Shown here: piece after piece, positions 1-57,820 of the stretch
How positions within the stretch are numbered: the first letter of the stretch is position 1
Layout of the letters: each line of letters begins with the position of its first letter
DNA from: Verrucomicrobiota bacterium
GTDB lineage: Bacteria > Verrucomicrobiota > Verrucomicrobiia > Limisphaerales > UBA9464
Direction: 5' to 3'
Assembly (NCBI GenBank): GCA_947454705.1
Contig: CANGKZ010000031.1
Coordinates: forward strand, 1 to 57,820
DNA length: 57,820 bases
Position numbers and translations under genes: made by a program
The notes under the pieces: generated by a model
The model's database searches: none
What the model was told of the DNA's origin: nothing
The model's input: the letters and a program-made list of their open reading frames with translations, nothing else

Positions 1-111
1 CTCCCGCATCGCCCCAAAACTCTCTCCTCCCTGCTCCAACTCAGCCACCACCTTAAGCTTGAAACTCCTACTGTACCTTACCTCTTCTCGCACCTCTCGT
101 TTTCCATTCAT
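1..111 (-). CDS. Transposase N-terminal fragment (IS3 OrfA-like), cut by window edge
   Basis: An open frame of 37 codons runs on the minus strand from an ATG at 111 to the window edge. It reads MNGKREVREEVRYS, then RSFKLKVVAELEQGGESFGA. This is the basic start and first helix-turn-helix helix typical of IS3-type OrfA transposase subunits, where an EFKLKVV-like motif precedes the DNA-binding helices. The ATG lies only about 24 nt inside what looks like an insertion-sequence end (117-134), as expected for such elements. The rest of the gene lies outside the window, so the family assignment is inference from a short stretch. Confidence 0.55.
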   Translation of the reverse strand, partial: MNGKREVREEVRYSRSFKLKVVAELEQGGESFGAMRE

Positions 112-134
112 AGGCCGTCAACCTATTTCAGGAC
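1..134 (-). mobile_element. End of a probable insertion sequence (partial)
   Basis: The stretch holds the 5' end of a transposase-like gene. It closes with GTCAACCTATTTCAGGAC at 117-134, which read outward-in on the minus strand (GTCCTGAAATAGGTTGAC) looks like an insertion-sequence terminal repeat. The other end is outside the window, so neither the inverted partner nor a target-site duplication can be tested here. Confidence 0.4.
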
Positions 135-143
135 GGGACCCTG

Positions 144-178
144 CCATCTCCCATCTCCCATCTGCCAACTTCCATCTC
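144..178. repeat. Heptamer tandem repeat (CCATCTC type)
   Basis: Five consecutive 7-nt units read CCATCTC, CCATCTC, CCATCTG, CCAACTT, CCATCTC. The tract lies between the probable insertion-sequence end and the PIG-L gene. It shares its period of 7 with other intergenic tracts of this window. Confidence 0.75.
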
Positions 179-204
179 CCGCGCGCAGCGCGCCTCACTT
201 TCAC

Positions 205-2199
205 TTGGCCACCGGAGGGCGGGCAGGGTTCACTTTGGACGTGATCCAAGTGCCCCCTCCTTCCTGGTCGAAGTTCGCCTCCGTTCTCGCGACGTGCGGT
301 GCGTTGTGTGCCCCGGCCTTTCATTCCAGCGGAGCACCGACCGCTTCGCCGCAGGGGGCGGACCTCTTGAAGACCGACATTCTCGGTGTGTTCGCGCATC
401 CGGATGATGAAACGGGAATGGCTGCGACACTCGCCGCCTACGCACTCGGTCAGCACGCACGCATCGCCCACGTGTACTGCACGCGCGGCGAGGGCGGCGG
501 CAACATGGTGGGAACGCATCTCGGCCCCGCCCTCGGCGTCTTGCGCGAGCGCGAGCTGCGCGACTGCCTCGCAGAACTCGGCATCCGTCAGTGCAGCTTT
601 CTCGACAAGGCCGACTTCGCCTACACCGAAAGCCTGCTCGTCACATTGGAAAAATGGGGAAATGAGGAAACGCTCGGACGCCTCGTGCGCATGGTCCGCA
701 CCCTGCGCCCCGAGGTGATCGTCACCATGAATCCGGCCCCCACTCCCGGACAGCACGGGAACCATCAGGCGGCCGGCGTGTTCGCCATCGAGGCCTTTGA
801 TCTCGCCGCCGATCCCACCTGGTTCCCGGAACAGATCACCCAGGAAGGCCTGCACCCGTGGCAGCCGCGCAAACTCTACATCGGCGGCACCGTGGGCTCG
901 CTGCCCGCGACCGTGACCGTGGCCGTGGATCAACCGCTTCCCGATGGACGCACCCCCGCCGCAGTTGCCGCCGCCGCGCTCTCGCATCATCGCTCCCAGG
1001 GATTCGGCGCCTTCGTCAACTCGCCCTGGCTGAAACGCCCCCAATCGTTCACGCTTGTAAAGTCCGTACTGCCTTTCCCGGTCTCGGAGACCAATCTGCT
1101 GCAGGGATTGCCGGTGGCCGGCGATCTTCCTCCGCGCGTGCTGGCTCCCGGCGACGGAACCGGCCCCGCGAGACCGACGCTGGAATTCGTCCCCCGCCCC
1201 GGCGTGGAATCGTACCAGGCCTGGGTCCATGCCGAACGGATCGAGCATGTGTCCACGCATCAGGTCATTGATCTCCCGGTGGTAGCGGGTGAACGAAACG
1301 GGGTGTTTCTCTACGCGGGAAACCCCACGTCCGAAGGCATCAACACGGAGATCCGATTTGAACCGCCGGCCGGATGGAAGTCGGACTTCACCAACGTGAC
1401 GGTTCGATTCTCCCCCAACCTGACCAACCGCATGCGCGTGCTGGTGACCCCGCCGGTCGGACGCCCTGCCGACGGAGTGTTGCACGCCGTCACCACCCTG
1501 AACGGCGTGGAAACGCGCATCGCCGCGCGGCTGCATCCGGTGCCCCGACTCGCCATCCCGCGAGCCAAGACTCCGCTGCCCGTCGATGCCGACGATGCCA
1601 ACGCCGCCTGGGCCGCGCTGCCCGCCGAGGAAATCCTCCCCGGCCAGACCTGGCAGGGAACGGTGCGCGACGCGAAGGATCTCTCCGCGCGGTTCCGCAC
1701 GGCATACAACGACACCCATGTGTTTGTGGAAGTGCGGGTGACCGACGACGTGGTGGTGAGCAACATCGCGCCCGATGACATCAAGGGCCACTGGCGGAGC
1801 GATTCCGTGGAGCTGTGCTTCGACCCGGCCGCAGGCGCGGAACACACGCTGGGCTGCTACAAGATCGGCATCTTTCCCTTCGACAACACCGGCAAGGTTC
1901 GCGCCGCGCGCGATGCCGATGCCCGCTCCGGCCCGATTGAAACCAGCGCGCCTGGAACTCGGATCGCGTCGTGGAAAACCGCCGATGGCTACGCAATCCG
2001 TGCCGCCATTCCGCTTTCGGAAATCGGATTCCAACCGAGCGTCGAGAACGGCCGCATTGGATTCAATGTGCTGGTGTACGACGGCGACAAGAAGGACGCG
2101 GCGCCGGGGGAAAACATCAACAAGTCGCGCATCGCCTGGTCGCCACGACCCGGAGTGCAAGGCCGCCCCGAAGATTGGGGACGCGCCGATCTCAAGTAA
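205..2199 (+). CDS. PIG-L family deacetylase with C-terminal CBM9-like domain, secreted
   Basis: The N-terminal half is a PIG-L/LmbE metal-dependent N-deacetylase. It has the AHPDDE zinc motif near residue 60 and a later GQHGNHQA motif giving the third metal ligand. This family removes acetyl groups from N-acetylglucosamine conjugates; the substrate here is unknown. The last ~190 residues resemble a family-9 carbohydrate-binding fold seen in secreted sugar-active proteins. The longest frame begins with TTG at 205; a GTG at 241 would give a shorter, more signal-peptide-like start before FASVLATCGALCAPAF, and no strong Shine-Dalgarno site decides between them. It converges with moaA, leaving only 9 nt between the stops. 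Confidence 0.85.
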   Translation: MATGGRAGFTLDVIQVPPPSWSKFASVLATCGALCAPAFHSSGAPTASPQGADLLKTDILGVFAHPDDETGMAATLAAYALGQHARIAHVYCTRGEGGGNMVGTHLGPALGVLRERELRDCLAELGIRQCSFLDKADFAYTESLLVTLEKWGNEETLGRLVRMVRTLRPEVIVTMNPAPTPGQHGNHQAAGVFAIEAFDLAADPTWFPEQITQEGLHPWQPRKLYIGGTVGSLPATVTVAVDQPLPDGRTPAAVAAAALSHHRSQGFGAFVNSPWLKRPQSFTLVKSVLPFPVSETNLLQGLPVAGDLPPRVLAPGDGTGPARPTLEFVPRPGVESYQAWVHAERIEHVSTHQVIDLPVVAGERNGVFLYAGNPTSEGINTEIRFEPPAGWKSDFTNVTVRFSPNLTNRMRVLVTPPVGRPADGVLHAVTTLNGVETRIAARLHPVPRLAIPRAKTPLPVDADDANAAWAALPAEEILPGQTWQGTVRDAKDLSARFRTAYNDTHVFVEVRVTDDVVVSNIAPDDIKGHWRSDSVELCFDPAAGAEHTLGCYKIGIFPFDNTGKVRAARDADARSGPIETSAPGTRIASWKTADGYAIRAAIPLSEIGFQPSVENGRIGFNVLVYDGDKKDAAPGENINKSRIAWSPRPGVQGRPEDWGRADLK

Positions 2200-2208
2200 G
2201 CGGAGGCA

Positions 2209-3282
2209 TCAGCCGCCGATGCAGCTCATCGTCCGCGCGGGCTGGACGAAATCCACTTGCCCGATGCGGTGGCCGGCTTCCTTGCCCTGAACGATCGACA
2301 CCAGACGCGCCGCAAGCGCGGCATCATCGGCCCCGCCGCGAAGCAATGGCATGAGGTCGTGCTCGTGCAGGCTGAACAGGCAGGTGCGAATCTTTCCATC
2401 CGCCGTGAGTCGAAGCCGATTGCAGTGACCGCAGAACGGTTCCGTCACTGGGGCGATAATCCCCACCTCGCCGCGTCCATCGGCAAAGGCGTGACGCCGC
2501 GCAGTCTCGGCCGGATTCCCCGAAGGATCGATGGGCACCAGCTTAAACCTGGCCTGGAGGCGTTGCAGAATCTCGCGTCCGGACACCACCAGATCCCGCT
2601 GCCAAGCGTGCCCGGAATCCAGCGGCATGAACTCGATGAACCTGAGGCTCAGCTCGCGGCTTCGCGCGAACTCGACCAGCGATTCCAGCTCGTGGTCGTT
2701 GAGCCCGCGGATGACCACGGCGTTGACCTTCACCGGACTGAACCCCAGCGACCGGGCCTGGTCGATGGCCGCGAGGACTTCCGCCTGACCGTCGCGGCCG
2801 GTCATCTTTTTGAAATTCGCGGGATCGAGGGAATCCATGCTGAAGCTCACGCGCTTCAATCCCGCATCGCGGAGCGCCTGCGCTTGTTTCGCGAACAGAA
2901 ACCCGTTCGTGGTCATGGCCAGGTCGCGCACGCCGCCGATGGACGCGACCCGGGAGATCAATTCCGGTACCGCCTTCCGCAGCAGCGGTTCGCCGCCGGT
3001 GATGCGGATCTTGTCCACCCCGAGCGACACAGCAACGCGAACCACACGCTCGATCTCCTCAAAGCTTAGGAGACGTTCCTTCGGCTTCCATTCGTAGCGA
3101 ATCGGCTCGAGGGAAAACGGCTTCGGATTCCGGACCGCATCAAATCTGGAACGGTAGAAATTCGCTGCCTCCTCGGTCTCGGGCAGGCAGTAGAGGCAGC
3201 GGAAATTGCAACGGTCGGTGATGCTGATCCGAAGATCGCGCATTACCCGGCCATGTGAATCCCGCAGCTCGCCAACGCTCAT
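2209..3282 (-). CDS. moaA: GTP 3',8-cyclase MoaA (molybdenum cofactor step 1)
   Basis: This radical-SAM enzyme converts GTP to 3',8-cH2GTP, the first step of molybdopterin synthesis. The N-terminal cluster motif CNFRCLYC gives Cys25, 29 and 32. ITGGEPLLR follows, and the C-terminal second cluster is EPFCGHCNRLRL...RTC. The protein ends in the catalytic Gly-Gly tail (SCIGG). The open frame extends upstream to 3534, but that part is basic, Pro/Arg-rich and overlaps the neighbouring gene, so the ATG at 3282 is chosen (357 residues, a usual length). No moaC, moaD or moaE is nearby; moeA lies 20 kb away. Confidence 0.95.
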   Translation of the reverse strand: MSVGELRDSHGRVMRDLRISITDRCNFRCLYCLPETEEAANFYRSRFDAVRNPKPFSLEPIRYEWKPKERLLSFEEIERVVRVAVSLGVDKIRITGGEPLLRKAVPELISRVASIGGVRDLAMTTNGFLFAKQAQALRDAGLKRVSFSMDSLDPANFKKMTGRDGQAEVLAAIDQARSLGFSPVKVNAVVIRGLNDHELESLVEFARSRELSLRFIEFMPLDSGHAWQRDLVVSGREILQRLQARFKLVPIDPSGNPAETARRHAFADGRGEVGIIAPVTEPFCGHCNRLRLTADGKIRTCLFSLHEHDLMPLLRGGADDAALAARLVSIVQGKEAGHRIGQVDFVQPARTMSCIGG

Positions 3283-3370
3283 CCGCGCGGACGATAGCGG
3301 GCGCGGGTCGAAGGACCAGCGCAGGATTCGCCCAATCTTTGTACAACGCCGACCCGGCCTGCCGACCCGG

Positions 3371-4144
3371 TCACTTGGCGGCCGGGGCGTTGGTCGAGGT
3401 GCTGACCTTGGCCGATCCGTCGGTGCCGACCTCGGCCTTGATCTCGACCGATCCGTTGGTGGACTTGGGGCCGGGCGACTTGATGCCTTCGACCAGAAGC
3501 TGGGCACCCTTCTTTTCAAACCCGTACAAGCCACGACGGATGAAATCCATGCGGGTGCGGATGCTGAGCTCTTCCTTCAGCTTCTTCACCTGCTCGCGAA
3601 GGACGGCGAGATCGTTGAACTTCTTCTCGAGTTCCGCCTTCTCCGCCATGAGGCGCTTCAATTCCTTCTTCAGGAGCTCCCGGTCGCCTTCGCTGGCGGC
3701 GAGGCGGCGCTCGGTTTCCTTGATCTGACCGCTGAGCCCGGTGATCTGGGAAGTGAGTCCATCCATTTTGACGGTCAGCGCATCCTTCTCGCCTTCGAGC
3801 TCGGTGATCTTGGCGTTGCGCTTCTCAATTTCGGCCTTGGCGGCATCAGCCGCGGCCTTGGCATCGGCCTCGGTCTTCTGGAGCTCGGCGGTGACTGCGG
3901 TCCACTTGTTCGAAATTGTGGTCAGCTCGGTCTCGCGCTGGGTCAGGTCGGTGTTCAGGCGCGCATTGACCGTCTTTTGGTCGGTCAACTGCACCGTGGT
4001 TTGCACCACCTCATTGGAAAGGGTGGAAATCCGCGACACGGCGGCCGCGTGTTCCTTGGCGGCCTGCTGGCTGGTCAAAACCCAGCCGGTCGCCAGACCC
4101 GCGAGCCCCAAAACCAGGAGAATGATCAGTGTTTTCGGATTCAT
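3371..4144 (-). CDS. Membrane-anchored coiled-coil protein, unknown function
   Basis: A 257-residue protein. An N-terminal membrane segment (about residues 4-23, LIILLVLGLAGLATGWVL) is followed by roughly 160 residues of charged, Ala/Glu/Lys-rich heptads predicted to form a long coiled coil. It ends in a short Ser/Thr/Ala-rich tail. No enzymatic motif is visible. The ATG at 4144 is preferred to one 10 codons upstream because the hydrophobic segment then starts at the N-terminus. It lies upstream of moaA on the same strand (88-nt gap) and is divergent from the Lon-N gene. Structural or envelope-spacer roles are possible but unproven. Confidence 0.7.
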   Translation of the reverse strand: MNPKTLIILLVLGLAGLATGWVLTSQQAAKEHAAAVSRISTLSNEVVQTTVQLTDQKTVNARLNTDLTQRETELTTISNKWTAVTAELQKTEADAKAAADAAKAEIEKRNAKITELEGEKDALTVKMDGLTSQITGLSGQIKETERRLAASEGDRELLKKELKRLMAEKAELEKKFNDLAVLREQVKKLKEELSIRTRMDFIRRGLYGFEKKGAQLLVEGIKSPGPKSTNGSVEIKAEVGTDGSAKVSTSTNAPAAK

Positions 4145-4236
4145 AAATGCAGCCTCACCCTGCGCATGCCACAAGCGATTGGCAAGTTACAGGCATGCCA
4201 GCTTGCGATACGACCACTCCGGAGTAACCTGAATTC

Positions 4237-4911
4237 ATGGAGATTCCCGATAGGGCTGGGGTGATGATCCTGGGGGGATGCAATCTCTTCCCAGGGGCGA
4301 TGCTGCCGCTGTTCATTTTTGAACCGCGGTATCGCACAATGCTGGCCGAGTCGCTCGACGGCAACCGGATGTTCTGCATCGCCATGCAGCGCCCCACGGC
4401 CACCCGCGAGGCTCCCTGCCAGATTGCCGGCCTGGGACTGGTCCGGGCCTCGGTGCTGAATGACAACGGAACCTCGCACCTGGTTCTTCTGGGATTAACC
4501 CGTGTCCGCCTGGGCAAGATCGTCCAGACCAAGCCCTACCGTCAGAACGCCCTCGAACCAATCGCCACGGAGGAAACCGACAGCCTGGCCGCCGAGGCCC
4601 TGGCCGAACGGACCTTCGACTTGGTCGAGCAACGCCTGCGGATGGCCACCCGCCTTCCCGCCGCCCTGCTCCAGCCGCTGGTGCCCTGTACCAATCCTGA
4701 GGGATCGGTGGAGGTGGACGATTGCATGAAGGCCCTGCGCAGCATCGAACAGCACGGCGCCCGGGCTGATTTGATCGCCTCACTCCTCCTTGCCGATGGC
4801 GAGCAACGTCAGGTGATCCTGGAATCTCTCGATGTGGAGGAAAGGCTCCGAAACCTGAACCGATTTCTCTCGGCCGAGGTTCTTCGTGCCCGCAAGAATG
4901 CGCCGCAATGA
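4237..4911 (+). CDS. Stand-alone Lon N-terminal (LON substrate-binding) domain protein
   Basis: A 224-residue protein whose first ~200 residues match the LON N-terminal domain (FPGAMLPLFIFEPRYRTML and the later VRLGKI strand). It has no AAA+ or Ser-Lys protease domains. In Lon these residues recognise unfolded substrate; in the stand-alone family the function is not settled. A GGAG at 4221-4224 precedes the ATG by 12 nt. The stop overlaps the start of the DUF1844 gene (ATGA), so the two are very likely translated together. Confidence 0.85.
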   Translation: MEIPDRAGVMILGGCNLFPGAMLPLFIFEPRYRTMLAESLDGNRMFCIAMQRPTATREAPCQIAGLGLVRASVLNDNGTSHLVLLGLTRVRLGKIVQTKPYRQNALEPIATEETDSLAAEALAERTFDLVEQRLRMATRLPAALLQPLVPCTNPEGSVEVDDCMKALRSIEQHGARADLIASLLLADGEQRQVILESLDVEERLRNLNRFLSAEVLRARKNAPQ

Positions 4912-5285
4912 ATCCGCCGCCCCTGCCCGAGGACGCCCTGAGCGGCGCCTCGCTCGAAAAAATCCATTCCGCGCTGTTCGAGCAGTTGATCACCGGGCAC
5001 GCGCAGATGTCGCTGATGCTCATGGGCAAGCTGCCCAACCTGCATTCCGGTGAACTCGAGGAACCCAATCTCGAAGCCTCCAAGATCTTCATCGATCAGC
5101 TGGAAATGCTCGAAGCCAAGACCAAGGGCAATCGATCGAAGGAGGAGGATCAACTGCTCGCCGACGTGTTGCTGCGCCTCCGCACCGACTGGCTGGGAAT
5201 GATGACCGCGCAAACCACCGAAGACGCTGCTGCTGCGGCTGCGGCTCCCGCAGCTCCGGCATCGACGACTCCGCCCGCCGCCTGA
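4908..5285 (+). CDS. DUF1844 family protein
   Basis: A 125-residue acidic, helical protein. The central segment, LFEQLITGHAQMSLMLMGKL followed by a second helix (EASKIFIDQLEMLEAKTKG) and LLRLRTDWLGMM, is characteristic of DUF1844. This small domain is common in Verrucomicrobiota, Planctomycetota and Acidobacteriota and has no established function. The C-terminus is an Ala/Pro-rich low-complexity tail. The start overlaps the Lon-N gene by 4 nt, suggesting a two-gene unit. Confidence 0.8.
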   Translation: MNPPPLPEDALSGASLEKIHSALFEQLITGHAQMSLMLMGKLPNLHSGELEEPNLEASKIFIDQLEMLEAKTKGNRSKEEDQLLADVLLRLRTDWLGMMTAQTTEDAAAAAAAPAAPASTTPPAA

Positions 5286-5335
5286 TCTTGCGTCGCAGGG
5301 TTGGCAGCGGGACTGGCTCCCACTAGGATGCCTCC

Positions 5336-6289
5336 ATGAATCGAAAGGCGGCACTCGCCGCTGCGGGGGTGGGCCTGGGTCTGCTGTTCTCAGGCTGCCA
5401 CCGGGACGCCGGATCCGCCGACACCCCGTCCGGAACCTTCTCCGTGGACTCGGCCCATCTGGCCTCCCGCCACGGTGGACGCGTGGTCCGCATCCATGTC
5501 CACGAAGGCGACGCCGTGCAATCCGGCGCCCTGCTCTTGGAACTCGAAGCCCCGGAGCTTCTGGCCCGACGCGATCAGCTTCGCGCCACCCTCGCCGAAT
5601 TCGAAGCGGGGCCGCGCCCTGAAGAAATCGCCGAGGCCCGCGCCTCCGTCGAAGCCCTCGCCAGTGAACTTACCCTCGCGGAATCCGAGCGCCGGCGGTC
5701 CGAGGATCTCTTTGCGCGGAAGACCATTTCTGAAACCGAGCGCGACCGGGCGGTCTCCCGCGCCGTCACGCTTTCCAAATCGGTGGCCAGCGCCCAGGCG
5801 CGGCTCAATCTGCTCCTCGCCGGAACCCGACCCGAACGCCTCGACCTGGTTCGCGCGCAACTCGCCGAACTCGACACCCAGATCCGCGAACTCCGCGTCA
5901 CCGCCCCCTCGGCCGGCGTCATCGAATCCATCCCGGTCAAACCCGGCGACGTCCTCGCCCCGGGCCGCGAGGGGATTTCCCTCATCCTCGACGACTCCCT
6001 CTGGATGCGCGTGTACGTGCCCCAGTCCTGGCTCGGCACCCTCGCCCCCGGACGCGCCGTCACGCTGCGGGCGGATGCGCTGCCAGGGCGTACCATTTCT
6101 GGAACCGTGGAACAGGTGGCGCGCGAGGCCGAGTTCACGCCGCGCAATGTCCAGACGCCCTCGGAACGAATCCAGCAGGTGTTCGGCGTGAAGATCCGCA
6201 TTCCGAATCCGCAGCACGATCTTCGCGCCGGTCTGACCGCCGAGCTCGTAAGCCCCGCGGCTTCATCTCCCGCCCCCAAAACGCCGTGA
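5336..6289 (+). CDS. HlyD-type periplasmic adaptor lipoprotein of ABC exporter
   Basis: A membrane-fusion (adaptor) protein of 317 residues. The N-terminus is a lipoprotein signal with lipobox LFSGC (Cys21). A biotinyl-lipoyl half-motif around GGRVVRIHVHEGDAVQSGAL is followed by an alpha-hairpin of about 130 residues, then the second lipoyl half (APSAGVIESIPVKPGDVLAPG) and a beta-barrel. It would bridge the inner-membrane ABC-2 complex encoded just downstream to the outer membrane. AGGA at 5325-5328 sits 7 nt before the ATG. The stop overlaps the GTG of the ATPase gene. Confidence 0.9.
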   Translation: MNRKAALAAAGVGLGLLFSGCHRDAGSADTPSGTFSVDSAHLASRHGGRVVRIHVHEGDAVQSGALLLELEAPELLARRDQLRATLAEFEAGPRPEEIAEARASVEALASELTLAESERRRSEDLFARKTISETERDRAVSRAVTLSKSVASAQARLNLLLAGTRPERLDLVRAQLAELDTQIRELRVTAPSAGVIESIPVKPGDVLAPGREGISLILDDSLWMRVYVPQSWLGTLAPGRAVTLRADALPGRTISGTVEQVAREAEFTPRNVQTPSERIQQVFGVKIRIPNPQHDLRAGLTAELVSPAASSPAPKTP

Positions 6290-7233
6290 TCCGCTGCGAG
6301 GCCCTGACCAAGAAGTTCGGCGGATTCACCGCGGTGGATCACGTCTCGTTTTCCGTGAACCAGGGAAGCATCTTCGGCTTTCTGGGTCCGAACGGTTCGG
6401 GAAAGTCCACCGTGATCCGCATGCTCTGCGGCCTGCTGGAACCGACCTCGGGCACGGCCCACATTGCGGGGATCGATACGGCCAGGGAGTCCGACCGGAT
6501 CAAGTCGCTGATCGGCTACATGTCGCAGAAGTTCTCGCTCTACGACGAACTCACGGTGCATGAGAACCTCCAGTTTTACGGACGTCTCTACGGCCTCTCG
6601 GGCGCGGCGCTTCAATCCCGGTACCGGGAATTGATCGAGCTCACTCATCTCGATCCCTACCTCAACCGCCGCGCCGGGCTGCTCTCCGGCGGATGGCGTC
6701 AACGGCTCGCCATGGCCTGTTCGCTGGTGCACCGGCCCAAGGTGCTGTTTCTCGATGAGCCGACGGCGGGCATTGATCCCGTGGCGCGACGCGAACTCTG
6801 GGACCTGCTGTTCACCTTCGCCGCCGACGGCATGACGCTGTTCGTCACCACGCATTACATGGACGAGGCGGAGCGCTGCTCGCAGGTGGGATACATCCAT
6901 CTCTCCAAGCTGGTGGTCTGCGGCGAGCCCGATGCCTTGAAGGAACTCCCCGTGGTGAATCCCCTGGGAACGCGTCGACTCGAACTCACCTGCCCGCATG
7001 CCATGTCGGCACTCCAGGCCGTGCGGAATCTCGACGGCATGCGGTCCGCGACCATGTTTGGTCAATCGCTGCACCTGCTTGCCGACGATGCCCTGGACGA
7101 AGCCCGCCTGCGTTCCACCCTTGCCGGCGCGGGCATTCATTCGGCCGACATCCGCCCGACCACGCCCTCGCTGGAAGACGTGTTCGTGGCCCTCACCGCC
7201 TCCCGCGAATCCGAACTAGCCTCCCGGACATGA
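6286..7233 (+). CDS. ABC transporter ATP-binding protein (ABC-2 exporter)
   Basis: A 315-residue nucleotide-binding subunit. It has Walker A GPNGSGKST, a Q-loop in YMSQKFSLYDELTV, signature LSGGWRQR, Walker B VLFLDEPTAGIDP and the H-loop VTTHYMDEAE. The last ~90 residues form a regulatory extension as in YbhF/CcmA-type exporters. It starts with GTG overlapping the adaptor's TGA, and its own TGA overlaps the permease ATG. The three genes therefore form a tightly coupled efflux unit of the HlyD-ATPase-permease type (compare YbhG/F/S/R). The exported substrate is unknown. Confidence 0.95.
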   Translation: MIRCEALTKKFGGFTAVDHVSFSVNQGSIFGFLGPNGSGKSTVIRMLCGLLEPTSGTAHIAGIDTARESDRIKSLIGYMSQKFSLYDELTVHENLQFYGRLYGLSGAALQSRYRELIELTHLDPYLNRRAGLLSGGWRQRLAMACSLVHRPKVLFLDEPTAGIDPVARRELWDLLFTFAADGMTLFVTTHYMDEAERCSQVGYIHLSKLVVCGEPDALKELPVVNPLGTRRLELTCPHAMSALQAVRNLDGMRSATMFGQSLHLLADDALDEARLRSTLAGAGIHSADIRPTTPSLEDVFVALTASRESELASRT

Positions 7234-8351
7234 CCCATCCCTTTCGCGGATTCACCGCCATTCTCTACAAGGAATTCCACGTGGTACTGCGGGATCCCTT
7301 CACGCTGTTCTTCATGCTGTTTCCGCCGCTCATGGAGATGATCGCGTTCGGTTACGCGTTGGACAACGACGTGAAGCACATGTCCACGGTGGTGCTGGAT
7401 CAGGACCAGACCGTGGAGAGCCGACAGTTGGTCGAACGGTTCGTGAACACGCAGACCTTTCGCGTGACCGGCTTCGCGCATTCGCCCGAAGAAATGGCGC
7501 TGCAAATGCGGCGAGGCGAGGCGCACGTGGGAATCCAAATTCCGCAGGACTTCACGCGCAACCTGCACGCGGGACGCAACGCGCGGGTGCAGGTGTTGAT
7601 CGATGGATCCAGCTCCACGATTGCCGGCTCCGCACTCAATACCGCGGTGGCGGTGACGCTGCGGGAATCGGTCGGCGCCATGATGGCCGCGACCGGACGG
7701 ACCGATCTGCCCATCGAGGTGCGTCCGCAAATCCTCTACAACCCGGCGATGCGCAGTCCGAATTTCTTCGTGCCGGGAGTCATCGGCGTGGTGCTGCAGA
7801 TCGCCACGACGTTTGCCACCGCCATGTCGCTGGTGCGCGAACGGGAACGCGGAACGCTGGAACAATTGCTCGTCAGCCCGCTCTCCCGCTGGGGATTGAT
7901 GCTGGGAAAATTGATTCCGTATCTGGTCATCGGCAGCGGAATGGCCGCCGGGCTTTATGCGATCATGTCGCTGCTGTTCGATGTCCCCATTGTGGGCAGC
8001 GGATTCGCACTCGCGGTGGCCACGGGCATCTACCTGTTCGCGCTGCTGAGCCTTGGACTGTTGCTCTCCACGCGGGCGCAAAACCAGATGCAGGCGCTGC
8101 AGATGAGCATGGTGTTCATCATGCCGTCGGTGTTTTTCAGCGGGTTCATTTTCCCGCGTGAGACCATGCCCGAGATTTTCTGGTGGGTCGGGGCGCTCCT
8201 CCCCACCACGTATTTTATCGAGCTCGCGCGCGCCATCATCCTGCGCGGAGCCACGCTTCAGGAATTCGGCCCGCACCTGGTCATCCTGGTGGGGATGGGA
8301 CTGGCGCTGTTCGGGCTCTGCGTGGCGCGGTTCCGGCAGAAGATGGGCTGA
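7230..8351 (+). CDS. ABC-2 type exporter permease
   Basis: A 373-residue ABC-2 membrane subunit with an N-terminal transmembrane helix (about residues 25-45) and a periplasmic domain of ~150 residues. At least five more helices follow, including FFVPGVIGVVLQIATTFATA and the signature region VRERERGTLEQLLVSPLSRW. It pairs with the upstream ATPase and adaptor. Only one permease gene is present, so it probably homodimerises. The gene ends 24 nt from the convergent U32 gene. Confidence 0.93.
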   Translation: MTHPFRGFTAILYKEFHVVLRDPFTLFFMLFPPLMEMIAFGYALDNDVKHMSTVVLDQDQTVESRQLVERFVNTQTFRVTGFAHSPEEMALQMRRGEAHVGIQIPQDFTRNLHAGRNARVQVLIDGSSSTIAGSALNTAVAVTLRESVGAMMAATGRTDLPIEVRPQILYNPAMRSPNFFVPGVIGVVLQIATTFATAMSLVRERERGTLEQLLVSPLSRWGLMLGKLIPYLVIGSGMAAGLYAIMSLLFDVPIVGSGFALAVATGIYLFALLSLGLLLSTRAQNQMQALQMSMVFIMPSVFFSGFIFPRETMPEIFWWVGALLPTTYFIELARAIILRGATLQEFGPHLVILVGMGLALFGLCVARFRQKMG

Positions 8352-8375
8352 TGCGAAACCGCCCGCCCCGACGAC

Positions 8376-11009
8376 TCAACCGGCCTTGGGAAACACCTTG
8401 CGGGCGCCGCTCTGTTCCATTTGTCCACGGGTGACGCCGATCTGGTTGTTGAGCTTCAGCTCGTGCCACAACTGGGTGCCGGTGATCTCGCGACGGAGCA
8501 ACGCCCGATAGCGCGCCAGCGTGGTCTCCACTTCCTCGGGAGTTTCATTCACGAACTCCACGCGGAAGCGACGGACGCCGAGCGTGAGCAATCGATCGGC
8601 GGATTCCGCACCGGTCTGCGCCCGAGCGTTAAAGACGGTGTTGCGGCATCCGGCATCGGCCCGGAGCGGATGCTCCATCCCGACGCGATCCTTGAGCCGC
8701 ACCTCGTGCTGATCGCAGGGGCGTCCGCAGTTGGTGAAGTCAGTGCCCTTCGACAAAAACGCGCAGAACACGCAGTGCTCCATGTGGAAGAGCGGCATGT
8801 GCTGATGGAGGGTGATCTCGAACCACGACGCCGGCGCCGCGGTGAGCAGCGCTTCGAGCTGGCTCACGTTGAGGTCGTAGCTCGCAGTGACCGATTCCAC
8901 GCCGTACCGACGCAGCAGGTATTCCGCGGTGAGCGGGTTGGCCACGTTGAAGGAAAAGTCGGCGATACGGCGGTCCGCAGCGAAGAACTTGAGATGGTCG
9001 TAGTTGCGAACGAGGTAGCCGTCGGCATCGCACGACCGCACCTGCTTGAGAATCCATTCCTCGCCGGGCTTGGTGATCCTCGGGGGGGCGACCCAGATCT
9101 CGCGCGGAGGCAACGTGCAGGTCCCCATTTCGCGAACCATGCGGACGGCTTCGCGGTATTTTTTGGGATCTTCGAAATCGCAATACAGCGTGGTGGTTCC
9201 GCAACGCAGTGCGGCTTCGAGCTGGGGAAGCGTGCGAACGAGAACGATCAGCGTCGGCGTCGAAGCAGGCTCAGCAGCAGGAGTCGCCGACTCGATTGGC
9301 TGAACCGAGGGCACCGCGGCCACGGGCTGGAGCTGCCACCGCTTGGGCGCGGCGCGGAGCGCTTCCAAATGCGTCACGGCGTCGCGACGCAGCCGGTTCA
9401 ATTCGCTCACCGGCACGATGACTTCGCCCTCCAATCGGAAAATGAGATCGCCCAGATGGAACGGCGTTCCGCCCATGCGTCCGAGTGAATCGCGCAGGGA
9501 CTCGGCCGACATGGGACGCTTCAACGCCACGGCCAGCGGCATGGTGGACTCCACCTGCACCACGTGTCCCTCGCCATCACGAAGAATCAGGGTCAATGGA
9601 ACCCCGGCATACCCGTGCACTTCGACCGTGACCGGGCGCGTGTGCTGAGGCACCTCGCCCTCGAAGGTGCGGCGGATCTCGCGATCCAACGCGGGATCAT
9701 TCGTCTTCCAAAGCCGGTGCCCGGGCAGGACGCGGCGGAAGTCCACGGCGCCCGTACCAAAAGTGATCACCGTTTCGCCCTGGCGGGTGTCGACGGAATA
9801 GACGCGTCCGCCCTCCTCGGGTTCATCGGGCCGGCCGGCATCGAACACCACGCCGTCGCCGGGCTTGAGGGGGCCTTCGAGCTTGAGCGCCACGCGGTCG
9901 CGATCCACGCGGGTGATTTCCCCGAGCGACACGCCGCGTTTCTTTCCGAAGCGTGCGTGGGCCAGTTCCTGATTGTTGATGCCGCGGAACCATCCGGTGT
10001 AGAGGCCGCGGGAGAACGCCATCTCGAGGGCGTATCGATCCTGGGTCTGCACCGGTGCCGGAGCGGAGCCGGGGGCAAGGCGGTCAAGCGCCTGCCGGTA
10101 CACCCGCGTGATGCTGGCCACGTATTCCGGGGATTTGAGACGTCCTTCGATCTTCAACGACGCCACTCCGGCGGCGACCAGTTGGGGCAGGACTTCGAGT
10201 CCGGAAAGGTCCTGCGGGCTGAGCAGGTAGCGTCGATCCCCGAGCGGAACCGTCTGGCCGTCCGAGATCAGTTCGTACGGCATGCGACAGGCCTGCGCGC
10301 ATTCGCCGCGGTTGGCGCTGCGTCCGCCAAGGGCCTCGCTGGTGAGGCACTGGCCGGAATACGCCACACACAGGGCACCGTGCACGAACACCTCGAGCGG
10401 GAATCCCGCCGCGGCCGAACCGCCGGGGACTTCCACGGTGGAATCGAGCGTGTTCCGAATTTGGGCAATTTCCTTGAGCGAGTTCTCGCGCGCGAGCACG
10501 ACGAGGTTACATCCGAGCTCCCTCGCAAACTCGACACCGGCCGGGCTGGTGACGGTCATCTGCGTCGAGCCGTGGATCGGAAAATCAGGCGACAGGCTGC
10601 GGATCAGGCGGCAGATCCCGACATCCTGGACGATCGCGGCATCGACTCCCGCGGCGATGATGCTGCGCAGGTATTCGGCGGCGGAGCCGAGTTCATCGGC
10701 AAAGACGAGGGTGTTGAAGGTGACGTAGCCCCGGACCCCGCGCCGGTGCAGGAAAGCCATGAGCCCGGGAAGATCGGCCTCGGTGAAATTGTGGGCGCGC
10801 ATCCGGGCGTTGAACCGGTCGAGGCCGAAGTAGATGGCATCGGCCCCATTCTCCACGGCGGCGCGGGCGCATTCCCAGTCGCCGGCGGGGGCGAGCAGTT
10901 CCGGCAGGCGCACGGCAGGAGCGTTCGTGCTCGAACCGGTGGAGGCTGAGGCGGGCGTGGATGGCGTAATCGGCGTGGACAAGGCGCTCAAGTCGAGAGG
11001 ACTAAACAT
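8376..11009 (-). CDS. Double-barrel U32 family protein, RlhA-like (23S rRNA C2501 hydroxylation)
   Basis: An 877-residue U32 protein. The first barrel opens with [21 protein letters not shown] and carries the four-cysteine cluster C-x6-C-x15-C-x3-C (CVAYSGQC...NRGECAQAC) that binds an iron-sulphur cluster in this family. A DUF3656-like middle part follows. From about residue 590 a second barrel-like region has its own Cys set (HCVFCAF...NCGRPC). E. coli RlhA, about 650 residues, is needed for 5-hydroxycytidine at 23S rRNA position 2501; the role here is inferred from family. ATG at 11009 is preferred to the TTG one codon earlier. Confidence 0.85.
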
Positions 11010-11132
11010 CAACCGGGCCGGGAAACAAAGCCCGCAGACGATGCGGCGTCGGTCCGGGAGCAGAAACCCGGCAAATCGCCGTCACGCCTTCCGTGTTGTT
11101 CCTTGCACGGATTCCTGTTCAATCGCGCCCCG

Positions 11133-11918
11133 ATGTCCGCACGTCCGCTCGTCATTGCCGGTCGCACCTTTGACTCCCGCCTCTTTTTGGGTACGGGGAA
11201 ATTCCCGTCGCCTGAATCGATGCGCGACGCCCTCGCCGCCAGCGGCACCCAGATGGTGACCGTGGCGCTGCGCCGTGCCGATTTGACCGGAGGCCGGGAT
11301 CCGTTTGCCAACATCCTGGAATTCATCGATCCCGCCAAATACCTGCTCCTGCCGAACACCAGCGGTGCGATGAACGCCGCGGAGGCCGTGCGACTGGCCC
11401 GTCTCGCCGTGGCGGCGGGCCTGCCCAAGTGGGTGAAGCTGGAGATCCATCCCGACCCGCGTTATTTGCTCCCGGATCCGATCGAAACCCTCGCCGCCGC
11501 CGAACAATTGGTGAAGGAAGGCTTCGTGGTGCTGCCCTACATCAATGCGGATCCGGTGCTGGCCAAGCGTCTCCAGGAAGTCGGCACTGCGACGGTGATG
11601 CCGCTCGGATCGCCCATCGGTTCCCACCGCGGAATCCAGACGCGCGATCAAATCCGGATCATCATCGAACAGGCCACGGTCCCGGTGGTGGTTGATGCCG
11701 GAATCGGCGCGCCGAGTCATGCCGCCGAAGCCATGGAACTGGGTGCAGACGCCGTCTTGGTGAACACGGCGATCGCCGTCGCCAGCGATCCGAATCGAAT
11801 GGCCGTGGCCTTCCGTCAGGCCGTGGAGGCGGGTCGAACCGCCTACGAGCTCGGACTCGGTGTGGCCCTGGACCACGCGAGCCCCACGAGTCCGCTCACG
11901 GCGTTCCTGAATTCATAG
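11133..11918 (+). CDS. thiG: Thiazole synthase ThiG
   Basis: ThiG assembles the thiazole phosphate of thiamine from DXP, dehydroglycine (or iminoacetate) and ThiS-thiocarboxylate. The 261-residue protein shows [14 protein letters not shown], the Schiff-base lysine Lys102 in [26 protein letters not shown] and the phosphate-binding [20 protein letters not shown]. The ATG at 11133 gives the usual length; a TTG 30 nt upstream is less likely. thiS, thiF and thiH/thiO are not adjacent, so their products must come from elsewhere in the genome. The gene is divergent from the U32 gene with about 120 nt between them. Confidence 0.95.
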
Positions 11919-12035
11919 CGCGCCGAATCCAACCGGTTGCACGGTGGATGCTCGCTGAATTTCGCTGACTCAGTTCCGCAACCGGCGAGGCGTTTCTGTT
12001 GCCGTTTGACGAAGAGCCCCGGTAGCGTTCGCCGC

Positions 12036-13049
12036 ATGGATTCGATTCGTCCGCCCCGTGTCCGCCAGCTCCTGGAACGCGCCGCCAACACCCGCATTCT
12101 CGTGGTGGGCGATGTGATGCTCGACCAGTTTGTCTGGGGGCATGTGTCCCGAATTTCCCCAGAAGCACCGGTGCCGGTGGTGGATTTCGACCGTGAAAGC
12201 TTCATGCCCGGCGGTGCCGCCAACGTGGCGCGCAATCTCACATCGCTCGGTGGGGCAGCCGATTTGTTCGGAGTCGTGGGTGTGGACTCCAATGCCCAGC
12301 AGCTCCGCAAACTGCTCACCGAACAGCGCGTGGGATGCACCGGACTGGTCCCGTTGCGCGATCGGTTCACCGCCACGAAGACGCGCATCGTTGCCCATCA
12401 GCAACAGGTGGTGCGCGTGGATCGCGAGAGCAAGGGCGCGATCGATTCAAAGACTGCTGCCGCGGTGCTGCGTCGAATCGATGCCCTGCTTCCCGAGGCG
12501 GATGCCGTGAGCGTGGGCGATTACGGCAAGGGCGTGGTGACCCAGGAACTGCTCGACGGGCTGAAGGAACGCTGCCGCGCGTTGGGAAAGTGGCTGAGCC
12601 TCGATCCAAAACCGGTACACAAGCTTCAGCTCCAGGGGCTCTCGCTGATCACGCCGAATCGCAAGGAGGCGTTCGAACTCGCGGGGCTCGGCGACACCAC
12701 CAAGAATCCGAATCCCTTTGCCGATGCGCAGTTGATGAAGGTCGCGGAGAAACTCCTGACCGAGCTTGGGCCCGCGTTGCTGCTGATCACCCTCGGGGAA
12801 CTGGGCATGCTGCTGTGCCAGCGGGGACGGAAGCCCTATCACATTCCGACCGTCGCGCAGGAGGTGTTCGACGTGTCCGGCGCCGGTGACACGGTCATCG
12901 CCAGCTTCACCCTGGCCATCGCCGCGGGGGCATCGCCGATCGAGGCTGCGATTCTTTCCAACCACGCGGCAGGCGTGGTGGTGGGCAAGGTGGGCACCGC
13001 GACGGTGAGTGCCGAAGAACTGATCCACAGCTTCCGTTCCAAAGCCTGA
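12036..13049 (+). CDS. rfaE1: D-glycero-beta-D-manno-heptose-7-phosphate kinase (HldE1/RfaE1)
   Basis: A 337-residue PfkB-type sugar kinase. It has GDVMLDQFVWGHVSRISPEA, a GGAANVARNLTSLGG substrate loop and the catalytic DVSGAGDTVIASF motif. It phosphorylates heptose-7-phosphate to the 1,7-bisphosphate for lipopolysaccharide inner core. The adenylyltransferase half of bifunctional HldE is absent, so this is the split form. The phosphatase gmhB follows after one base, placing consecutive pathway steps in one transcript. The open frame extends to 11937, but the conserved start fits ATG 12036. Confidence 0.92.
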   Translation: MDSIRPPRVRQLLERAANTRILVVGDVMLDQFVWGHVSRISPEAPVPVVDFDRESFMPGGAANVARNLTSLGGAADLFGVVGVDSNAQQLRKLLTEQRVGCTGLVPLRDRFTATKTRIVAHQQQVVRVDRESKGAIDSKTAAAVLRRIDALLPEADAVSVGDYGKGVVTQELLDGLKERCRALGKWLSLDPKPVHKLQLQGLSLITPNRKEAFELAGLGDTTKNPNPFADAQLMKVAEKLLTELGPALLLITLGELGMLLCQRGRKPYHIPTVAQEVFDVSGAGDTVIASFTLAIAAGASPIEAAILSNHAAGVVVGKVGTATVSAEELIHSFRSKA

Positions 13050-13050
13050 C

Positions 13051-13605
13051 ATGACCAAGAACCGCGCCGTTTTTCTGGATCGCGACGGAACGCTGATCGT
13101 GGACAAGCACTACCTCCACAAGCCGGAGGAGGTGGAGATTTTCCCCGGCGCGGCGGAGGCGCTGCGTCGTTTGGAAGATGCGGGATTCCTGCTGTTTCTG
13201 GTCACGAACCAGTCCGGGGTGGGCCGCGGGTATTTCACGATGAACGATGTCACCCGCGTGCATGCGCATCTGGAGGCGGAGTTGGCGTCCGAGGATGTCA
13301 CCTTCACGGGCATTTACGTGGCGCCGGAAGCGCCCGATCAACCGAGCCACGGCCGCAAGCCGTCGCCGGGATTCCTGTTCGATGCGCGGGAGGAATTCGA
13401 GGTGGACCTGTCCGCGAGCTACATGATCGGGGACAAGAGGATCGATTTGGAGGCGGGATGGAATGCGGGTGTGGCCGCGAGCCTGCTGGTGCGAACGGGC
13501 TATGGCGCGGAGACCGAACGGCGCGAAGCAGCAACTCTGGAGAAAGCGATCGTGGTGGATGGATTGAAGGAAGCCGCCGACTGGATCCTTGAACGGGAGG
13601 GCTGA
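13051..13605 (+). CDS. gmhB: D,D-heptose 1,7-bisphosphate phosphatase GmhB
   Basis: A 184-residue HAD-superfamily phosphatase. Motif I is FLDRDGTLIVD, motif II is VTNQSGVGRGYF, and motif IV lies in MIGDKRIDLEAG. It removes the 7-phosphate from heptose 1,7-bisphosphate. The zinc loop Cys residues of classical E. coli GmhB are not seen (the middle part reads VAPEAPDQPSHGRKPSPG), so the loop is of the shorter, zinc-poor kind or the substrate may differ. It starts 1 nt after the kinase stop, and the pairing supports the heptose role. Confidence 0.85.
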   Translation: MTKNRAVFLDRDGTLIVDKHYLHKPEEVEIFPGAAEALRRLEDAGFLLFLVTNQSGVGRGYFTMNDVTRVHAHLEAELASEDVTFTGIYVAPEAPDQPSHGRKPSPGFLFDAREEFEVDLSASYMIGDKRIDLEAGWNAGVAASLLVRTGYGAETERREAATLEKAIVVDGLKEAADWILEREG

Positions 13606-13966
13606 CACCCAACAGAGCGAGGATCCGCGCGATTTTGGAGCAATGATTGCAGGACGATGCGTCGACGCCGCTTCGATTCCGGTCGTCCCCTGAAAACCGA
13701 CCGCCTTCCTCGCGTCCTGCTTCGTAAAGCGCCAGAGGACTGGCGCACTCCACGACGCTACCGCGTGGGATTTCTCATTCGTTTGGAGTCCCGTCTTCAG
13801 ACGGTTCGGGGAGGCGCGTCTTGAGGGATGCAGCGGGTTGATTTCCAACCGTTCGATGGCCCCGCGTCCAACAGCAGAGCCGCGTATACGCGGTACTCCA
13901 TGCGCCTTAGGGAGACGGCGTTCCCCTTCAACCTTTCAACTTTTGTAACCCTTCAACTGGTGCCGC
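13606..13966. repeat. Gene-free stretch with three perfect palindromes and a dispersed repeat
   Basis: No gene is seen in these 361 nt between gmhB and the hybrid kinase. They hold a hairpin GCGCCAG-AGGA-CTGGCGC (13729-13746), which on the minus strand is followed by TTTACG. They also hold CCGTCTTCAGACGG (13791-13804) and CCGCGTATACGCGG (13880-13893), plus a 37-nt repeat (13923-13959) that recurs inverted at 43949-43985. The layout resembles a mosaic of repetitive extragenic elements. The first hairpin may also act as a weak terminator for the kinase. Confidence 0.6.
13923..13959 (+). repeat. 37-nt dispersed repeat, copy 1
   Basis: This pyrimidine-rich tract is built from TTCAAC-type units and matches the reverse complement of 43949-43985 at 34 of 37 positions with no gap. 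It lies just downstream (minus strand) of the hybrid kinase gene. Confidence 0.8.
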
Positions 13967-16900
13967 TCACTGCCCGCCGAATCCGCTCCGATGCCGCGTC
14001 AGCCAGGCTTCGGCCCGGAGGAGTGCGTCGCGCAGGGTGGAAAGTCGGAGGGGTTTGGTGAGGAAATCGTCCATACCGGCATCGAGGCAGCGTTGACGAT
14101 CCTCAAGCGTGGCGGCGGCGGTCAGGGTGATCAGGTACGGACGACGGGAATTGTTGAACTCCGACCGAACGGCACGCGCGAGCGCAGCCCCATCAAGGAC
14201 CGGCATCTGAAGGTCAGCAATGACGACATCGGCGCCGGTGGCACGGATCGCGGCAATGAGCCGTTCACCGTCCTCGAACAAATCGCAATTCTGGCCCAGC
14301 GCCCCGAGCATGGCCTGCGCAAGATGCCGGTTCACCGGGCTGTCCTCCCCCACCAGAATCCGCAGGGCGGCCAGCGGGGTGGCCGAGGGCTTGGAACCGC
14401 GGCGTCCCACCGGAGCCTGAACGGCGCGTCCGAGGGCATCGAGAAACCGGCTGGTTCGGATGGGTTTGACCAGCACTGGACGCGATGAAAGCAGGCCTTC
14501 GGCGGGCGCATTGCCCTGTCGATGGTCGAGCCAGAGAATCCGATCGGCAATGATCGGCTCGACGGCAACCAGAGCCTGCAACGCCGTGCTGCACGTCCGC
14601 ACCTCGGCGAGGATAATCTGCGATGCTTCGACCGATGCGGCCCAGGTTTCGCCCAATTCCGCCGGCCCGGACGACGCCTTGACCTCGAGTCCGGCGGCGG
14701 TGGCGAGTTCCGTGAGTCGTTCCCGCTGGGACGCGTTGGGTTCCAAGATCAGTGCCTTCAATCCAGCGATTCCCGGCGGAAGGCTGATCGGTTCCGGTGC
14801 AACGGGCGGGATCCCACCCACCACGGAAAACCGGAACACGGATCCGTGATTCAATTCGCTTTCGACGGCAATGGTTCCTCCCATGAGGTTGACGAGCCGA
14901 CGGCAGATCACGAGACCGAGCCCGGATCCACCAAACTCCCGGGTGTTCGAGGAATCGACCTGACTGAATGGCTGGAAGAGTCGATCGAGTCGGTCGGCGG
15001 GAATTCCGATTCCTGTATCGCGAACTGTGAACTCAAGGCGTCGGCTTCCATCGGCGAGATCCTCCGACCGAAGCTTGAGCACCACTTCGCCGGCGCGGGT
15101 GAATTTCACCGCGTTGCCGATCAGATTGATGAGGATCTGCCGGAGCCACGTGGGATCACCCACGAGCGCGGATCGACAGCCGGGTTCCGGCCGGAACACC
15201 ATTTCCAACCGCTTCTCACCGGCCGCGAGGACAAACACCTCCATGGCCTGCTCCACCGAGTCTCCGGCATCGAGCGGAATCGATTCGAGTTCAAGATGCC
15301 CACTCTCAATCTTGGTCAAATCGAGGATGTCGGAAATCAGCCCCAGAAGGGCTTCGCCGCTGGTTCGAACGTGTTCCGCGTAGTCGCGCTGGACCCGGTT
15401 GAGCCCGCTCGCAAGCAGCAATTGGGAGAATCCGAGCACCGCGTTCAGCGGCGTGCGGATCTCGTGGCTCATGTTGGCGAGGAATTCGGATTTCACCCGG
15501 GTGGCGCGGGCCAACTCCGCGTTGGTCTCCTCCAACACCTCCACCGATTTTTCCAGCTCACGGGTTCGCTGAGCCACCAGTCCGGCGAGCACCGTCCGGC
15601 GGCGGACCAGCGAGCGCATCCGCCATTGCACGGAGACCAGCACCACCACGGCCGCCATTCCCACGAGGGAAAGCTCGAACCAGAGGGTCTGATAAAAATG
15701 GGGCAGGATCTGAATCTCCACGGCCTGCCCTGGAGTGCCCCATTCCCCACCATCAACCGAGCATTGCACCACGAATCGATAGGTTCCGGGAGCGAGCCGG
15801 GTGTATTCGACGCGCTTCTGATTGTCCTCCTCGCGCCAGGTGTTCTCGAGTCCCTCCAGCTTGAAGCGATACCGAACCAAATCCGGAAGCGAGAGTTCGA
15901 TCGCGGAGTAGCTCAGAGAGATGTCACCAAATTTGGGCAGCACCCGCACCGGAGAACGGGGAGGAACGGAATCATGATCCACCGTCAGTTCATGAAACAC
16001 CACGCGCGGAGGCTTCGGCGGCCCGGCCAGACGTTCGGGATGAACCGAGGCAATTCCACCACCGCCGCTAAAAAACAACCGTCCGTCCCGGGTGCGACAT
16101 GCGGCGGGCTGGACTCCGCCGCCGCCCTCGCGGCTGCGCAGCCCGTGGCTGGTGCCGAAGGTTCGTGAGACCACACGCGGCGCCAATCCGCTCGCCACGG
16201 CTTCCAGTTGGGTGTGGGAAACCCGGTGAATGCCGCGCAATGAGGGAAACCAGATCGAACCGGCGCGATCATCGAGCACCTGAAATACCTGATCGTTGGG
16301 AAGCCCGTTCTTCTGATTGAACACGACCACGTTGGTGCCCCGCAGGCGCATGAGTCCGCCGCCGTTGGAACCGATCCAGAGCGTGCCGTCGTCGTCCAGG
16401 AGCAGCGAGCGGATGTAGTCCACCGACAACCCCTCACGGGTGGTCCAGGAAGTCCAGGTGCGGTTGGTGGCGGACAGGTGGGCGACTCCGCCGTTGTAGG
16501 TGCCCACCCAGACTCCGCCGCGCCGATCCGAAATCACGGTGCGAACCTCGTTCGACGGCAGCCCGTTGGATCGGGAATGGTGCACGGTCCGTCCCCCCTG
16601 CACCTCGAACAATCCAACGTCTGTCCCGTACCACGTCCGATCCGGCCCGTCCTCCAACACCATGAAGAACGCGGCGTTTTCGGGAACACCAGGAGGCCGG
16701 TGCCGTTCCACCCGACCAGCATTCCACGCAGACAAGCCTCGTCCCGTACCGATCCAGACGCCGCCCTCCCGCCGGTTTGCGAAGGTCAGGACGTCGAGAG
16801 AAGGAAGCCCCTGCGCGAGCCCCAGATGGGTGACCTGATCCCCTACAATGCGATCGGCTCCGTTTTCTTCACCCGTCCCAACCCACAGGACGCCGTCCGA

Positions 16901-18046
16901 GTCCTCAAACACCAGATCGGTAAGCGGATCGGTCAATCCCTCGGGCGGCCCGAACGGAGTGAACGGAGCATCCTGAAGCTGGTACAAGCCGGAATTCGAA
17001 GTGCCCACCCAGAGGTCCCCGTTTGAATCGAGAGCAACACTCTCCACGTCGCGGGGACACAATGAAGCCTTGCCCAGAGACTCGAACTTCCCCTCCCGAA
17101 ACCGCATCAATCCTGCGCCATATGAGGCAATCCAAAGATTCTGGTCCACATCCCAGACCATCGAGGAGAGCGATCGCGCCTCCCAGGAGGGATTGGGCCA
17201 GAACACGGTGAAACGACCATTCTCAAACCGCGCGAGAAATCCCGTATCCGACCCCACCCACGGGACCCCTTTGGAATCGACCACCACGCTGAGCAACTCC
17301 CCTTCCGGCAATCCTTCCGCACTGGAGTAGCGGGTGGATTTGCCATGATGAAACAACACCAACCCCTGATCGGTCGCCAGCCACAGACCTCCACCCGGGG
17401 CATCGCAAATTGCCCAGACGGCTCCGGATCTGGGCCCGGTTCCGACTGGAAAGGTGGTAAACCCGCCCCGATCCACCCGGATCAATCCGACGCCGGTGCC
17501 CGCCCAGAGCTGGCCGGAGACATCTTCATACAGCACTCCGATGTGCTCCACCGGAAGCCCTTCATGGCGGGTGAAGGTTTGGACCACCTGGCCGTTTTCG
17601 ATCCGATTCAATCCCCCCTTCGTTCCAAACCAGATTGAACCATCGCGGGTGGCGCAGAGCGATCGGATGGTCAGGTTTCGGTTGGCCACCTTGGATCGGT
17701 CCTCGAACGGGAGAAAACTATCGCCATCGAAGCGCGCCACTCCGTCGCCGGTCCCCACCCACAGAAATCCATCGGGGGATTGGGCAATGCAGCTGACGGA
17801 ATTCTGCGGAAGGCCGTGCTGTCCCTGCCAAATGTTTCGCTGAAACTGGGTCAGGCGTTTGCTGGGATTCAGCGCCCGGACAGGCAGGACAAACACGACC
17901 AGGGCAGCCAAAAGAAAAAACCCACGAATCCCGGATCGAATCTCTCTTTCCGAAGGCCGCCAACGGAGGATCCGCCCCTGGACGCACGCCGTCCACCCGG
18001 CACGGGCGGCAAGCCAACCCTTTGGAATCAGGTCCTGGAGCTCCAT
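13967..18046 (-). CDS. Hybrid two-component sensor kinase with regulator-propeller sensor and two receiver domains
   Basis: A 1359-residue protein with a membrane/signal segment (about 42-58). Two seven-bladed-propeller-type sets of Reg_prop repeats with LWVGT/IWFGT motifs cover about 75-665. A Y_Y_Y domain (700-782), a transmembrane helix (790-808) and HisKA (phospho-acceptor His861 in SHEIRTPLN) follow. HATPase_c has N978, DTGIGIP and GGSGLGL. A first receiver (1097-1210) lacks the usual acidic residues. A complete second receiver (1228-1345) has Asp1278, Thr1309 and Lys1331. No DNA-binding domain is present, so output passes to an unlinked partner. In Bacteroidota and Verrucomicrobiota such sensors often detect polysaccharide fragments; the ligand here is unknown. 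Confidence 0.92.
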   Translation of the reverse strand: MELQDLIPKGWLAARAGWTACVQGRILRWRPSEREIRSGIRGFFLLAALVVFVLPVRALNPSKRLTQFQRNIWQGQHGLPQNSVSCIAQSPDGFLWVGTGDGVARFDGDSFLPFEDRSKVANRNLTIRSLCATRDGSIWFGTKGGLNRIENGQVVQTFTRHEGLPVEHIGVLYEDVSGQLWAGTGVGLIRVDRGGFTTFPVGTGPRSGAVWAICDAPGGGLWLATDQGLVLFHHGKSTRYSSAEGLPEGELLSVVVDSKGVPWVGSDTGFLARFENGRFTVFWPNPSWEARSLSSMVWDVDQNLWIASYGAGLMRFREGKFESLGKASLCPRDVESVALDSNGDLWVGTSNSGLYQLQDAPFTPFGPPEGLTDPLTDLVFEDSDGVLWVGTGEENGADRIVGDQVTHLGLAQGLPSLDVLTFANRREGGVWIGTGRGLSAWNAGRVERHRPPGVPENAAFFMVLEDGPDRTWYGTDVGLFEVQGGRTVHHSRSNGLPSNEVRTVISDRRGGVWVGTYNGGVAHLSATNRTWTSWTTREGLSVDYIRSLLLDDDGTLWIGSNGGGLMRLRGTNVVVFNQKNGLPNDQVFQVLDDRAGSIWFPSLRGIHRVSHTQLEAVASGLAPRVVSRTFGTSHGLRSREGGGGVQPAACRTRDGRLFFSGGGGIASVHPERLAGPPKPPRVVFHELTVDHDSVPPRSPVRVLPKFGDISLSYSAIELSLPDLVRYRFKLEGLENTWREEDNQKRVEYTRLAPGTYRFVVQCSVDGGEWGTPGQAVEIQILPHFYQTLWFELSLVGMAAVVVLVSVQWRMRSLVRRRTVLAGLVAQRTRELEKSVEVLEETNAELARATRVKSEFLANMSHEIRTPLNAVLGFSQLLLASGLNRVQRDYAEHVRTSGEALLGLISDILDLTKIESGHLELESIPLDAGDSVEQAMEVFVLAAGEKRLEMVFRPEPGCRSALVGDPTWLRQILINLIGNAVKFTRAGEVVLKLRSEDLADGSRRLEFTVRDTGIGIPADRLDRLFQPFSQVDSSNTREFGGSGLGLVICRRLVNLMGGTIAVESELNHGSVFRFSVVGGIPPVAPEPISLPPGIAGLKALILEPNASQRERLTELATAAGLEVKASSGPAELGETWAASVEASQIILAEVRTCSTALQALVAVEPIIADRILWLDHRQGNAPAEGLLSSRPVLVKPIRTSRFLDALGRAVQAPVGRRGSKPSATPLAALRILVGEDSPVNRHLAQAMLGALGQNCDLFEDGERLIAAIRATGADVVIADLQMPVLDGAALARAVRSEFNNSRRPYLITLTAAATLEDRQRCLDAGMDDFLTKPLRLSTLRDALLRAEAWLTRHRSGFGGQ

Positions 18047-18157
18047 GGCGTTGTTTCGTGCAGTCTATTCAGAGGGCAATCCCACGGCATCTGGAAAACA
18101 ACACTCCTTCGAAATCATTCTCACACGGACATTTTCCGCCCTTCCTTCATGCCTTCG

Positions 18158-18892
18158 CTAGGGGGTTCGCACCGCCGTGTTGATGGCCATCATGCCCCCG
18201 AGGAGTTGAACGAGTCCCCGCTCCGAAAAACCGGTGACCCGAAGCCGCTCATCCACGGCCCGCTGACCCGGATAGGCCTGGAGCGATTGCAGGATGTAGC
18301 CGTGGGTGTCGGCATCTCCGCAAAAGACACGTCCCAAAATTGGTACACACCATCGGAGATACTGAAAATACACCCACCGCCACGGGGCCCAGTCCGGCTT
18401 GCCGAAATCCAGAATCAGCAAACGGCCACCGGGTCGGAGCACCCTTCGGAGTTCGCGCAGGCCGGCGTTCAGATCTGACAGGTTTCGCAACCCGTAGCTG
18501 ATGGTCACCACATCGAAGGATTGATCGGGAAAGGGCAGATTGAGCGCATCGCCCTGGAGAAACTGGAGCGCCGCCGCCCCTTTCTCCCTCGCGTCAAGGC
18601 GGCGATGTGCCACCTCGAGCATGGCGGCGCTGAAGTCGATCCCAATGGTTTCCGCCCCCGCTTGGGAGAGGGCAAAGGAGACGTCGCCGGTGCCGCAACA
18701 GACATCCAGGGCGCGAACCCCGGAGCGGGCCCCGGACAGCCGGACCAACCGACGCTTCCAAAGCCGGTGCCAGCCAAAACTTTGCAGATCGTTGATCAGG
18801 TCGTAGCGAGGCGCCACGGCCGCGAACAGGTCTCCCACCCTCGCCGCCCGTGCTTCCGGAGTCTCCCCAACCACATGGTATTTACCGCCCAC
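18158..18892 (-). CDS. menG: Demethylmenaquinone/ubiquinone C-methyltransferase (MenG/UbiE)
   Basis: A 244-residue SAM-dependent methyltransferase. Motif I is ALDVCCGTGDVSFAL. The UbiE signatures YDLINDLQSFGWHRLWKR and ISYGLRNLSDLNAGLRELRRVLRPGGRLLILDF are both present. It catalyses the final C-methylation of menaquinone (or ubiquinone). The likely start is GTG 18892; no other in-frame ATG fits. It is divergent from the glycosyltransferase operon, with a 136-nt gap. Confidence 0.92.
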   Translation of the reverse strand: MGGKYHVVGETPEARAARVGDLFAAVAPRYDLINDLQSFGWHRLWKRRLVRLSGARSGVRALDVCCGTGDVSFALSQAGAETIGIDFSAAMLEVAHRRLDAREKGAAALQFLQGDALNLPFPDQSFDVVTISYGLRNLSDLNAGLRELRRVLRPGGRLLILDFGKPDWAPWRWVYFQYLRWCVPILGRVFCGDADTHGYILQSLQAYPGQRAVDERLRVTGFSERGLVQLLGGMMAINTAVRTP

Positions 18893-19028
18893 CTGGGAAG
18901 CGTACCGCCGAATCGTGGTAATTCCTAGCCGAAGGAGGAGACTCCCTAGGTTATTTCCGCATCCGTTCCTAAAGCTTGGATTGAAGCTTGGTCCGCATGC
19001 CTGCTCCTTTCATGCTCACCGGCGCCAC

Positions 19029-20240
19029 ATGCCCGTCCGCCGGACCCGGATCCTGTTTGTCGACCACGTCAGCAAAGTGCTGGGCGGGGCGGAAGTGAAC
19101 TTGTTGGAGTTGCTGGGCACGGACGCCGCCGCTTCACGGTGGGACTCCCATGTGGCTTGCGCTGCCGGTAGTCCCCTGGATTCCGCTCTTCGTCCGCTTG
19201 CCGTGATCCGACATGACCATCAATTCGCACCCGCTCTCAACGAACTGCGCATCGTGGGTCGAGGTCTGCACCTTGGGGCCAAGTTGCGAGGATGGCGGGA
19301 AGTGCGACGGGCCTCGGCCCGGTTGCGGGAATTGATCGAAGCCATTCGCCCCGACGCTGTGATTTCCTGCACCAACAAGGACCATTTCGCCGCTGGAGCC
19401 GCCGCTTCTGCCGCTGGAATCCCCTCGATTTGGTGGGTCAATGACATCCTGTCGTCCGACTTTTTCCCCTGGCCGGTTCGCGCCGTGTTCTCGCTTCGCG
19501 CCCGGCGACTCGCCCGGCGATTGGCACCGGTGTCCAATTGCGGCCGACGCGCCTTGATCCAGATCGGCGTCCCAGCGGATCGCTGCGTCACCATCCACAA
19601 CGGAATCCCGCTTCAAAGGTACCGGCGGACCCCCGGTTCCGATGCGGCTTCCGGGCTGGAATCCGGAGCGCGCGAGCCGGTCTTCGGCATTGCGGGCCGC
19701 ATCACCCCGTGGAAGGGGCAAATGCTGTTTCTCGAAATCGCCGCGGCCTGGGTCCGGCAGCAGCGTCCTGGGATCTTCGTCATTCTCGGGCGCGCCTTCA
19801 ATGAAGACGCCCCCTATCAGCAGGCCCTGAAGGATTTCATCCAGGCCCATCAACTGGGGAATCGGGTCAAGTTTCTCGAATTCCAATCCGATATGGCCTC
19901 GGCGCTCTCCGGCATGGACGTGCTGCTGCATTGCTCGACCCGTCCCGAGCCCTTCGGCCGGGTGCTGATCGAGGCCATGGCGGTCGGAATCCCGGTCATC
20001 GCCGCACGGGCGGGCGGAGTGCCGGAGATCATCACCGACGGCGTGGACGGTCTCCTTGCCGCCCCAGGAAACCTGCCCTCCTACCTCGGCGCACTCGAAC
20101 GCATGACTGCCGACCCCGCACTGCGCACGCAACTGGTCCGCGAGGGCCACAACACCGTGATTCAACGTTTTGGCGTGGACCGCGTGGTCGGGGATTTTGC
20201 GGCGTTGCTCGATTCCGTGATTCCGCGCAAGGACTCCTGA
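19029..20240 (+). CDS. GT4 glycosyltransferase (1 of 3)
   Basis: A 403-residue GT-B fold glycosyltransferase of family 4. The N-terminal acceptor domain has GGAEVNLLELL. The donor-binding domain has GRITPWKGQMLFLEI and the E-x7-E motif EPFGRVLIEAMAVGIPVIAA. It is the first gene of a plus-strand polysaccharide cluster; the next gene starts 4 nt after its stop. The frame extends upstream to 18915, but ATG 19029 places the start just before the first beta strand (TRILFVDHVS). Sugar donor and acceptor cannot be read from the sequence. Confidence 0.88.
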   Translation: MPVRRTRILFVDHVSKVLGGAEVNLLELLGTDAAASRWDSHVACAAGSPLDSALRPLAVIRHDHQFAPALNELRIVGRGLHLGAKLRGWREVRRASARLRELIEAIRPDAVISCTNKDHFAAGAAASAAGIPSIWWVNDILSSDFFPWPVRAVFSLRARRLARRLAPVSNCGRRALIQIGVPADRCVTIHNGIPLQRYRRTPGSDAASGLESGAREPVFGIAGRITPWKGQMLFLEIAAAWVRQQRPGIFVILGRAFNEDAPYQQALKDFIQAHQLGNRVKFLEFQSDMASALSGMDVLLHCSTRPEPFGRVLIEAMAVGIPVIAARAGGVPEIITDGVDGLLAAPGNLPSYLGALERMTADPALRTQLVREGHNTVIQRFGVDRVVGDFAALLDSVIPRKDS

Positions 20241-20244
20241 TCTG

Positions 20245-21471
20245 ATGCCCGCACCGGATCCAAAACGTTTCGTCTTCCTGACCCTGGGATACACCCCGGA
20301 TCTGGATGGCGGCGGGTATCGATACGCGACCGAAGTCGCGGAAACGCTGGCCCGGCGGGGGCACGAAGTTCACGCGCTGTACCCGAATCCGAAAAACGCG
20401 TTCCCTCCCCGGGAAACGCGCAATGGCGTTCAACTTCACCGCGTTCCCAAGGCGCCCGGGGGATTTTACGCCGGATTCAAGAGCGCCAACCGGGATTGCC
20501 GGACTGAGATTCGGCAGCTTCTTGAAGCTTCCCCAAAGCCCACCCTCCTTTTCCTACACCAGGCGTATCTGGCTCCTGCGCTGAAGGGCCTGCCCTACGC
20601 GATGATTCTTCAGGGCCCTTGGGGTCTTGAACACCGGTTCGCCCGACAGGCAGGATCTCGCTCGTGGCTGCGTCGTCGCTTGGACGACCTGGCCGTGTCG
20701 GTAATGACCCGGATCGAACGCCGCGCCCTGATCCACACCCAACATCTGTTCGTCGCCAGCGAGTATTCCAAAACACGGATTCCACACTGGCATGCTGGAC
20801 TGAAACTGTCGGCCGAAGTCATCGGAGGCGGTGCCGATTTGACGCGTTTTCATCCGGTCAGGGACCGGGCGGCCCTGCGCAGCGACCGGGGGCTTTCGGA
20901 CTCCGACTTCCTGTTCCTCGCCGTTCGCAGGCTCGATCCCCGCATGGGATTGATGCACCTGGTGGAGGGATTTGCCCAGGTCGCCCGGACGCATCCGCGC
21001 GCCCGGTTGTGGATCGCCGGAAAAGGAAGTCAGCACGCCGAGCTCGAAAAGCGCATCCGTTCCCTGGGCCTCGAAGGCCGGGCGAAGCTCTGCGGATTCG
21101 TCCCGGAGGATGAGCTTCCGCGGCTCTACGCGATGGCCGATTGCACGCTGATGCCTTCGCTGGACCTCGAAGGATTCGGCCTCGCGACCGCGGAATCACT
21201 CGCCTGCGGAACCCCGGTGGTGGCTTCCCGAGCCGGGGCCAACCCGGAATTGATCACACCGCTCGGAGGCGAACTGCTGTTTGAACCCGGGGATCCCCAA
21301 TCCCTTGCCTCCATTTTGGATCGCATCCTTTCCGGCACGCTTTCGCTGCCGAACCGGGAAGCGTGCGTGGCCTACGCCGGGAAGGAATTTCGCTGGGACC
21401 GCCCGGCCGATGCGATGGAACGGGCCTTTGATCTCGTGGCCCGGGCGGGCTGGCCGGAGGGAGTCCGATGA
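20245..21471 (+). CDS. GT4 glycosyltransferase (2 of 3)
   Basis: A 408-residue GT4 enzyme. The glycine-rich N-terminal loop is DLDGGGYRYATEVAETLARRG. The C-terminal domain shows AVRRLDPRMGLMHLVEGFA, CGFVPEDELPRLYA and a catalytic pair in DLEGFGLATAESLACGTPVV. An AAGGA site lies about 10 nt upstream. Its TGA overlaps the ATG of the third glycosyltransferase. Together with its neighbours it probably builds a surface polysaccharide repeat unit on a lipid carrier. Confidence 0.88.
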   Translation: MPAPDPKRFVFLTLGYTPDLDGGGYRYATEVAETLARRGHEVHALYPNPKNAFPPRETRNGVQLHRVPKAPGGFYAGFKSANRDCRTEIRQLLEASPKPTLLFLHQAYLAPALKGLPYAMILQGPWGLEHRFARQAGSRSWLRRRLDDLAVSVMTRIERRALIHTQHLFVASEYSKTRIPHWHAGLKLSAEVIGGGADLTRFHPVRDRAALRSDRGLSDSDFLFLAVRRLDPRMGLMHLVEGFAQVARTHPRARLWIAGKGSQHAELEKRIRSLGLEGRAKLCGFVPEDELPRLYAMADCTLMPSLDLEGFGLATAESLACGTPVVASRAGANPELITPLGGELLFEPGDPQSLASILDRILSGTLSLPNREACVAYAGKEFRWDRPADAMERAFDLVARAGWPEGVR

Positions 21472-22598
21472 GGATTCTCGAGCTCGGGAAATTCTATCCG
21501 CCCGATCGCGGCGGGATTGAGACGTTGCTTCGACTTTGGTGCGAGGGGTTCGTGGCCGCCGGCGACGAGGTCGATTGTGTGGTCGCCAACCGGTCCGCAC
21601 GGACCGAGCGCTCACGCATCAACGGAGTCCGTGTCCATCGTCTCGCCAGCCTGGGCATGGCGATGAGCACTTCAATCTGTCCCTCATTTCCGACCGCGCC
21701 GTACCGCTACCCGGCGGATCTGATCCACTCCCATTTCCCGAACCCGCTCGCCGACATTGCGTGCGTGATGGCTCCGTCTGAAATCCCGGTGGTCATCACG
21801 TGGCACAGCGACATTGTCCGGCAGAAGTCGGTGTTGCGTTTCTACAAGCCGCTTCAGGAAGCGCTCCTCCGCCGGGCCAACCAAATTGTGGTCGCGACGC
21901 CGAACCATTTGACCTTCTCCGACTGGCTTCCGGCCTTTCAGGAAAAAGTGGTGGTCATTCCATTCGGGTTGGACCTTCGACGGTTCGAGTCCAATGCCCT
22001 GGATGCAAAACGGGTGGCGGAGCTTCGGGCAAGCGCGGGAGGGCGAAAAGTGCTTCTCAATGTCGGGCGCCTGGTCGGTTACAAGGGACAGCGTTACGCG
22101 ATCGACGCTCTCAAGGAACTCCCCGACACCGTCCTCTGGCTGGTCGGGGCGGGTCCGCTGGAGGACGAGCTCCACCGGCACGCGGCCGCGCAGGGCGTTG
22201 CACGCCGGGTGGTATTCTGGGGCGATGTGGCCGATCCGGAATTGCCCTACTTCTTTGAGGCCTGCGATATCTTTGTATTCCCCTCGATTTCCCCCAACGA
22301 AGCCTTCGGACTCGTTCAGGTCGAGGCCATGGCCTGCGGGAAACCAGTTATCGCCACCGACCTTCGGAGCGGTGTACCTTGGGTGTGTCGTGACGGGGTT
22401 ACTGGCCGCGTTGTTGCGCCTGAGAGCGGCGAAAGTCTTACCCTCGCTCTCCAACCGCTTTTGAGTGATGCGACGCTTCGTCACCAAATGGGCGAAGCGG
22501 GCCGCGCTCGTGCCTATGCGGAATTTTCCGCCCCTGTTATGATTCAGCGGTATCGAACCCTGTTCGAGTCTTTGATTCGAACCGCTGCGGCAGCATGA
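21468..22598 (+). CDS. GT4 glycosyltransferase (3 of 3)
   Basis: A 376-residue GT4 enzyme. The N-terminus MRILELGKFYPPDRGGIETL is typical of mannosyl/rhamnosyl-type GT4 members. LNVGRLVGYKGQRYAIDAL opens the donor domain, and SPNEAFGLVQVEAMACGKPV carries the E-x7-E motif. The start overlaps the preceding stop (ATGA), and its stop overlaps the WecA-like gene, so translation is likely coupled across the cluster. Specific sugar unknown. Confidence 0.88.
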   Translation: MRILELGKFYPPDRGGIETLLRLWCEGFVAAGDEVDCVVANRSARTERSRINGVRVHRLASLGMAMSTSICPSFPTAPYRYPADLIHSHFPNPLADIACVMAPSEIPVVITWHSDIVRQKSVLRFYKPLQEALLRRANQIVVATPNHLTFSDWLPAFQEKVVVIPFGLDLRRFESNALDAKRVAELRASAGGRKVLLNVGRLVGYKGQRYAIDALKELPDTVLWLVGAGPLEDELHRHAAAQGVARRVVFWGDVADPELPYFFEACDIFVFPSISPNEAFGLVQVEAMACGKPVIATDLRSGVPWVCRDGVTGRVVAPESGESLTLALQPLLSDATLRHQMGEAGRARAYAEFSAPVMIQRYRTLFESLIRTAAAA

Positions 22599-23704
22599 TT
22601 TATAAAACTTACATCGCGATGTTCATGGTCTCCGCCTTGGGGGCCTACTTCCTGACGCCGTTCGCCGCCTGGCTGGCGCAGCGGTTCGGCGCGATTGACC
22701 TTCCTGGTCCTCGTAAATTGCATGCCCGGCCGATGCCCCGCATGGGAGGTGTCGCCGTCTATCTCGGTTTCCTTCTCCCCTGGGCCGGTCTGTATCTCCA
22801 GCACAACCTCATCACGATCGAGTTCCAGCAAAGCGAAAAGCAGTTCCTCTCCCTCGTTCTCGGAGCAACGGCCATGCTCACCCTCGGGGTGTACGACGAC
22901 ATCAAGGGGGCGGATGCCATCAAGAAGCTCCTCGCCCAAACCCTCATCGCCCTGGGCATGTGGATGGCCAATTATCGGATCACCGCGCTGCAGAATCCGT
23001 GGGGAACCTACTTCGAACTCGGGTGGCTCGGCCTCCCGATCACGCTCCTTTGGATCGTCGGCATCACCAATGCGATCAACCTGCTCGACGGCATCGACGG
23101 ACTGGTCACCGGGGTGACTGCCTTCATGGCCATTTCCCTGGCGATCATCAACATCATCACCGGCCATGCCGTGGTCGCGCTCCTCACCACCGCCCTCGCC
23201 GGGGCGTGCTTTGGCTTCCTTCCCCACAATCACGCACCAGCCCGGATCTTTTTGGGGGATTCGGGAAGTCTCACCATAGGACTGGTGCTGGCTTGCATCG
23301 GCATCTCCTCCTTTTTCCAGGACCCGCGCCACGCGGTCAGCCCGTTGATTTCGGTCCCGCTGATTCTCTTCAGCCTCCCGGTGTTCGACACCTGCCGGGT
23401 CATGTTCAAGCGGTGGCGCCGGGGCGTCTCCATCTTCCAGGCCGACAAGGGGCATGTGCATCACCGCCTCCTGGAGCTCGGGTTTAACCACCGGCAGGCC
23501 GCTTGGTTCCTTTATTTGGTGGTCATCTCCACCGGTGCCGCCGCGATCACGCTGGTGGTCGTCGGGACCCACCGACAGCTCCCGTTTTCCCTCGTGTTCT
23601 GCGTACTGGGCATCGTCGCCGGCGCGGTGTGGAAACGATGGGCCCGAACCCAGGACGCCCCCCCCCAGCCCCCGACTGGCCCCGCCTCCGGTCCCACGCA
23701 GTGA
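22595..23704 (+). CDS. WecA/TagO-like polyprenyl-phosphate glycosyl-1-phosphate transferase
   Basis: A 369-residue polytopic protein of about ten helices in the MraY/WecA family. It has RKLHARPMPRMGGVAVYLG, the Mg-binding GVYDDIKG, NAINLLDGIDGL, FLGDSGSL and the WecA-type HVHHRLLELGFNHRQ loop. This family transfers a HexNAc-1-phosphate from UDP-sugar to undecaprenyl phosphate, starting synthesis of O-antigen, teichoic acid or exopolysaccharide. It therefore probably initiates the polymer built by the three upstream GT4 enzymes. The tail is Pro-rich. Its TGA overlaps the moeA GTG. Confidence 0.92.
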   Translation: MIYKTYIAMFMVSALGAYFLTPFAAWLAQRFGAIDLPGPRKLHARPMPRMGGVAVYLGFLLPWAGLYLQHNLITIEFQQSEKQFLSLVLGATAMLTLGVYDDIKGADAIKKLLAQTLIALGMWMANYRITALQNPWGTYFELGWLGLPITLLWIVGITNAINLLDGIDGLVTGVTAFMAISLAIINIITGHAVVALLTTALAGACFGFLPHNHAPARIFLGDSGSLTIGLVLACIGISSFFQDPRHAVSPLISVPLILFSLPVFDTCRVMFKRWRRGVSIFQADKGHVHHRLLELGFNHRQAAWFLYLVVISTGAAAITLVVVGTHRQLPFSLVFCVLGIVAGAVWKRWARTQDAPPQPPTGPASGPTQ

Positions 23705-24909
23705 AGCCGGCGCTTTCGGTCGAAACAGCCCTAGCGACGCTCCTTGCCGGAGCGAATCCTCTCCCGCCCCACCTCGTTTCCGTCCGCAATGCCGGCGGAC
23801 ATTTCCTTTCGCACCCGGTGGTTGGGCAACTGCCCGTGCCACGATTCGACAACTCGGCGATGGATGGATACGCCGTTCAAGCGGCCGATGCCGGAAAGGC
23901 CGGGGCACGGCTCAAGGTTTCCGGCCGTTCCGTTGCCGGTGAAGGTTTCCCAGGCGCCCTGGCCCCGGGGCAGGCCATTCGCATTTTCACCGGAGCCCCG
24001 CTCCCGCCGGGTGCGGATGCCGTCATCATGCAGGAGGACACGGCACTGGAAGCCGAAGCGGCCCCCGGGCTCGGATCGATTCAGATCCTCGATCCGGTCA
24101 AACCTTGGGAAAACGTCCGTTTTCGCGGGGAGGACGTCGCGCCCGGTGACCTTTTGATCCCCGCCGGGGCTGAACTCGGGCCTCATCATCTCGCCGTTCT
24201 GCTATCCACCGGAATTGACGAAGTTTCCGTCCACCCGTCCCCTCGAGTGGCCCTGGTTGCCAACGGATCCGAACTGCGCCAGTCCGGCGAATCCCTCGCA
24301 CCCGACCAGATTCCCGAGAGCAACTCCGCCATGCTCTCCGCCTTGTTCTTCCGACACGGTGCCCGCGTGGTCTCGACGGAATGCGTGCCCGATGACTCCG
24401 AGCAATTGCAGAATGCCCTGAAGTCCGCCGCCTCCCAGGCCGACATCGTTGTCACCATCGGAGGGGCCTCCGTCGGGGACCATGATCTGATCCGCCCCGC
24501 CCTGGTAAGCCTCGGCGGAAACCTCGATTTCTGGCGGGTGGACATGAAACCCGGGAAACCATTCCTCCACGGACGAATCGGATCCACCCCCCTTTTCGGC
24601 CTCCCGGGAAATCCGGTGTCGGCGTTTGTCACGGCGGTAATCCTTGTGCTTCCGATCCTGCGACGTCTCCGCGGGGATCCTTCTCCAATCACCCGGACCC
24701 GCGCGGCAATCTGGGCTGAAGGCGTTTCGAATCCGGACTCACGACGCCATTTCGTCCGGGTCCGCACCGATGCCGAAGGACGCATTCGCCCCTCCGGACC
24801 GCAGGGATCCCATCGAATGGCCTCCCTCGCGGCGGCCGACGGATTGGTGGATTTGCCGCCGGGAATCCGCATTGAAGCCGGCGCGCCCGCACGTGTCGTG
24901 TGCTGGTGA
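23701..24909 (+). CDS. moeA: Molybdopterin molybdenumtransferase MoeA
   Basis: MoeA inserts molybdate into adenylylated molybdopterin. The 402-residue protein shows FDNSAMDGYAV, IFTGAPLPPGADAVIMQED, the MoCF-domain stretch VVTIGGASVGDHDLI, VDMKPGKPF and LFGLPGNPVSAF. GTG at 23701 overlaps the upstream TGA (GTGA) and gives the normal length; the open frame further upstream runs inside the WecA-like gene. Its placement between two polysaccharide genes is unusual. The only other cofactor gene in the window is moaA at 2209-3282. Confidence 0.93.
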   Translation: MKPALSVETALATLLAGANPLPPHLVSVRNAGGHFLSHPVVGQLPVPRFDNSAMDGYAVQAADAGKAGARLKVSGRSVAGEGFPGALAPGQAIRIFTGAPLPPGADAVIMQEDTALEAEAAPGLGSIQILDPVKPWENVRFRGEDVAPGDLLIPAGAELGPHHLAVLLSTGIDEVSVHPSPRVALVANGSELRQSGESLAPDQIPESNSAMLSALFFRHGARVVSTECVPDDSEQLQNALKSAASQADIVVTIGGASVGDHDLIRPALVSLGGNLDFWRVDMKPGKPFLHGRIGSTPLFGLPGNPVSAFVTAVILVLPILRRLRGDPSPITRTRAAIWAEGVSNPDSRRHFVRVRTDAEGRIRPSGPQGSHRMASLAAADGLVDLPPGIRIEAGAPARVVCW

Positions 24910-24960
24910 CTTTCAGCTGCCCGCTTCCCTCCCGACCCACCCTACCACTACCCTCCGTCC

Positions 24961-25770
24961 GTGGCTGAGTTCATTCCACCTCCCCGGGTCAACGCGCTCG
25001 GCGTCGGCATTTCAATCCTCAACCTGACTTCGGTCATCGAGGTGCTGGATTCCGCGCTGAAGTCTGGCACGCGCGGTTACGTGACCGTCACCGGAGTTCA
25101 TGGAGTGATGGAATCGCAGGACGACCCGGCGCTTCGAAAAATCCACAACCAATCCCTCCTCTCCACCCCGGATGGCATGCCCATGGTCTGGCTTGGGAAA
25201 TGGGCGGGACATCGCTCCATGAGCCGTGTCTATGGGCCGGACCTGATGGAGGCCGTGTTCGAATGGAGCGCCCGAACGGGGCGTTCCCATTACTTCTTTG
25301 GTGGAAACCCAGGCGTGGTGGAAGAACTCAAATCCCGCATGGAAACCCGGTATCCGGGACTCCGAATCGTTGGCATCTACACCCCGCCGTTTCGTCCGTT
25401 GAACGAGGCGGAGCACGCGAATCTCGTCGCTTCCGTCAGGGATGCAGCTCCGGATTTTCTATGGGTGGGCCTGAGCACTCCCAAGCAGGAACGCTTCATG
25501 GCGGCGGAAATCGATCAACTCGATGCAAAGATCCTGATCGGAGTGGGTGCCGCCTTTGATTTTCACGCCGGCCGGGTGTCCCAGGCTCCCCGCTGGATTC
25601 AACGGAGCGGGTTCGAGTGGCTTTACCGGCTGTGCCGCGAACCCCGCCGATTGTGGCGGCGTTATTTTCGAAACAATCCCCGGTTCCTCTGGAGGATTGC
25701 GGGGCAGTTGACCGGCCTTCGAACGGTTCCAGACCCGGCCCACGACCGGACCGCAAACGGCTCGAACTAG
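24961..25770 (+). CDS. WecG/TagA/CpsF-family glycosyltransferase
   Basis: A 269-residue GT26 enzyme. Its motifs include TPDGMPMVWLGKWAG, RVYGPDLM, YFFGGNPGVVEEL, WVGLSTPKQERFM and GVGAAFDFHAGRVSQAPRWI. The C-terminus (GFEWLYRLCREPRRLWRRY) resembles the part that binds the membrane. WecG adds ManNAcA and TagA adds ManNAc to a lipid-linked GlcNAc, so this enzyme probably adds the second sugar after the WecA-like protein. It starts with GTG 51 nt after moeA. Its TAG stop shares CTAG with the stop of the convergent TPR gene. Confidence 0.9.
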   Translation: MAEFIPPPRVNALGVGISILNLTSVIEVLDSALKSGTRGYVTVTGVHGVMESQDDPALRKIHNQSLLSTPDGMPMVWLGKWAGHRSMSRVYGPDLMEAVFEWSARTGRSHYFFGGNPGVVEELKSRMETRYPGLRIVGIYTPPFRPLNEAEHANLVASVRDAAPDFLWVGLSTPKQERFMAAEIDQLDAKILIGVGAAFDFHAGRVSQAPRWIQRSGFEWLYRLCREPRRLWRRYFRNNPRFLWRIAGQLTGLRTVPDPAHDRTANGSN

Positions 25771-27491
25771 AGAGCCACCTTCAGCAAATCGCGTTCCTCG
25801 GGTCGCAACCCCTTGGAATCCACTTTGCGCGCCATCTCACGGGCCGCCGCACGCTGGTCGTTCGCGTTCAGCACCGCCACATACAAGGCTTTCATCCGGG
25901 GTTCCGCCCGACTCCAGTCCATCTCGACCCCTTCGATCAGGGACAACGATTTTGCCGCATTGCCCTCACGAAATTCCGCCAGCGCCAGAATCAAGGCGTA
26001 CAGAGGATCCTTCCCCTTCTCCTTGTCACGCATCAGCGCCTCGAGGCGAGCCTTCGCTCCCGGCAGACGCTCTCCCAACAAAAACCCAAAATAGGCGCTG
26101 GAGGAGAACAGCGCATCATCCCCCGGCAGGAACTGGGAAAGGCGGTTCAACGCCTCCCACGCGCGTCGCGTGTCATCGACCGACGCCAGCAATCGCAGCA
26201 CTTCGCGTCCCGCGGAATACGTCGCAGGAGGCCAGTTCATCAGTTTTTCATACGCGTAAATCGCCGCCATCGGCTGGCCCACCCGCTCCGCGTATCCCGC
26301 CACGAACTGCAATTGCATCGGTTGGTTCGTGCACGCAGCGATGGCACTCATGAAATGCACCATCACCATCTGCGCCTGCCCCGCCTTTTGCGCCGCCATG
26401 GCCTGGAGGCAGTGCCCGATGTACGGGGAAACGTTGTTCTTGTCGCTCTCGAGGTAGGGACGCACCTCATCGATCTTGTCCAACTCCAACAGAACCTGAA
26501 GGCGAGCACTTAGAAGATTGGTGTGCTTCTGAACCACTTCGGGCGGCAGCAATGCAAGGGATCGCTGAGTCTCCCGATTGGCGGCAAACCATCCGACCGC
26601 TTCGGCGAGAGCGCCCGCGCTGCCCGATTGCCGCGCCTCCTGCTCAAACTCATCCAGGATCTCCTTCCGGCGCGACGGATCGAGCTTGGCCCGCAGCTCG
26701 TAGTACCAGGCCCGTCGATCCTTTCGGTCTGCGATTGAATTCAGCAGGATTTGGTTCTCGGCGGAATTCAGCTCGTTGCTCGGAATCAACAAATCCACGG
26801 CCTGATTCTTGTACTCGCCCCGACCGACTGCGATCGGCCACAAGAATCGGCGGCCTTCGGCCCGCTCATCCGCATTGGGGGAATAGGACAACAGCATTCC
26901 CAGCGTCAGTTGCGCCTCCTCGCTGGACGGAAAATTCTCCAGCCAAAACCGGGTGCCCAGAATCGCGGTAGCTGGGGAATCCGTGTTGCGCAAAAATCGG
27001 ACGTAAAGCCGGAACAGCGGCTCGTTGGTGCGGGTGGTCCTCAGGAGCTCGCGCAATTCCGGACCTGCAATATCAGCCCGGTTGAAATTCACGGCGAGCT
27101 CCGCATAGCCCATGTGATCCTCGAATGTGGCCTCGGGAGAATTCAGAAGCATCTGCCAGTAATTGAACCCCTCCTGCATCGATCGTTTCGTGCAGAACTG
27201 CGCCGCAAGGCGTATCACCTTGGGTTCCCCGGGGGCCATCTCCAGAAGGACCTTGAGAGATCTTCCGGCTTCCACCCACTTGCCCGCCTCCATCTCGGCC
27301 GCCGTTGCTGAAATGGTCGCCAGCGCGCGCTGCCGCTTGATCATCCGATAAACGGGCCGCGCCGACATCCACCCGCCAATGGCAAGTGCAGCGGCAAGAA
27401 TGATGCCGATAATGAAATACTTCGACGTATCCCGAAATTCAGGACCCGACGAAACCGGAACATCTCCACTGCTGTTGCCAAGCCACCCCAT
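25767..27491 (-). CDS. Membrane-anchored TPR-type protein, unknown function
   Basis: A 574-residue protein with one membrane helix at about 24-44 (KYFIIGIILAAALAIGGW). A long helical repeat region of degenerate TPR character follows (repeated A-x3-Y/F and L-x-L pairs, e.g. YAELAVNFNRADIAGPELRE). No catalytic motif is visible. It is convergent with the WecG-like gene and the two stop codons overlap. TPR proteins often accompany polysaccharide export or PEP-CTERM loci as scaffolds, but the link here is only positional. Confidence 0.75.
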   Translation of the reverse strand: MGWLGNSSGDVPVSSGPEFRDTSKYFIIGIILAAALAIGGWMSARPVYRMIKRQRALATISATAAEMEAGKWVEAGRSLKVLLEMAPGEPKVIRLAAQFCTKRSMQEGFNYWQMLLNSPEATFEDHMGYAELAVNFNRADIAGPELRELLRTTRTNEPLFRLYVRFLRNTDSPATAILGTRFWLENFPSSEEAQLTLGMLLSYSPNADERAEGRRFLWPIAVGRGEYKNQAVDLLIPSNELNSAENQILLNSIADRKDRRAWYYELRAKLDPSRRKEILDEFEQEARQSGSAGALAEAVGWFAANRETQRSLALLPPEVVQKHTNLLSARLQVLLELDKIDEVRPYLESDKNNVSPYIGHCLQAMAAQKAGQAQMVMVHFMSAIAACTNQPMQLQFVAGYAERVGQPMAAIYAYEKLMNWPPATYSAGREVLRLLASVDDTRRAWEALNRLSQFLPGDDALFSSSAYFGFLLGERLPGAKARLEALMRDKEKGKDPLYALILALAEFREGNAAKSLSLIEGVEMDWSRAEPRMKALYVAVLNANDQRAAAREMARKVDSKGLRPEERDLLKVAL

Positions 27492-27570
27492 GAGCTTTTT
27501 GATCTGAGATCACCTACGGAAGCCGCACTCTCCTCGGGAAAATCCCATCAGGCAACCTCTCAATCTTGCT

Positions 27571-30500
27571 TTACCGTTTTACCAAATCACGGGTAGTCAA
27601 CCGGAGGTCGCTCCAATAGCCGTACGCCCCTTCACCCGGCGAGGCCCGATGTTCCAGGCGGACCACCACCCGGCGGCCGGAAAACTTGGAAAGATCCACC
27701 TGCACGCGTCGCCAGGATTCAGGCCCGGTCCCTTCCCCCGCGCGAACGGTCACGGTGCGAATCGCCTCCCCGTCCACCACCACGGCGAGGTCCCACGGAT
27801 TCTTGGCCACCGCCGCCGCCCAGAATTCCAGCACCGGGGCCTGCCCACGGGGGATCTCCAGCATGCGGGTGATCGTCCCCGGCGTCGCTTCGTCGCGCGG
27901 GTGAGTCACCAACACGTTGTTGCGCCCTTGGAAGGACGGCAGCTTGCGCGGCGCATCGGCGAACACCGGATTCGTGACCCGCCACTCGGGATTCCACAGG
28001 GCCACACTCTCACCATCGGAACTTCCTGCCGGATCCACCGAGGCGCGCTCATCCGATCCACCGCCTCCCATCAGTTCGCGACGACGCGACTCATCCAGAG
28101 GCTTGTTGTCCCCCGGCGGTGCGAGGATGTACCAAATCAGGTTCCGGAAGTCGGCGTCCGGCATCTGCTCCAACCCCTCGGGCATGACAGAATTCTCGGT
28201 GATCCGCAGGCTCTTGATGTCGGCCTTGCCTATCACCACCTCGGTCGGCCCCGCCATCACCAAACGCACGACGCGATCGTTGTTCTCCACCATCCGTCCG
28301 CTGAGCTGACGGTCATCCTTCGTCTCCACCTCCACGTTTTCGTAGCCCTGACCGATGATTTCATTCGGATGGATTACGTTGTGGAGCAGCGCGTCGAGGG
28401 AGCTGCGGCCCACGCCGGTGAGATCGGGTCCGATCTCCGCCCCTTCGCCGTAGAGCTTGTGGCACACAAAACAGGTCTTCTTGGCCACCTCGTGACCCGC
28501 TGAGAGATCCACCGGACCGGTGGTCACCACGCGGCGCTTTTCCGCGATCAACTTCAGCTTCTCCGCCGACGACGCATTCACGCGCCCGAACAGGTTCTGC
28601 GCCTTCATGCGTTGGTCATCGTCGCGCGATGTGGCCAGCGTGCGAATCACACTCGGGGTCAAATCCCCGCGCTTCACATCGCCGCGCTCCACCGCGTTGA
28701 AGAGCGACCAGCGCCAGGCGTTGCGTGTGGTGCACAACTCCGCCGCCGCGCGCCGCACCGCGGGCGACATGGCCGCCCAACCGGAGAGCAACTCCTTGCC
28801 CGAGTCATCCGCACCCACGTCCGCCAGCGCGCGAATCGCCTCGATGCGGACGGTTTCCGATTCCTTGGAATTGATCACCGACACCAGGGTCTTGCGGACA
28901 TCTTCGCCCCGCACCGTGCGAGCGGCCTTGATTCCAGCGAGGCGTTCGGCTTCGGATGCCGACGGATCGGTGATGCGCGCCAGACTCGCCTTCAATGCCG
29001 ACGCATCGCCCCAGAGCGTTCCCAACTGCCGGGCCGCTTGGGCGACCTCCGCATTGGCCGATGCGGTCAACCGCGAGATCACTGCCACCGCTTCGGCCCC
29101 GGGATTCGAGGCCCGTCCGCGTTGCCCGTCGATCAACCCCTTCAATCCGGCAGTCAGCGCCGGACTCGCGCTCTCCGGGATTTTCCCAAATTCCAACACC
29201 ACCCGGCCGAGCACAGCGTCATCCCGCAGATCGCAGGCACGGCGCATGATCTTGGTCAGCAACATGGCGGAGAACGGCAACTCGGCCGATGCCCCATCCT
29301 TGGTGTAGGCGTTCACCGCGTGCACCGGGTCGTAGGCAACGATCGGCTCCAGCGCCATCCAGTAGAGGAAATCGAGCGTCGGATCCGGCGTCTTCTGAGC
29401 CGCGTTGCGATGACCTCGGAACAGCGCGCTGAGCACCGGTCCGGTGACCACTTCGGAAACGGGCACCAGCGGAGGTGTATCAATTGTGAGCGAGCTCGAC
29501 ACGAACTGGCGCGCCGCGACCGTGACTCCGAGCCGAACCGTCGGATCGGGATCCTCCGCCAGCTTGGCCAGTCGCTTGATCGCATCGCCGAGGGGCAGTC
29601 CCCGCTCACCGGTGATGCGCGCGGCCCAGGAACGAACCCCCGGATCCGCATCCGCCGCCACTTCGTCCAGCGTCTCATCCTCCAACAAGCCCATCTCGTG
29701 CAACGTCCACAGCGCGTTCAACCGGGCCTCCGGCGTGGCGCCGGACTTCAACAGTTCATGAACCGGAGTCTTGGCATGAAGCGTCCGCGGGCCAAACGCC
29801 GTGGCCCCGCGTTCCCCGAGCAGCCGACGCGCCGTGCGCTGATGCCACACGTTGGGATGCGCGAGCAGCCGGGTGAGTTCCACGCTGGAGAGCTTCGCCA
29901 GGTCCATGTCGGCCGACGGACGCGAGGGCACCGGCTTGCCCGCCTGGTCGCCAACCCACACCACGCGCCAGATGCGTCCGCGTTCGCGGTCGATTCCGTC
30001 CGGATCCGCCTGTGCGTTCTGATAGCAGGGATAACGGTCGTACCAATCCATCACCCACACCGCCCCATCCGGTCCGGTCTGCGTGCTGACCGGCATGAAC
30101 CATCCGTCGGCGGTGGTCATGAAGTCCGGACGCGCCTGCGCCTTGAACGACGCGCCCATCGGCTCCACGTGCTCGTGGTTCAGCGCGTTCTGATGGATGT
30201 TGCCTACCAGGATCTCCCCCTTCCACGACGCGGGCCACTGGTTGCCCTGGTACACATCTACACCCGCGTACGCGGCCATGTGATGCCGGTGGTCCACAAT
30301 GCTCTTCAACTCGCCGTACCCATATTGGAACGGAGGCTGACCGGCCTGGCGGTTGTAGAGGCCGCCAGGGACGAGATGGAACAAATGGTCAATCACGCAC
30401 GCGCTTACGAAGGCGTTGCCCCGTGCATCGAAATCCACGCCCCACGGATTGCTCGTGCCCTCGGAGTAAACCTCGATGGAACGGGTCTTCGGGTTCATGC

Positions 30501-31209
30501 GCGCCACGCCCGCGGAAATGAGCGTGGGGCGTGCCGACGGATTCGCCGCATCGCGCGCTTCGGTGCGCGTGAAGACGCCGTGGGTCATGTAGAGCTGGCC
30601 ATCGGGCCCCCAGGTGAAGCCGTTCAGCAATTCGTGACGATCCTCGCGCCCGAACCCGGTCAGAACCTCAACCTTGCGATCCGCGACGCCGGTGCCCTTG
30701 GTGTCCTGCATGAACCACAAATGAGGCGCCTCGCCCACATACACGCCGCCGTGGCCGACCAGCAGTCCGGTGGCGAGACTCATGCCATCGGCAAACACCG
30801 TCACCTTGTCCGCGCGGCCGTCGCCGTCGGTGTCTTCGAGAATCTTGATCCGATCGCGCCCCGGCTCACCGGGTTTCACGCCGAGCGGATACTCATACAA
30901 TTCCAGCACCCAGAGGCGTCCCCGTTCGTCGAAGGACATGGCCACCGGATTCACCACGTCGGGTTCCGACGCGAACAAACGAACCTCGAACCCGGGCGGA
31001 ACCTTGAAGCTCTTGCGTTGGTCCTCGGGCGACATCGCCGGATTTCCAGCCGGCGCGTGTTGCCCGGACAACTGGCGGCCCGCCGGCTTGTTCTTATAAA
31101 CCGGGAATCCGAAGCGCGGATGCGGCGTGGACTCGGGGGCGGCCAGAAGTGCGGAGGCGATCGCAGCGGACGCCGCGCCTGCAAAGAATGGGGAGTGCGG
31201 GAGCTTCAT
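27571..31209 (-). CDS. PVC-type membrane-bound dehydrogenase with haem c domain, secreted
   Basis: A 1212-residue protein with a signal peptide (about 1-24). A six-bladed propeller-like dehydrogenase domain runs from about 65 to 420 and contains DERGRLWVLELYEYPLG, EDTDGDGRADKVTVFADG and GVDFDARGNAF. HEAT-like repeats (about 440-880) follow, then a cytochrome c domain with CFVCH at 913-917 and a probable distal Met in SVMPEGLE. The C-terminus is a jelly-roll-like segment (WRRVQVDLSKFSGRRVVVRL). This architecture is a hallmark of Planctomycetota and Verrucomicrobiota and is thought to oxidise sugars or alcohols in the periplasm; the substrate is unknown. Confidence 0.92.
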   Translation of the reverse strand: MKLPHSPFFAGAASAAIASALLAAPESTPHPRFGFPVYKNKPAGRQLSGQHAPAGNPAMSPEDQRKSFKVPPGFEVRLFASEPDVVNPVAMSFDERGRLWVLELYEYPLGVKPGEPGRDRIKILEDTDGDGRADKVTVFADGMSLATGLLVGHGGVYVGEAPHLWFMQDTKGTGVADRKVEVLTGFGREDRHELLNGFTWGPDGQLYMTHGVFTRTEARDAANPSARPTLISAGVARMNPKTRSIEVYSEGTSNPWGVDFDARGNAFVSACVIDHLFHLVPGGLYNRQAGQPPFQYGYGELKSIVDHRHHMAAYAGVDVYQGNQWPASWKGEILVGNIHQNALNHEHVEPMGASFKAQARPDFMTTADGWFMPVSTQTGPDGAVWVMDWYDRYPCYQNAQADPDGIDRERGRIWRVVWVGDQAGKPVPSRPSADMDLAKLSSVELTRLLAHPNVWHQRTARRLLGERGATAFGPRTLHAKTPVHELLKSGATPEARLNALWTLHEMGLLEDETLDEVAADADPGVRSWAARITGERGLPLGDAIKRLAKLAEDPDPTVRLGVTVAARQFVSSSLTIDTPPLVPVSEVVTGPVLSALFRGHRNAAQKTPDPTLDFLYWMALEPIVAYDPVHAVNAYTKDGASAELPFSAMLLTKIMRRACDLRDDAVLGRVVLEFGKIPESASPALTAGLKGLIDGQRGRASNPGAEAVAVISRLTASANAEVAQAARQLGTLWGDASALKASLARITDPSASEAERLAGIKAARTVRGEDVRKTLVSVINSKESETVRIEAIRALADVGADDSGKELLSGWAAMSPAVRRAAAELCTTRNAWRWSLFNAVERGDVKRGDLTPSVIRTLATSRDDDQRMKAQNLFGRVNASSAEKLKLIAEKRRVVTTGPVDLSAGHEVAKKTCFVCHKLYGEGAEIGPDLTGVGRSSLDALLHNVIHPNEIIGQGYENVEVETKDDRQLSGRMVENNDRVVRLVMAGPTEVVIGKADIKSLRITENSVMPEGLEQMPDADFRNLIWYILAPPGDNKPLDESRRRELMGGGGSDERASVDPAGSSDGESVALWNPEWRVTNPVFADAPRKLPSFQGRNNVLVTHPRDEATPGTITRMLEIPRGQAPVLEFWAAAVAKNPWDLAVVVDGEAIRTVTVRAGEGTGPESWRRVQVDLSKFSGRRVVVRLEHRASPGEGAYGYWSDLRLTTRDLVKR

Positions 31210-31238
31210 GCGGAGGAACTGGACCTAGGCTGACGAGA

Positions 31239-31274
31239 AAGCCCCGGGGGTCAATTCATGATCCTCCGGGGCTT
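31239..31274 (-). terminator. Hairpin terminator after pseudopilin gene
   Basis: Arms AAGCCCCGG (31239-31247) and CCGGGGCTT (31266-31274) can pair, with extra G-C pairs inside. On the minus strand TTTCTCG follows. It separates the pseudopilin gene from the dehydrogenase gene. The U-tract is short. Confidence 0.6.
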
Positions 31275-31324
31275 GCAGGAATTCTTGGAACGAGACGGAC
31301 CAGATCAACCGGCCTTCCGGGGGA

Positions 31325-32101
<777 letters not shown>

Positions 32102-32284
32102 GTCAGGACGGGTCGCGGCCATGCAGCAGCGATTGCAGAACCGGGGTACCACATCATCCAACCACCCGGGCGAATCCGAGTCCATGAAGTTGCACGCTTT
32201 TGAAATGAGCTTTTTTACCCCGGGAATTTGCGGAACAGCCGCCTCCGGGATCGACCCACGGACGCGATCACGTAGCCTCCACCC

Positions 32285-33442
32285 ATGCACCGCCCGAAAA
32301 AAGTGGCCTTGCTCGTCGAGACGTCCAACGCCTACGCGCGGGAATTGCTCCACGGCGTGCGCGACTGGTTGCGGGAGCACGGGCCCTGGAGCCTTTGGCT
32401 TGCCGAGGCGGGACGCGGCGCCGCTCCGCCGCCCTGGCTGCGCGATTGGAAGGGCGACGGAATCATCGCCCGTATCGAAACCCCGGCCATCGCCCGGGCC
32501 GTCGCGGCGACCGGACTTCCCACCGTGGATGTCAGTGCCGCCCGACTCCTGCACGATCTTCCCTGGCTCGAAACCGACGACCGCGCCATCGCCCACACTG
32601 CCGCCGAACATCTGCGCGAACGCGGATTCCGGAGTTTTGGATATTGCGGCGACGCGCGGTTCAACTGGTCCCGGTGGCGCGGCGAGGCCTTTGCCACGCA
32701 CCTCGAACGGCACGGATTCAAGTGCGCCATCTTCTCCGAACCACCGGTCCACCGCAGCCGCACCACCGACTGGGAAACCGAGCTGAACTCGCTTGCCGAG
32801 TGGATCGCTGAACTCCCCAAGCCGGTGGGCATCTTTGCCGGGTACGACATCCGCGGCGTGCAGGTCCTCGAGGCCTGCCGGCGCCTCGGTGTCGCCGTGC
32901 CCGATGCCGTGTCCGTCCTCGGCGTGGACAACGACGAACTGCTCTGCGACCTCGCCGATCCCCCGCTCTCCAGCGTCATCCCCGACGTCCGCCGCACCGG
33001 CTACGAAGCCGCCGGATTGCTCGACCGGATGATGAACGGAGAAAAACTCCGCGGCGAGGGACGCCTCTTCGCCCCCCAGGGCGTGGCCACCCGGCAATCC
33101 ACCGACGTGGTCGCGGTGGCCGACAAACAGGTCTCCGCCGCCGTCCGCTACATCCGCGAACACGCTTGTACCGGAATTGGTGTGGCCGACGTGTTGAAGG
33201 CCGTTCCTATGTCCCGACGGGTGTTGGAAACGCGCTTCCGCAAACTCCTCGGCCGGTCCCCGCACGAACAAATCCTAAACGTGAAGCTCGACCGCGTGAA
33301 GCGCCTCCTCACCGAGACCGACCTGCCCCTCTCCGCCATTGCCGAGAGAACCGGTTTTGCCCACGTCGAATACCTGAGCGTGGCCTTCAAGCGACAAACC
33401 GGAATCAACGCCAGCGACTTCCGGGCCGGCAAACGGGGCTGA
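32285..33442 (+). CDS. XylR-like transcriptional regulator (LacI-type sensor + AraC HTH)
   Basis: A 385-residue regulator. The first ~270 residues form a periplasmic-binding-protein-like sugar sensor of LacI type ([40 protein letters not shown]). The last ~100 form a double AraC helix-turn-helix ([20 protein letters not shown] ... [20 protein letters not shown]). The arrangement is that of E. coli XylR, which binds a sugar and activates its catabolic genes. The 183-nt gap to the divergent pseudopilin gene is the likely control region, but no convincing operator was found there. Confidence 0.9.
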
Positions 33443-33476
33443 GAACCCCAACCCTGTTCCCCAAAAAAAACGCGAA

Positions 33477-34724
33477 TCAGGCCGCGCTCTGCGAAGGATC
33501 GGGAATCGAGGGATCCCCGCGCTTCAGGCCGATGTTCGCCTCGTAGGTTCCGAGGCGTACCGTTTTTGGTGCAGACTTCGCGCGACGATCCATCCCGAGC
33601 AAATGGATCCGGGATTCCGCCTGCTGGGACCATTGGCTGTCGGGGTAGAGCTGCACGATGCGTTCGAGCGTGAGCTTTGCCACGCCGGTGCCATCGGGAG
33701 ATTTCAACTGCAGATCCGCAAGCTCGTTCAGCCAACGCACCACCTGCCGAGGGGCCATGCCCGGCTGGGTGATCAGGTGCTCCAGCAGGCCGGTCGCGAG
33801 ATCGATCCGGTTCCATCGATCCACATACAACCGGGCGAGTTTTTCGCGGGATTCCCAATCGTCGGGCGAAGCCTCGATGCGTGCCACGTAGTCGCGGGTG
33901 AGTGCCTCCTGGTCCACCTCGGGGGCGCGACCTGCACCCAGGTGATCGGTGAGGCCGAGCCGCTCCTCGTGTCGGACCACCTTGATCGGGGCGAGCTCCT
34001 CGCGCGCGGCCAGGGCATCGGCATCCGGCAAATGCGCGAGGCGCTGCGATGCGGTGATCGCCGCATCGGTTCCCGGGAAGGTGGACACGATGCGGGTGTA
34101 GATTTCCCGGGCCGCGTGAACATCGCCCATGCGATTCAATTTAAGCTCCGCCTGCCGGCTCATCGACTGGGCCACGCCGGAGGGATCCATCTCAGGGTGC
34201 ACCATCATCTCCGTCAGCACCGCCAACGCCGTGGGAACATCCTTCAAATCGTCCGAGTGAATCTCCGCCAGCATCAGCATTCCGGTCGGATCGCCCGGGA
34301 ACCGGACCAACTGGGCTTCCACCTCGGCCACCGCGGCCGCGTATTCGCCCCGTTTCCGGTACGCCACCGCGCGGGCATAAAACGGCTTGAGCTCCACCTG
34401 CTCGCTGCCACCGGTCATGGCATTCATGATCGGAGAAACGGCGAACTCCACCACCGAAGGCAGCCAGAGCGCGCACAACGGCACCGCGGCAATCAACACC
34501 GCCACCAGGGCGACGAGCTTCTCGATCAGGCCGCCACCCCCGCCCGTCCGGAAGGCCCAGATCACACCGCCGATGAGGAGTCCGGTGAGAATCAGCCGCG
34601 ATGGCAGGTCCACCGCATCGTGGATGTTGCCCGCCTTGCTGATTCGCCAAAACAGAAATGCCGTCAGCACCATCAGGATCAATCCACCACCCAGACCGAC
34701 AAGCAGGGAGCCGAGGAGGAACAT
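33477..34724 (-). CDS. Membrane protein with TPR-like C-terminal region
   Basis: A 415-residue protein with about three N-terminal membrane helices (MFLLGSLLVGLGGGLILMVL; LILTGLLIGGVIWAF; LIEKLVALVAVLIAAVPLCA). These are followed by tetratricopeptide-like repeats (FYARAVAYRKRGEYAAAVAE; LARLYVDRWNRIDLATGLLE). No enzyme motif is seen. The longer frame from 34841 overlaps the upstream pseudopilin gene, so ATG 34724 is chosen, putting the first helix at the N-terminus. It may be co-transcribed with the pseudopilin and lamin-tail genes upstream. Confidence 0.72.
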   Translation of the reverse strand: MFLLGSLLVGLGGGLILMVLTAFLFWRISKAGNIHDAVDLPSRLILTGLLIGGVIWAFRTGGGGGLIEKLVALVAVLIAAVPLCALWLPSVVEFAVSPIMNAMTGGSEQVELKPFYARAVAYRKRGEYAAAVAEVEAQLVRFPGDPTGMLMLAEIHSDDLKDVPTALAVLTEMMVHPEMDPSGVAQSMSRQAELKLNRMGDVHAAREIYTRIVSTFPGTDAAITASQRLAHLPDADALAAREELAPIKVVRHEERLGLTDHLGAGRAPEVDQEALTRDYVARIEASPDDWESREKLARLYVDRWNRIDLATGLLEHLITQPGMAPRQVVRWLNELADLQLKSPDGTGVAKLTLERIVQLYPDSQWSQQAESRIHLLGMDRRAKSAPKTVRLGTYEANIGLKRGDPSIPDPSQSAA

Positions 34725-34819
34725 GGAGAAAAAGGAGAGAAGGTTGAGGTGCTGCGGGAACCAAGCACAGGGCGGAAAAGCAGTCCACGACGAATTCACC
34801 CCATCCCCTGGGCCGACCC

Positions 34820-35503
34820 TCAGGGCGCAAACGGATCCCACTGCATCCCCTCCACCTGCCAGCGGCCTTCATTCTTCGCGAAATCCCAAAACACTCGCGA
34901 CGACCACTGGGTCACATGTCCGTCGAGGAACAGAAAATGGCAGCCCGATCCGTGGAGATTGGTGTGGGGATTATTGACCGATGCCACCGCCGCGAGATGC
35001 CCGTTGTCGAACAGCCACGGGGTCAGCGCTGGCGCGGGCACCGCCCCCTGTTTCACCTGACGCCCCGAGCCCCGCCCGTTGACGTTCTCGTTCAGACAGT
35101 AGTGGAACAGGTTGATGCCATTGCTGCGTCTCCGGTTCGACGGACACAACCAAATAGTGCGCGGTAGCGCGCTCGAGGCATTGGTGCGCCAGCTGTTCTC
35201 CCGATACGCGGAAACCCCGGCCATCCGGGGCAGATCGACATACCACCCCGCCTCGGTCGATTCCCCATTCGGCGCGCCATCCGGCGGGAGCAGATCCGCA
35301 TTTTCCGAGGCGTACCCGTGCGTGGCGATGCCCCACTGCCTCAAATTTGAAACACACACTGCACCCCGGGCGCGCGCCGTGGCCCGCGACAACGCGGGAA
35401 GCAACAACCCGGCAAGGAGGGCAATGATGGCAATCACCACCAGCAACTCCACCAAGGTAAACGCGCCCCAACTCCGGGTGCAGAGCCCTCGAATCGAACT
35501 CAC
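34820..35503 (-). CDS. Pseudopilin, type II secretion G/H-like protein
   Basis: A 227-residue protein with the prepilin motif [20 protein letters not shown] followed by [20 protein letters not shown] and LRQWGIA. The C-terminal [11 protein letters not shown] motif is as in other PVC pseudopilins. GTG at 35503 overlaps the upstream gene's TGA (GTGA), a better start than the TTG at 35536 that gives the longest frame. The coupling to the lamin-tail protein suggests that this pilin-like protein is made together with a secreted surface protein. Confidence 0.87.
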
Positions 35504-37581
35504 GGCGTGCGAACCCGGTAAAAGAAGTTGAGCCAATCAGGCCCCTGCGACTCGGTGAACACCGTCGCATCGGTCCCCGAAAATACGGGAGCAAACGGTC
35601 CGGCCGGCGAGGTGGAACGCTCCACGATGTAGCGAATCCCGGGCGTGGCATTCCATTGGATTTCCACCAACCGCCCCGGCAGGACACGCGCCCGGGCTTC
35701 GATCGGATCCGGCACCGGCTCGGGGATGACCTCCACCCAATTGCGTCCGTCGGACCGCAGCCCGGCACTGGATCTCGCGCCATTCAATTCCGGATGCGCC
35801 TGAAACTCCACCGGAGTCTCTGGGTTCCAAACCTGGGACACCCCGGGGAACGCTTCCGCAGGCATGAGCTGGATGCGGGCCACCAAGTTCGATCGCTCGT
35901 TCCGCACTGACAGAATCTCACCCGGAGCCAACAAGGTCTGCGACGAACCGCTGGCTATTTCCGAAGCCGGCGCGCTGAGAACCGGCAGTCGCGGGACGGA
36001 TCCGGTGAGCGGACCGCCGTACACCACCATCGCATTGGTGGGAGCCAGCAACGCCGATGCGTTGAACCGGTGAATCCGTCGATCTCCGATCCAGAGCGTC
36101 CAGTCTCGCAGGTCCAGGGTGCGATTCCCAAGGTTGATCCACTCCAGAAAGGCGTCCTCCACGATTGGGTTCGCAGCCGGTTCGACGCGATGCAGCGGAT
36201 TGAATCCAGGCCCTCCCGCCTCCACGCCAAGCGACATCCATTCCGAAAGTGCCAGCTGGCTTTCCAGTGGCGTGGGCACGGACACGATCCACTCCACCTT
36301 TGATCCGATCGGCGGCGTGGTCCCCGGCAGGTCGATGAACGCCTCCAGCGTCACGTGTCGCACTCCGCTTCCCTCGGCGTCCGTCGGCGACCAGACCCAG
36401 GTGGCGATCGAAGTCCCCGCCTCGGGAGAATCGACGCTCCAACCGGTTCCCAGCCCTGACGCATTCGCCGAAGGCTGCCAACGGATCGCGCGCCCGGCCG
36501 CGTCGCGCACCATCACCTGACAGTGCAGCGTCTCGCCCACGCGAACCACCTGCTCGGTGAATGCGTTCGTGCCCGCGAGCCCCGGTTGTCGCTGGCCTTC
36601 GATCCACGATCGGATCTGCAACACCGGCGGTGTCGGGACCCGCACCTCAAGCCGCGCAATCTCGCTGAGCACCTGCCCTCCTCCATTGCGAACCCGCACG
36701 CGATACTCCCCCGCATCGGTCAGCGCCACCGCCTTCCACCGGAGCGCGGCGTTGGTTTCTCCGGTCAGTTCCGCCTCCCCACGCAACCACTGATAACTCA
36801 GGGGCCCTGTGCCGGTGGCCACCACCGAGAACCCTGCGCTCAAACCCGCCTCCACCGACACATCGTGCGGCGACTCGGTGATCTGAGGGGGAATCTGCGG
36901 CGCGGCTTTGGGTTCGCCGGTGACCGTCACCATGTCCAACCGCCACGTGCCCGCGGTGCTGTAGCTCGAGCCCGCTTTCACCGCGGTGTAATTGGTCCCG
37001 GAGGAGAAATCGGAAACGATGCGAAACGCGAATCGCGGGTTGTCCGCCACGCCGGTGTAGAACTCCAGCGGAAGCGCGATGCCATTGGTGAACACGCTGT
37101 CCGCTTCGATGAAAAACGGAATCGCTTCGAGAAACGTGGCTCCATCGGTCGCAACCAGAAGCACGCCCTTGCGACTCGCCGTGGCCGTGGAACGGAGGTC
37201 AAATCGGAGGCGGATTTTTTCGTATCCCTGCGTGCTGACTTCGAACTGAACTCCGGCCGAACGCGCCCCCTTCCCCTGCGCGGGAAACTTGGAGAGCGAC
37301 AAGGCCAGATCATTCGTCCCCGCCGGATCGCTGGATCCCGTCCCCGCGGAGAACGATGCCCCAAGCCCACCTAGCACCGTTGCCACACCCGCCCCCGCGG
37401 AGGTCGCGGGGTGATTGGTGTCCGAGGTCGAATTGAAATTCCACTCGGCCAACACCGCCGCCGTGGCGGTTCCCGGTTTCAATCCATGCAGCACCATCAA
37501 CAGCAGGATCGCATGCCGGATCCCTCCACGTTTCACCGCATTCCATGCCGCATTCCACGCCGCCGCAACTCCGGTTCCCAT
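35500..37581 (-). CDS. Secreted protein with Ig-like and lamin-tail domains
   Basis: A 693-residue exported protein with a signal segment around residues 22-42 ([13 protein letters not shown]...ATA). An N-terminal beta-rich domain is followed by an Ig-like domain at about 235-320 ([20 protein letters not shown] with [11 protein letters not shown] and [11 protein letters not shown]). A lamin-tail domain lies at about 455-590 ([20 protein letters not shown]). A C-terminal fibronectin-like module common in Verrucomicrobiota ([17 protein letters not shown]) completes it. A role at the cell surface or in extracellular adhesion is likely; no catalytic residues were recognised. The stop overlaps the pseudopilin start. 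Confidence 0.82.
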
Positions 37582-37866
37582 GAAGCACCTCGGTTTGATC
37601 GACTCATGGACACCCGGGAACGTTCCATTCAGACACGCCCGAAGTGTCGTGGTGAAGATGCCGCCCTTGAGCTCTCCAGCCGGACGAGTTCAAAGGTCTG
37701 CGGTCCACTCAGTCGTACCAAACCCCTGGGTCGGTCTCAGCCAACCCCGCCAATGCGACCGCAAACCACACCCCGCGCCGGAAAAACTCAAAGGCAGCGT
37801 GGGACGATAGAATGAAGAAAGAGAATCCGCCTAGTTGTGCGCGGAAGACACAGGGGAAAAATGATA
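37582..37866. other. Gene-free stretch
   Basis: No gene or known RNA is seen in this stretch upstream of the lamin-tail gene and downstream of the Wzz-like gene. It becomes purine-rich near 37810-37860. Promoter elements for the lamin-tail gene should lie here, but none is clear. Confidence 0.4.
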
Positions 37867-37902
37867 CAGCCCTGAACCGCAGGCTAGGCGCTGTTAGGGC
37901 TG
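37867..37902 (-). terminator. Candidate terminator of the PadR/Wzz-like operon
   Basis: Perfect 7-nt arms CAGCCCT (37867-37873) and AGGGCTG (37896-37902) enclose a 22-nt loop. On the minus strand they are followed within a few bases by ATTTTT. It lies 28 nt after the stop of the Wzz-like gene. The long loop makes it a moderate candidate. Confidence 0.45.
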
Positions 37903-37930
37903 CATCGGGGCAATGGATTCGTAAACCGAC

Positions 37931-39445
37931 TCAGGACCTGGCCGCGGCACTTCCCGTGGCCAGGGATGTAGGGGGCGTTGGAGGCGGGGTTCGACGCGAG
38001 ATCGCGAGGACGATCATCAACACCAGCCCGGCAAGGCCACCGAGCCCAACACATAAAGCGATGTTCATTGGGCGATTGGGTCCGACCGGTGCATTGCTTC
38101 CGCCACCTGAATCGATGATTTCCAGATCGGGCAACACCGCCCTCAAGCGCGACAACTCCAATTCCTGGTTCGCCAGAGCGTCAACCACAGCTCGAATCCT
38201 CGACTCCTCGTCGATCAATCGCTTCTCCTCATTCGCGACGGCGGTCGATTCCAATTCTGATTCCTTTGCAGCCTCCAGAGACTTGACCATCGCTGCGATT
38301 TTCCGATCGAGCTGCAGCAATTGCTCATCGCGGCTGCTCTCCACCAACTCGTTCAACGCCTTCAGGTCGGCACGCTTCAGACCCAACTCGGTCTTGAGTC
38401 GCGCATCGTCGGGAGCCACGGCCAGCCGGTTCTCCAGTTTTCGGATTTCAAACTGGAGCTCGAACATCGGATTCGTGGAGGTGGCAGGGCCCAAGCGGAT
38501 CTTTCGAGACTCCTCCAGTTGAGTCTTCTCCTGCAGCAAGGCTTCGTACGCCGCTTGCTTGGACGCAAATTCCTGATGCTTGACGGAGGGGATGGAACTT
38601 CCGTTTTTTCGGCGGAATTCATCCAACGCCTGCGAGGCCTGCTCCAACTTGCGCTGGAAGGTCAGGATCTGCTGGGTGTTGGCCGCCTGCGAATTGCTCA
38701 ACTGCCCGCTGAGTTGCCGACTGTAGAACTCCACAAACTCATGCGCCCAGGCGACCGCAAACTCCCGGGCTTCGAGCCAGTCGAGTCCCTCCACCGACAT
38801 TAGGAAGGTATTCCCGGGACCCTGGCGTGCGCTGAGCGCGGGACGCCACAATGCATTGGTTCTTCCCGGCGCCGCATGACTCTCCGCGAGTTTCATTCGA
38901 ACACGTTGCAAGACCACATCCTGCACCATCTGGCTCAGAATTGAGTCGGGCGTCATGGACGATGTCTGCACGAGCCCCTTGCCACCCGCCTCTCGGGTTA
39001 CGAAGTGCAGCGTGGAAGAAGCGCGATACCGATTCGGCAGGCGGGCATTGATGGCGGCCCCGACCAATCCCGATACAACGGCACAGATCGGGATCCACCG
39101 CCATGGCAGAAGACGTGCAGGGGTGTTTGGCATGACGGAATTCACGGAAGGACGCGCCGGCGTCTGGGTTGAGCGTTGAAACCAAGTTCGCATGGCACGC
39201 CAGTGCTCGCGCGGAAGGGAAGTGACGGAATCCATCACCGCCCTGCCCCACAATCCGAGCAGCGCACCGCGCTCTGGCGAATCGAGCGCCTCGCGGACCT
39301 GGTCGCGAAAAACTTGGAGCATCGGCTCCTCGTACTCGGCGCGGAAGGAAGCGGGATAAAGCCGGGTGACGCGACGAAACCAAGCCGCATGTCGGCGAAC
39401 CCGCTCGCGTCGTGCTTCGCCGGATGGAAGTGAGGTGGGGTTCAT
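37931..39445 (-). CDS. Wzz/GumC-like chain-length protein with permease-prefix-like N-terminus
   Basis: A 504-residue protein. A cytoplasmic N-terminus with RLYPASFRAEYEEPMLQVFR (about 28-47) resembles the short prefix found on PadR-linked permeases. A first membrane helix (115-133), a periplasmic Wzz-like domain, a long coiled coil (about 255-440) and a second membrane helix (461-483) follow, the last preceded by the Pro-rich NAPVGPNRPMN typical of polysaccharide co-polymerases. The Tyr-kinase domain of BY-kinases is absent. Its ATG overlaps the padR-type stop (ATGA), so the two are co-translated. Confidence 0.78.
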   Translation of the reverse strand: MNPTSLPSGEARRERVRRHAAWFRRVTRLYPASFRAEYEEPMLQVFRDQVREALDSPERGALLGLWGRAVMDSVTSLPREHWRAMRTWFQRSTQTPARPSVNSVMPNTPARLLPWRWIPICAVVSGLVGAAINARLPNRYRASSTLHFVTREAGGKGLVQTSSMTPDSILSQMVQDVVLQRVRMKLAESHAAPGRTNALWRPALSARQGPGNTFLMSVEGLDWLEAREFAVAWAHEFVEFYSRQLSGQLSNSQAANTQQILTFQRKLEQASQALDEFRRKNGSSIPSVKHQEFASKQAAYEALLQEKTQLEESRKIRLGPATSTNPMFELQFEIRKLENRLAVAPDDARLKTELGLKRADLKALNELVESSRDEQLLQLDRKIAAMVKSLEAAKESELESTAVANEEKRLIDEESRIRAVVDALANQELELSRLRAVLPDLEIIDSGGGSNAPVGPNRPMNIALCVGLGGLAGLVLMIVLAISRRTPPPTPPTSLATGSAAARS

Positions 39446-39849
39446 GCGGGGGAAGGAAATGCGCCGCGTCGTCCACCCAGGCCCCGGCGTGTCGCGGCGC
39501 GGACGATTCGCGCCATGCGCTCCGTTTCCGCCGTCGCCACCCGGCCTCCCTGCGCGGTGAGCTTGTAATAGCGCCGACGCTCCTCGCCCGGCTCGGGATC
39601 CGGCCGCTCGCCGGCCTCGGCGATCAGCCCCGCTTCCAGCATGCGCTTCAGCGTTCCGTACAAGGTGCCCGGCCCCATGCGCACCGCCCCGTCGGTGGTC
39701 TCCATCACATCCTTCATGATGGCGTAGCCGTGCTTCTCCCCTTCCGCCAGGGCTACCAGAATCTGGTACACCGCAGGAGTCAGCGGCCCGGCAAAATCCG
39801 GATCCGCCCCCGGCGGGGGAGAGGACTGGGAAGGGTGGTCGGCTTTCAT
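39442..39849 (-). CDS. PadR family transcriptional regulator
   Basis: A 135-residue winged-helix repressor of the PadR family. It has LTPAVYQILVALAEGEKHGYAI, GPGTLYGTLKRMLEAGLI and EERRRYYKLTAQGGRV. ATG 39849 follows GAGGAG by 4 nt; the longer frame to 40059 runs into the upstream repeat. A perfect inverted repeat (39880-39898) lies 31-49 nt upstream, consistent with autoregulation. The stop overlaps the Wzz-like gene start, so it probably controls that gene too. Confidence 0.92.
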   Translation of the reverse strand: MKADHPSQSSPPPGADPDFAGPLTPAVYQILVALAEGEKHGYAIMKDVMETTDGAVRMGPGTLYGTLKRMLEAGLIAEAGERPDPEPGEERRRYYKLTAQGGRVATAETERMARIVRAATRRGLGGRRGAFPSPA

Positions 39850-39879
39850 ACGTCTCCTCGGCTCTGCATCCGCAATGGA

Positions 39880-39898
39880 TATATCCGTCACGGATATA
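39880..39898 (-). promoter_or_regulatory. Probable PadR operator
   Basis: TATATCCG-TCA-CGGATATA is a perfect 8-nt inverted repeat with a 3-nt spacer, 31-49 nt upstream of the padR-type start codon. It is strikingly AT-rich for this genome. Its position and symmetry fit binding of a dimeric winged-helix repressor. Not proven. Confidence 0.7.
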
Positions 39899-39937
39899 GT
39901 CAAATTCAAAAACCGTTTTTGGTTCCCCTCCTTCTGC

Positions 39938-40117
39938 GTTGCCGCCGCCGGAAGAAGGCGGATCACCCGAAGCCGTGAAGTCATCCGCCCTCCATTGGCA
40001 CGGACGGAGGCAACCCGGTCGCCCGATGCGCGGGATCCGCTGGAACCCGGCAACCCCAATCAGGGAACGGACGCCTTCAAACGCCCGTCTGATCCGCCTC
40101 GTTCCCTCGGCGGCTAC
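39938..40117. repeat. 180-bp element with inverted ends, copy 1
   Basis: The ends at 39938-39965 and 40090-40117 are imperfect 28-nt inverted repeats sharing the cores GCCGCCG, GGAA and AGGCGGATCA. It matches copy 2 (40165-40344) with about 14 mismatches and no gap by eye. Flanking similarity extends outward to 39917 and 40119. No conserved reading frame was recognised. Confidence 0.8.
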
Positions 40118-40164
40118 AAAACGCCGGGCCCATCCACCTCCGATTTTGGTTTCCCTCCTTCCGC

Positions 40165-40344
40165 GTAGCCGCCGCCGGAAGAAGGCGGATCACCCGAGGC
40201 AGTGAAGTGGTCCGAACTCCATTGGCACGGACGGAGGCAACCTGGTCACCCGATGCGCGGGATCCGCTGGAACCCGGCAACCCCAATCCAGCAACGGGCG
40301 CCTTCAAAAGCCCGTCTGATCCGCCTCGTTCCCTCGGCGGCTAC
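40165..40344. repeat. 180-bp element with inverted ends, copy 2
   Basis: The ends 40165-40192 and 40317-40344 pair as GTAGCCGCCG...AGGCGGATCA with the same inverted. It lies exactly 227 nt after copy 1. The extended match is 40144-40346. The two copies sit between the PadR operator region and the asd terminator. It could be a small non-autonomous mobile element or an extragenic structured repeat. Confidence 0.8.
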
Positions 40345-40435
40345 AACAGGAACAGCAACGTCGAATCGGCGTTTCGCATTCCATTCTCCGCGCCTCTGCG
40401 TCTCTGCGGTTCTCTTGATCTCTCTCGGGAAAAAC

Positions 40436-40482
40436 AAAACACCCGCGGGCTCCGGTACGACCGGATTCCCGCGGGTGTTTTT
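40436..40482 (-). terminator. Rho-independent terminator of asd
   Basis: A strong stem of AACACCCGCGGG (40438-40449) and CCCGCGGGTGTT (40468-40479), with a further CCGG/CCGG pairing possible in the loop. On the minus strand it is followed by TTTGTTTTT. It starts 26 nt after the asd stop. Confidence 0.88.
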
Positions 40483-40507
40483 GAAAACCAATTCTGCGAA
40501 TTGCGAA

Positions 40508-41512
40508 TCAGCGGAGCAGCTCTTCCGCGATCTGAACCGCGTTCAGCGCAGCGCCCTTGAGCAACTGATCGCCCGCGACCCAGAAGCAAAGGCCGTTGTC
40601 CAACGCGCAATCCAGACGGAGCCGTCCCACCGCGCAGTTGTATTTGCCCGAGACGTCGAGGGGCATCGGATACCGCTTGTTGGCGGGATCATCCACCACA
40701 TCGAGCCCGGGGGCGCGAGAGAGCACTTCGCGTGCGGCTTCCACGCTCACCGGCTTCTCGAACTCGGCGCTCACCGCCACCGAGTGCGCACGGAACACCG
40801 GAACACGCACGCAGGTCACCGAAGCGCGGAAGCCCGGATGATGCATGATCTTGCGTCCCTCGTTCTCCATCTTCATCTCCTCCTTCGTGTACCCGGAGGG
40901 CAGGAAGGAATCGACGTGAGGCAACACGTTGAAGGCGATCTGGTGCGGATACACCTCCAGGGTGCGGGGCGTGCCGGCGACGTACTCGCGGACCTGTCGT
41001 TCGAGCTCGTCCACCGCCTTGGCGCCGGTTCCCGACACGGCCTGGTAGCTCGACGCAAACACGCGGCGAACTCCGAAGGCCTGATGCAGCGGATACAGCG
41101 CCATCAGCGTGATCACCGTGGTGCAGTTCGGGTTGGCGAGGATGCCCTTGTGGAGCTTCACGTCGCCCGGATTGATTTCCGGAACCACCAGGGGAACGGA
41201 ATCATCCATGCGGAAGGCGGAGGAATTATCCACCACCACGCACCCGGCCGCGGCGGCGATGGGCGCGAATTCGCGGGAGATCGAACCGCCGGCGCTGAAC
41301 AACGCGATGTCGATGCCCTTGAAGGAATCGCGCGTCAGTTCGGTGACGGTGTGTTCAACGCCCTTGAATTTGAGGCGGCGGCCGACCGAGCGGGCCGAGG
41401 CTAGGAGTGTGAGTTTGCCCACCGGGAAGTTTCGCTTCTCGAGGGTTTCGATCATTTCCACGCCGACGGCGCCTGTGGCGCCGACGACGGCCACGTGCGG
41501 AGTGCGATTCAT
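40508..41512 (-). CDS. asd: Aspartate-semialdehyde dehydrogenase
   Basis: A 334-residue enzyme that reduces aspartyl phosphate to the semialdehyde, the branch point to lysine/diaminopimelate, threonine and methionine. It shows the NADP-binding VAVVGATGAVGVEMI, the active-site Cys130 in LANPNCTT, SSYQAVSGTGAKAVDEL and VPVFRAHSVAVSAEFEKPVS. It is a single-gene unit with its own terminator. hom and thrC of the same pathway lie 13 kb to the right; lysC and thrB are not in the window. Confidence 0.96.
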   Translation of the reverse strand: MNRTPHVAVVGATGAVGVEMIETLEKRNFPVGKLTLLASARSVGRRLKFKGVEHTVTELTRDSFKGIDIALFSAGGSISREFAPIAAAAGCVVVDNSSAFRMDDSVPLVVPEINPGDVKLHKGILANPNCTTVITLMALYPLHQAFGVRRVFASSYQAVSGTGAKAVDELERQVREYVAGTPRTLEVYPHQIAFNVLPHVDSFLPSGYTKEEMKMENEGRKIMHHPGFRASVTCVRVPVFRAHSVAVSAEFEKPVSVEAAREVLSRAPGLDVVDDPANKRYPMPLDVSGKYNCAVGRLRLDCALDNGLCFWVAGDQLLKGAALNAVQIAEELLR

Positions 41513-41591
41513 AAAAGGTCGAGCAGCCTAGGAGACGCCACGGAAGTGTCGAGGCGAACTTTTCAGCCTAGAAACAGCAGTTAAAGAAGAG

Positions 41592-41741
41592 TTCAACCAC
41601 AGATGGACACGGATGAACACGGATGGAACTGAACGGAGTGGAAGATTCATAGATCACCCAAAAGGTGAAACCGTTCGAGCCCGGTCCCACCACCCATCTC
41701 CTTCTCTATCTGTGTGAATCTGTTTCCATCTGTGGTTTCAA
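41592..41741. repeat. Intergenic element with inverted ends and 10-nt internal repeats
   Basis: AACCACAGATGGA near the left end (41595-41607) recurs inverted as TCCATCTGTGGTT (41725-41737). The left arm continues as CACAGATGGA, CACGGATGAA, CACGGATGGA, a 10-nt period. It fills most of the 237-nt gap between asd and the flavoprotein gene. Confidence 0.6.
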
Positions 41742-41749
41742 CTACCGTT

Positions 41750-42337
41750 TCAAGGCGCCACCCAGGTGCCCCGCCAGCACGCGACCCCTTCCCCCGACTG
41801 CCAAAGGAACCGCGCCCGCACGTGCCCGGTTGGGTTCAACGCCAGCAACTCCATCTCGCGCGCTTCAAACCGCAGAACACCGAACTGCGACTCCCCGTCC
41901 CCGCAGGTTTCCCAGCCTTCGGACGGTGTACCAATCCTGATTCCGGGCGCGACCCGACGACGGTAGTTCACCGCGTTCACCGCCGGCACTCCCGCCCACG
42001 CGGCTGCGGACACCTCATCGTCGCGATGCACCGTCACCCGCCCGCGGGCGCGCAGCTGGAGCTGCGTTCTCGGATCGTAAAACACCCACACGCATTCGGG
42101 TTGCTCCGATGCCTGTTTCATTTTTGGGGCACGCGCATCGCTGAAACAGGTCCAGGTGCGGGCGGCGGGATCGACCGATCGAAGCACGATCACGCGGGCA
42201 TCCGGTCCCGACGGCGTGGCCGTGGACAGCACCGGGGTCCGCCACGGATGCGCCACGTCGCCGGCCGCAGCCGACAGCTCCGTCCAAATCCGCGCGGGTA
42301 GCGCGTCGAGCGATTCAAAGTTCCAGGGCTGGTGCAT
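41750..42337 (-). CDS. Pyridoxamine 5'-phosphate oxidase-like FMN-binding protein
   Basis: A 195-residue FMN-binding split-barrel protein. It has ARVIVLRSVDPAARTWTCFS, DARAPKMKQASEQPECVWVF and QLQLRARGRVTVHRD, a layout closest to the Pyridox_oxase_2 (Alr4036-like) group rather than true PdxH. The C-terminal GHVRARFLWQSG segment takes the place of the PdxH substrate region. The substrate is therefore uncertain. The start ATG overlaps the TGA of the DUF4380 gene by one base (TGATG), so both are in one operon. Confidence 0.82.
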   Translation of the reverse strand: MHQPWNFESLDALPARIWTELSAAAGDVAHPWRTPVLSTATPSGPDARVIVLRSVDPAARTWTCFSDARAPKMKQASEQPECVWVFYDPRTQLQLRARGRVTVHRDDEVSAAAWAGVPAVNAVNYRRRVAPGIRIGTPSEGWETCGDGESQFGVLRFEAREMELLALNPTGHVRARFLWQSGEGVACWRGTWVAP

Positions 42338-43326
42338 CAACGGCCTCCGGAGACCACGCGACGCGCCTCCTCCACGGGATCCTTCGAACGGCGCGGCAGC
42401 AGCGTGTAGCGATTGGTGGCCGAGAGGCGCTCGCCCTGCGACAGCGTCTTGAGCCGGCCCAGCGTTTCCAATTCCACGTACGGAGTCGGGTCTGGATTGG
42501 TGTAAATCTCCGTGCTGCATCCGCCGTCGGCATGCGGTGCCGCCGCATTGCGATCGGTCTCAATACCCAGCACCCAGTCCTTGCCCACCCACACGATGTG
42601 TCCGGCGTCGTTGCCGATCTTGTGGCTCGCCGCGGTGTCGCGTCGCAGCTCGATCCAGTCCTTGCGAACGGTCATGTGATTGGTGGGAATGCCCCACTCG
42701 TGCGACACACCGCCGGGAAACTTGCTGTCCTTGGGGATCGGCAAAAACGCGGCGACCGGATCCTTGGTCTGCGTGATCACCCACACCCCGACCTCCACCG
42801 GCGGGCCCTGCACTTTTTCATAAGTGGTGACCACCTCAACGGAATCGCTGCCGGGCCGCAGGGAGAAACGACGTTCGGTTTTGATTCCGAACCGCGCGCT
42901 CACCGGCGAGGTCAACACCACGGCGGAATCCTGCGTCACGCGAAACGCGAGCGGGGCGGCGTCGAAGACATCGGGCGGCGGCCAGTTCCACGCGCTCTGC
43001 GGTGCGGGCCAGGTTTTGTCGCCACCGAAGCTTCCGTGCGAAGCCTCCCACGGCTTTGCCATCATGGCTTTGCCGGCGAGATTCGCGTTTTCCCAGAACG
43101 GTCCGGTCTGCTGCCCGGCGCGGCGAAACTGCATCCAGCGTCCCACCGACGGCACGATCACCGCCTCGACCCGCCCGTTGGACAACACCACGGCATCGGA
43201 CCAGCCGTTGTATCGCACGTTGGTTTTGACCGACACCGAATCGGCAGCGGCCCGATTCGCGAGAACGAGGCCAAGGCCAAGGGACAAAGACACGAGTCCC
43301 CGGAGGAATTTCTGATGCGTGTTCAC
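42337..43326 (-). CDS. Secreted DUF4380 family protein
   Basis: A 329-residue protein with a signal peptide (FLRGLVSLSLGLGLVLANRA, cleavage near AAADS). Its beta-sandwich has VVLSNGRVEAVIVPSVGRWM at the start, as in DUF4380/aldose-mutarotase-like folds. GTG 43326, preceded by AGAGG about 10 nt upstream, gives a normal signal peptide; the longer frame to 43425 overlaps the promoter space of the divergent FmdB gene. A role in binding or processing sugars outside the cytoplasm is a guess from the fold. Confidence 0.72.
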   Translation of the reverse strand: MNTHQKFLRGLVSLSLGLGLVLANRAAADSVSVKTNVRYNGWSDAVVLSNGRVEAVIVPSVGRWMQFRRAGQQTGPFWENANLAGKAMMAKPWEASHGSFGGDKTWPAPQSAWNWPPPDVFDAAPLAFRVTQDSAVVLTSPVSARFGIKTERRFSLRPGSDSVEVVTTYEKVQGPPVEVGVWVITQTKDPVAAFLPIPKDSKFPGGVSHEWGIPTNHMTVRKDWIELRRDTAASHKIGNDAGHIVWVGKDWVLGIETDRNAAAPHADGGCSTEIYTNPDPTPYVELETLGRLKTLSQGERLSATNRYTLLPRRSKDPVEEARRVVSGGR

Positions 43327-43427
43327 ACCCACAACCTCTGGCGGATGCGTCCATGGCTCAAGCCTGGAATCGGCGGGCCCGGAGGCCATCCCCTTGACGG
43401 TTCCGATTCGACTCCGAAGATGCACCC

Positions 43428-43937
43428 ATGCCGATCTACGAGTTCGCCTGCCCGAAGTGCCGTCGGATCTACAATTTCCTTTCGAAGCGGATCAACCCCT
43501 CCCACACGCCCACGTGCCCGAAGTGCGGGAACAAGAATCTGAGCCGACAGATGAGCCGGTTCGCAGCGTTGAAGGGCGTGGCGGAGCCCGCATCCGCGGG
43601 TATTGCCGACGGACCAGAGGGAGGCGGGCCGATGCCGGATCTCGACGATCCGCGGGTGGAGCGCGCCATGTCGGAAATGGAGCGAGACATGGAACACCTC
43701 GATGAAAACAACCCGCGCCACATGGCCCACATGCTGAAGAAGATGAAGGACATCATGCCTCCGGGCAGCATTCCGAAGGAGATGGACGTGGCCATCCGCC
43801 GACTCGAAGCCGGCGAGGATCCGGACAAGATCGAGGAAGACATGGGCGACGTGCTCGGCGACTGGATGGGCGGCGAGGGCGGTCCCGTTTCAGGCGGAGG
43901 CGGCTACACGCAGGACAGCGGACTGTACGATTATTGA
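43428..43937 (+). CDS. FmdB-family zinc-ribbon protein
   Basis: A 169-residue protein with an N-terminal zinc ribbon (MPIYEFACPKC ... TCPKCGNKNL, two CxxC pairs) typical of the FmdB regulatory family. An acidic, Met-rich helical region and a Gly-rich tail ending in LYDY follow. The family name comes from a formamidase-operon regulator, but most members have no proven function. It is divergent from the DUF4380 gene, 101 nt apart. Confidence 0.82.
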   Translation: MPIYEFACPKCRRIYNFLSKRINPSHTPTCPKCGNKNLSRQMSRFAALKGVAEPASAGIADGPEGGGPMPDLDDPRVERAMSEMERDMEHLDENNPRHMAHMLKKMKDIMPPGSIPKEMDVAIRRLEAGEDPDKIEEDMGDVLGDWMGGEGGPVSGGGGYTQDSGLYDY

Positions 43938-43948
43938 GCCCCGAGGGG

Positions 43949-43985
43949 CAGTTGAAGGGTTAAAAAAGTTGGAGGGTTGAAGGGG
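43949..43985 (-). repeat. 37-nt dispersed repeat, copy 2
   Basis: The reverse complement matches 13923-13959 at 34 of 37 positions. It begins 11 nt after the FmdB stop codon. Confidence 0.8.
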
Positions 43986-44003
43986 AAATCGGCAGCGCCC
44001 CAC

Positions 44004-44031
44004 TTTGGACTTTGGACCTCGGACTTTGGAC
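44004..44031. repeat. Heptamer repeat TTTGGAC
   Basis: Four units read TTTGGAC, TTTGGAC, CTCGGAC, TTTGGAC. This is the complement of the GTCCAAA tract at 48101-48135. Confidence 0.8.
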
Positions 44032-44111
44032 CTGCCCCGAAGGCATCCCAAATCCAAATCAAAATGCTATTGGACGGAATGCGTTCAACCGGTAGCGTCT
44101 CGCCCGCGGTT

Positions 44112-44185
44112 TGGCCGATGGTGTAATGGTAACACAGGGGTCTTTGGAGCCCTTATTCATGGTTCGAATCCATGTCGGCCAGCCA
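44112..44185 (+). tRNA. tRNA-Gln (anticodon UUG)
   Basis: The acceptor stem TGGCCGA pairs with TCGGCCA, with discriminator G and an encoded CCA. The D-arm is GTG-TAATGGTAA-CAC. The anticodon loop CTTTGGA has UUG at 34-36, closed by GGGGT/GCCCT. The T-arm is CATGG-TTCGAAT-CCATG. All arms close, so the gene looks intact. No integrase or attachment duplication was seen next to it. Confidence 0.95.
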
Positions 44186-44303
44186 ATTTCGCCCTCCCAA
44201 GCAACTTCCCCGCCGGCGGCAATCCGGGCCTTCTGCCTCCTAAACCGACTCCTGATGCGCGGCAACTGCGAAAAGCAGCGCCACCAAATCGAGACCCTGA
44301 AAT

Positions 44304-44990
44304 CTACTTCGCGCTGGAGCGACGGCGCAGGGCCACAGCTCCCGCCAGCAGCGCAACTCCGAGGATCAACGTGGATCTGGGCTCGGGAACCGGGGCGATA
44401 TCGGATCCGAGAATTCCCCAACTGTTCAGCTTGGCCACATTTCCATTCGCCAGATCCGCCACCAGCAAAGTCCAGGTGCCGTTGGGATTTTCACCCACCA
44501 GCGTGTCCAGCGTCGCCGACCGGCTTGCGCTCGTCGCGCTGGTGCGTCCATCCGACTGCCAGTTCCCCGTCAACTGCCCGGAGCCATTCAGGGTGTACAG
44601 ACCGGACTGGTAGGTATGGATATCGCTCGTGGCACCATAACCAATCGTCAAATTGAAGCCCGAATCCCCGTAGCCGGTGGTCGTGTCCGACAACGAAAGC
44701 CCGGGGCGATTGATCAACACCACAGTCGTTCCAGCAGGGCTGACCAGCTGCACGTAAAGATCCCCACTCCACGCGGTCTCGCCCGTTGCGTTGCCGATGT
44801 CCAGGGAGATGTTCAGATCCCGCAGCACGGTGACCGGCGTGCTGATGGTCAGGGTGCGGGCCAACCCCGAAGAGGGAGGGTCGTCGATCTGATTGTTGGA
44901 ACTCAGCGTCTCGCTGTTTTGAAAAATGGCCGCGCTTGCAGTGAATCCAGCCGCGAGCGCGGTCAGGATCAAGAGGGTCCAGGGTTTCAT
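44304..44990 (-). CDS. PEP-CTERM protein with proprotein-convertase P-like domain
   Basis: A 228-residue exported protein. A signal peptide (MKPWTLLILTALAAGFTASA) is followed by a beta-rich domain with LNISLDIGNATGETAWSGDL and YVQLVSPAGTTVVLINRPG, as in P/Homo-B domains. It ends in the PEP-CTERM sorting signal VPEPRSTLILGVALLAGAVA plus LRRRSS. Exosortase would cut near PEP and anchor it for export. ATG 44996, two codons upstream, is equally possible. No exosortase gene is in the window. Confidence 0.87.
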   Translation of the reverse strand: MKPWTLLILTALAAGFTASAAIFQNSETLSSNNQIDDPPSSGLARTLTISTPVTVLRDLNISLDIGNATGETAWSGDLYVQLVSPAGTTVVLINRPGLSLSDTTTGYGDSGFNLTIGYGATSDIHTYQSGLYTLNGSGQLTGNWQSDGRTSATSASRSATLDTLVGENPNGTWTLLVADLANGNVAKLNSWGILGSDIAPVPEPRSTLILGVALLAGAVALRRRSSAK

Positions 44991-45244
44991 GGTCATTCCG
45001 GCTTCTAAGTTGGGATTGGCAGCCACCGTGTTCCAAGTTTTCGGAATCGTATCAGGGATTGTTGACGCTCCAATAGGACAGACTGGGCGGAGCCGCGTGT
45101 TGAACCGGAGCTCGCCATGCAGGTGGGCCGCCTCGTCAATCTCGCGGTCTTTCAGCCATTCGCCGCGAACCCGCGAAACGCCCACCGCCGTACGCGCTGA
45201 TCCTTCCCTACCGTCTTACCGCATCCCCCCCTTTTCAAGCAGTC

Positions 45245-45994
45245 TCAAAGCCGATTTCGCCGGAATCGAATTCCACGGCGCGCGAGAGAAAACATCAGCA
45301 ACGCCATCCCGGAAATTGCCGTCGCACGCACCGGCTCCGGAACCGACACCACTTCGATGTTCACATCCATGTAGGGCGGATGTCCGGAAATCACCGATTT
45401 TTCCCATCCGTCCACATGCTGTTCGTCCCAGGGATTGATCCCCGTGAGGCTCGAACCGGTGAAAATGTAGGTGTAATTCAGCGTCAACAACCCCGGCGTG
45501 ACGGTGGGCACGTTGTACTCCGCAATCGGACCGTTCACCGCCACGTGAACTCCGTTCGCGAACGGTTGAACCGCATCACCCAGATTGTTCTTCCACACCA
45601 GCAGGTAGTGGATTCCCGAAAGCAGCATGGGCGCCGGGGATCCGGTGACCGGTGCGAACACGTAGTCGAAATCCGCCTCCAACGCCGAGCTTCCGCCAAG
45701 CGTGACCGTTGCTGTCGCTTCCGCCGTCGCAGCCCCCTGCTTCCAAACCTCCAGCACCGCGGTGCCTGATGAATATTGGGAGTAGTTGAATGCGCCAAGG
45801 CGGGTCACCAACACGTCCTCATTGGGCGTGAAATAGAAACCAAACGTGCCCGGGGTCTGACCAACGCTGCCTCCCACCGCACTGGCCTTGTCGAACAAGG
45901 CGCCGGATGCCTGCAGGGACTCCGGAATCGCCGCCGTTCCACCCACGACCACGCCTGCAACCACGAGGGATTGGACCCAATTTGGTACACACAT
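45245..45994 (-). CDS. PEP-CTERM sorting-domain protein
   Basis: A 249-residue exported protein. A signal peptide (WVQSLVVAGVVVGGTAA) is followed by a beta-sandwich-like body (FGFYFTPNEDVLVTRLGAFN; SGIHYLLVWKNNLGD) of unknown function. The sorting signal is VPEPVRATAISGMALLMFSL followed by basic residues. ATG 45994 is preferred to TTG 46000. It lies upstream of the other PEP-CTERM gene on the same strand, 250 nt apart, so the two may be independent units. Confidence 0.82.
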   Translation of the reverse strand: MCVPNWVQSLVVAGVVVGGTAAIPESLQASGALFDKASAVGGSVGQTPGTFGFYFTPNEDVLVTRLGAFNYSQYSSGTAVLEVWKQGAATAEATATVTLGGSSALEADFDYVFAPVTGSPAPMLLSGIHYLLVWKNNLGDAVQPFANGVHVAVNGPIAEYNVPTVTPGLLTLNYTYIFTGSSLTGINPWDEQHVDGWEKSVISGHPPYMDVNIEVVSVPEPVRATAISGMALLMFSLARRGIRFRRNRL

Positions 45995-46326
45995 ATACAA
46001 GCTACGCTGACCGACACATCTGATTCATTGGATCCGGAATCGGGTCCCTCTGTCATGGAATTGCCATGCATCCCGTGCCGAATCCGTCCGCAACCTTCCC
46101 ACTGGGCCCCTCCCTCAAAGGGAATCCGGCATCGATACCGCTGAGAGATCGCCGAGCTCGACTCGCCGCCCGGCCACCGTCTCTCGTCATTCGCATTCAT
46201 CACCAGAGCCCGCAAAAATCGTCGACCGCGAAGCCCTGAACAAACGACGTAGGCGAAACGCTACCGGTGAACCCATTTCCAACTCAAGCGCGGAACCATG
46301 GCGCGAACGGAGTGTCGGTGGTGGGT
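45995..46326. other. Gene-free stretch between PEP-CTERM gene and TetR promoter
   Basis: No gene, RNA or repeat was recognised in these ~330 nt. They must contain the promoter of the PEP-CTERM gene on the minus strand, but no clear -35/-10 pair was found. Confidence 0.4.
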
Positions 46327-46359
46327 TTGACATTCATTTCAGACCAACTAGTCTGAAAT
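46327..46359 (+). promoter_or_regulatory. Promoter and TetR-type operator of the regulator/OYE operon
   Basis: A TTGACA -35 box (46327-46332) is followed after 16 nt by TAGTCT (46349-46354) as a weak -10. Across it lies a perfect inverted repeat ATTTCAGAC-N6-GTCTGAAAT (46336-46344 and 46351-46359). The right arm ends 3 nt before the TetR start codon. Binding of the regulator would block RNA polymerase, giving autorepression and control of the downstream ene-reductase. Confidence 0.82.
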
Positions 46360-46362
46360 TCA

Positions 46363-46968
46363 ATGGCAGGACGACCCCAGGAATGCGATCGGGCCGAGGC
46401 GGTGCGCCGCGCGGCCCTCCAATTCTGGCGGACCGGGTTGGAGGGCACGTCGGTCGATGACCTCGTGGCCACCACCGGGATGAACCGCTTCGGACTCTAC
46501 GGCGAACTCGGGGGAAAGAAGGGCCTCTTCCTCAAGGCGTGCGACGCCTACTCCCGCGAGTCCGCCGAGCGTTTGCTTGAGCCGCTCCGCACCGCCCCCG
46601 AGCCGGTCGCGGCACTGAAGCAGTTCTTCCGTCTCATTATTGACCGGCAGCTCGGCGACGATGCGGCCGTGCCGTCCGGATGCTTCATGGCGCGGACCCT
46701 CTCCCAGGAGGCCGCAACCGATCCGGAAATTCGCCAGGCGGTGTGGGCCCACTTCAAGCGACTCGAGTCTGGACTAGCGCAAACGCTCGCGCGCGCTGCC
46801 GGATGCAGCCCTGCCTCCGCGCGCGCCCGAACGGCAGCCATCCTCCTGCTCAACACCCTGTTCGGCCTGCTCCAGACCGCACGACTCCATCCCTCGAAAT
46901 CCGTCCTGAACCGCATCGCCGACGCCGCCGTGCGCGATGCCGTTCAACTCTGCCGGGGGGATTCCTGA
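46363..46968 (+). CDS. TetR family regulator (NemR-like)
   Basis: A 201-residue TetR repressor. The N-terminal helix-turn-helix is AALQFWRTGLEGTSVDDLVA with TTGMNRFGLYGELGGKKGLF. A C-terminal ligand domain includes VPSGCFMARTLSQEAA, where the Cys lies in the position of the redox-active Cys region of NemR-like regulators. A large inverted repeat overlaps its promoter. It sits 28 nt upstream of the Old Yellow Enzyme gene, the same pairing as nemR-nemA, where the regulator senses electrophiles. The inducer is inferred, not shown. Confidence 0.9.
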   Translation: MAGRPQECDRAEAVRRAALQFWRTGLEGTSVDDLVATTGMNRFGLYGELGGKKGLFLKACDAYSRESAERLLEPLRTAPEPVAALKQFFRLIIDRQLGDDAAVPSGCFMARTLSQEAATDPEIRQAVWAHFKRLESGLAQTLARAAGCSPASARARTAAILLLNTLFGLLQTARLHPSKSVLNRIADAAVRDAVQLCRGDS

Positions 46969-46996
46969 TTCTTCTGCCCCGAATTTTTAAAGAAGC

Positions 46997-48100
46997 ATGA
47001 ACTCCACAGCCAAGCCCACTCCACCCCCCACCGTGTTCTCCCCCGTTCAGCTCGGGGCCCTCACCCTGCCCAACCGGATCCTGATGGCGCCGCTGACGCG
47101 CTGCCGCGCCGAAGCCGGAAACGTTCCGGGACCGCTCAACGCCGAGTACTACGGTCAGCGCGCGTCGGCAGGACTGATCATTGCCGAAGCCACTTCGGTG
47201 TCTCCTCGCGGATTCGGCTATCCCAACACTCCGGGCATTTTCACCGAGGCGCAGGTGGCGGGATGGAAACTCGTCACCAACCGCGTGCACGCTGCCGGCG
47301 GACGCATGTTTCTTCAGCTCTGGCACGTGGGGCGGATCTCGCATCCGTCCTATCAACCCAACGGCGACCTGCCCATCGCCCCTTCGGCCATCGTGGCGCG
47401 CGGCAAGGTGTTCACCGGCACCGCCATGGCCGACTACGTCACTCCCAGGGCGCTCGAACTCTCCGAAATTCCCGCAATCATCGAGGAATACCGCCACGGG
47501 GCCAGGCTTGCGCGCGAGGCCGGTTTTGACGGCGTTGAAATCCACAACGCCAACGGCTACCTGCTCGATCAATTCCTCCGCGACGGCACCAACACCCGCA
47601 CCGATCGCTACGGCGGCTCGGTGGCCAATCGCGCACGACTCTCCCTCGAAGTGACCGAAGCCGTGGTGTCGGTGTGGGGCGCAGACCGCGTCGGCATCCG
47701 ACTCTCCCCCGGCGGCGTGTTCAACGACATGCAGGACTCCAATCCGTTGGAAACCTTCGGCCACCTCCTTCGCGAACTAAGCCCAATGGGCCTGGCCTAC
47801 GCGCACATCACCCGCGTCACCGCGCAAGACATCGCGCACGGGGCCCGCGACGGCGTAGGACCGAAGGAACTGCGCTCGCAATTCCGCGGACCCGTCATCA
47901 CGGCCGGTGGATTCGGATTGAAATCCGGGAATCAAGCCCTGGCCGAAGGCTGGGCCGATGCCATTGCCTACGGCGTCCCCTTCCTGGCCAACCCCGATCT
48001 CCCCAAGCGTTTCAAAACGGGTGCACCGCTCAACTCCCCCGACGAATCCACCTTCTACGCCCCCGGCGCGAAGGGCTATACCGATTACCCGGCTCTGTAA
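46997..48100 (+). CDS. Old Yellow Enzyme family ene-reductase (NemA-like)
   Basis: A 367-residue FMN-dependent NAD(P)H oxidoreductase. It has LPNRILMAPLTRCRA, FLQLWHVGRISHPSYQP, the substrate-binding pair His183/Asn186 in EIHNANGYLLDQFL, FLRDGTNTRTDRYGGS and the C-terminal ITAGGFGL. This family reduces activated C=C bonds and nitro compounds and detoxifies reactive electrophiles. It is the second gene after the TetR regulator and presumably under its operator. A GTCCAAA heptamer tract begins directly after the TAA. Confidence 0.94.
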   Translation: MNSTAKPTPPPTVFSPVQLGALTLPNRILMAPLTRCRAEAGNVPGPLNAEYYGQRASAGLIIAEATSVSPRGFGYPNTPGIFTEAQVAGWKLVTNRVHAAGGRMFLQLWHVGRISHPSYQPNGDLPIAPSAIVARGKVFTGTAMADYVTPRALELSEIPAIIEEYRHGARLAREAGFDGVEIHNANGYLLDQFLRDGTNTRTDRYGGSVANRARLSLEVTEAVVSVWGADRVGIRLSPGGVFNDMQDSNPLETFGHLLRELSPMGLAYAHITRVTAQDIAHGARDGVGPKELRSQFRGPVITAGGFGLKSGNQALAEGWADAIAYGVPFLANPDLPKRFKTGAPLNSPDESTFYAPGAKGYTDYPAL

Positions 48101-48135
48101 GTCCAAAGTCCAAAGTCCAAAGCTCAAACGCCAAA
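48101..48135. repeat. Heptamer repeat GTCCAAA
   Basis: Five 7-nt units read GTCCAAA three times, then GCTCAAA and CGCCAAA. The tract starts immediately after the ene-reductase stop codon. Confidence 0.85.
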
Positions 48136-48157
48136 CGCACAAATTCACCCGCCCCTC

Positions 48158-48191
48158 ATTTAACATTTTTAATTTAGAATTTTTAATTATT
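48158..48191. other. AT-rich island upstream of DUF5069 gene
   Basis: 34 nt with only two G/C bases in a GC-rich genome. The 10-mer ATTTTTAATT occurs at 48166-48175 and again at 48179-48188. It ends 4 nt before the start codon, so it may act as a promoter or an unstructured ribosome-entry leader. Confidence 0.5.
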
Positions 48192-48195
48192 CCCC

Positions 48196-48642
48196 ATGTC
48201 TACTCCCAACCTCACCCAACGCCCTCCCCGCAGCATGCGCGTCCGCCTCGGCGGATACGTCATCCTTCCCCGACTCCTCGACAAGTGCCGCGCCTCCCTG
48301 GCCGGACTTTCGGGCGAGTACCACTACAACTGCCCGCTGGATCAACACTGGTTCTCCTTTACCGGAATTGATCCCGAGGCCCTGAAAAAAGAAGTCGCCG
48401 CCGGAAAGGGCGACGGCGAACTCCTCGAATGGATCCAGGCCAACGCGCCTCTCAAGCGGTCGCCTTGGGAAATCGAAACCTGGAGCGCGTACCACGATCG
48501 ACGCGGCCCCGACAGCGACGCCGAAACCCTGCAGTTCTTCGCCTCGCTCGCCGCGAAGCTCTCTCCCAAGCGCGAAGACATTCGCAGCTGGGCCGACCTG
48601 CTCGACTTGGACGACCACGTCACCTTCGGCGGCCTCGCCTGA
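48196..48642 (+). CDS. DUF5069 family protein
   Basis: A 148-residue protein. It begins PPRSMRVRLGGYVILPRLLD and has KCRASLAGLSGEYHYNCPLD and QHWFSFTGIDPEALKKEVAA, a pattern of the DUF5069 family, which is common in Verrucomicrobiota. A second half with ELLEWIQANAPLKRSPWEIE and SWADLLDLDD completes it. Function is unknown. It follows the AT-rich island and has no obvious operon partner. Confidence 0.8.
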   Translation: MSTPNLTQRPPRSMRVRLGGYVILPRLLDKCRASLAGLSGEYHYNCPLDQHWFSFTGIDPEALKKEVAAGKGDGELLEWIQANAPLKRSPWEIETWSAYHDRRGPDSDAETLQFFASLAAKLSPKREDIRSWADLLDLDDHVTFGGLA

Positions 48643-48749
48643 TCCGCGCTTAGCGGGCGGTGGGACATGGATCAAGGGGTTGTCAGCCTTGGACGATTGG
48701 ATCACTTTGACCGCCGTGATCCTTGCAACCCAGGATCCACACCCGATCC

Positions 48750-50132
48750 ATGTCCCTTCCGTCTGCAGTCCGATTTCGAGCGTTTTTGCGGTGCCTGGCG
48801 CTGAGCGCGCTTTGGGCTTCGGCCGGCGTCACGGGCCGGGCGGGTACCGTCGTGGCCTGGGGAGATAACAGCTACTCCCAGACCAACGTTCCCATTCGGC
48901 TCTCCCGCGTCGTCGCCATCGCCTCGGGAAGCTACCACAACGTCGCACTTCGGGCCGACGGCACCGTCTCGGTCTGGGGTTGGAACGGATACCATCAGGC
49001 GGATCTGCCAGCGGAGGTTCGCGATGCCAAGGCCATCGCGGCCGGATGGAACTGCGCGTTTGCGATCCGCAAGGACGGCACGGTCGTGGGATGGGGAAAC
49101 ACCAACTTTGCGCAAACCACCCCGCCACCGGGTTTAACCCAGGTCACCGCCGTCGCCGCCGGCTTCGGCCACACCGTTGCTGTGAAAGAGGACGGTTCGG
49201 TCGTGGCCTGGGGCTACAATCAGTTCGGTCAGACCAATGTTCCGCCCAGCCTGACCAACGCCGTGGCGATCTCCTCCGGCGATTCCCACAACCTCGCCTT
49301 GCGAAGCGATGGCACCGTCACCGGATGGGGATTCAACGCCTTCGACCAGGCAACCGTTCCCGCCGGATTGACCAACATCAAAGCCATCGCCTGCGGGGCC
49401 TATCACTCCGTGGCCTTGAAATCCGACGGCACGGTCATCGCCTGGGGCTACAACAGCGCGGGGCAAACCAACGTTCCCTCGGATTTGAACCAGGTGGTCG
49501 CCATCGCGGCGGGCCGCCTGCACACGGTGGCACTCAAGTCCGACGGCACCGTGGTCGCCTGGGGCGACAACGAATCCGGCCAGTGCCAGATCCCCCAATC
49601 CCTTGCCGGCATCACCGCCCTCTCCGCCGGATTTGCCCACACCATCGCCCTCAATGCCGTGGATCCGCCACTGCCCAAGGCCGCCACCGCAGTACCGGTG
49701 CTTGCCGGCAGTTCTGTGGTGACCGCTCTGATGATCGACGGTGGCGAGGGATACACCAGCACCCCCCAGGTGAGCATCGTGGGAGGAGGCGGCAGCGGAG
49801 CGACGGCCGTCGCAACGGTTAAGAACGGCAAAGTGACCCAGGTTACCATCACCAATCCGGGATCCGGCTACCTCTCCATTCCCGAAATCCTCATCCAATC
49901 GCCGGATGAAATTGCCGGGGTGCCGCCCACTGGAACCGCGAAACTCAACGCGGGGCACGTGACCCTCGAATTCGCCGTGACCGCAGGGCTTCGATATCAA
50001 TTGCAGGCTTCCAACGATCTGACTTCGTGGACTCCGCTGGGCAATCCGATCAACGCCACGGAAAGCGTCATTTCCCAGACCCTCAACGCGGCCGAAACCT
50101 CCGCGTTCTACCGATTGATCGACGCCCCGTGA
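48750..50132 (+). CDS. Secreted RCC1-repeat (beta-propeller) protein
   Basis: A 460-residue exported protein. A signal peptide (FLRCLALSALWASAGVTGRA) is followed by about seven RCC1-type repeats of roughly 42 residues with VVAWGDNSYSQTNVP and HTVALKSDGTVVAWG motifs, forming a propeller. A Gly-rich segment (DGGEGYTSTPQVSIVGGGGS) follows, then the C-terminal module common in this phylum (LRYQLQASNDLTSWTPLGNP). The near-identity of the repeats suggests recent internal duplication. Ligand unknown. ATG 48750 is used because a TTG 27 nt upstream only lengthens the N-region. Confidence 0.87.
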   Translation: MSLPSAVRFRAFLRCLALSALWASAGVTGRAGTVVAWGDNSYSQTNVPIRLSRVVAIASGSYHNVALRADGTVSVWGWNGYHQADLPAEVRDAKAIAAGWNCAFAIRKDGTVVGWGNTNFAQTTPPPGLTQVTAVAAGFGHTVAVKEDGSVVAWGYNQFGQTNVPPSLTNAVAISSGDSHNLALRSDGTVTGWGFNAFDQATVPAGLTNIKAIACGAYHSVALKSDGTVIAWGYNSAGQTNVPSDLNQVVAIAAGRLHTVALKSDGTVVAWGDNESGQCQIPQSLAGITALSAGFAHTIALNAVDPPLPKAATAVPVLAGSSVVTALMIDGGEGYTSTPQVSIVGGGGSGATAVATVKNGKVTQVTITNPGSGYLSIPEILIQSPDEIAGVPPTGTAKLNAGHVTLEFAVTAGLRYQLQASNDLTSWTPLGNPINATESVISQTLNAAETSAFYRLIDAP

Positions 50133-50160
50133 TTCACCGGAAAAAACCCGGCTTCGCGCA

Positions 50161-50781
50161 TCAAACCGCGAGCTGAACGCGACGCTCGTCGAGCTGCCCC
50201 GTCCAGCGGGCCACATAGCTCATCGCCCGGTACACCTGCTCCAGTCGCTCCAGCGGCAACGCGGCTCGGCGCGACGGATCCCCGATCGCCGGGGCCTGGT
50301 CCCAGACCGCATTCATCGCCTTCAACTCGGTGATCAGCTCATCGCGTTTGGCGATCACCTTTCCGCGCAACGCCTCAATCCGACTCGTCCACTCCAAGCC
50401 CTCACGCATGGCCTTCAATTTGAGCATCGGGGAAGTTTGCTGCGTTCGCGATGCGAGGAACGTGTCGCAATCGCGGCACCCCTGCCCCACTTCGACGAAG
50501 AGATCCATCGTCCCGGGAGGAATCCGCTGAATATCTCCCGGCGACGCTCCGGCTTCCAACTCCAGCAGGTGAAGCAATCGCTCCCGAGGTTCGCGCAGCC
50601 GGTTGTACGCGGAATTCAGTTCCGAATATCGGGCCGTGGCTGCCTCCCGTTCCGCCTCCGAGGCGCCGTGCACGCGATCCGGATGCACCGGTCCGGAACG
50701 TTCGAGGAAGCGGGATTTCAACGCGTCCTCGTCCAGCCAGGGACGGCGGGCTTCGGAAAGAAGTTCAAAGCAGTCAGTCAT
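50161..50781 (-). CDS. hscB: Fe-S assembly co-chaperone HscB
   Basis: A 206-residue J-domain protein. The N-terminal helices FELLSEARRPWLDEDALKSR are followed by the HPD motif in SGPVHPDRVHG. The C-terminal three-helix region (FVEVGQGCRDCDTF onward) takes the place of the scaffold-binding HscB_C domain. HscB recruits the HscA chaperone to holo-IscU for cluster release. It is transcribed in the same direction as iscA and rimO. hscA, iscU and iscS are not in the window. ATG 50781 is chosen for the conserved start. Confidence 0.82.
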   Translation of the reverse strand: MTDCFELLSEARRPWLDEDALKSRFLERSGPVHPDRVHGASEAEREAATARYSELNSAYNRLREPRERLLHLLELEAGASPGDIQRIPPGTMDLFVEVGQGCRDCDTFLASRTQQTSPMLKLKAMREGLEWTSRIEALRGKVIAKRDELITELKAMNAVWDQAPAIGDPSRRAALPLERLEQVYRAMSYVARWTGQLDERRVQLAV

Positions 50782-50910
50782 CGGAAAAACTCCAACTCGA
50801 AGAAATCCACGCAACCAGTGCCGTCAGGAACGATCCCGGCCCCTCGGCAATTGGGGCCGCGATTCAAGACGTCCGCGGCAGGATCGAACGCAATCCCAAA
50901 CCAAACCCGA

Positions 50911-51309
50911 TCAGGCGCTGAAGCTCTCGCCGCAGGAGCAACTCGTGGCCGCGTTGGGGTTCTTCACCTTGAAGCCACCCTCGGTCAGCGCGTCCACGTA
51001 ATCCAACTCGCTGCCGGTGACATACAGCGCACTCTTCGGATCCACCACCACACGGACTCCGGCGCTTTCCACCAAAATGTCGCGGTTCTGCGGCTGATCC
51101 TGCAGGTCCATTTTGTACTGCAACCCGGAGCATCCACCGCCCACCACCGCGACGCGAAGAACGCCCTGCGGACGCCCCTGTTTCCCGAGCAGCGACGACA
51201 CCTTGCGGCCCGCGCTCTCGGACAACTTGATCAGCCGCTCGTCCCCCGTGCGAAAGCCGGGAGCGGACGAAGCGGAAGAACTGGAGGCACCGATTTTTCC
51301 TGCGATCAT
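50911..51309 (-). CDS. erpA: A-type iron-sulphur carrier protein (IscA/ErpA)
   Basis: A 132-residue HesB/IscA protein with the three conserved cysteines Cys60 (GGGCSGLQY), Cys124 and Cys126 (TSCSCGESF). The N-terminus has a 20-residue Ser-rich extension not found in E. coli IscA (107 residues). It delivers [4Fe-4S]/[2Fe-2S] clusters to apo-enzymes. The upstream neighbour rimO needs two [4Fe-4S] clusters, so a supply role there is plausible. IscA, ErpA and SufA cannot be told apart with certainty from sequence alone. Confidence 0.88.
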   Translation of the reverse strand: MIAGKIGASSSSASSAPGFRTGDERLIKLSESAGRKVSSLLGKQGRPQGVLRVAVVGGGCSGLQYKMDLQDQPQNRDILVESAGVRVVVDPKSALYVTGSELDYVDALTEGGFKVKNPNAATSCSCGESFSA

Positions 51310-51404
51310 GACGGGGCACCGTAGGCCGCGTTCGTCCGGGCGTCAACGAGCGCGCCCGGAGTTCTGGAGCGGAGATCCAAAATCAAGAATGAGGCAGGAC
51401 CGGG

Positions 51405-53168
51405 TCAGCCTTTGACCGGCTCGGCAATCAGATCGTAGTCCGTGTGGCCGATGATCTTCACCTTGGCGAACTTGCCCACCGGCAGCGTTCCCCGGATGTA
51501 CACCCGTCCGTCGATGTCCGGCGCATCCGCCTCGCCACGACCCACCAGGTATTTCCGATCCGACGGCTTCGACGCCGAACCTTTGCCGGTGCCCCCGTCG
51601 CGCATCAGGCCGTGTTCCCACGATTGCACCCGGGCCGCCTGAATCTGTTTCTCGGAAGCCAAACCTTCGACCAGCACCTTGATCGTGCGTCCCACAAACG
51701 ATTCCGCAACCTGCACCGCCACCTCGTGCTGCGCCGCCATGGCCCGCTCACGGCGCTTCTGGCGCTTCGCCGGCGTGAGTTGCTGCGCCATCTTGCCGGC
51801 GATCGTTCCATCCTCCTTCGAGTAGGCAAACACGCCCAGACGCTCGAACCGCGTGGTGCGAATGAATTCCAGCAGTGTTTCGAAATGCTCCTCGGACTCG
51901 CCCGGGAACCCGACAATGAACGTGGTGCGCAACGCGATGCCGGGAATGCCCGCACGAATGCGCGCGATCAATTCGCGGATGTACTCCCCCGAGGTCTCGC
52001 GACGCATGCGGGCGAGGAGATCGTCGTGAATGTGCTGCAGCGGCATGTCGATGTACCGCGCCACCTTTTTGCATTCGCGGATCGTCTGGATCAGCTCATC
52101 GGTCCAGTGCGCCGGATGCGTGTAAAGCAGCCGGATCCAAAAGTCCCCGCGCAGACCGTTCAACTCGCGCAGCAGCGTGCACAAGGTCGTCGAATCCGCC
52201 GCCAGCGCCTTGGTGGCCGCGGTGAATTTTGCCGGGGAAGCGATCGACGGCGTGTGACCCGGACGCAGATCCAGTCCGTAATAGGTCGAATCCTGCGAGA
52301 TCAGGTTAATCTCCTTCACGCCCGATGCGATCATCTCGCGCGCCTCGGCCACGATGTCCGCCTGCGTGCGGCTGCGGTGCGAACCGCGCATTCGCGGAAT
52401 GATGCAGAAGCTGCACGGATGATTGCATCCCTCCGCGATCTTCAAATACGCGAAATGCTTCGGGGTCAGACGAAACCTCGGCGTCTCGTACTGCGGGATG
52501 TACTTCGGCCGCACCGTCACATCCACGGTCGTCGGAGGCGGTGCCGCCTGAAGCGTGATCACCTTCTTGGTGTTGCCAAAGCGGCCGGTTCCACGAAGCG
52601 ACTCCTCATGATCATGATCATGATCGTGATCGTGGTCATGGGAATGCCCCTTGGCCTTCTCGATTTCGTTCAAACGCGAGGCGACCTCCTCCTTCTTCTT
52701 GCGTCCGCGCGCAGGCGGCGGCGTCACCAGTTTTTCCGCCCGCGAGGCGATGGCCTGCTCCACGATCTGGCCCACCTGCTCCACCTGGTCGATGCCCATG
52801 AAGCGGTCCACCTCGGGCATCAATTTGGGAAGTTCGTCGCGAAAACGCTGCGGCATGCACCCGGACACGATCACCGCCTGGTTCGGGCGCACCTTCGACC
52901 GGAACTCCGTGGACTCAAATATGGTATCCACGCTCTCCTCCTGCGCGGCGTCGATGAACGAGCAGGTGTTCACGATCAACGCATCGGCCTGAGCCGGGTC
53001 GTTCACGATCTCGACCCCCTGTTTCAGGAGCGATCCGAGCATGATTTCGGCGTCCACCAGGTTCTTGGCACAACCGAGCGAAATCAGCCCGACACGACGC
53101 GGCGCGCCGGCGGCGGGACGGGAAGCGGATGCGGATGCGGCTTTGGATCCGGATGCAGATGCAGTCAC
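51405..53168 (-). CDS. rimO: Ribosomal protein S12 methylthiotransferase RimO with His-rich insertion
   Basis: A 587-residue radical-SAM methylthiotransferase, well above the usual ~440. The MTTase domain has Cys33, 69 and 104. The radical-SAM motif CNHPCSFC gives Cys248, 252 and 255. A C-terminal TRAM domain is present (RVYIRGTLPVGKFAKVKIIG). RimO adds a methylthio group to Asp88 of S12. Between the first two domains lies an insertion of about 85 residues with GHSHDHDHDHDHDHEES (174-190). A second insertion is near residue 310, and the N-terminus is Ala/Ser-rich. The start is GTG 53168. Iron-sulphur genes follow on the same strand. Confidence 0.93.
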   Translation of the reverse strand: MTASASGSKAASASASRPAAGAPRRVGLISLGCAKNLVDAEIMLGSLLKQGVEIVNDPAQADALIVNTCSFIDAAQEESVDTIFESTEFRSKVRPNQAVIVSGCMPQRFRDELPKLMPEVDRFMGIDQVEQVGQIVEQAIASRAEKLVTPPPARGRKKKEEVASRLNEIEKAKGHSHDHDHDHDHDHEESLRGTGRFGNTKKVITLQAAPPPTTVDVTVRPKYIPQYETPRFRLTPKHFAYLKIAEGCNHPCSFCIIPRMRGSHRSRTQADIVAEAREMIASGVKEINLISQDSTYYGLDLRPGHTPSIASPAKFTAATKALAADSTTLCTLLRELNGLRGDFWIRLLYTHPAHWTDELIQTIRECKKVARYIDMPLQHIHDDLLARMRRETSGEYIRELIARIRAGIPGIALRTTFIVGFPGESEEHFETLLEFIRTTRFERLGVFAYSKEDGTIAGKMAQQLTPAKRQKRRERAMAAQHEVAVQVAESFVGRTIKVLVEGLASEKQIQAARVQSWEHGLMRDGGTGKGSASKPSDRKYLVGRGEADAPDIDGRVYIRGTLPVGKFAKVKIIGHTDYDLIAEPVKG

Positions 53169-53323
53169 AGGCCGCGGAACCTACCCGCGTCCCCACCCCC
53201 CGCGCAACGCCCGAGCCTGCAATTGGCGTGGAACCTCCCGGAAGGAGGAGTCCCGAAGACCCAGTTTGGACGCAAAAAGGCGTTGTCCCCGATCCCGGAG
53301 AAAGACACCCTCGCGGCTTTCCT

Positions 53324-54673
53324 ATGGAGACGGTCAATCTGGGGCTTATTGGCGGTGGAACGGTGGGCGGCGGAGTCATCCGCGCTCTCCGGCGCAACGG
53401 CGCACTCATGGCGTCCCGGCTGGGGGTCAACCTCGCCATTCGCCGCGTCGCGGTCCGCACCCCGCGCAAGCATCAGGATCTCGACCTCCCCGAGGGCGTG
53501 CTCACCACCGACTGGCGCCAGGTCGTCGAGGATCCGCAGGTCCAGATCGTCGTGGAACTCGCCGGCGGCACCACCGCGGCCCGTGACATGGTCCTGGCCG
53601 CCCTCCGCCTCGGCAAACCCGTGGTCACTGCGAACAAGGCGCTCCTGTCCGCGCACGGCCCCGAACTGTTCCGCACCGCCGCCCAGCACGGCGCCAATCT
53701 TTACTACGAAGCCTCCGTCGCCGGCGGCATTCCGATCATCAAAGTCCTGCGCGAATCCCTCGTGGGCAACCGCGTCGTCTCCCTCGCCGGCATCGTCAAC
53801 GGCACCTGCAACTACATCCTCACCCGGATGAAGCTGGAGGGCATCGAATTCAACGAGGTGCTCGCAGAGGCCCAACGACTCGGATACGCCGAGGCCGAAC
53901 CTTCGCTCGACGTGGACGGACACGATGCCGCCCACAAGACCGGCATCCTCGCCTCCCTCGCCCACGGATTCTGGGTGGACCCAAAATCGATCCACACCGA
54001 GGGCATCCGCCAGATCAGCCGGCTCGACATTCAATTCGCCACCCGCCTCGGCTACACCATCAAGCTGCTCGGCGTCATCAAGACCTTCGAAGCAGCCCCC
54101 TCCGGCAAAAAGAAACCGGCCCGCAAAAAGGCGGTCGATGGTCCCCGGATCCAGGTCGCTGTTTATCCCGCGCTGATCCCGAACACCCACGTGCTCGCCT
54201 CGGTGAACCACGCCTTCAACGCGATTTCGGTTCGCGGCGACATCGTGGGCGACACCCTGTTCTACGGACGCGGGGCCGGCGCCGATGCCACCGCGAGCTC
54301 CGTCCTCAGCGATCTCGCCGATGCCGCACTGGATCTCAAGCACCGCTCGGTGGAACGCGTCCCGTGCTTCGTTGCGCATTCTTCTGATTCCCGCGTGGTG
54401 CCGATGGAGGAAGTCGTTTCCCGCTACTACCTCCGGCTCGAAGTGATCGATCAGCCCGGGGTATTTGCCCGCATCTCCGCCCTGCTCGCGCGCGCCAAGA
54501 TCGGCATCTCCTCAATCATCCAACCCGAGGGACACGCCGGAGAAACCGTGCCGGTGATCCTCATGATTCACGACGCCTCCAACGCCGCGATGCAAAAAGC
54601 CCTGAAGCAAATCGCCCGACTCAATGTCGTCCGCGCCGAGCCGGTGCTGATCCGTGTCGAACCCTTCGAGTGA
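53324..54673 (+). CDS. hom: Homoserine dehydrogenase
   Basis: A 449-residue NAD(P)-dependent enzyme that reduces aspartate semialdehyde to homoserine. It shows LGLIGGGTVGGGVI, NKALLSAHG, ASVAGGIPIIK, GIVNGTCNYILTRM and a C-terminal ACT domain (YLRLEVIDQPGVFARISALL) that usually mediates threonine feedback. A short basic insertion (SGKKKPARKKAVDG) lies near residue 275. The frame extends upstream to 53129, but that part overlaps the rimO start region, so ATG 53324 is used. thrC follows after 52 nt; thrB is absent. Confidence 0.95.
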   Translation: METVNLGLIGGGTVGGGVIRALRRNGALMASRLGVNLAIRRVAVRTPRKHQDLDLPEGVLTTDWRQVVEDPQVQIVVELAGGTTAARDMVLAALRLGKPVVTANKALLSAHGPELFRTAAQHGANLYYEASVAGGIPIIKVLRESLVGNRVVSLAGIVNGTCNYILTRMKLEGIEFNEVLAEAQRLGYAEAEPSLDVDGHDAAHKTGILASLAHGFWVDPKSIHTEGIRQISRLDIQFATRLGYTIKLLGVIKTFEAAPSGKKKPARKKAVDGPRIQVAVYPALIPNTHVLASVNHAFNAISVRGDIVGDTLFYGRGAGADATASSVLSDLADAALDLKHRSVERVPCFVAHSSDSRVVPMEEVVSRYYLRLEVIDQPGVFARISALLARAKIGISSIIQPEGHAGETVPVILMIHDASNAAMQKALKQIARLNVVRAEPVLIRVEPFE

Positions 54674-54725
54674 TTCCCTCGCGCTCCCGCCCCATTTCCG
54701 CCTCCATTTGCCCACGCCCACGCTC

Positions 54726-55799
54726 ATGAGCAGCCCGAACAAACCCTGGCCCGGAGTCATCCGCCGCTACGCCTCCTTCCTCCCGGTCACCGATCAAACC
54801 CCGGTCATCACCCTTCACGAGGGCAACACCCCGTTGATCCCGGTGCCCCGCTTCGTGGAGAAAATCGGCGGCAAGTTCGATCTCTTCCTCAAGTACGAGG
54901 CGCTGAATCCCACCTGTTCGTTCAAGGATCGCGGCATGACCCTGGCCGTGTCCAAGGCGGCTGAACGCGGAGCGAAAGTCGTGGTCTGCGCCAGCACCGG
55001 CAACACCAGCGCCAGCGCCGCCGCCTATGCCGCCCGCGCCGGAATGCAATCGGTCGTGCTCCTCCCCAAGGGCAAGATTGCCCTCGGCAAAATGGCCCAG
55101 GCCCTCATGTACGGCGCCAAGGCGATCAGCATCGATGGCAATTTTGACGACGCCCTCCGCATTGTGCGCGAGCTCGGCGAAACCGGCATTGCTGAAGTCG
55201 TCAACAGCGTGAACCCGGTTCGCATCGAGGGACAAAAAACCGCCGCCTTTGAGATCTGCGACGTCCTTGGCGACGGACCCGACTTCCATTTCCTCCCCGT
55301 GGGCAACGCCGGCAACATCACGGCCTACTGGCGAGGCTTCAAGGAGTACGCCAACGCCGGATTGTCCGACACCCTTCCCAAAATGATGGGATGGCAGGCC
55401 GCCGGTGCCGCTCCGCTCGTGCTCGGCCATCCGGTGGAAAAACCTGAAACGGTCGCCACCGCGATCCGCATCGGCAACCCCGCGAGCTGGGACGGCGCCA
55501 TGAACGCTGCCTCCGAATCCGGTGGATCGATCCGCAGCGTCACCGACGAACAAATCCTCGAAGCCTATGCGCTGCTCGCGCGCACCGAAGGCATTTTCGT
55601 GGAGCCCGCCTGCGCCGCACCGCTCGCCGGTCTCATCCTCGCCACCCGCGCCGGAGAAATTCCCGCCGGAAGCCTGATCACGGCCACGATGACGGGCCAC
55701 GGATTGAAGGATCCCGACACCGCCATCCGCGTCAGCGGCATCGTTCCCATCGAAGTCGCCGCCACCAAGGAAGCCGTCCTCGGCGCCCTCGGGCTCTGA
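54726..55799 (+). CDS. thrC: Threonine synthase
   Basis: A 357-residue PLP enzyme converting O-phosphohomoserine to threonine. It has the PLP lysine Lys67 in NPTCSFKDRGMT, CASTGNTSASAAAYAARAGM, the phosphate-binding PVGNAGNITAYWRGF and TGHGLKDPD near the C-terminus. This is the short bacterial form without the N-terminal extension. ATG 54726 is preferred to a GTG 72 nt upstream. It is co-directional with hom and ends in a strong terminator. Confidence 0.95.
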   Translation: MSSPNKPWPGVIRRYASFLPVTDQTPVITLHEGNTPLIPVPRFVEKIGGKFDLFLKYEALNPTCSFKDRGMTLAVSKAAERGAKVVVCASTGNTSASAAAYAARAGMQSVVLLPKGKIALGKMAQALMYGAKAISIDGNFDDALRIVRELGETGIAEVVNSVNPVRIEGQKTAAFEICDVLGDGPDFHFLPVGNAGNITAYWRGFKEYANAGLSDTLPKMMGWQAAGAAPLVLGHPVEKPETVATAIRIGNPASWDGAMNAASESGGSIRSVTDEQILEAYALLARTEGIFVEPACAAPLAGLILATRAGEIPAGSLITATMTGHGLKDPDTAIRVSGIVPIEVAATKEAVLGALGL

Positions 55800-55827
55800 T
55801 CCCCGATTCCGATTCCGAAGCCAAACA

Positions 55828-55861
55828 AAAACGGCCCAGGCAAGAGCGCCTGGGCCGTTTT
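55828..55861. terminator. Bidirectional terminator between thrC and sugar isomerase gene
   Basis: ACGGCCCAGGC (55831-55841) pairs perfectly with GCCTGGGCCGT (55848-55858) around a 6-nt loop. AAA and TTT flank the stem. It can serve thrC on the plus strand and the convergent gene on the minus strand. Confidence 0.9.
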
Positions 55862-55899
55862 GCTTTTGAAGCGATCAATTCTGGAACGCGGACCCGACC

Positions 55900-56736
55900 T
55901 CAGTGAGCCGCAGCGTCCTGCTCGGCGACGAACTTCTTCGCGTTGTCCACGAACTCCGCTGGCTTGTTGGCGAATTCCTGGCTGTCGGTCTCGATGGCCA
56001 GTCGGCCCTGATATCCCGTCTCGCGGAGCACCTTGAAGAGGCCCTTGAGATTGGCATCGCCCGCACCGATGTGGGTGTCGAACGCCACGTCATCCCCGGC
56101 CTTCACCTTCTCCACGCGCTTGTCCTTCAGGTGCAGGTCAAACACGCGGCCGTTGTATTCCTTGTACACCTTCGCAGCGTCAAAGTTCGCCGACGTGATC
56201 CAGCCGATGTCCATGCACACGCCGAGACGCGCATCGCGGTGCTGCAGGATATTCCGCACCGTGGCGGGATTTCCGTAGGTGGACTTGATGCCGTGATTGT
56301 GCACCGCGACCTTGATGTCGTACTCCTTCGCGAGCTCCTCGAGGTTGTCCCAGATCTTGAAGTCACCCGGCTCCACCACCACGAGCTTCATGCCCATGAA
56401 CTTGGCGAACTCGAACAACTGGCGGTTCTCCTCCTTGTTCAGCGAGGTGCCGGCAACGCCGTAGGTGTAGGCCGTCAACCCATTCGCCTGCAGCACGCCC
56501 TTCTTGCGGGCGATTTCTTCCTTCGACTCCTTCTTGTAGTCGATGTGATTCGGGATCAGCTGGAGATCCTTGATGCCATGCGCCTTCGCGAACTCGACCA
56601 CCTTGTCGAAGTTCATGGTGCGCAGGGTCCAGGTCTGGATCGCGACGCGATCCGCGAGGCCTTCCGCGCAAGCGTTGAGGGCGGTGCATGCGGCAATCAA
56701 AAGAGCCGCCGAGACACGAAGAGAACGTAGGTTCAT
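55900..56736 (-). CDS. Exported sugar phosphate isomerase/epimerase-like TIM-barrel protein
   Basis: A 278-residue AP-endonuclease-2-type TIM barrel. It has the metal-site motifs VVVEPGDF, AVHNHGIKS, CMDIGWITS, HLKDKR and AIETDSQEF. The N-terminus is a signal peptide (LRVSAALLIAACTALNACAE), possibly a lipoprotein with Cys23 although LNAC is an atypical lipobox. This family isomerises or epimerises sugars and inositols; exported members are frequent in Verrucomicrobiota and Planctomycetota, but their substrates are unknown. The upstream gap is 86 nt. Confidence 0.85.
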   Translation of the reverse strand: MNLRSLRVSAALLIAACTALNACAEGLADRVAIQTWTLRTMNFDKVVEFAKAHGIKDLQLIPNHIDYKKESKEEIARKKGVLQANGLTAYTYGVAGTSLNKEENRQLFEFAKFMGMKLVVVEPGDFKIWDNLEELAKEYDIKVAVHNHGIKSTYGNPATVRNILQHRDARLGVCMDIGWITSANFDAAKVYKEYNGRVFDLHLKDKRVEKVKAGDDVAFDTHIGAGDANLKGLFKVLRETGYQGRLAIETDSQEFANKPAEFVDNAKKFVAEQDAAAH

Positions 56737-56822
56737 GGAAGTAGCAGACGGGATTTACTGCCCGAAAGTGAATCCCAGCCCGCGCCATTCGCGCAAGTCC
56801 GTTCCCGGCCCCACACCCCGCC

Positions 56823-57374
56823 TCACCGGCGCGAAACGTGCGCGCTGCCTGCAAGATAGAACCTCAACAACCTCCGCGCCCAGGCCCCTGCGTAGTCCAC
56901 CCCGATCCGCGGCCGACGCACAATTCGCCCCGCCTTCCCATCTGCAGATTCCACAACCCGCAACGGCCCGGTGATCAAATCGGATCCGTTCAATTTCAAA
57001 TCAATCCCCATCGCGGAGCACAACAATCCAGGCCCTGAAGTCTTCGAAACAATCCCCACCACGGGCTCCACCGCACGGATCAACACCGCGCAGCCGTTCC
57101 CCTCCGATTCCGTCACCGCATTCACGCAATGATGAATCCCGTAAATCCTGTAGACATAGGCGAACCCCGGCGGACCAAACATGATGCGCGTCCGGGGCGT
57201 GACTCCCCGCGAGGAATGCGACGCCCGATCGTGCGCACCGATGTAGGCTTCCACCTCCACGATCCGTCCGACCCGAATTCCTTCTGCCGAGTCGTGAACC
57301 AGCACCTTCCCTAACAATTCACGGGCGACCACCGCCGTGTCACGGGCGTAAAAACTTCGCGGAAGAGGTTCCAT
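56823..57374 (-). CDS. mpg: Alkyladenine DNA glycosylase (AAG/MPG family)
   Basis: A 183-residue 3-methyladenine DNA glycosylase. It has FYARDTAVVARELLGKVLV, the catalytic Glu region RIVEVEAYIGAHDRASHS, TPRTRIMFGPPGFAYVYRIY with GIHHCVN, and the C-terminal RRPRIGVDYAGAWARRLLRF. It excises alkylated purines for base-excision repair. The longer frame (to 57599) runs through the 8-nt repeat, giving a low-complexity leader (GKWASGQVGKWARG), so ATG 57374 is chosen. Confidence 0.92.
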   Translation of the reverse strand: MEPLPRSFYARDTAVVARELLGKVLVHDSAEGIRVGRIVEVEAYIGAHDRASHSSRGVTPRTRIMFGPPGFAYVYRIYGIHHCVNAVTESEGNGCAVLIRAVEPVVGIVSKTSGPGLLCSAMGIDLKLNGSDLITGPLRVVESADGKAGRIVRRPRIGVDYAGAWARRLLRFYLAGSAHVSRR

Positions 57375-57561
57375 CGATTGTATTCCCTCTCCAGGAACCA
57401 AACCCGTGGAGGTCCTGATTAATTTCACCGACCTCGGAGGATCTTCAAGCCATCCCGATTCCTCCTCATCGACGTCCTCAGAATGGAGTGCGGTGGCAGA
57501 GCTTAAGCGTCGACACCGCTTTCGAGTCCGGACGGAGAGCAGAACCGACCGGTAGCCTCTC

Positions 57562-57617
57562 GCCCACTTGCCCACTTGCCCACTTGCCCACTTGCCCACT
57601 TGCCTACTCGCCTACTC
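57562..57617. repeat. 8-nt tandem repeat
   Basis: Five exact copies of GCCCACTT (57562-57601) are followed by two copies of GCCTACTC. The tract lies between the glycosylase gene and the rrn terminator. Confidence 0.85.
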
Positions 57618-57640
57618 GCTCATTTCCGCACTGGAGCATG

Positions 57641-57682
57641 AAAAAACCCCGCTCTTGGATTTTACCAAGAACGGGGTTTTTT
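57641..57682 (-). terminator. Intrinsic terminator of the rRNA operon
   Basis: CCCCGCTCTTGG (57647-57658) pairs with CCAAGAACGGGG (57665-57676) with one mismatch and a 6-nt loop. AAAAAA and TTTTTT flank it. On the minus strand it comes right after the 5S rRNA. Confidence 0.92.
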
Positions 57683-57690
57683 ACTAAAGG

Positions 57691-57803
57691 AAGGCGGCAA
57701 CCTACTCTCGCACAAGCTATACATGTACTACCATCGGCAATGCTGCGTTTGACGGCCGAGTTCGGGATGGGATCGGGTCGGACCGCAGCTTTATAGCCAC
57801 CAA
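57691..57803 (-). rRNA. rrf: 5S ribosomal RNA
   Basis: Read on the minus strand it starts GGTGGCTATAAAGC and contains the loop B/C core GATCCCATCCCGAACTCGG. It continues with GCCGATGGTAGTAC and ends ...GGTTGCCGCC, which pairs with GGTGGC in helix I. Length is about 112 nt. 23S rRNA should lie just to the right of the window. The exact ends are uncertain by a few bases. Confidence 0.93.
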
Positions 57804-57820
57804 AAAAGTGTTTAAAAGAA

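Follow-up and report, generated by a model that had tools for sequence, protein, structure and literature searches.

The two 180-nt elements situated between asd and a padR-like gene are very probably head-to-head GTAG-REP dimers (REPIN/BIME), i.e., non-autonomous elements that were spread by a RAYT and that have been duplicated in tandem at this locus. This identification is based on the hairpin structure of their ends, their dispersal over the genome, the covariation of the hairpin stems, and the existence in relatives of a RAYT flanked by hairpins of this loop type. It is well supported that the elements belong to a known class and represent a new branch within it.

Features are listed in Table 1, with coordinates in the window, which is the whole stretch of 57,820 nt that was analyzed. 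The two copies align over 180 nt with 14 mismatches, no gap and an offset of 227 nt, just as the initial annotation had described them. Their similarity extends over a unit of 207 nt, with 17 mismatches, that takes in ca. 25 nt of left flank; of the limits first given for this similarity (39917–40346), the right one is accurate and the left one reaches slightly further, to 39913. The inverted ends of 28 nt noticed at that time are real and correspond to two REPs per copy, although the left tag of copy 1 is GTTG and not GTAG. The inner box of copy 1 has a left partner, ATTGG, at 39994–39998, and in copy 2 the box and its left partner are at 40281–40287 and 40221–40225, respectively. We also detected inverted arms of 50 nt, 70–74% complementary, which reflect the conserved half-element showing through. 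When folded as DNA and compared with shuffled sequences, copy 1 had z = -3.02 and copy 2 had z = -4.37 (0/200 shuffles in both cases). The window contains no further unit with the exact CCGCC/GGCGG stem and a 10-nt loop, its Rfam matches at the gathering score are 5S rRNA and tRNA only, with none on the elements, and a search of plasmid and phage collections retrieved nothing matching 39917–40346. Upstream of padR, at 39868–39895, there is a palindrome with ATATCCGTCACGGATAT that could be a PadR operator. Short tandem runs of the 7-nt sequence GGACTTT are situated at positions 44000–44029 and 48096–48125 of the window, and are seen beside other repeats of the same genome as well.

Table 1. Features of the locus with the two REP dimers, and the RAYT relative encoded elsewhere in the genome.
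Feature	Coordinates	Strand	Remarks
First downstream gene, encoding a padR-like regulator	39442..39849	-	Pfam PF03551, 2.8e-16
Tandem-duplicated unit, 207 nt	39913..40346 (39913-40119 + 40140-40346)	.	227 nt start-to-start
REP dimer, copy 1	39938..40117	.	Head-to-head, tags outward, L-type + R-type, 180 nt
L-type REP of copy 1	39938..39965	+	Tag mutated to GTTG
Inner box CCCCAAT (other strand ATTGGGG), copy 1	40054..40060	-	
R-type REP of copy 1	40090..40117	-	GTAGCCGCCGAGGGAACGAGGCGGATCA
REP dimer, copy 2	40165..40344	.	Layout as copy 1, 180 nt
L-type REP of copy 2	40165..40192	+	GTAGCCGCCGCCGGAAGAAGGCGGATCA
R-type REP of copy 2	40317..40344	-	
Terminator-like hairpin 3' of asd	40436..40481	.	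14-bp perfect stem
asd, aspartate-semialdehyde dehydrogenase, upstream of the elements	40508..41512	-	Pfam PF02774 + PF01118
C15 RAYT relative	G000:C15:69308-69919 (L278:1471-2085)		Open frame, 204 aa

The REP unit of 28 nt consists of GTAG, CCGCC, a 10-nt loop, GGCGG and ATCA, and each copy starts with one such unit on the plus strand and ends with a related unit on the minus strand. There are two types of loop, here named L and R, whose inner pair is C-G in L and G-C in R; this pair closes a four-base loop and is flanked by two mismatched dinucleotides. Among the 104 units examined in the own genome, the four-base loop is GGAA or GGGA in 96 and the tag is exactly GTAG in 91; across relatives the four-base loop is GNNA, as fixed by the finder used.

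The hairpin stem is maintained by compensatory changes, judging from 42 distinct 24-mers gathered, over partly overlapping loci that total 862 kb, with a finder that fixed tag and loop, left the arms free (pairing was not required) and excluded the L-type loops of the own genome. All six pairs were altered on both sides in this set. The covariation score was 0.503, compared with 0.175 for shuffled and at most 0.112 for slid sequences, and 89.7% of the cells were paired, compared with 68.1% in the shuffles; counts of shuffles are not probabilities here, because the 24-mers are related to each other. The number of pair types, reached by 63 of 500 shuffles, is a weak measure, and pair 8-21 was unpaired in 12 of the 42 24-mers. 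Within one order, the hairpin loop is shared, and the stems vary and covary.

The genome (5.45 Mb in 80 contigs, a 95.7% complete draft) contains 104 REP units with up to three mismatches, compared with a single one for the reversed pattern, so that the further copies anticipated by the initial annotation do exist. The units examined, also 104, were those in the loci fetched, of which 101 have up to three mismatches and three have four; about three places of the genome scan are thus outside the examined set. Twenty-two head-to-head dimers with outward tags, 112–213 nt long, are formed by 44 of these units, two of the dimers, both in C24, including units with four mismatches. Dimers were mostly of L+R composition (18), the remaining four being R+R and none L+L, and the 30 adjacent pairs separated by up to 300 nt comprised 22 with tags outward, four with tags inward and four in tandem. 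In 80 of the 104 REPs, an exact ATTGGG occurs 56–60 nt inward from the tag. A rough codon model classed 103 of the 104 units as non-coding-like, compared with 209 of 400 random positions in the repeat-bearing loci. The elements are thus dispersed repeats without genes, duplicated next to the padR/Wzz-like operon, as initially annotated.

The tag is preceded by a pyrimidine at positions -1, -4 and -5 in 95, 93 and 91% of the cases, respectively (n = 102). The cut site of TnpA_REP from E. coli is a CT dinucleotide, and this dinucleotide appears within 8 nt upstream of the tag in 68 of 102 units of the own genome, compared with a background of 0.30, but in only 31 of 77 in relatives. The full-length copies most similar to the pair in the window are 69–71% identical; there is no near twin elsewhere that would indicate recent transposition.

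We searched for transposases with Pfam Y1_Tnp, with the RAYT model NF047646 and with the RAYT protein of a relative, G014, as query. The gene for the latter (L268/L271) has on both sides dimers of the own-type REP, alike in stem and loop type; the TAG within the tag of the downstream REP serves as its stop codon (L268:1310–1312). The G014 protein matches NF047646 (REP_Tyr_transpos) with 1.9e-17 and 63.5 bits, under the model cut-off of 80, and the sole solved structure that it matched was PDB 4er8, TnpA_REP (1.1e-4). It carries HLH and Y---NP, which is the signature of class 2 RAYTs (PMC6006769). With this protein as query, relatives were identified in 11 of 58 genomes, including the own genome. 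The RAYTs of G018, G054 and G043 have on both sides hairpins with the own loop type and other stems, and in G004, from the same genus, a RAYT fragment at a contig edge is accompanied by a dimer with the own stem on its sole readable side. A transposase gene with like ends, the other element looked for after the initial annotation, is thus present in relatives. The association is not universal: eight RAYTs, that of G014 counted, have at least 54% identity to the latter, and the own loop type was missing from three of them, with nearby GTAG hairpins differing in sequence at L272 and L273 and no inverted repeat found nearby at L276.

The own-type REP, at up to five substitutions, was absent from the flanks of 50 Y1 loci (L073–L121 and L031). 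Among the 50 RAYT loci L221–L270, several of them fetched twice from one place, it occurs on both sides only at L268, and L266 has one related hairpin. A loose hairpin gave seven matches over 98 Y1/RAYT loci (L073–L121 and L221–L270, minus L268). Locus L102 (1249–2404, G007:C204) contains a RAYT-like gene of 357 aa flanked by inverted repeats with GGGGTCAG, which fit the GGGGWSAS motif of TIR-associated transposases (PMC3733652).

The MITE-like nature initially proposed for the elements holds in that they are dispersed and gene-less, but not in the sense of a classical MITE. A classical MITE is bordered by target-site duplications, and its terminal inverted repeats are those of a DDE-type IS. 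A deletion derivative of such an IS, ending in the 28-nt terminal inverted repeats, would likewise be short, devoid of genes, dispersed and with inverted ends. However, none of the 22 dimers showed a target-site duplication (exact direct repeat of 2–10 nt at the borders), contrary to the flanking duplications considered in the initial annotation, and 60 of the 104 examined ends are outside simple dimers. Because, in addition, each end is itself a GTAG-tagged, covarying hairpin and the transposase with such ends found in relatives by the Y1/RAYT searches is a Y1/HUH RAYT and not a DDE enzyme, we consider a classical MITE extremely improbable.

Search of the own genome with Pfam Y1_Tnp yielded one gene only, in C26, which is IS200-like (NF033573 above cut-off) and has no REP flank; a near-perfect 29-nt inverted repeat with CCCAGGCCTTCAGGCCTGGG adjoins it (L031:1984–2081). 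The possibility that the genome is devoid of RAYTs was nevertheless rejected, because NF047646 identified RAYTs in C20 (L252:469–1038; 84.1 bits, above cut-off) and C30 (L251:989–1465; 77.5 bits, just under cut-off), and the G014 protein identified a third in C15. The C20 and C30 RAYTs retain the HUH motif and the tyrosine, and their flanks carry copies of two different repeat families, one for each gene (AGTGCGGCGGGAAGCG... for C20 and GTGGAGGGCGTGGTTCCACC... for C30). Two RAYTs that keep HUH and tyrosine, one that is apparently dead, and three repeat families coexist in the genome.

The latter, C15, is the only RAYT of the G014 clade found in this 95.7% complete draft, with 35% identity to the G014 protein. 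Both histidines of HUH, the catalytic tyrosine and the next asparagine are replaced (PDHLHLL to PDQLQFL, and YILANP to ALMQAP), and from these changes the protein appears to be catalytically dead. Its surroundings contain no GTAG hairpin and no inverted repeat. As a query, it retrieved proteins with 28–37% identity from eight other genomes, all of them already found with the G014 protein, and no clear orthologue among them. In the codons aligned with the G014 gene conservation is highest at the second position (0.63, vs. 0.45 and 0.38), and a simulation of neutral drift to equal nucleotide identity predicted 4.7 stops in 171 codons, with a probability of ca. 0.007 of having none; this test cannot date the divergence, most of which may precede the catalytic loss. 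The AlphaFold model of the protein is poor (pLDDT 48). Its membership in the clade suggests that C15 may once have served the own REP. That the dead enzyme has been kept as a REP-binding protein, an ex-mobilizer with the ca. 100 REPs as binding sites, is conceivable but quite doubtful; if true, C15 and the REPs would make up a repeat-based regulon or a chromosome-organizing system.

The REPs outside simple dimers have a different neighborhood from the rest. Of these 60 units, 32 are situated within 260 nt of the second repeat family, that flanking the C20 RAYT on both sides, compared with none of the 44 units in dimers; the other 28 are neither in dimers nor near this family. This distribution agrees with the GTAG REPs being now passengers of the C20-associated family, whose RAYT is accompanied by its repeat. 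Nevertheless, co-occurrence in mosaics is no proof of co-mobilization, the composites could just as well have arisen long ago, when one of the repeats inserted into the other, and the copies in the window are plain dimers without the C20-flanking repeat, so we judge this explanation unlikely.

The own form of the REP, with up to two mismatches, is present in 10 of 58 genomes, including the own genome, with 35 units in G007, 19 in G001, eight in G030, six in G014 and one or two in the remainder. A form with a freer stem and GT in the loop occurs in 19 of 33 genomes, with none for the reversed control, and gives none in the own genome, whose loops do not fit it. In a sample of 20 stretches and four REPtron loci, the dimers are 64–86 nt long in G003, G004, G005, G014, G030 and the REPtrons of G018 and G054, and 111–165 nt in G001 and G007, and many other units in the sampled stretches are single. 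A scan of a genome contig collection found the exact motif in two contigs, both from Verrucomicrobia MAGs. Viral contigs include 22 stretches (L314–L335) that match a freer version of the GTAG hairpin exactly.

The other 29 asd loci (up to 1.5 kb of flank each) yielded no match to padR or to the Wzz-like gene, which itself has a sub-threshold GNVR match only, and the site was therefore compared through the asd side and the next gene, and through tmk and smpB, where the own genome also has dimers. In the sister species G001 and G007, 382 and 509 nt separate the aligned asd piece from the next piece aligned with the window, compared with 2,993 and 3,062 nt for the matching intervals of the own genome, where both dimers are found along with padR and the Wzz-like gene. 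This segment, missing from the sister intervals, is thus specific to the own lineage among the three compared. Some 3 kb of the window (37444–40435) has no aligned counterpart in G001 and G007 in the interval from asd to the gene that follows. In sister species, the own form is absent from those asd, tmk and smpB loci that were readable, only the smpB side being comparable at the last of these. The tmk interval between aligned pieces measures 624 nt in the own genome, 156 nt without any REP in G006, 201 nt in G005, with a 66-nt dimer particular to that genome, and 667 nt with other DNA in G001; in G003, a related hairpin occurs at this locus. Exact insertion points cannot be read, because the intergenic DNA does not align.

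These comparisons bear on whether the repeats are kept for a job at the RNA or chromosome level, such as protection of 3' ends, asd-padR attenuation or protein docking, with mobility being only their history. The predicted RNA fold of copy 2 is strong on both strands (z = -4.81 and -4.63; 0/200 shuffles each), the repeats are intergenic, and related REPs are described as lying mainly 3' of genes and as likely to be transcribed (PMC3733652). In the 95.7% complete draft of the own genome, no intact RAYT of the matching clade was found, which also favors such a role, and counts against our identification. Yet the locus has its own terminator-like hairpin at 40436–40481, and the elements are missing, together with the padR segment, from this locus in both sisters compared, which implies that their position is not conserved. 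We consider this role possible, though less likely than its absence.

The preferred reading, RAYT-spread REP dimers, suggests the following sequence of events. In single-stranded DNA, each end of the element would fold into a hairpin formed by the GTAG tag, a 5-bp stem, two mismatched dinucleotides, and an inner pair closing the GNNA loop. This hairpin would be the type of substrate of a RAYT, a single-strand endonuclease of the HUH/tyrosine type whose gene is situated elsewhere; we infer recognition and cutting of the single strand from the work on TnpA_REP (PMC8266576). Cleavage by the RAYT would have mobilized ancestral REPs and spread them to intergenic sites, presumably at a low rate, as deduced from the work on REPINs (PMC8049555), which ascribes their local duplication to the host replication machinery. 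The dimer would then have been doubled here by ordinary tandem duplication through that machinery, with the ca. 25 nt of left flank copied too. A GTTG tag, the form found at the left end of copy 1, abolished cleavage by the enzyme of S. maltophilia (PMC8266576). At present, the locus would probably be an intergenic structure that moves rarely or not at all, situated between the terminator of asd and the promoter region of padR.

REPINs with a RAYT are said to be the system of Bertels and Rainey. As depicted in PMC8049555, they have in common with the elements described here two inverted REPs, a variable spacer, a RAYT encoded elsewhere, and the occurrence of singlets; some E. coli genomes retain REPINs without a RAYT. 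Unlike in the systems treated there, the sole clade-matching RAYT of the own genome appears to be catalytically dead. With the TnpA_REP and REP of E. coli (PMC8266576; 4er8) the elements share the GTAG tag, a zone of mismatches in the stem, and an HUH and tyrosine nuclease, but the sequences of stem and loop differ.

Di Nocera et al. (2013; PMC3733652) described families of GTAG-tagged REPs, among them those of Opitutus terrae (Verrucomicrobia), in the only treatment of REPs in Verrucomicrobia that we found; most GTAG families described are from gamma-Proteobacteria. Their families share with ours the GTAG tag, a short stem-loop, head-to-head dimers that are mostly heterodimers, tandem clusters including flanking DNA, an intergenic location, the coexistence of several families per genome, and a REP-flanked RAYT, with the REPtron missing at times. 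They differ from ours in the loop, which is here GA-[C/G]-GNNA-[G/C]-GA, with GC-C-GRRA-G-AA for the own L type, and in that the dimers of the own genome are long (112–213 nt), most of them with an inner ATTGGG box. The own REP may yet be identical with one of the 24 families of that paper.

The results add a clear GTAG-REP/RAYT system spanning an order of Verrucomicrobia. RAYTs at least 54% identical that adjoin differing hairpins constitute natural material for the study of RAYT-REP recognition. Of the loose ends, the apparently dead RAYT holds the most interest and, together with the mosaic of three families, adds some interest to the system; because these three families coexist with two RAYTs having HUH and tyrosine and an apparently dead one, the genome could be used to test the persistence, decay or re-use of REPINs after the loss of their enzyme.
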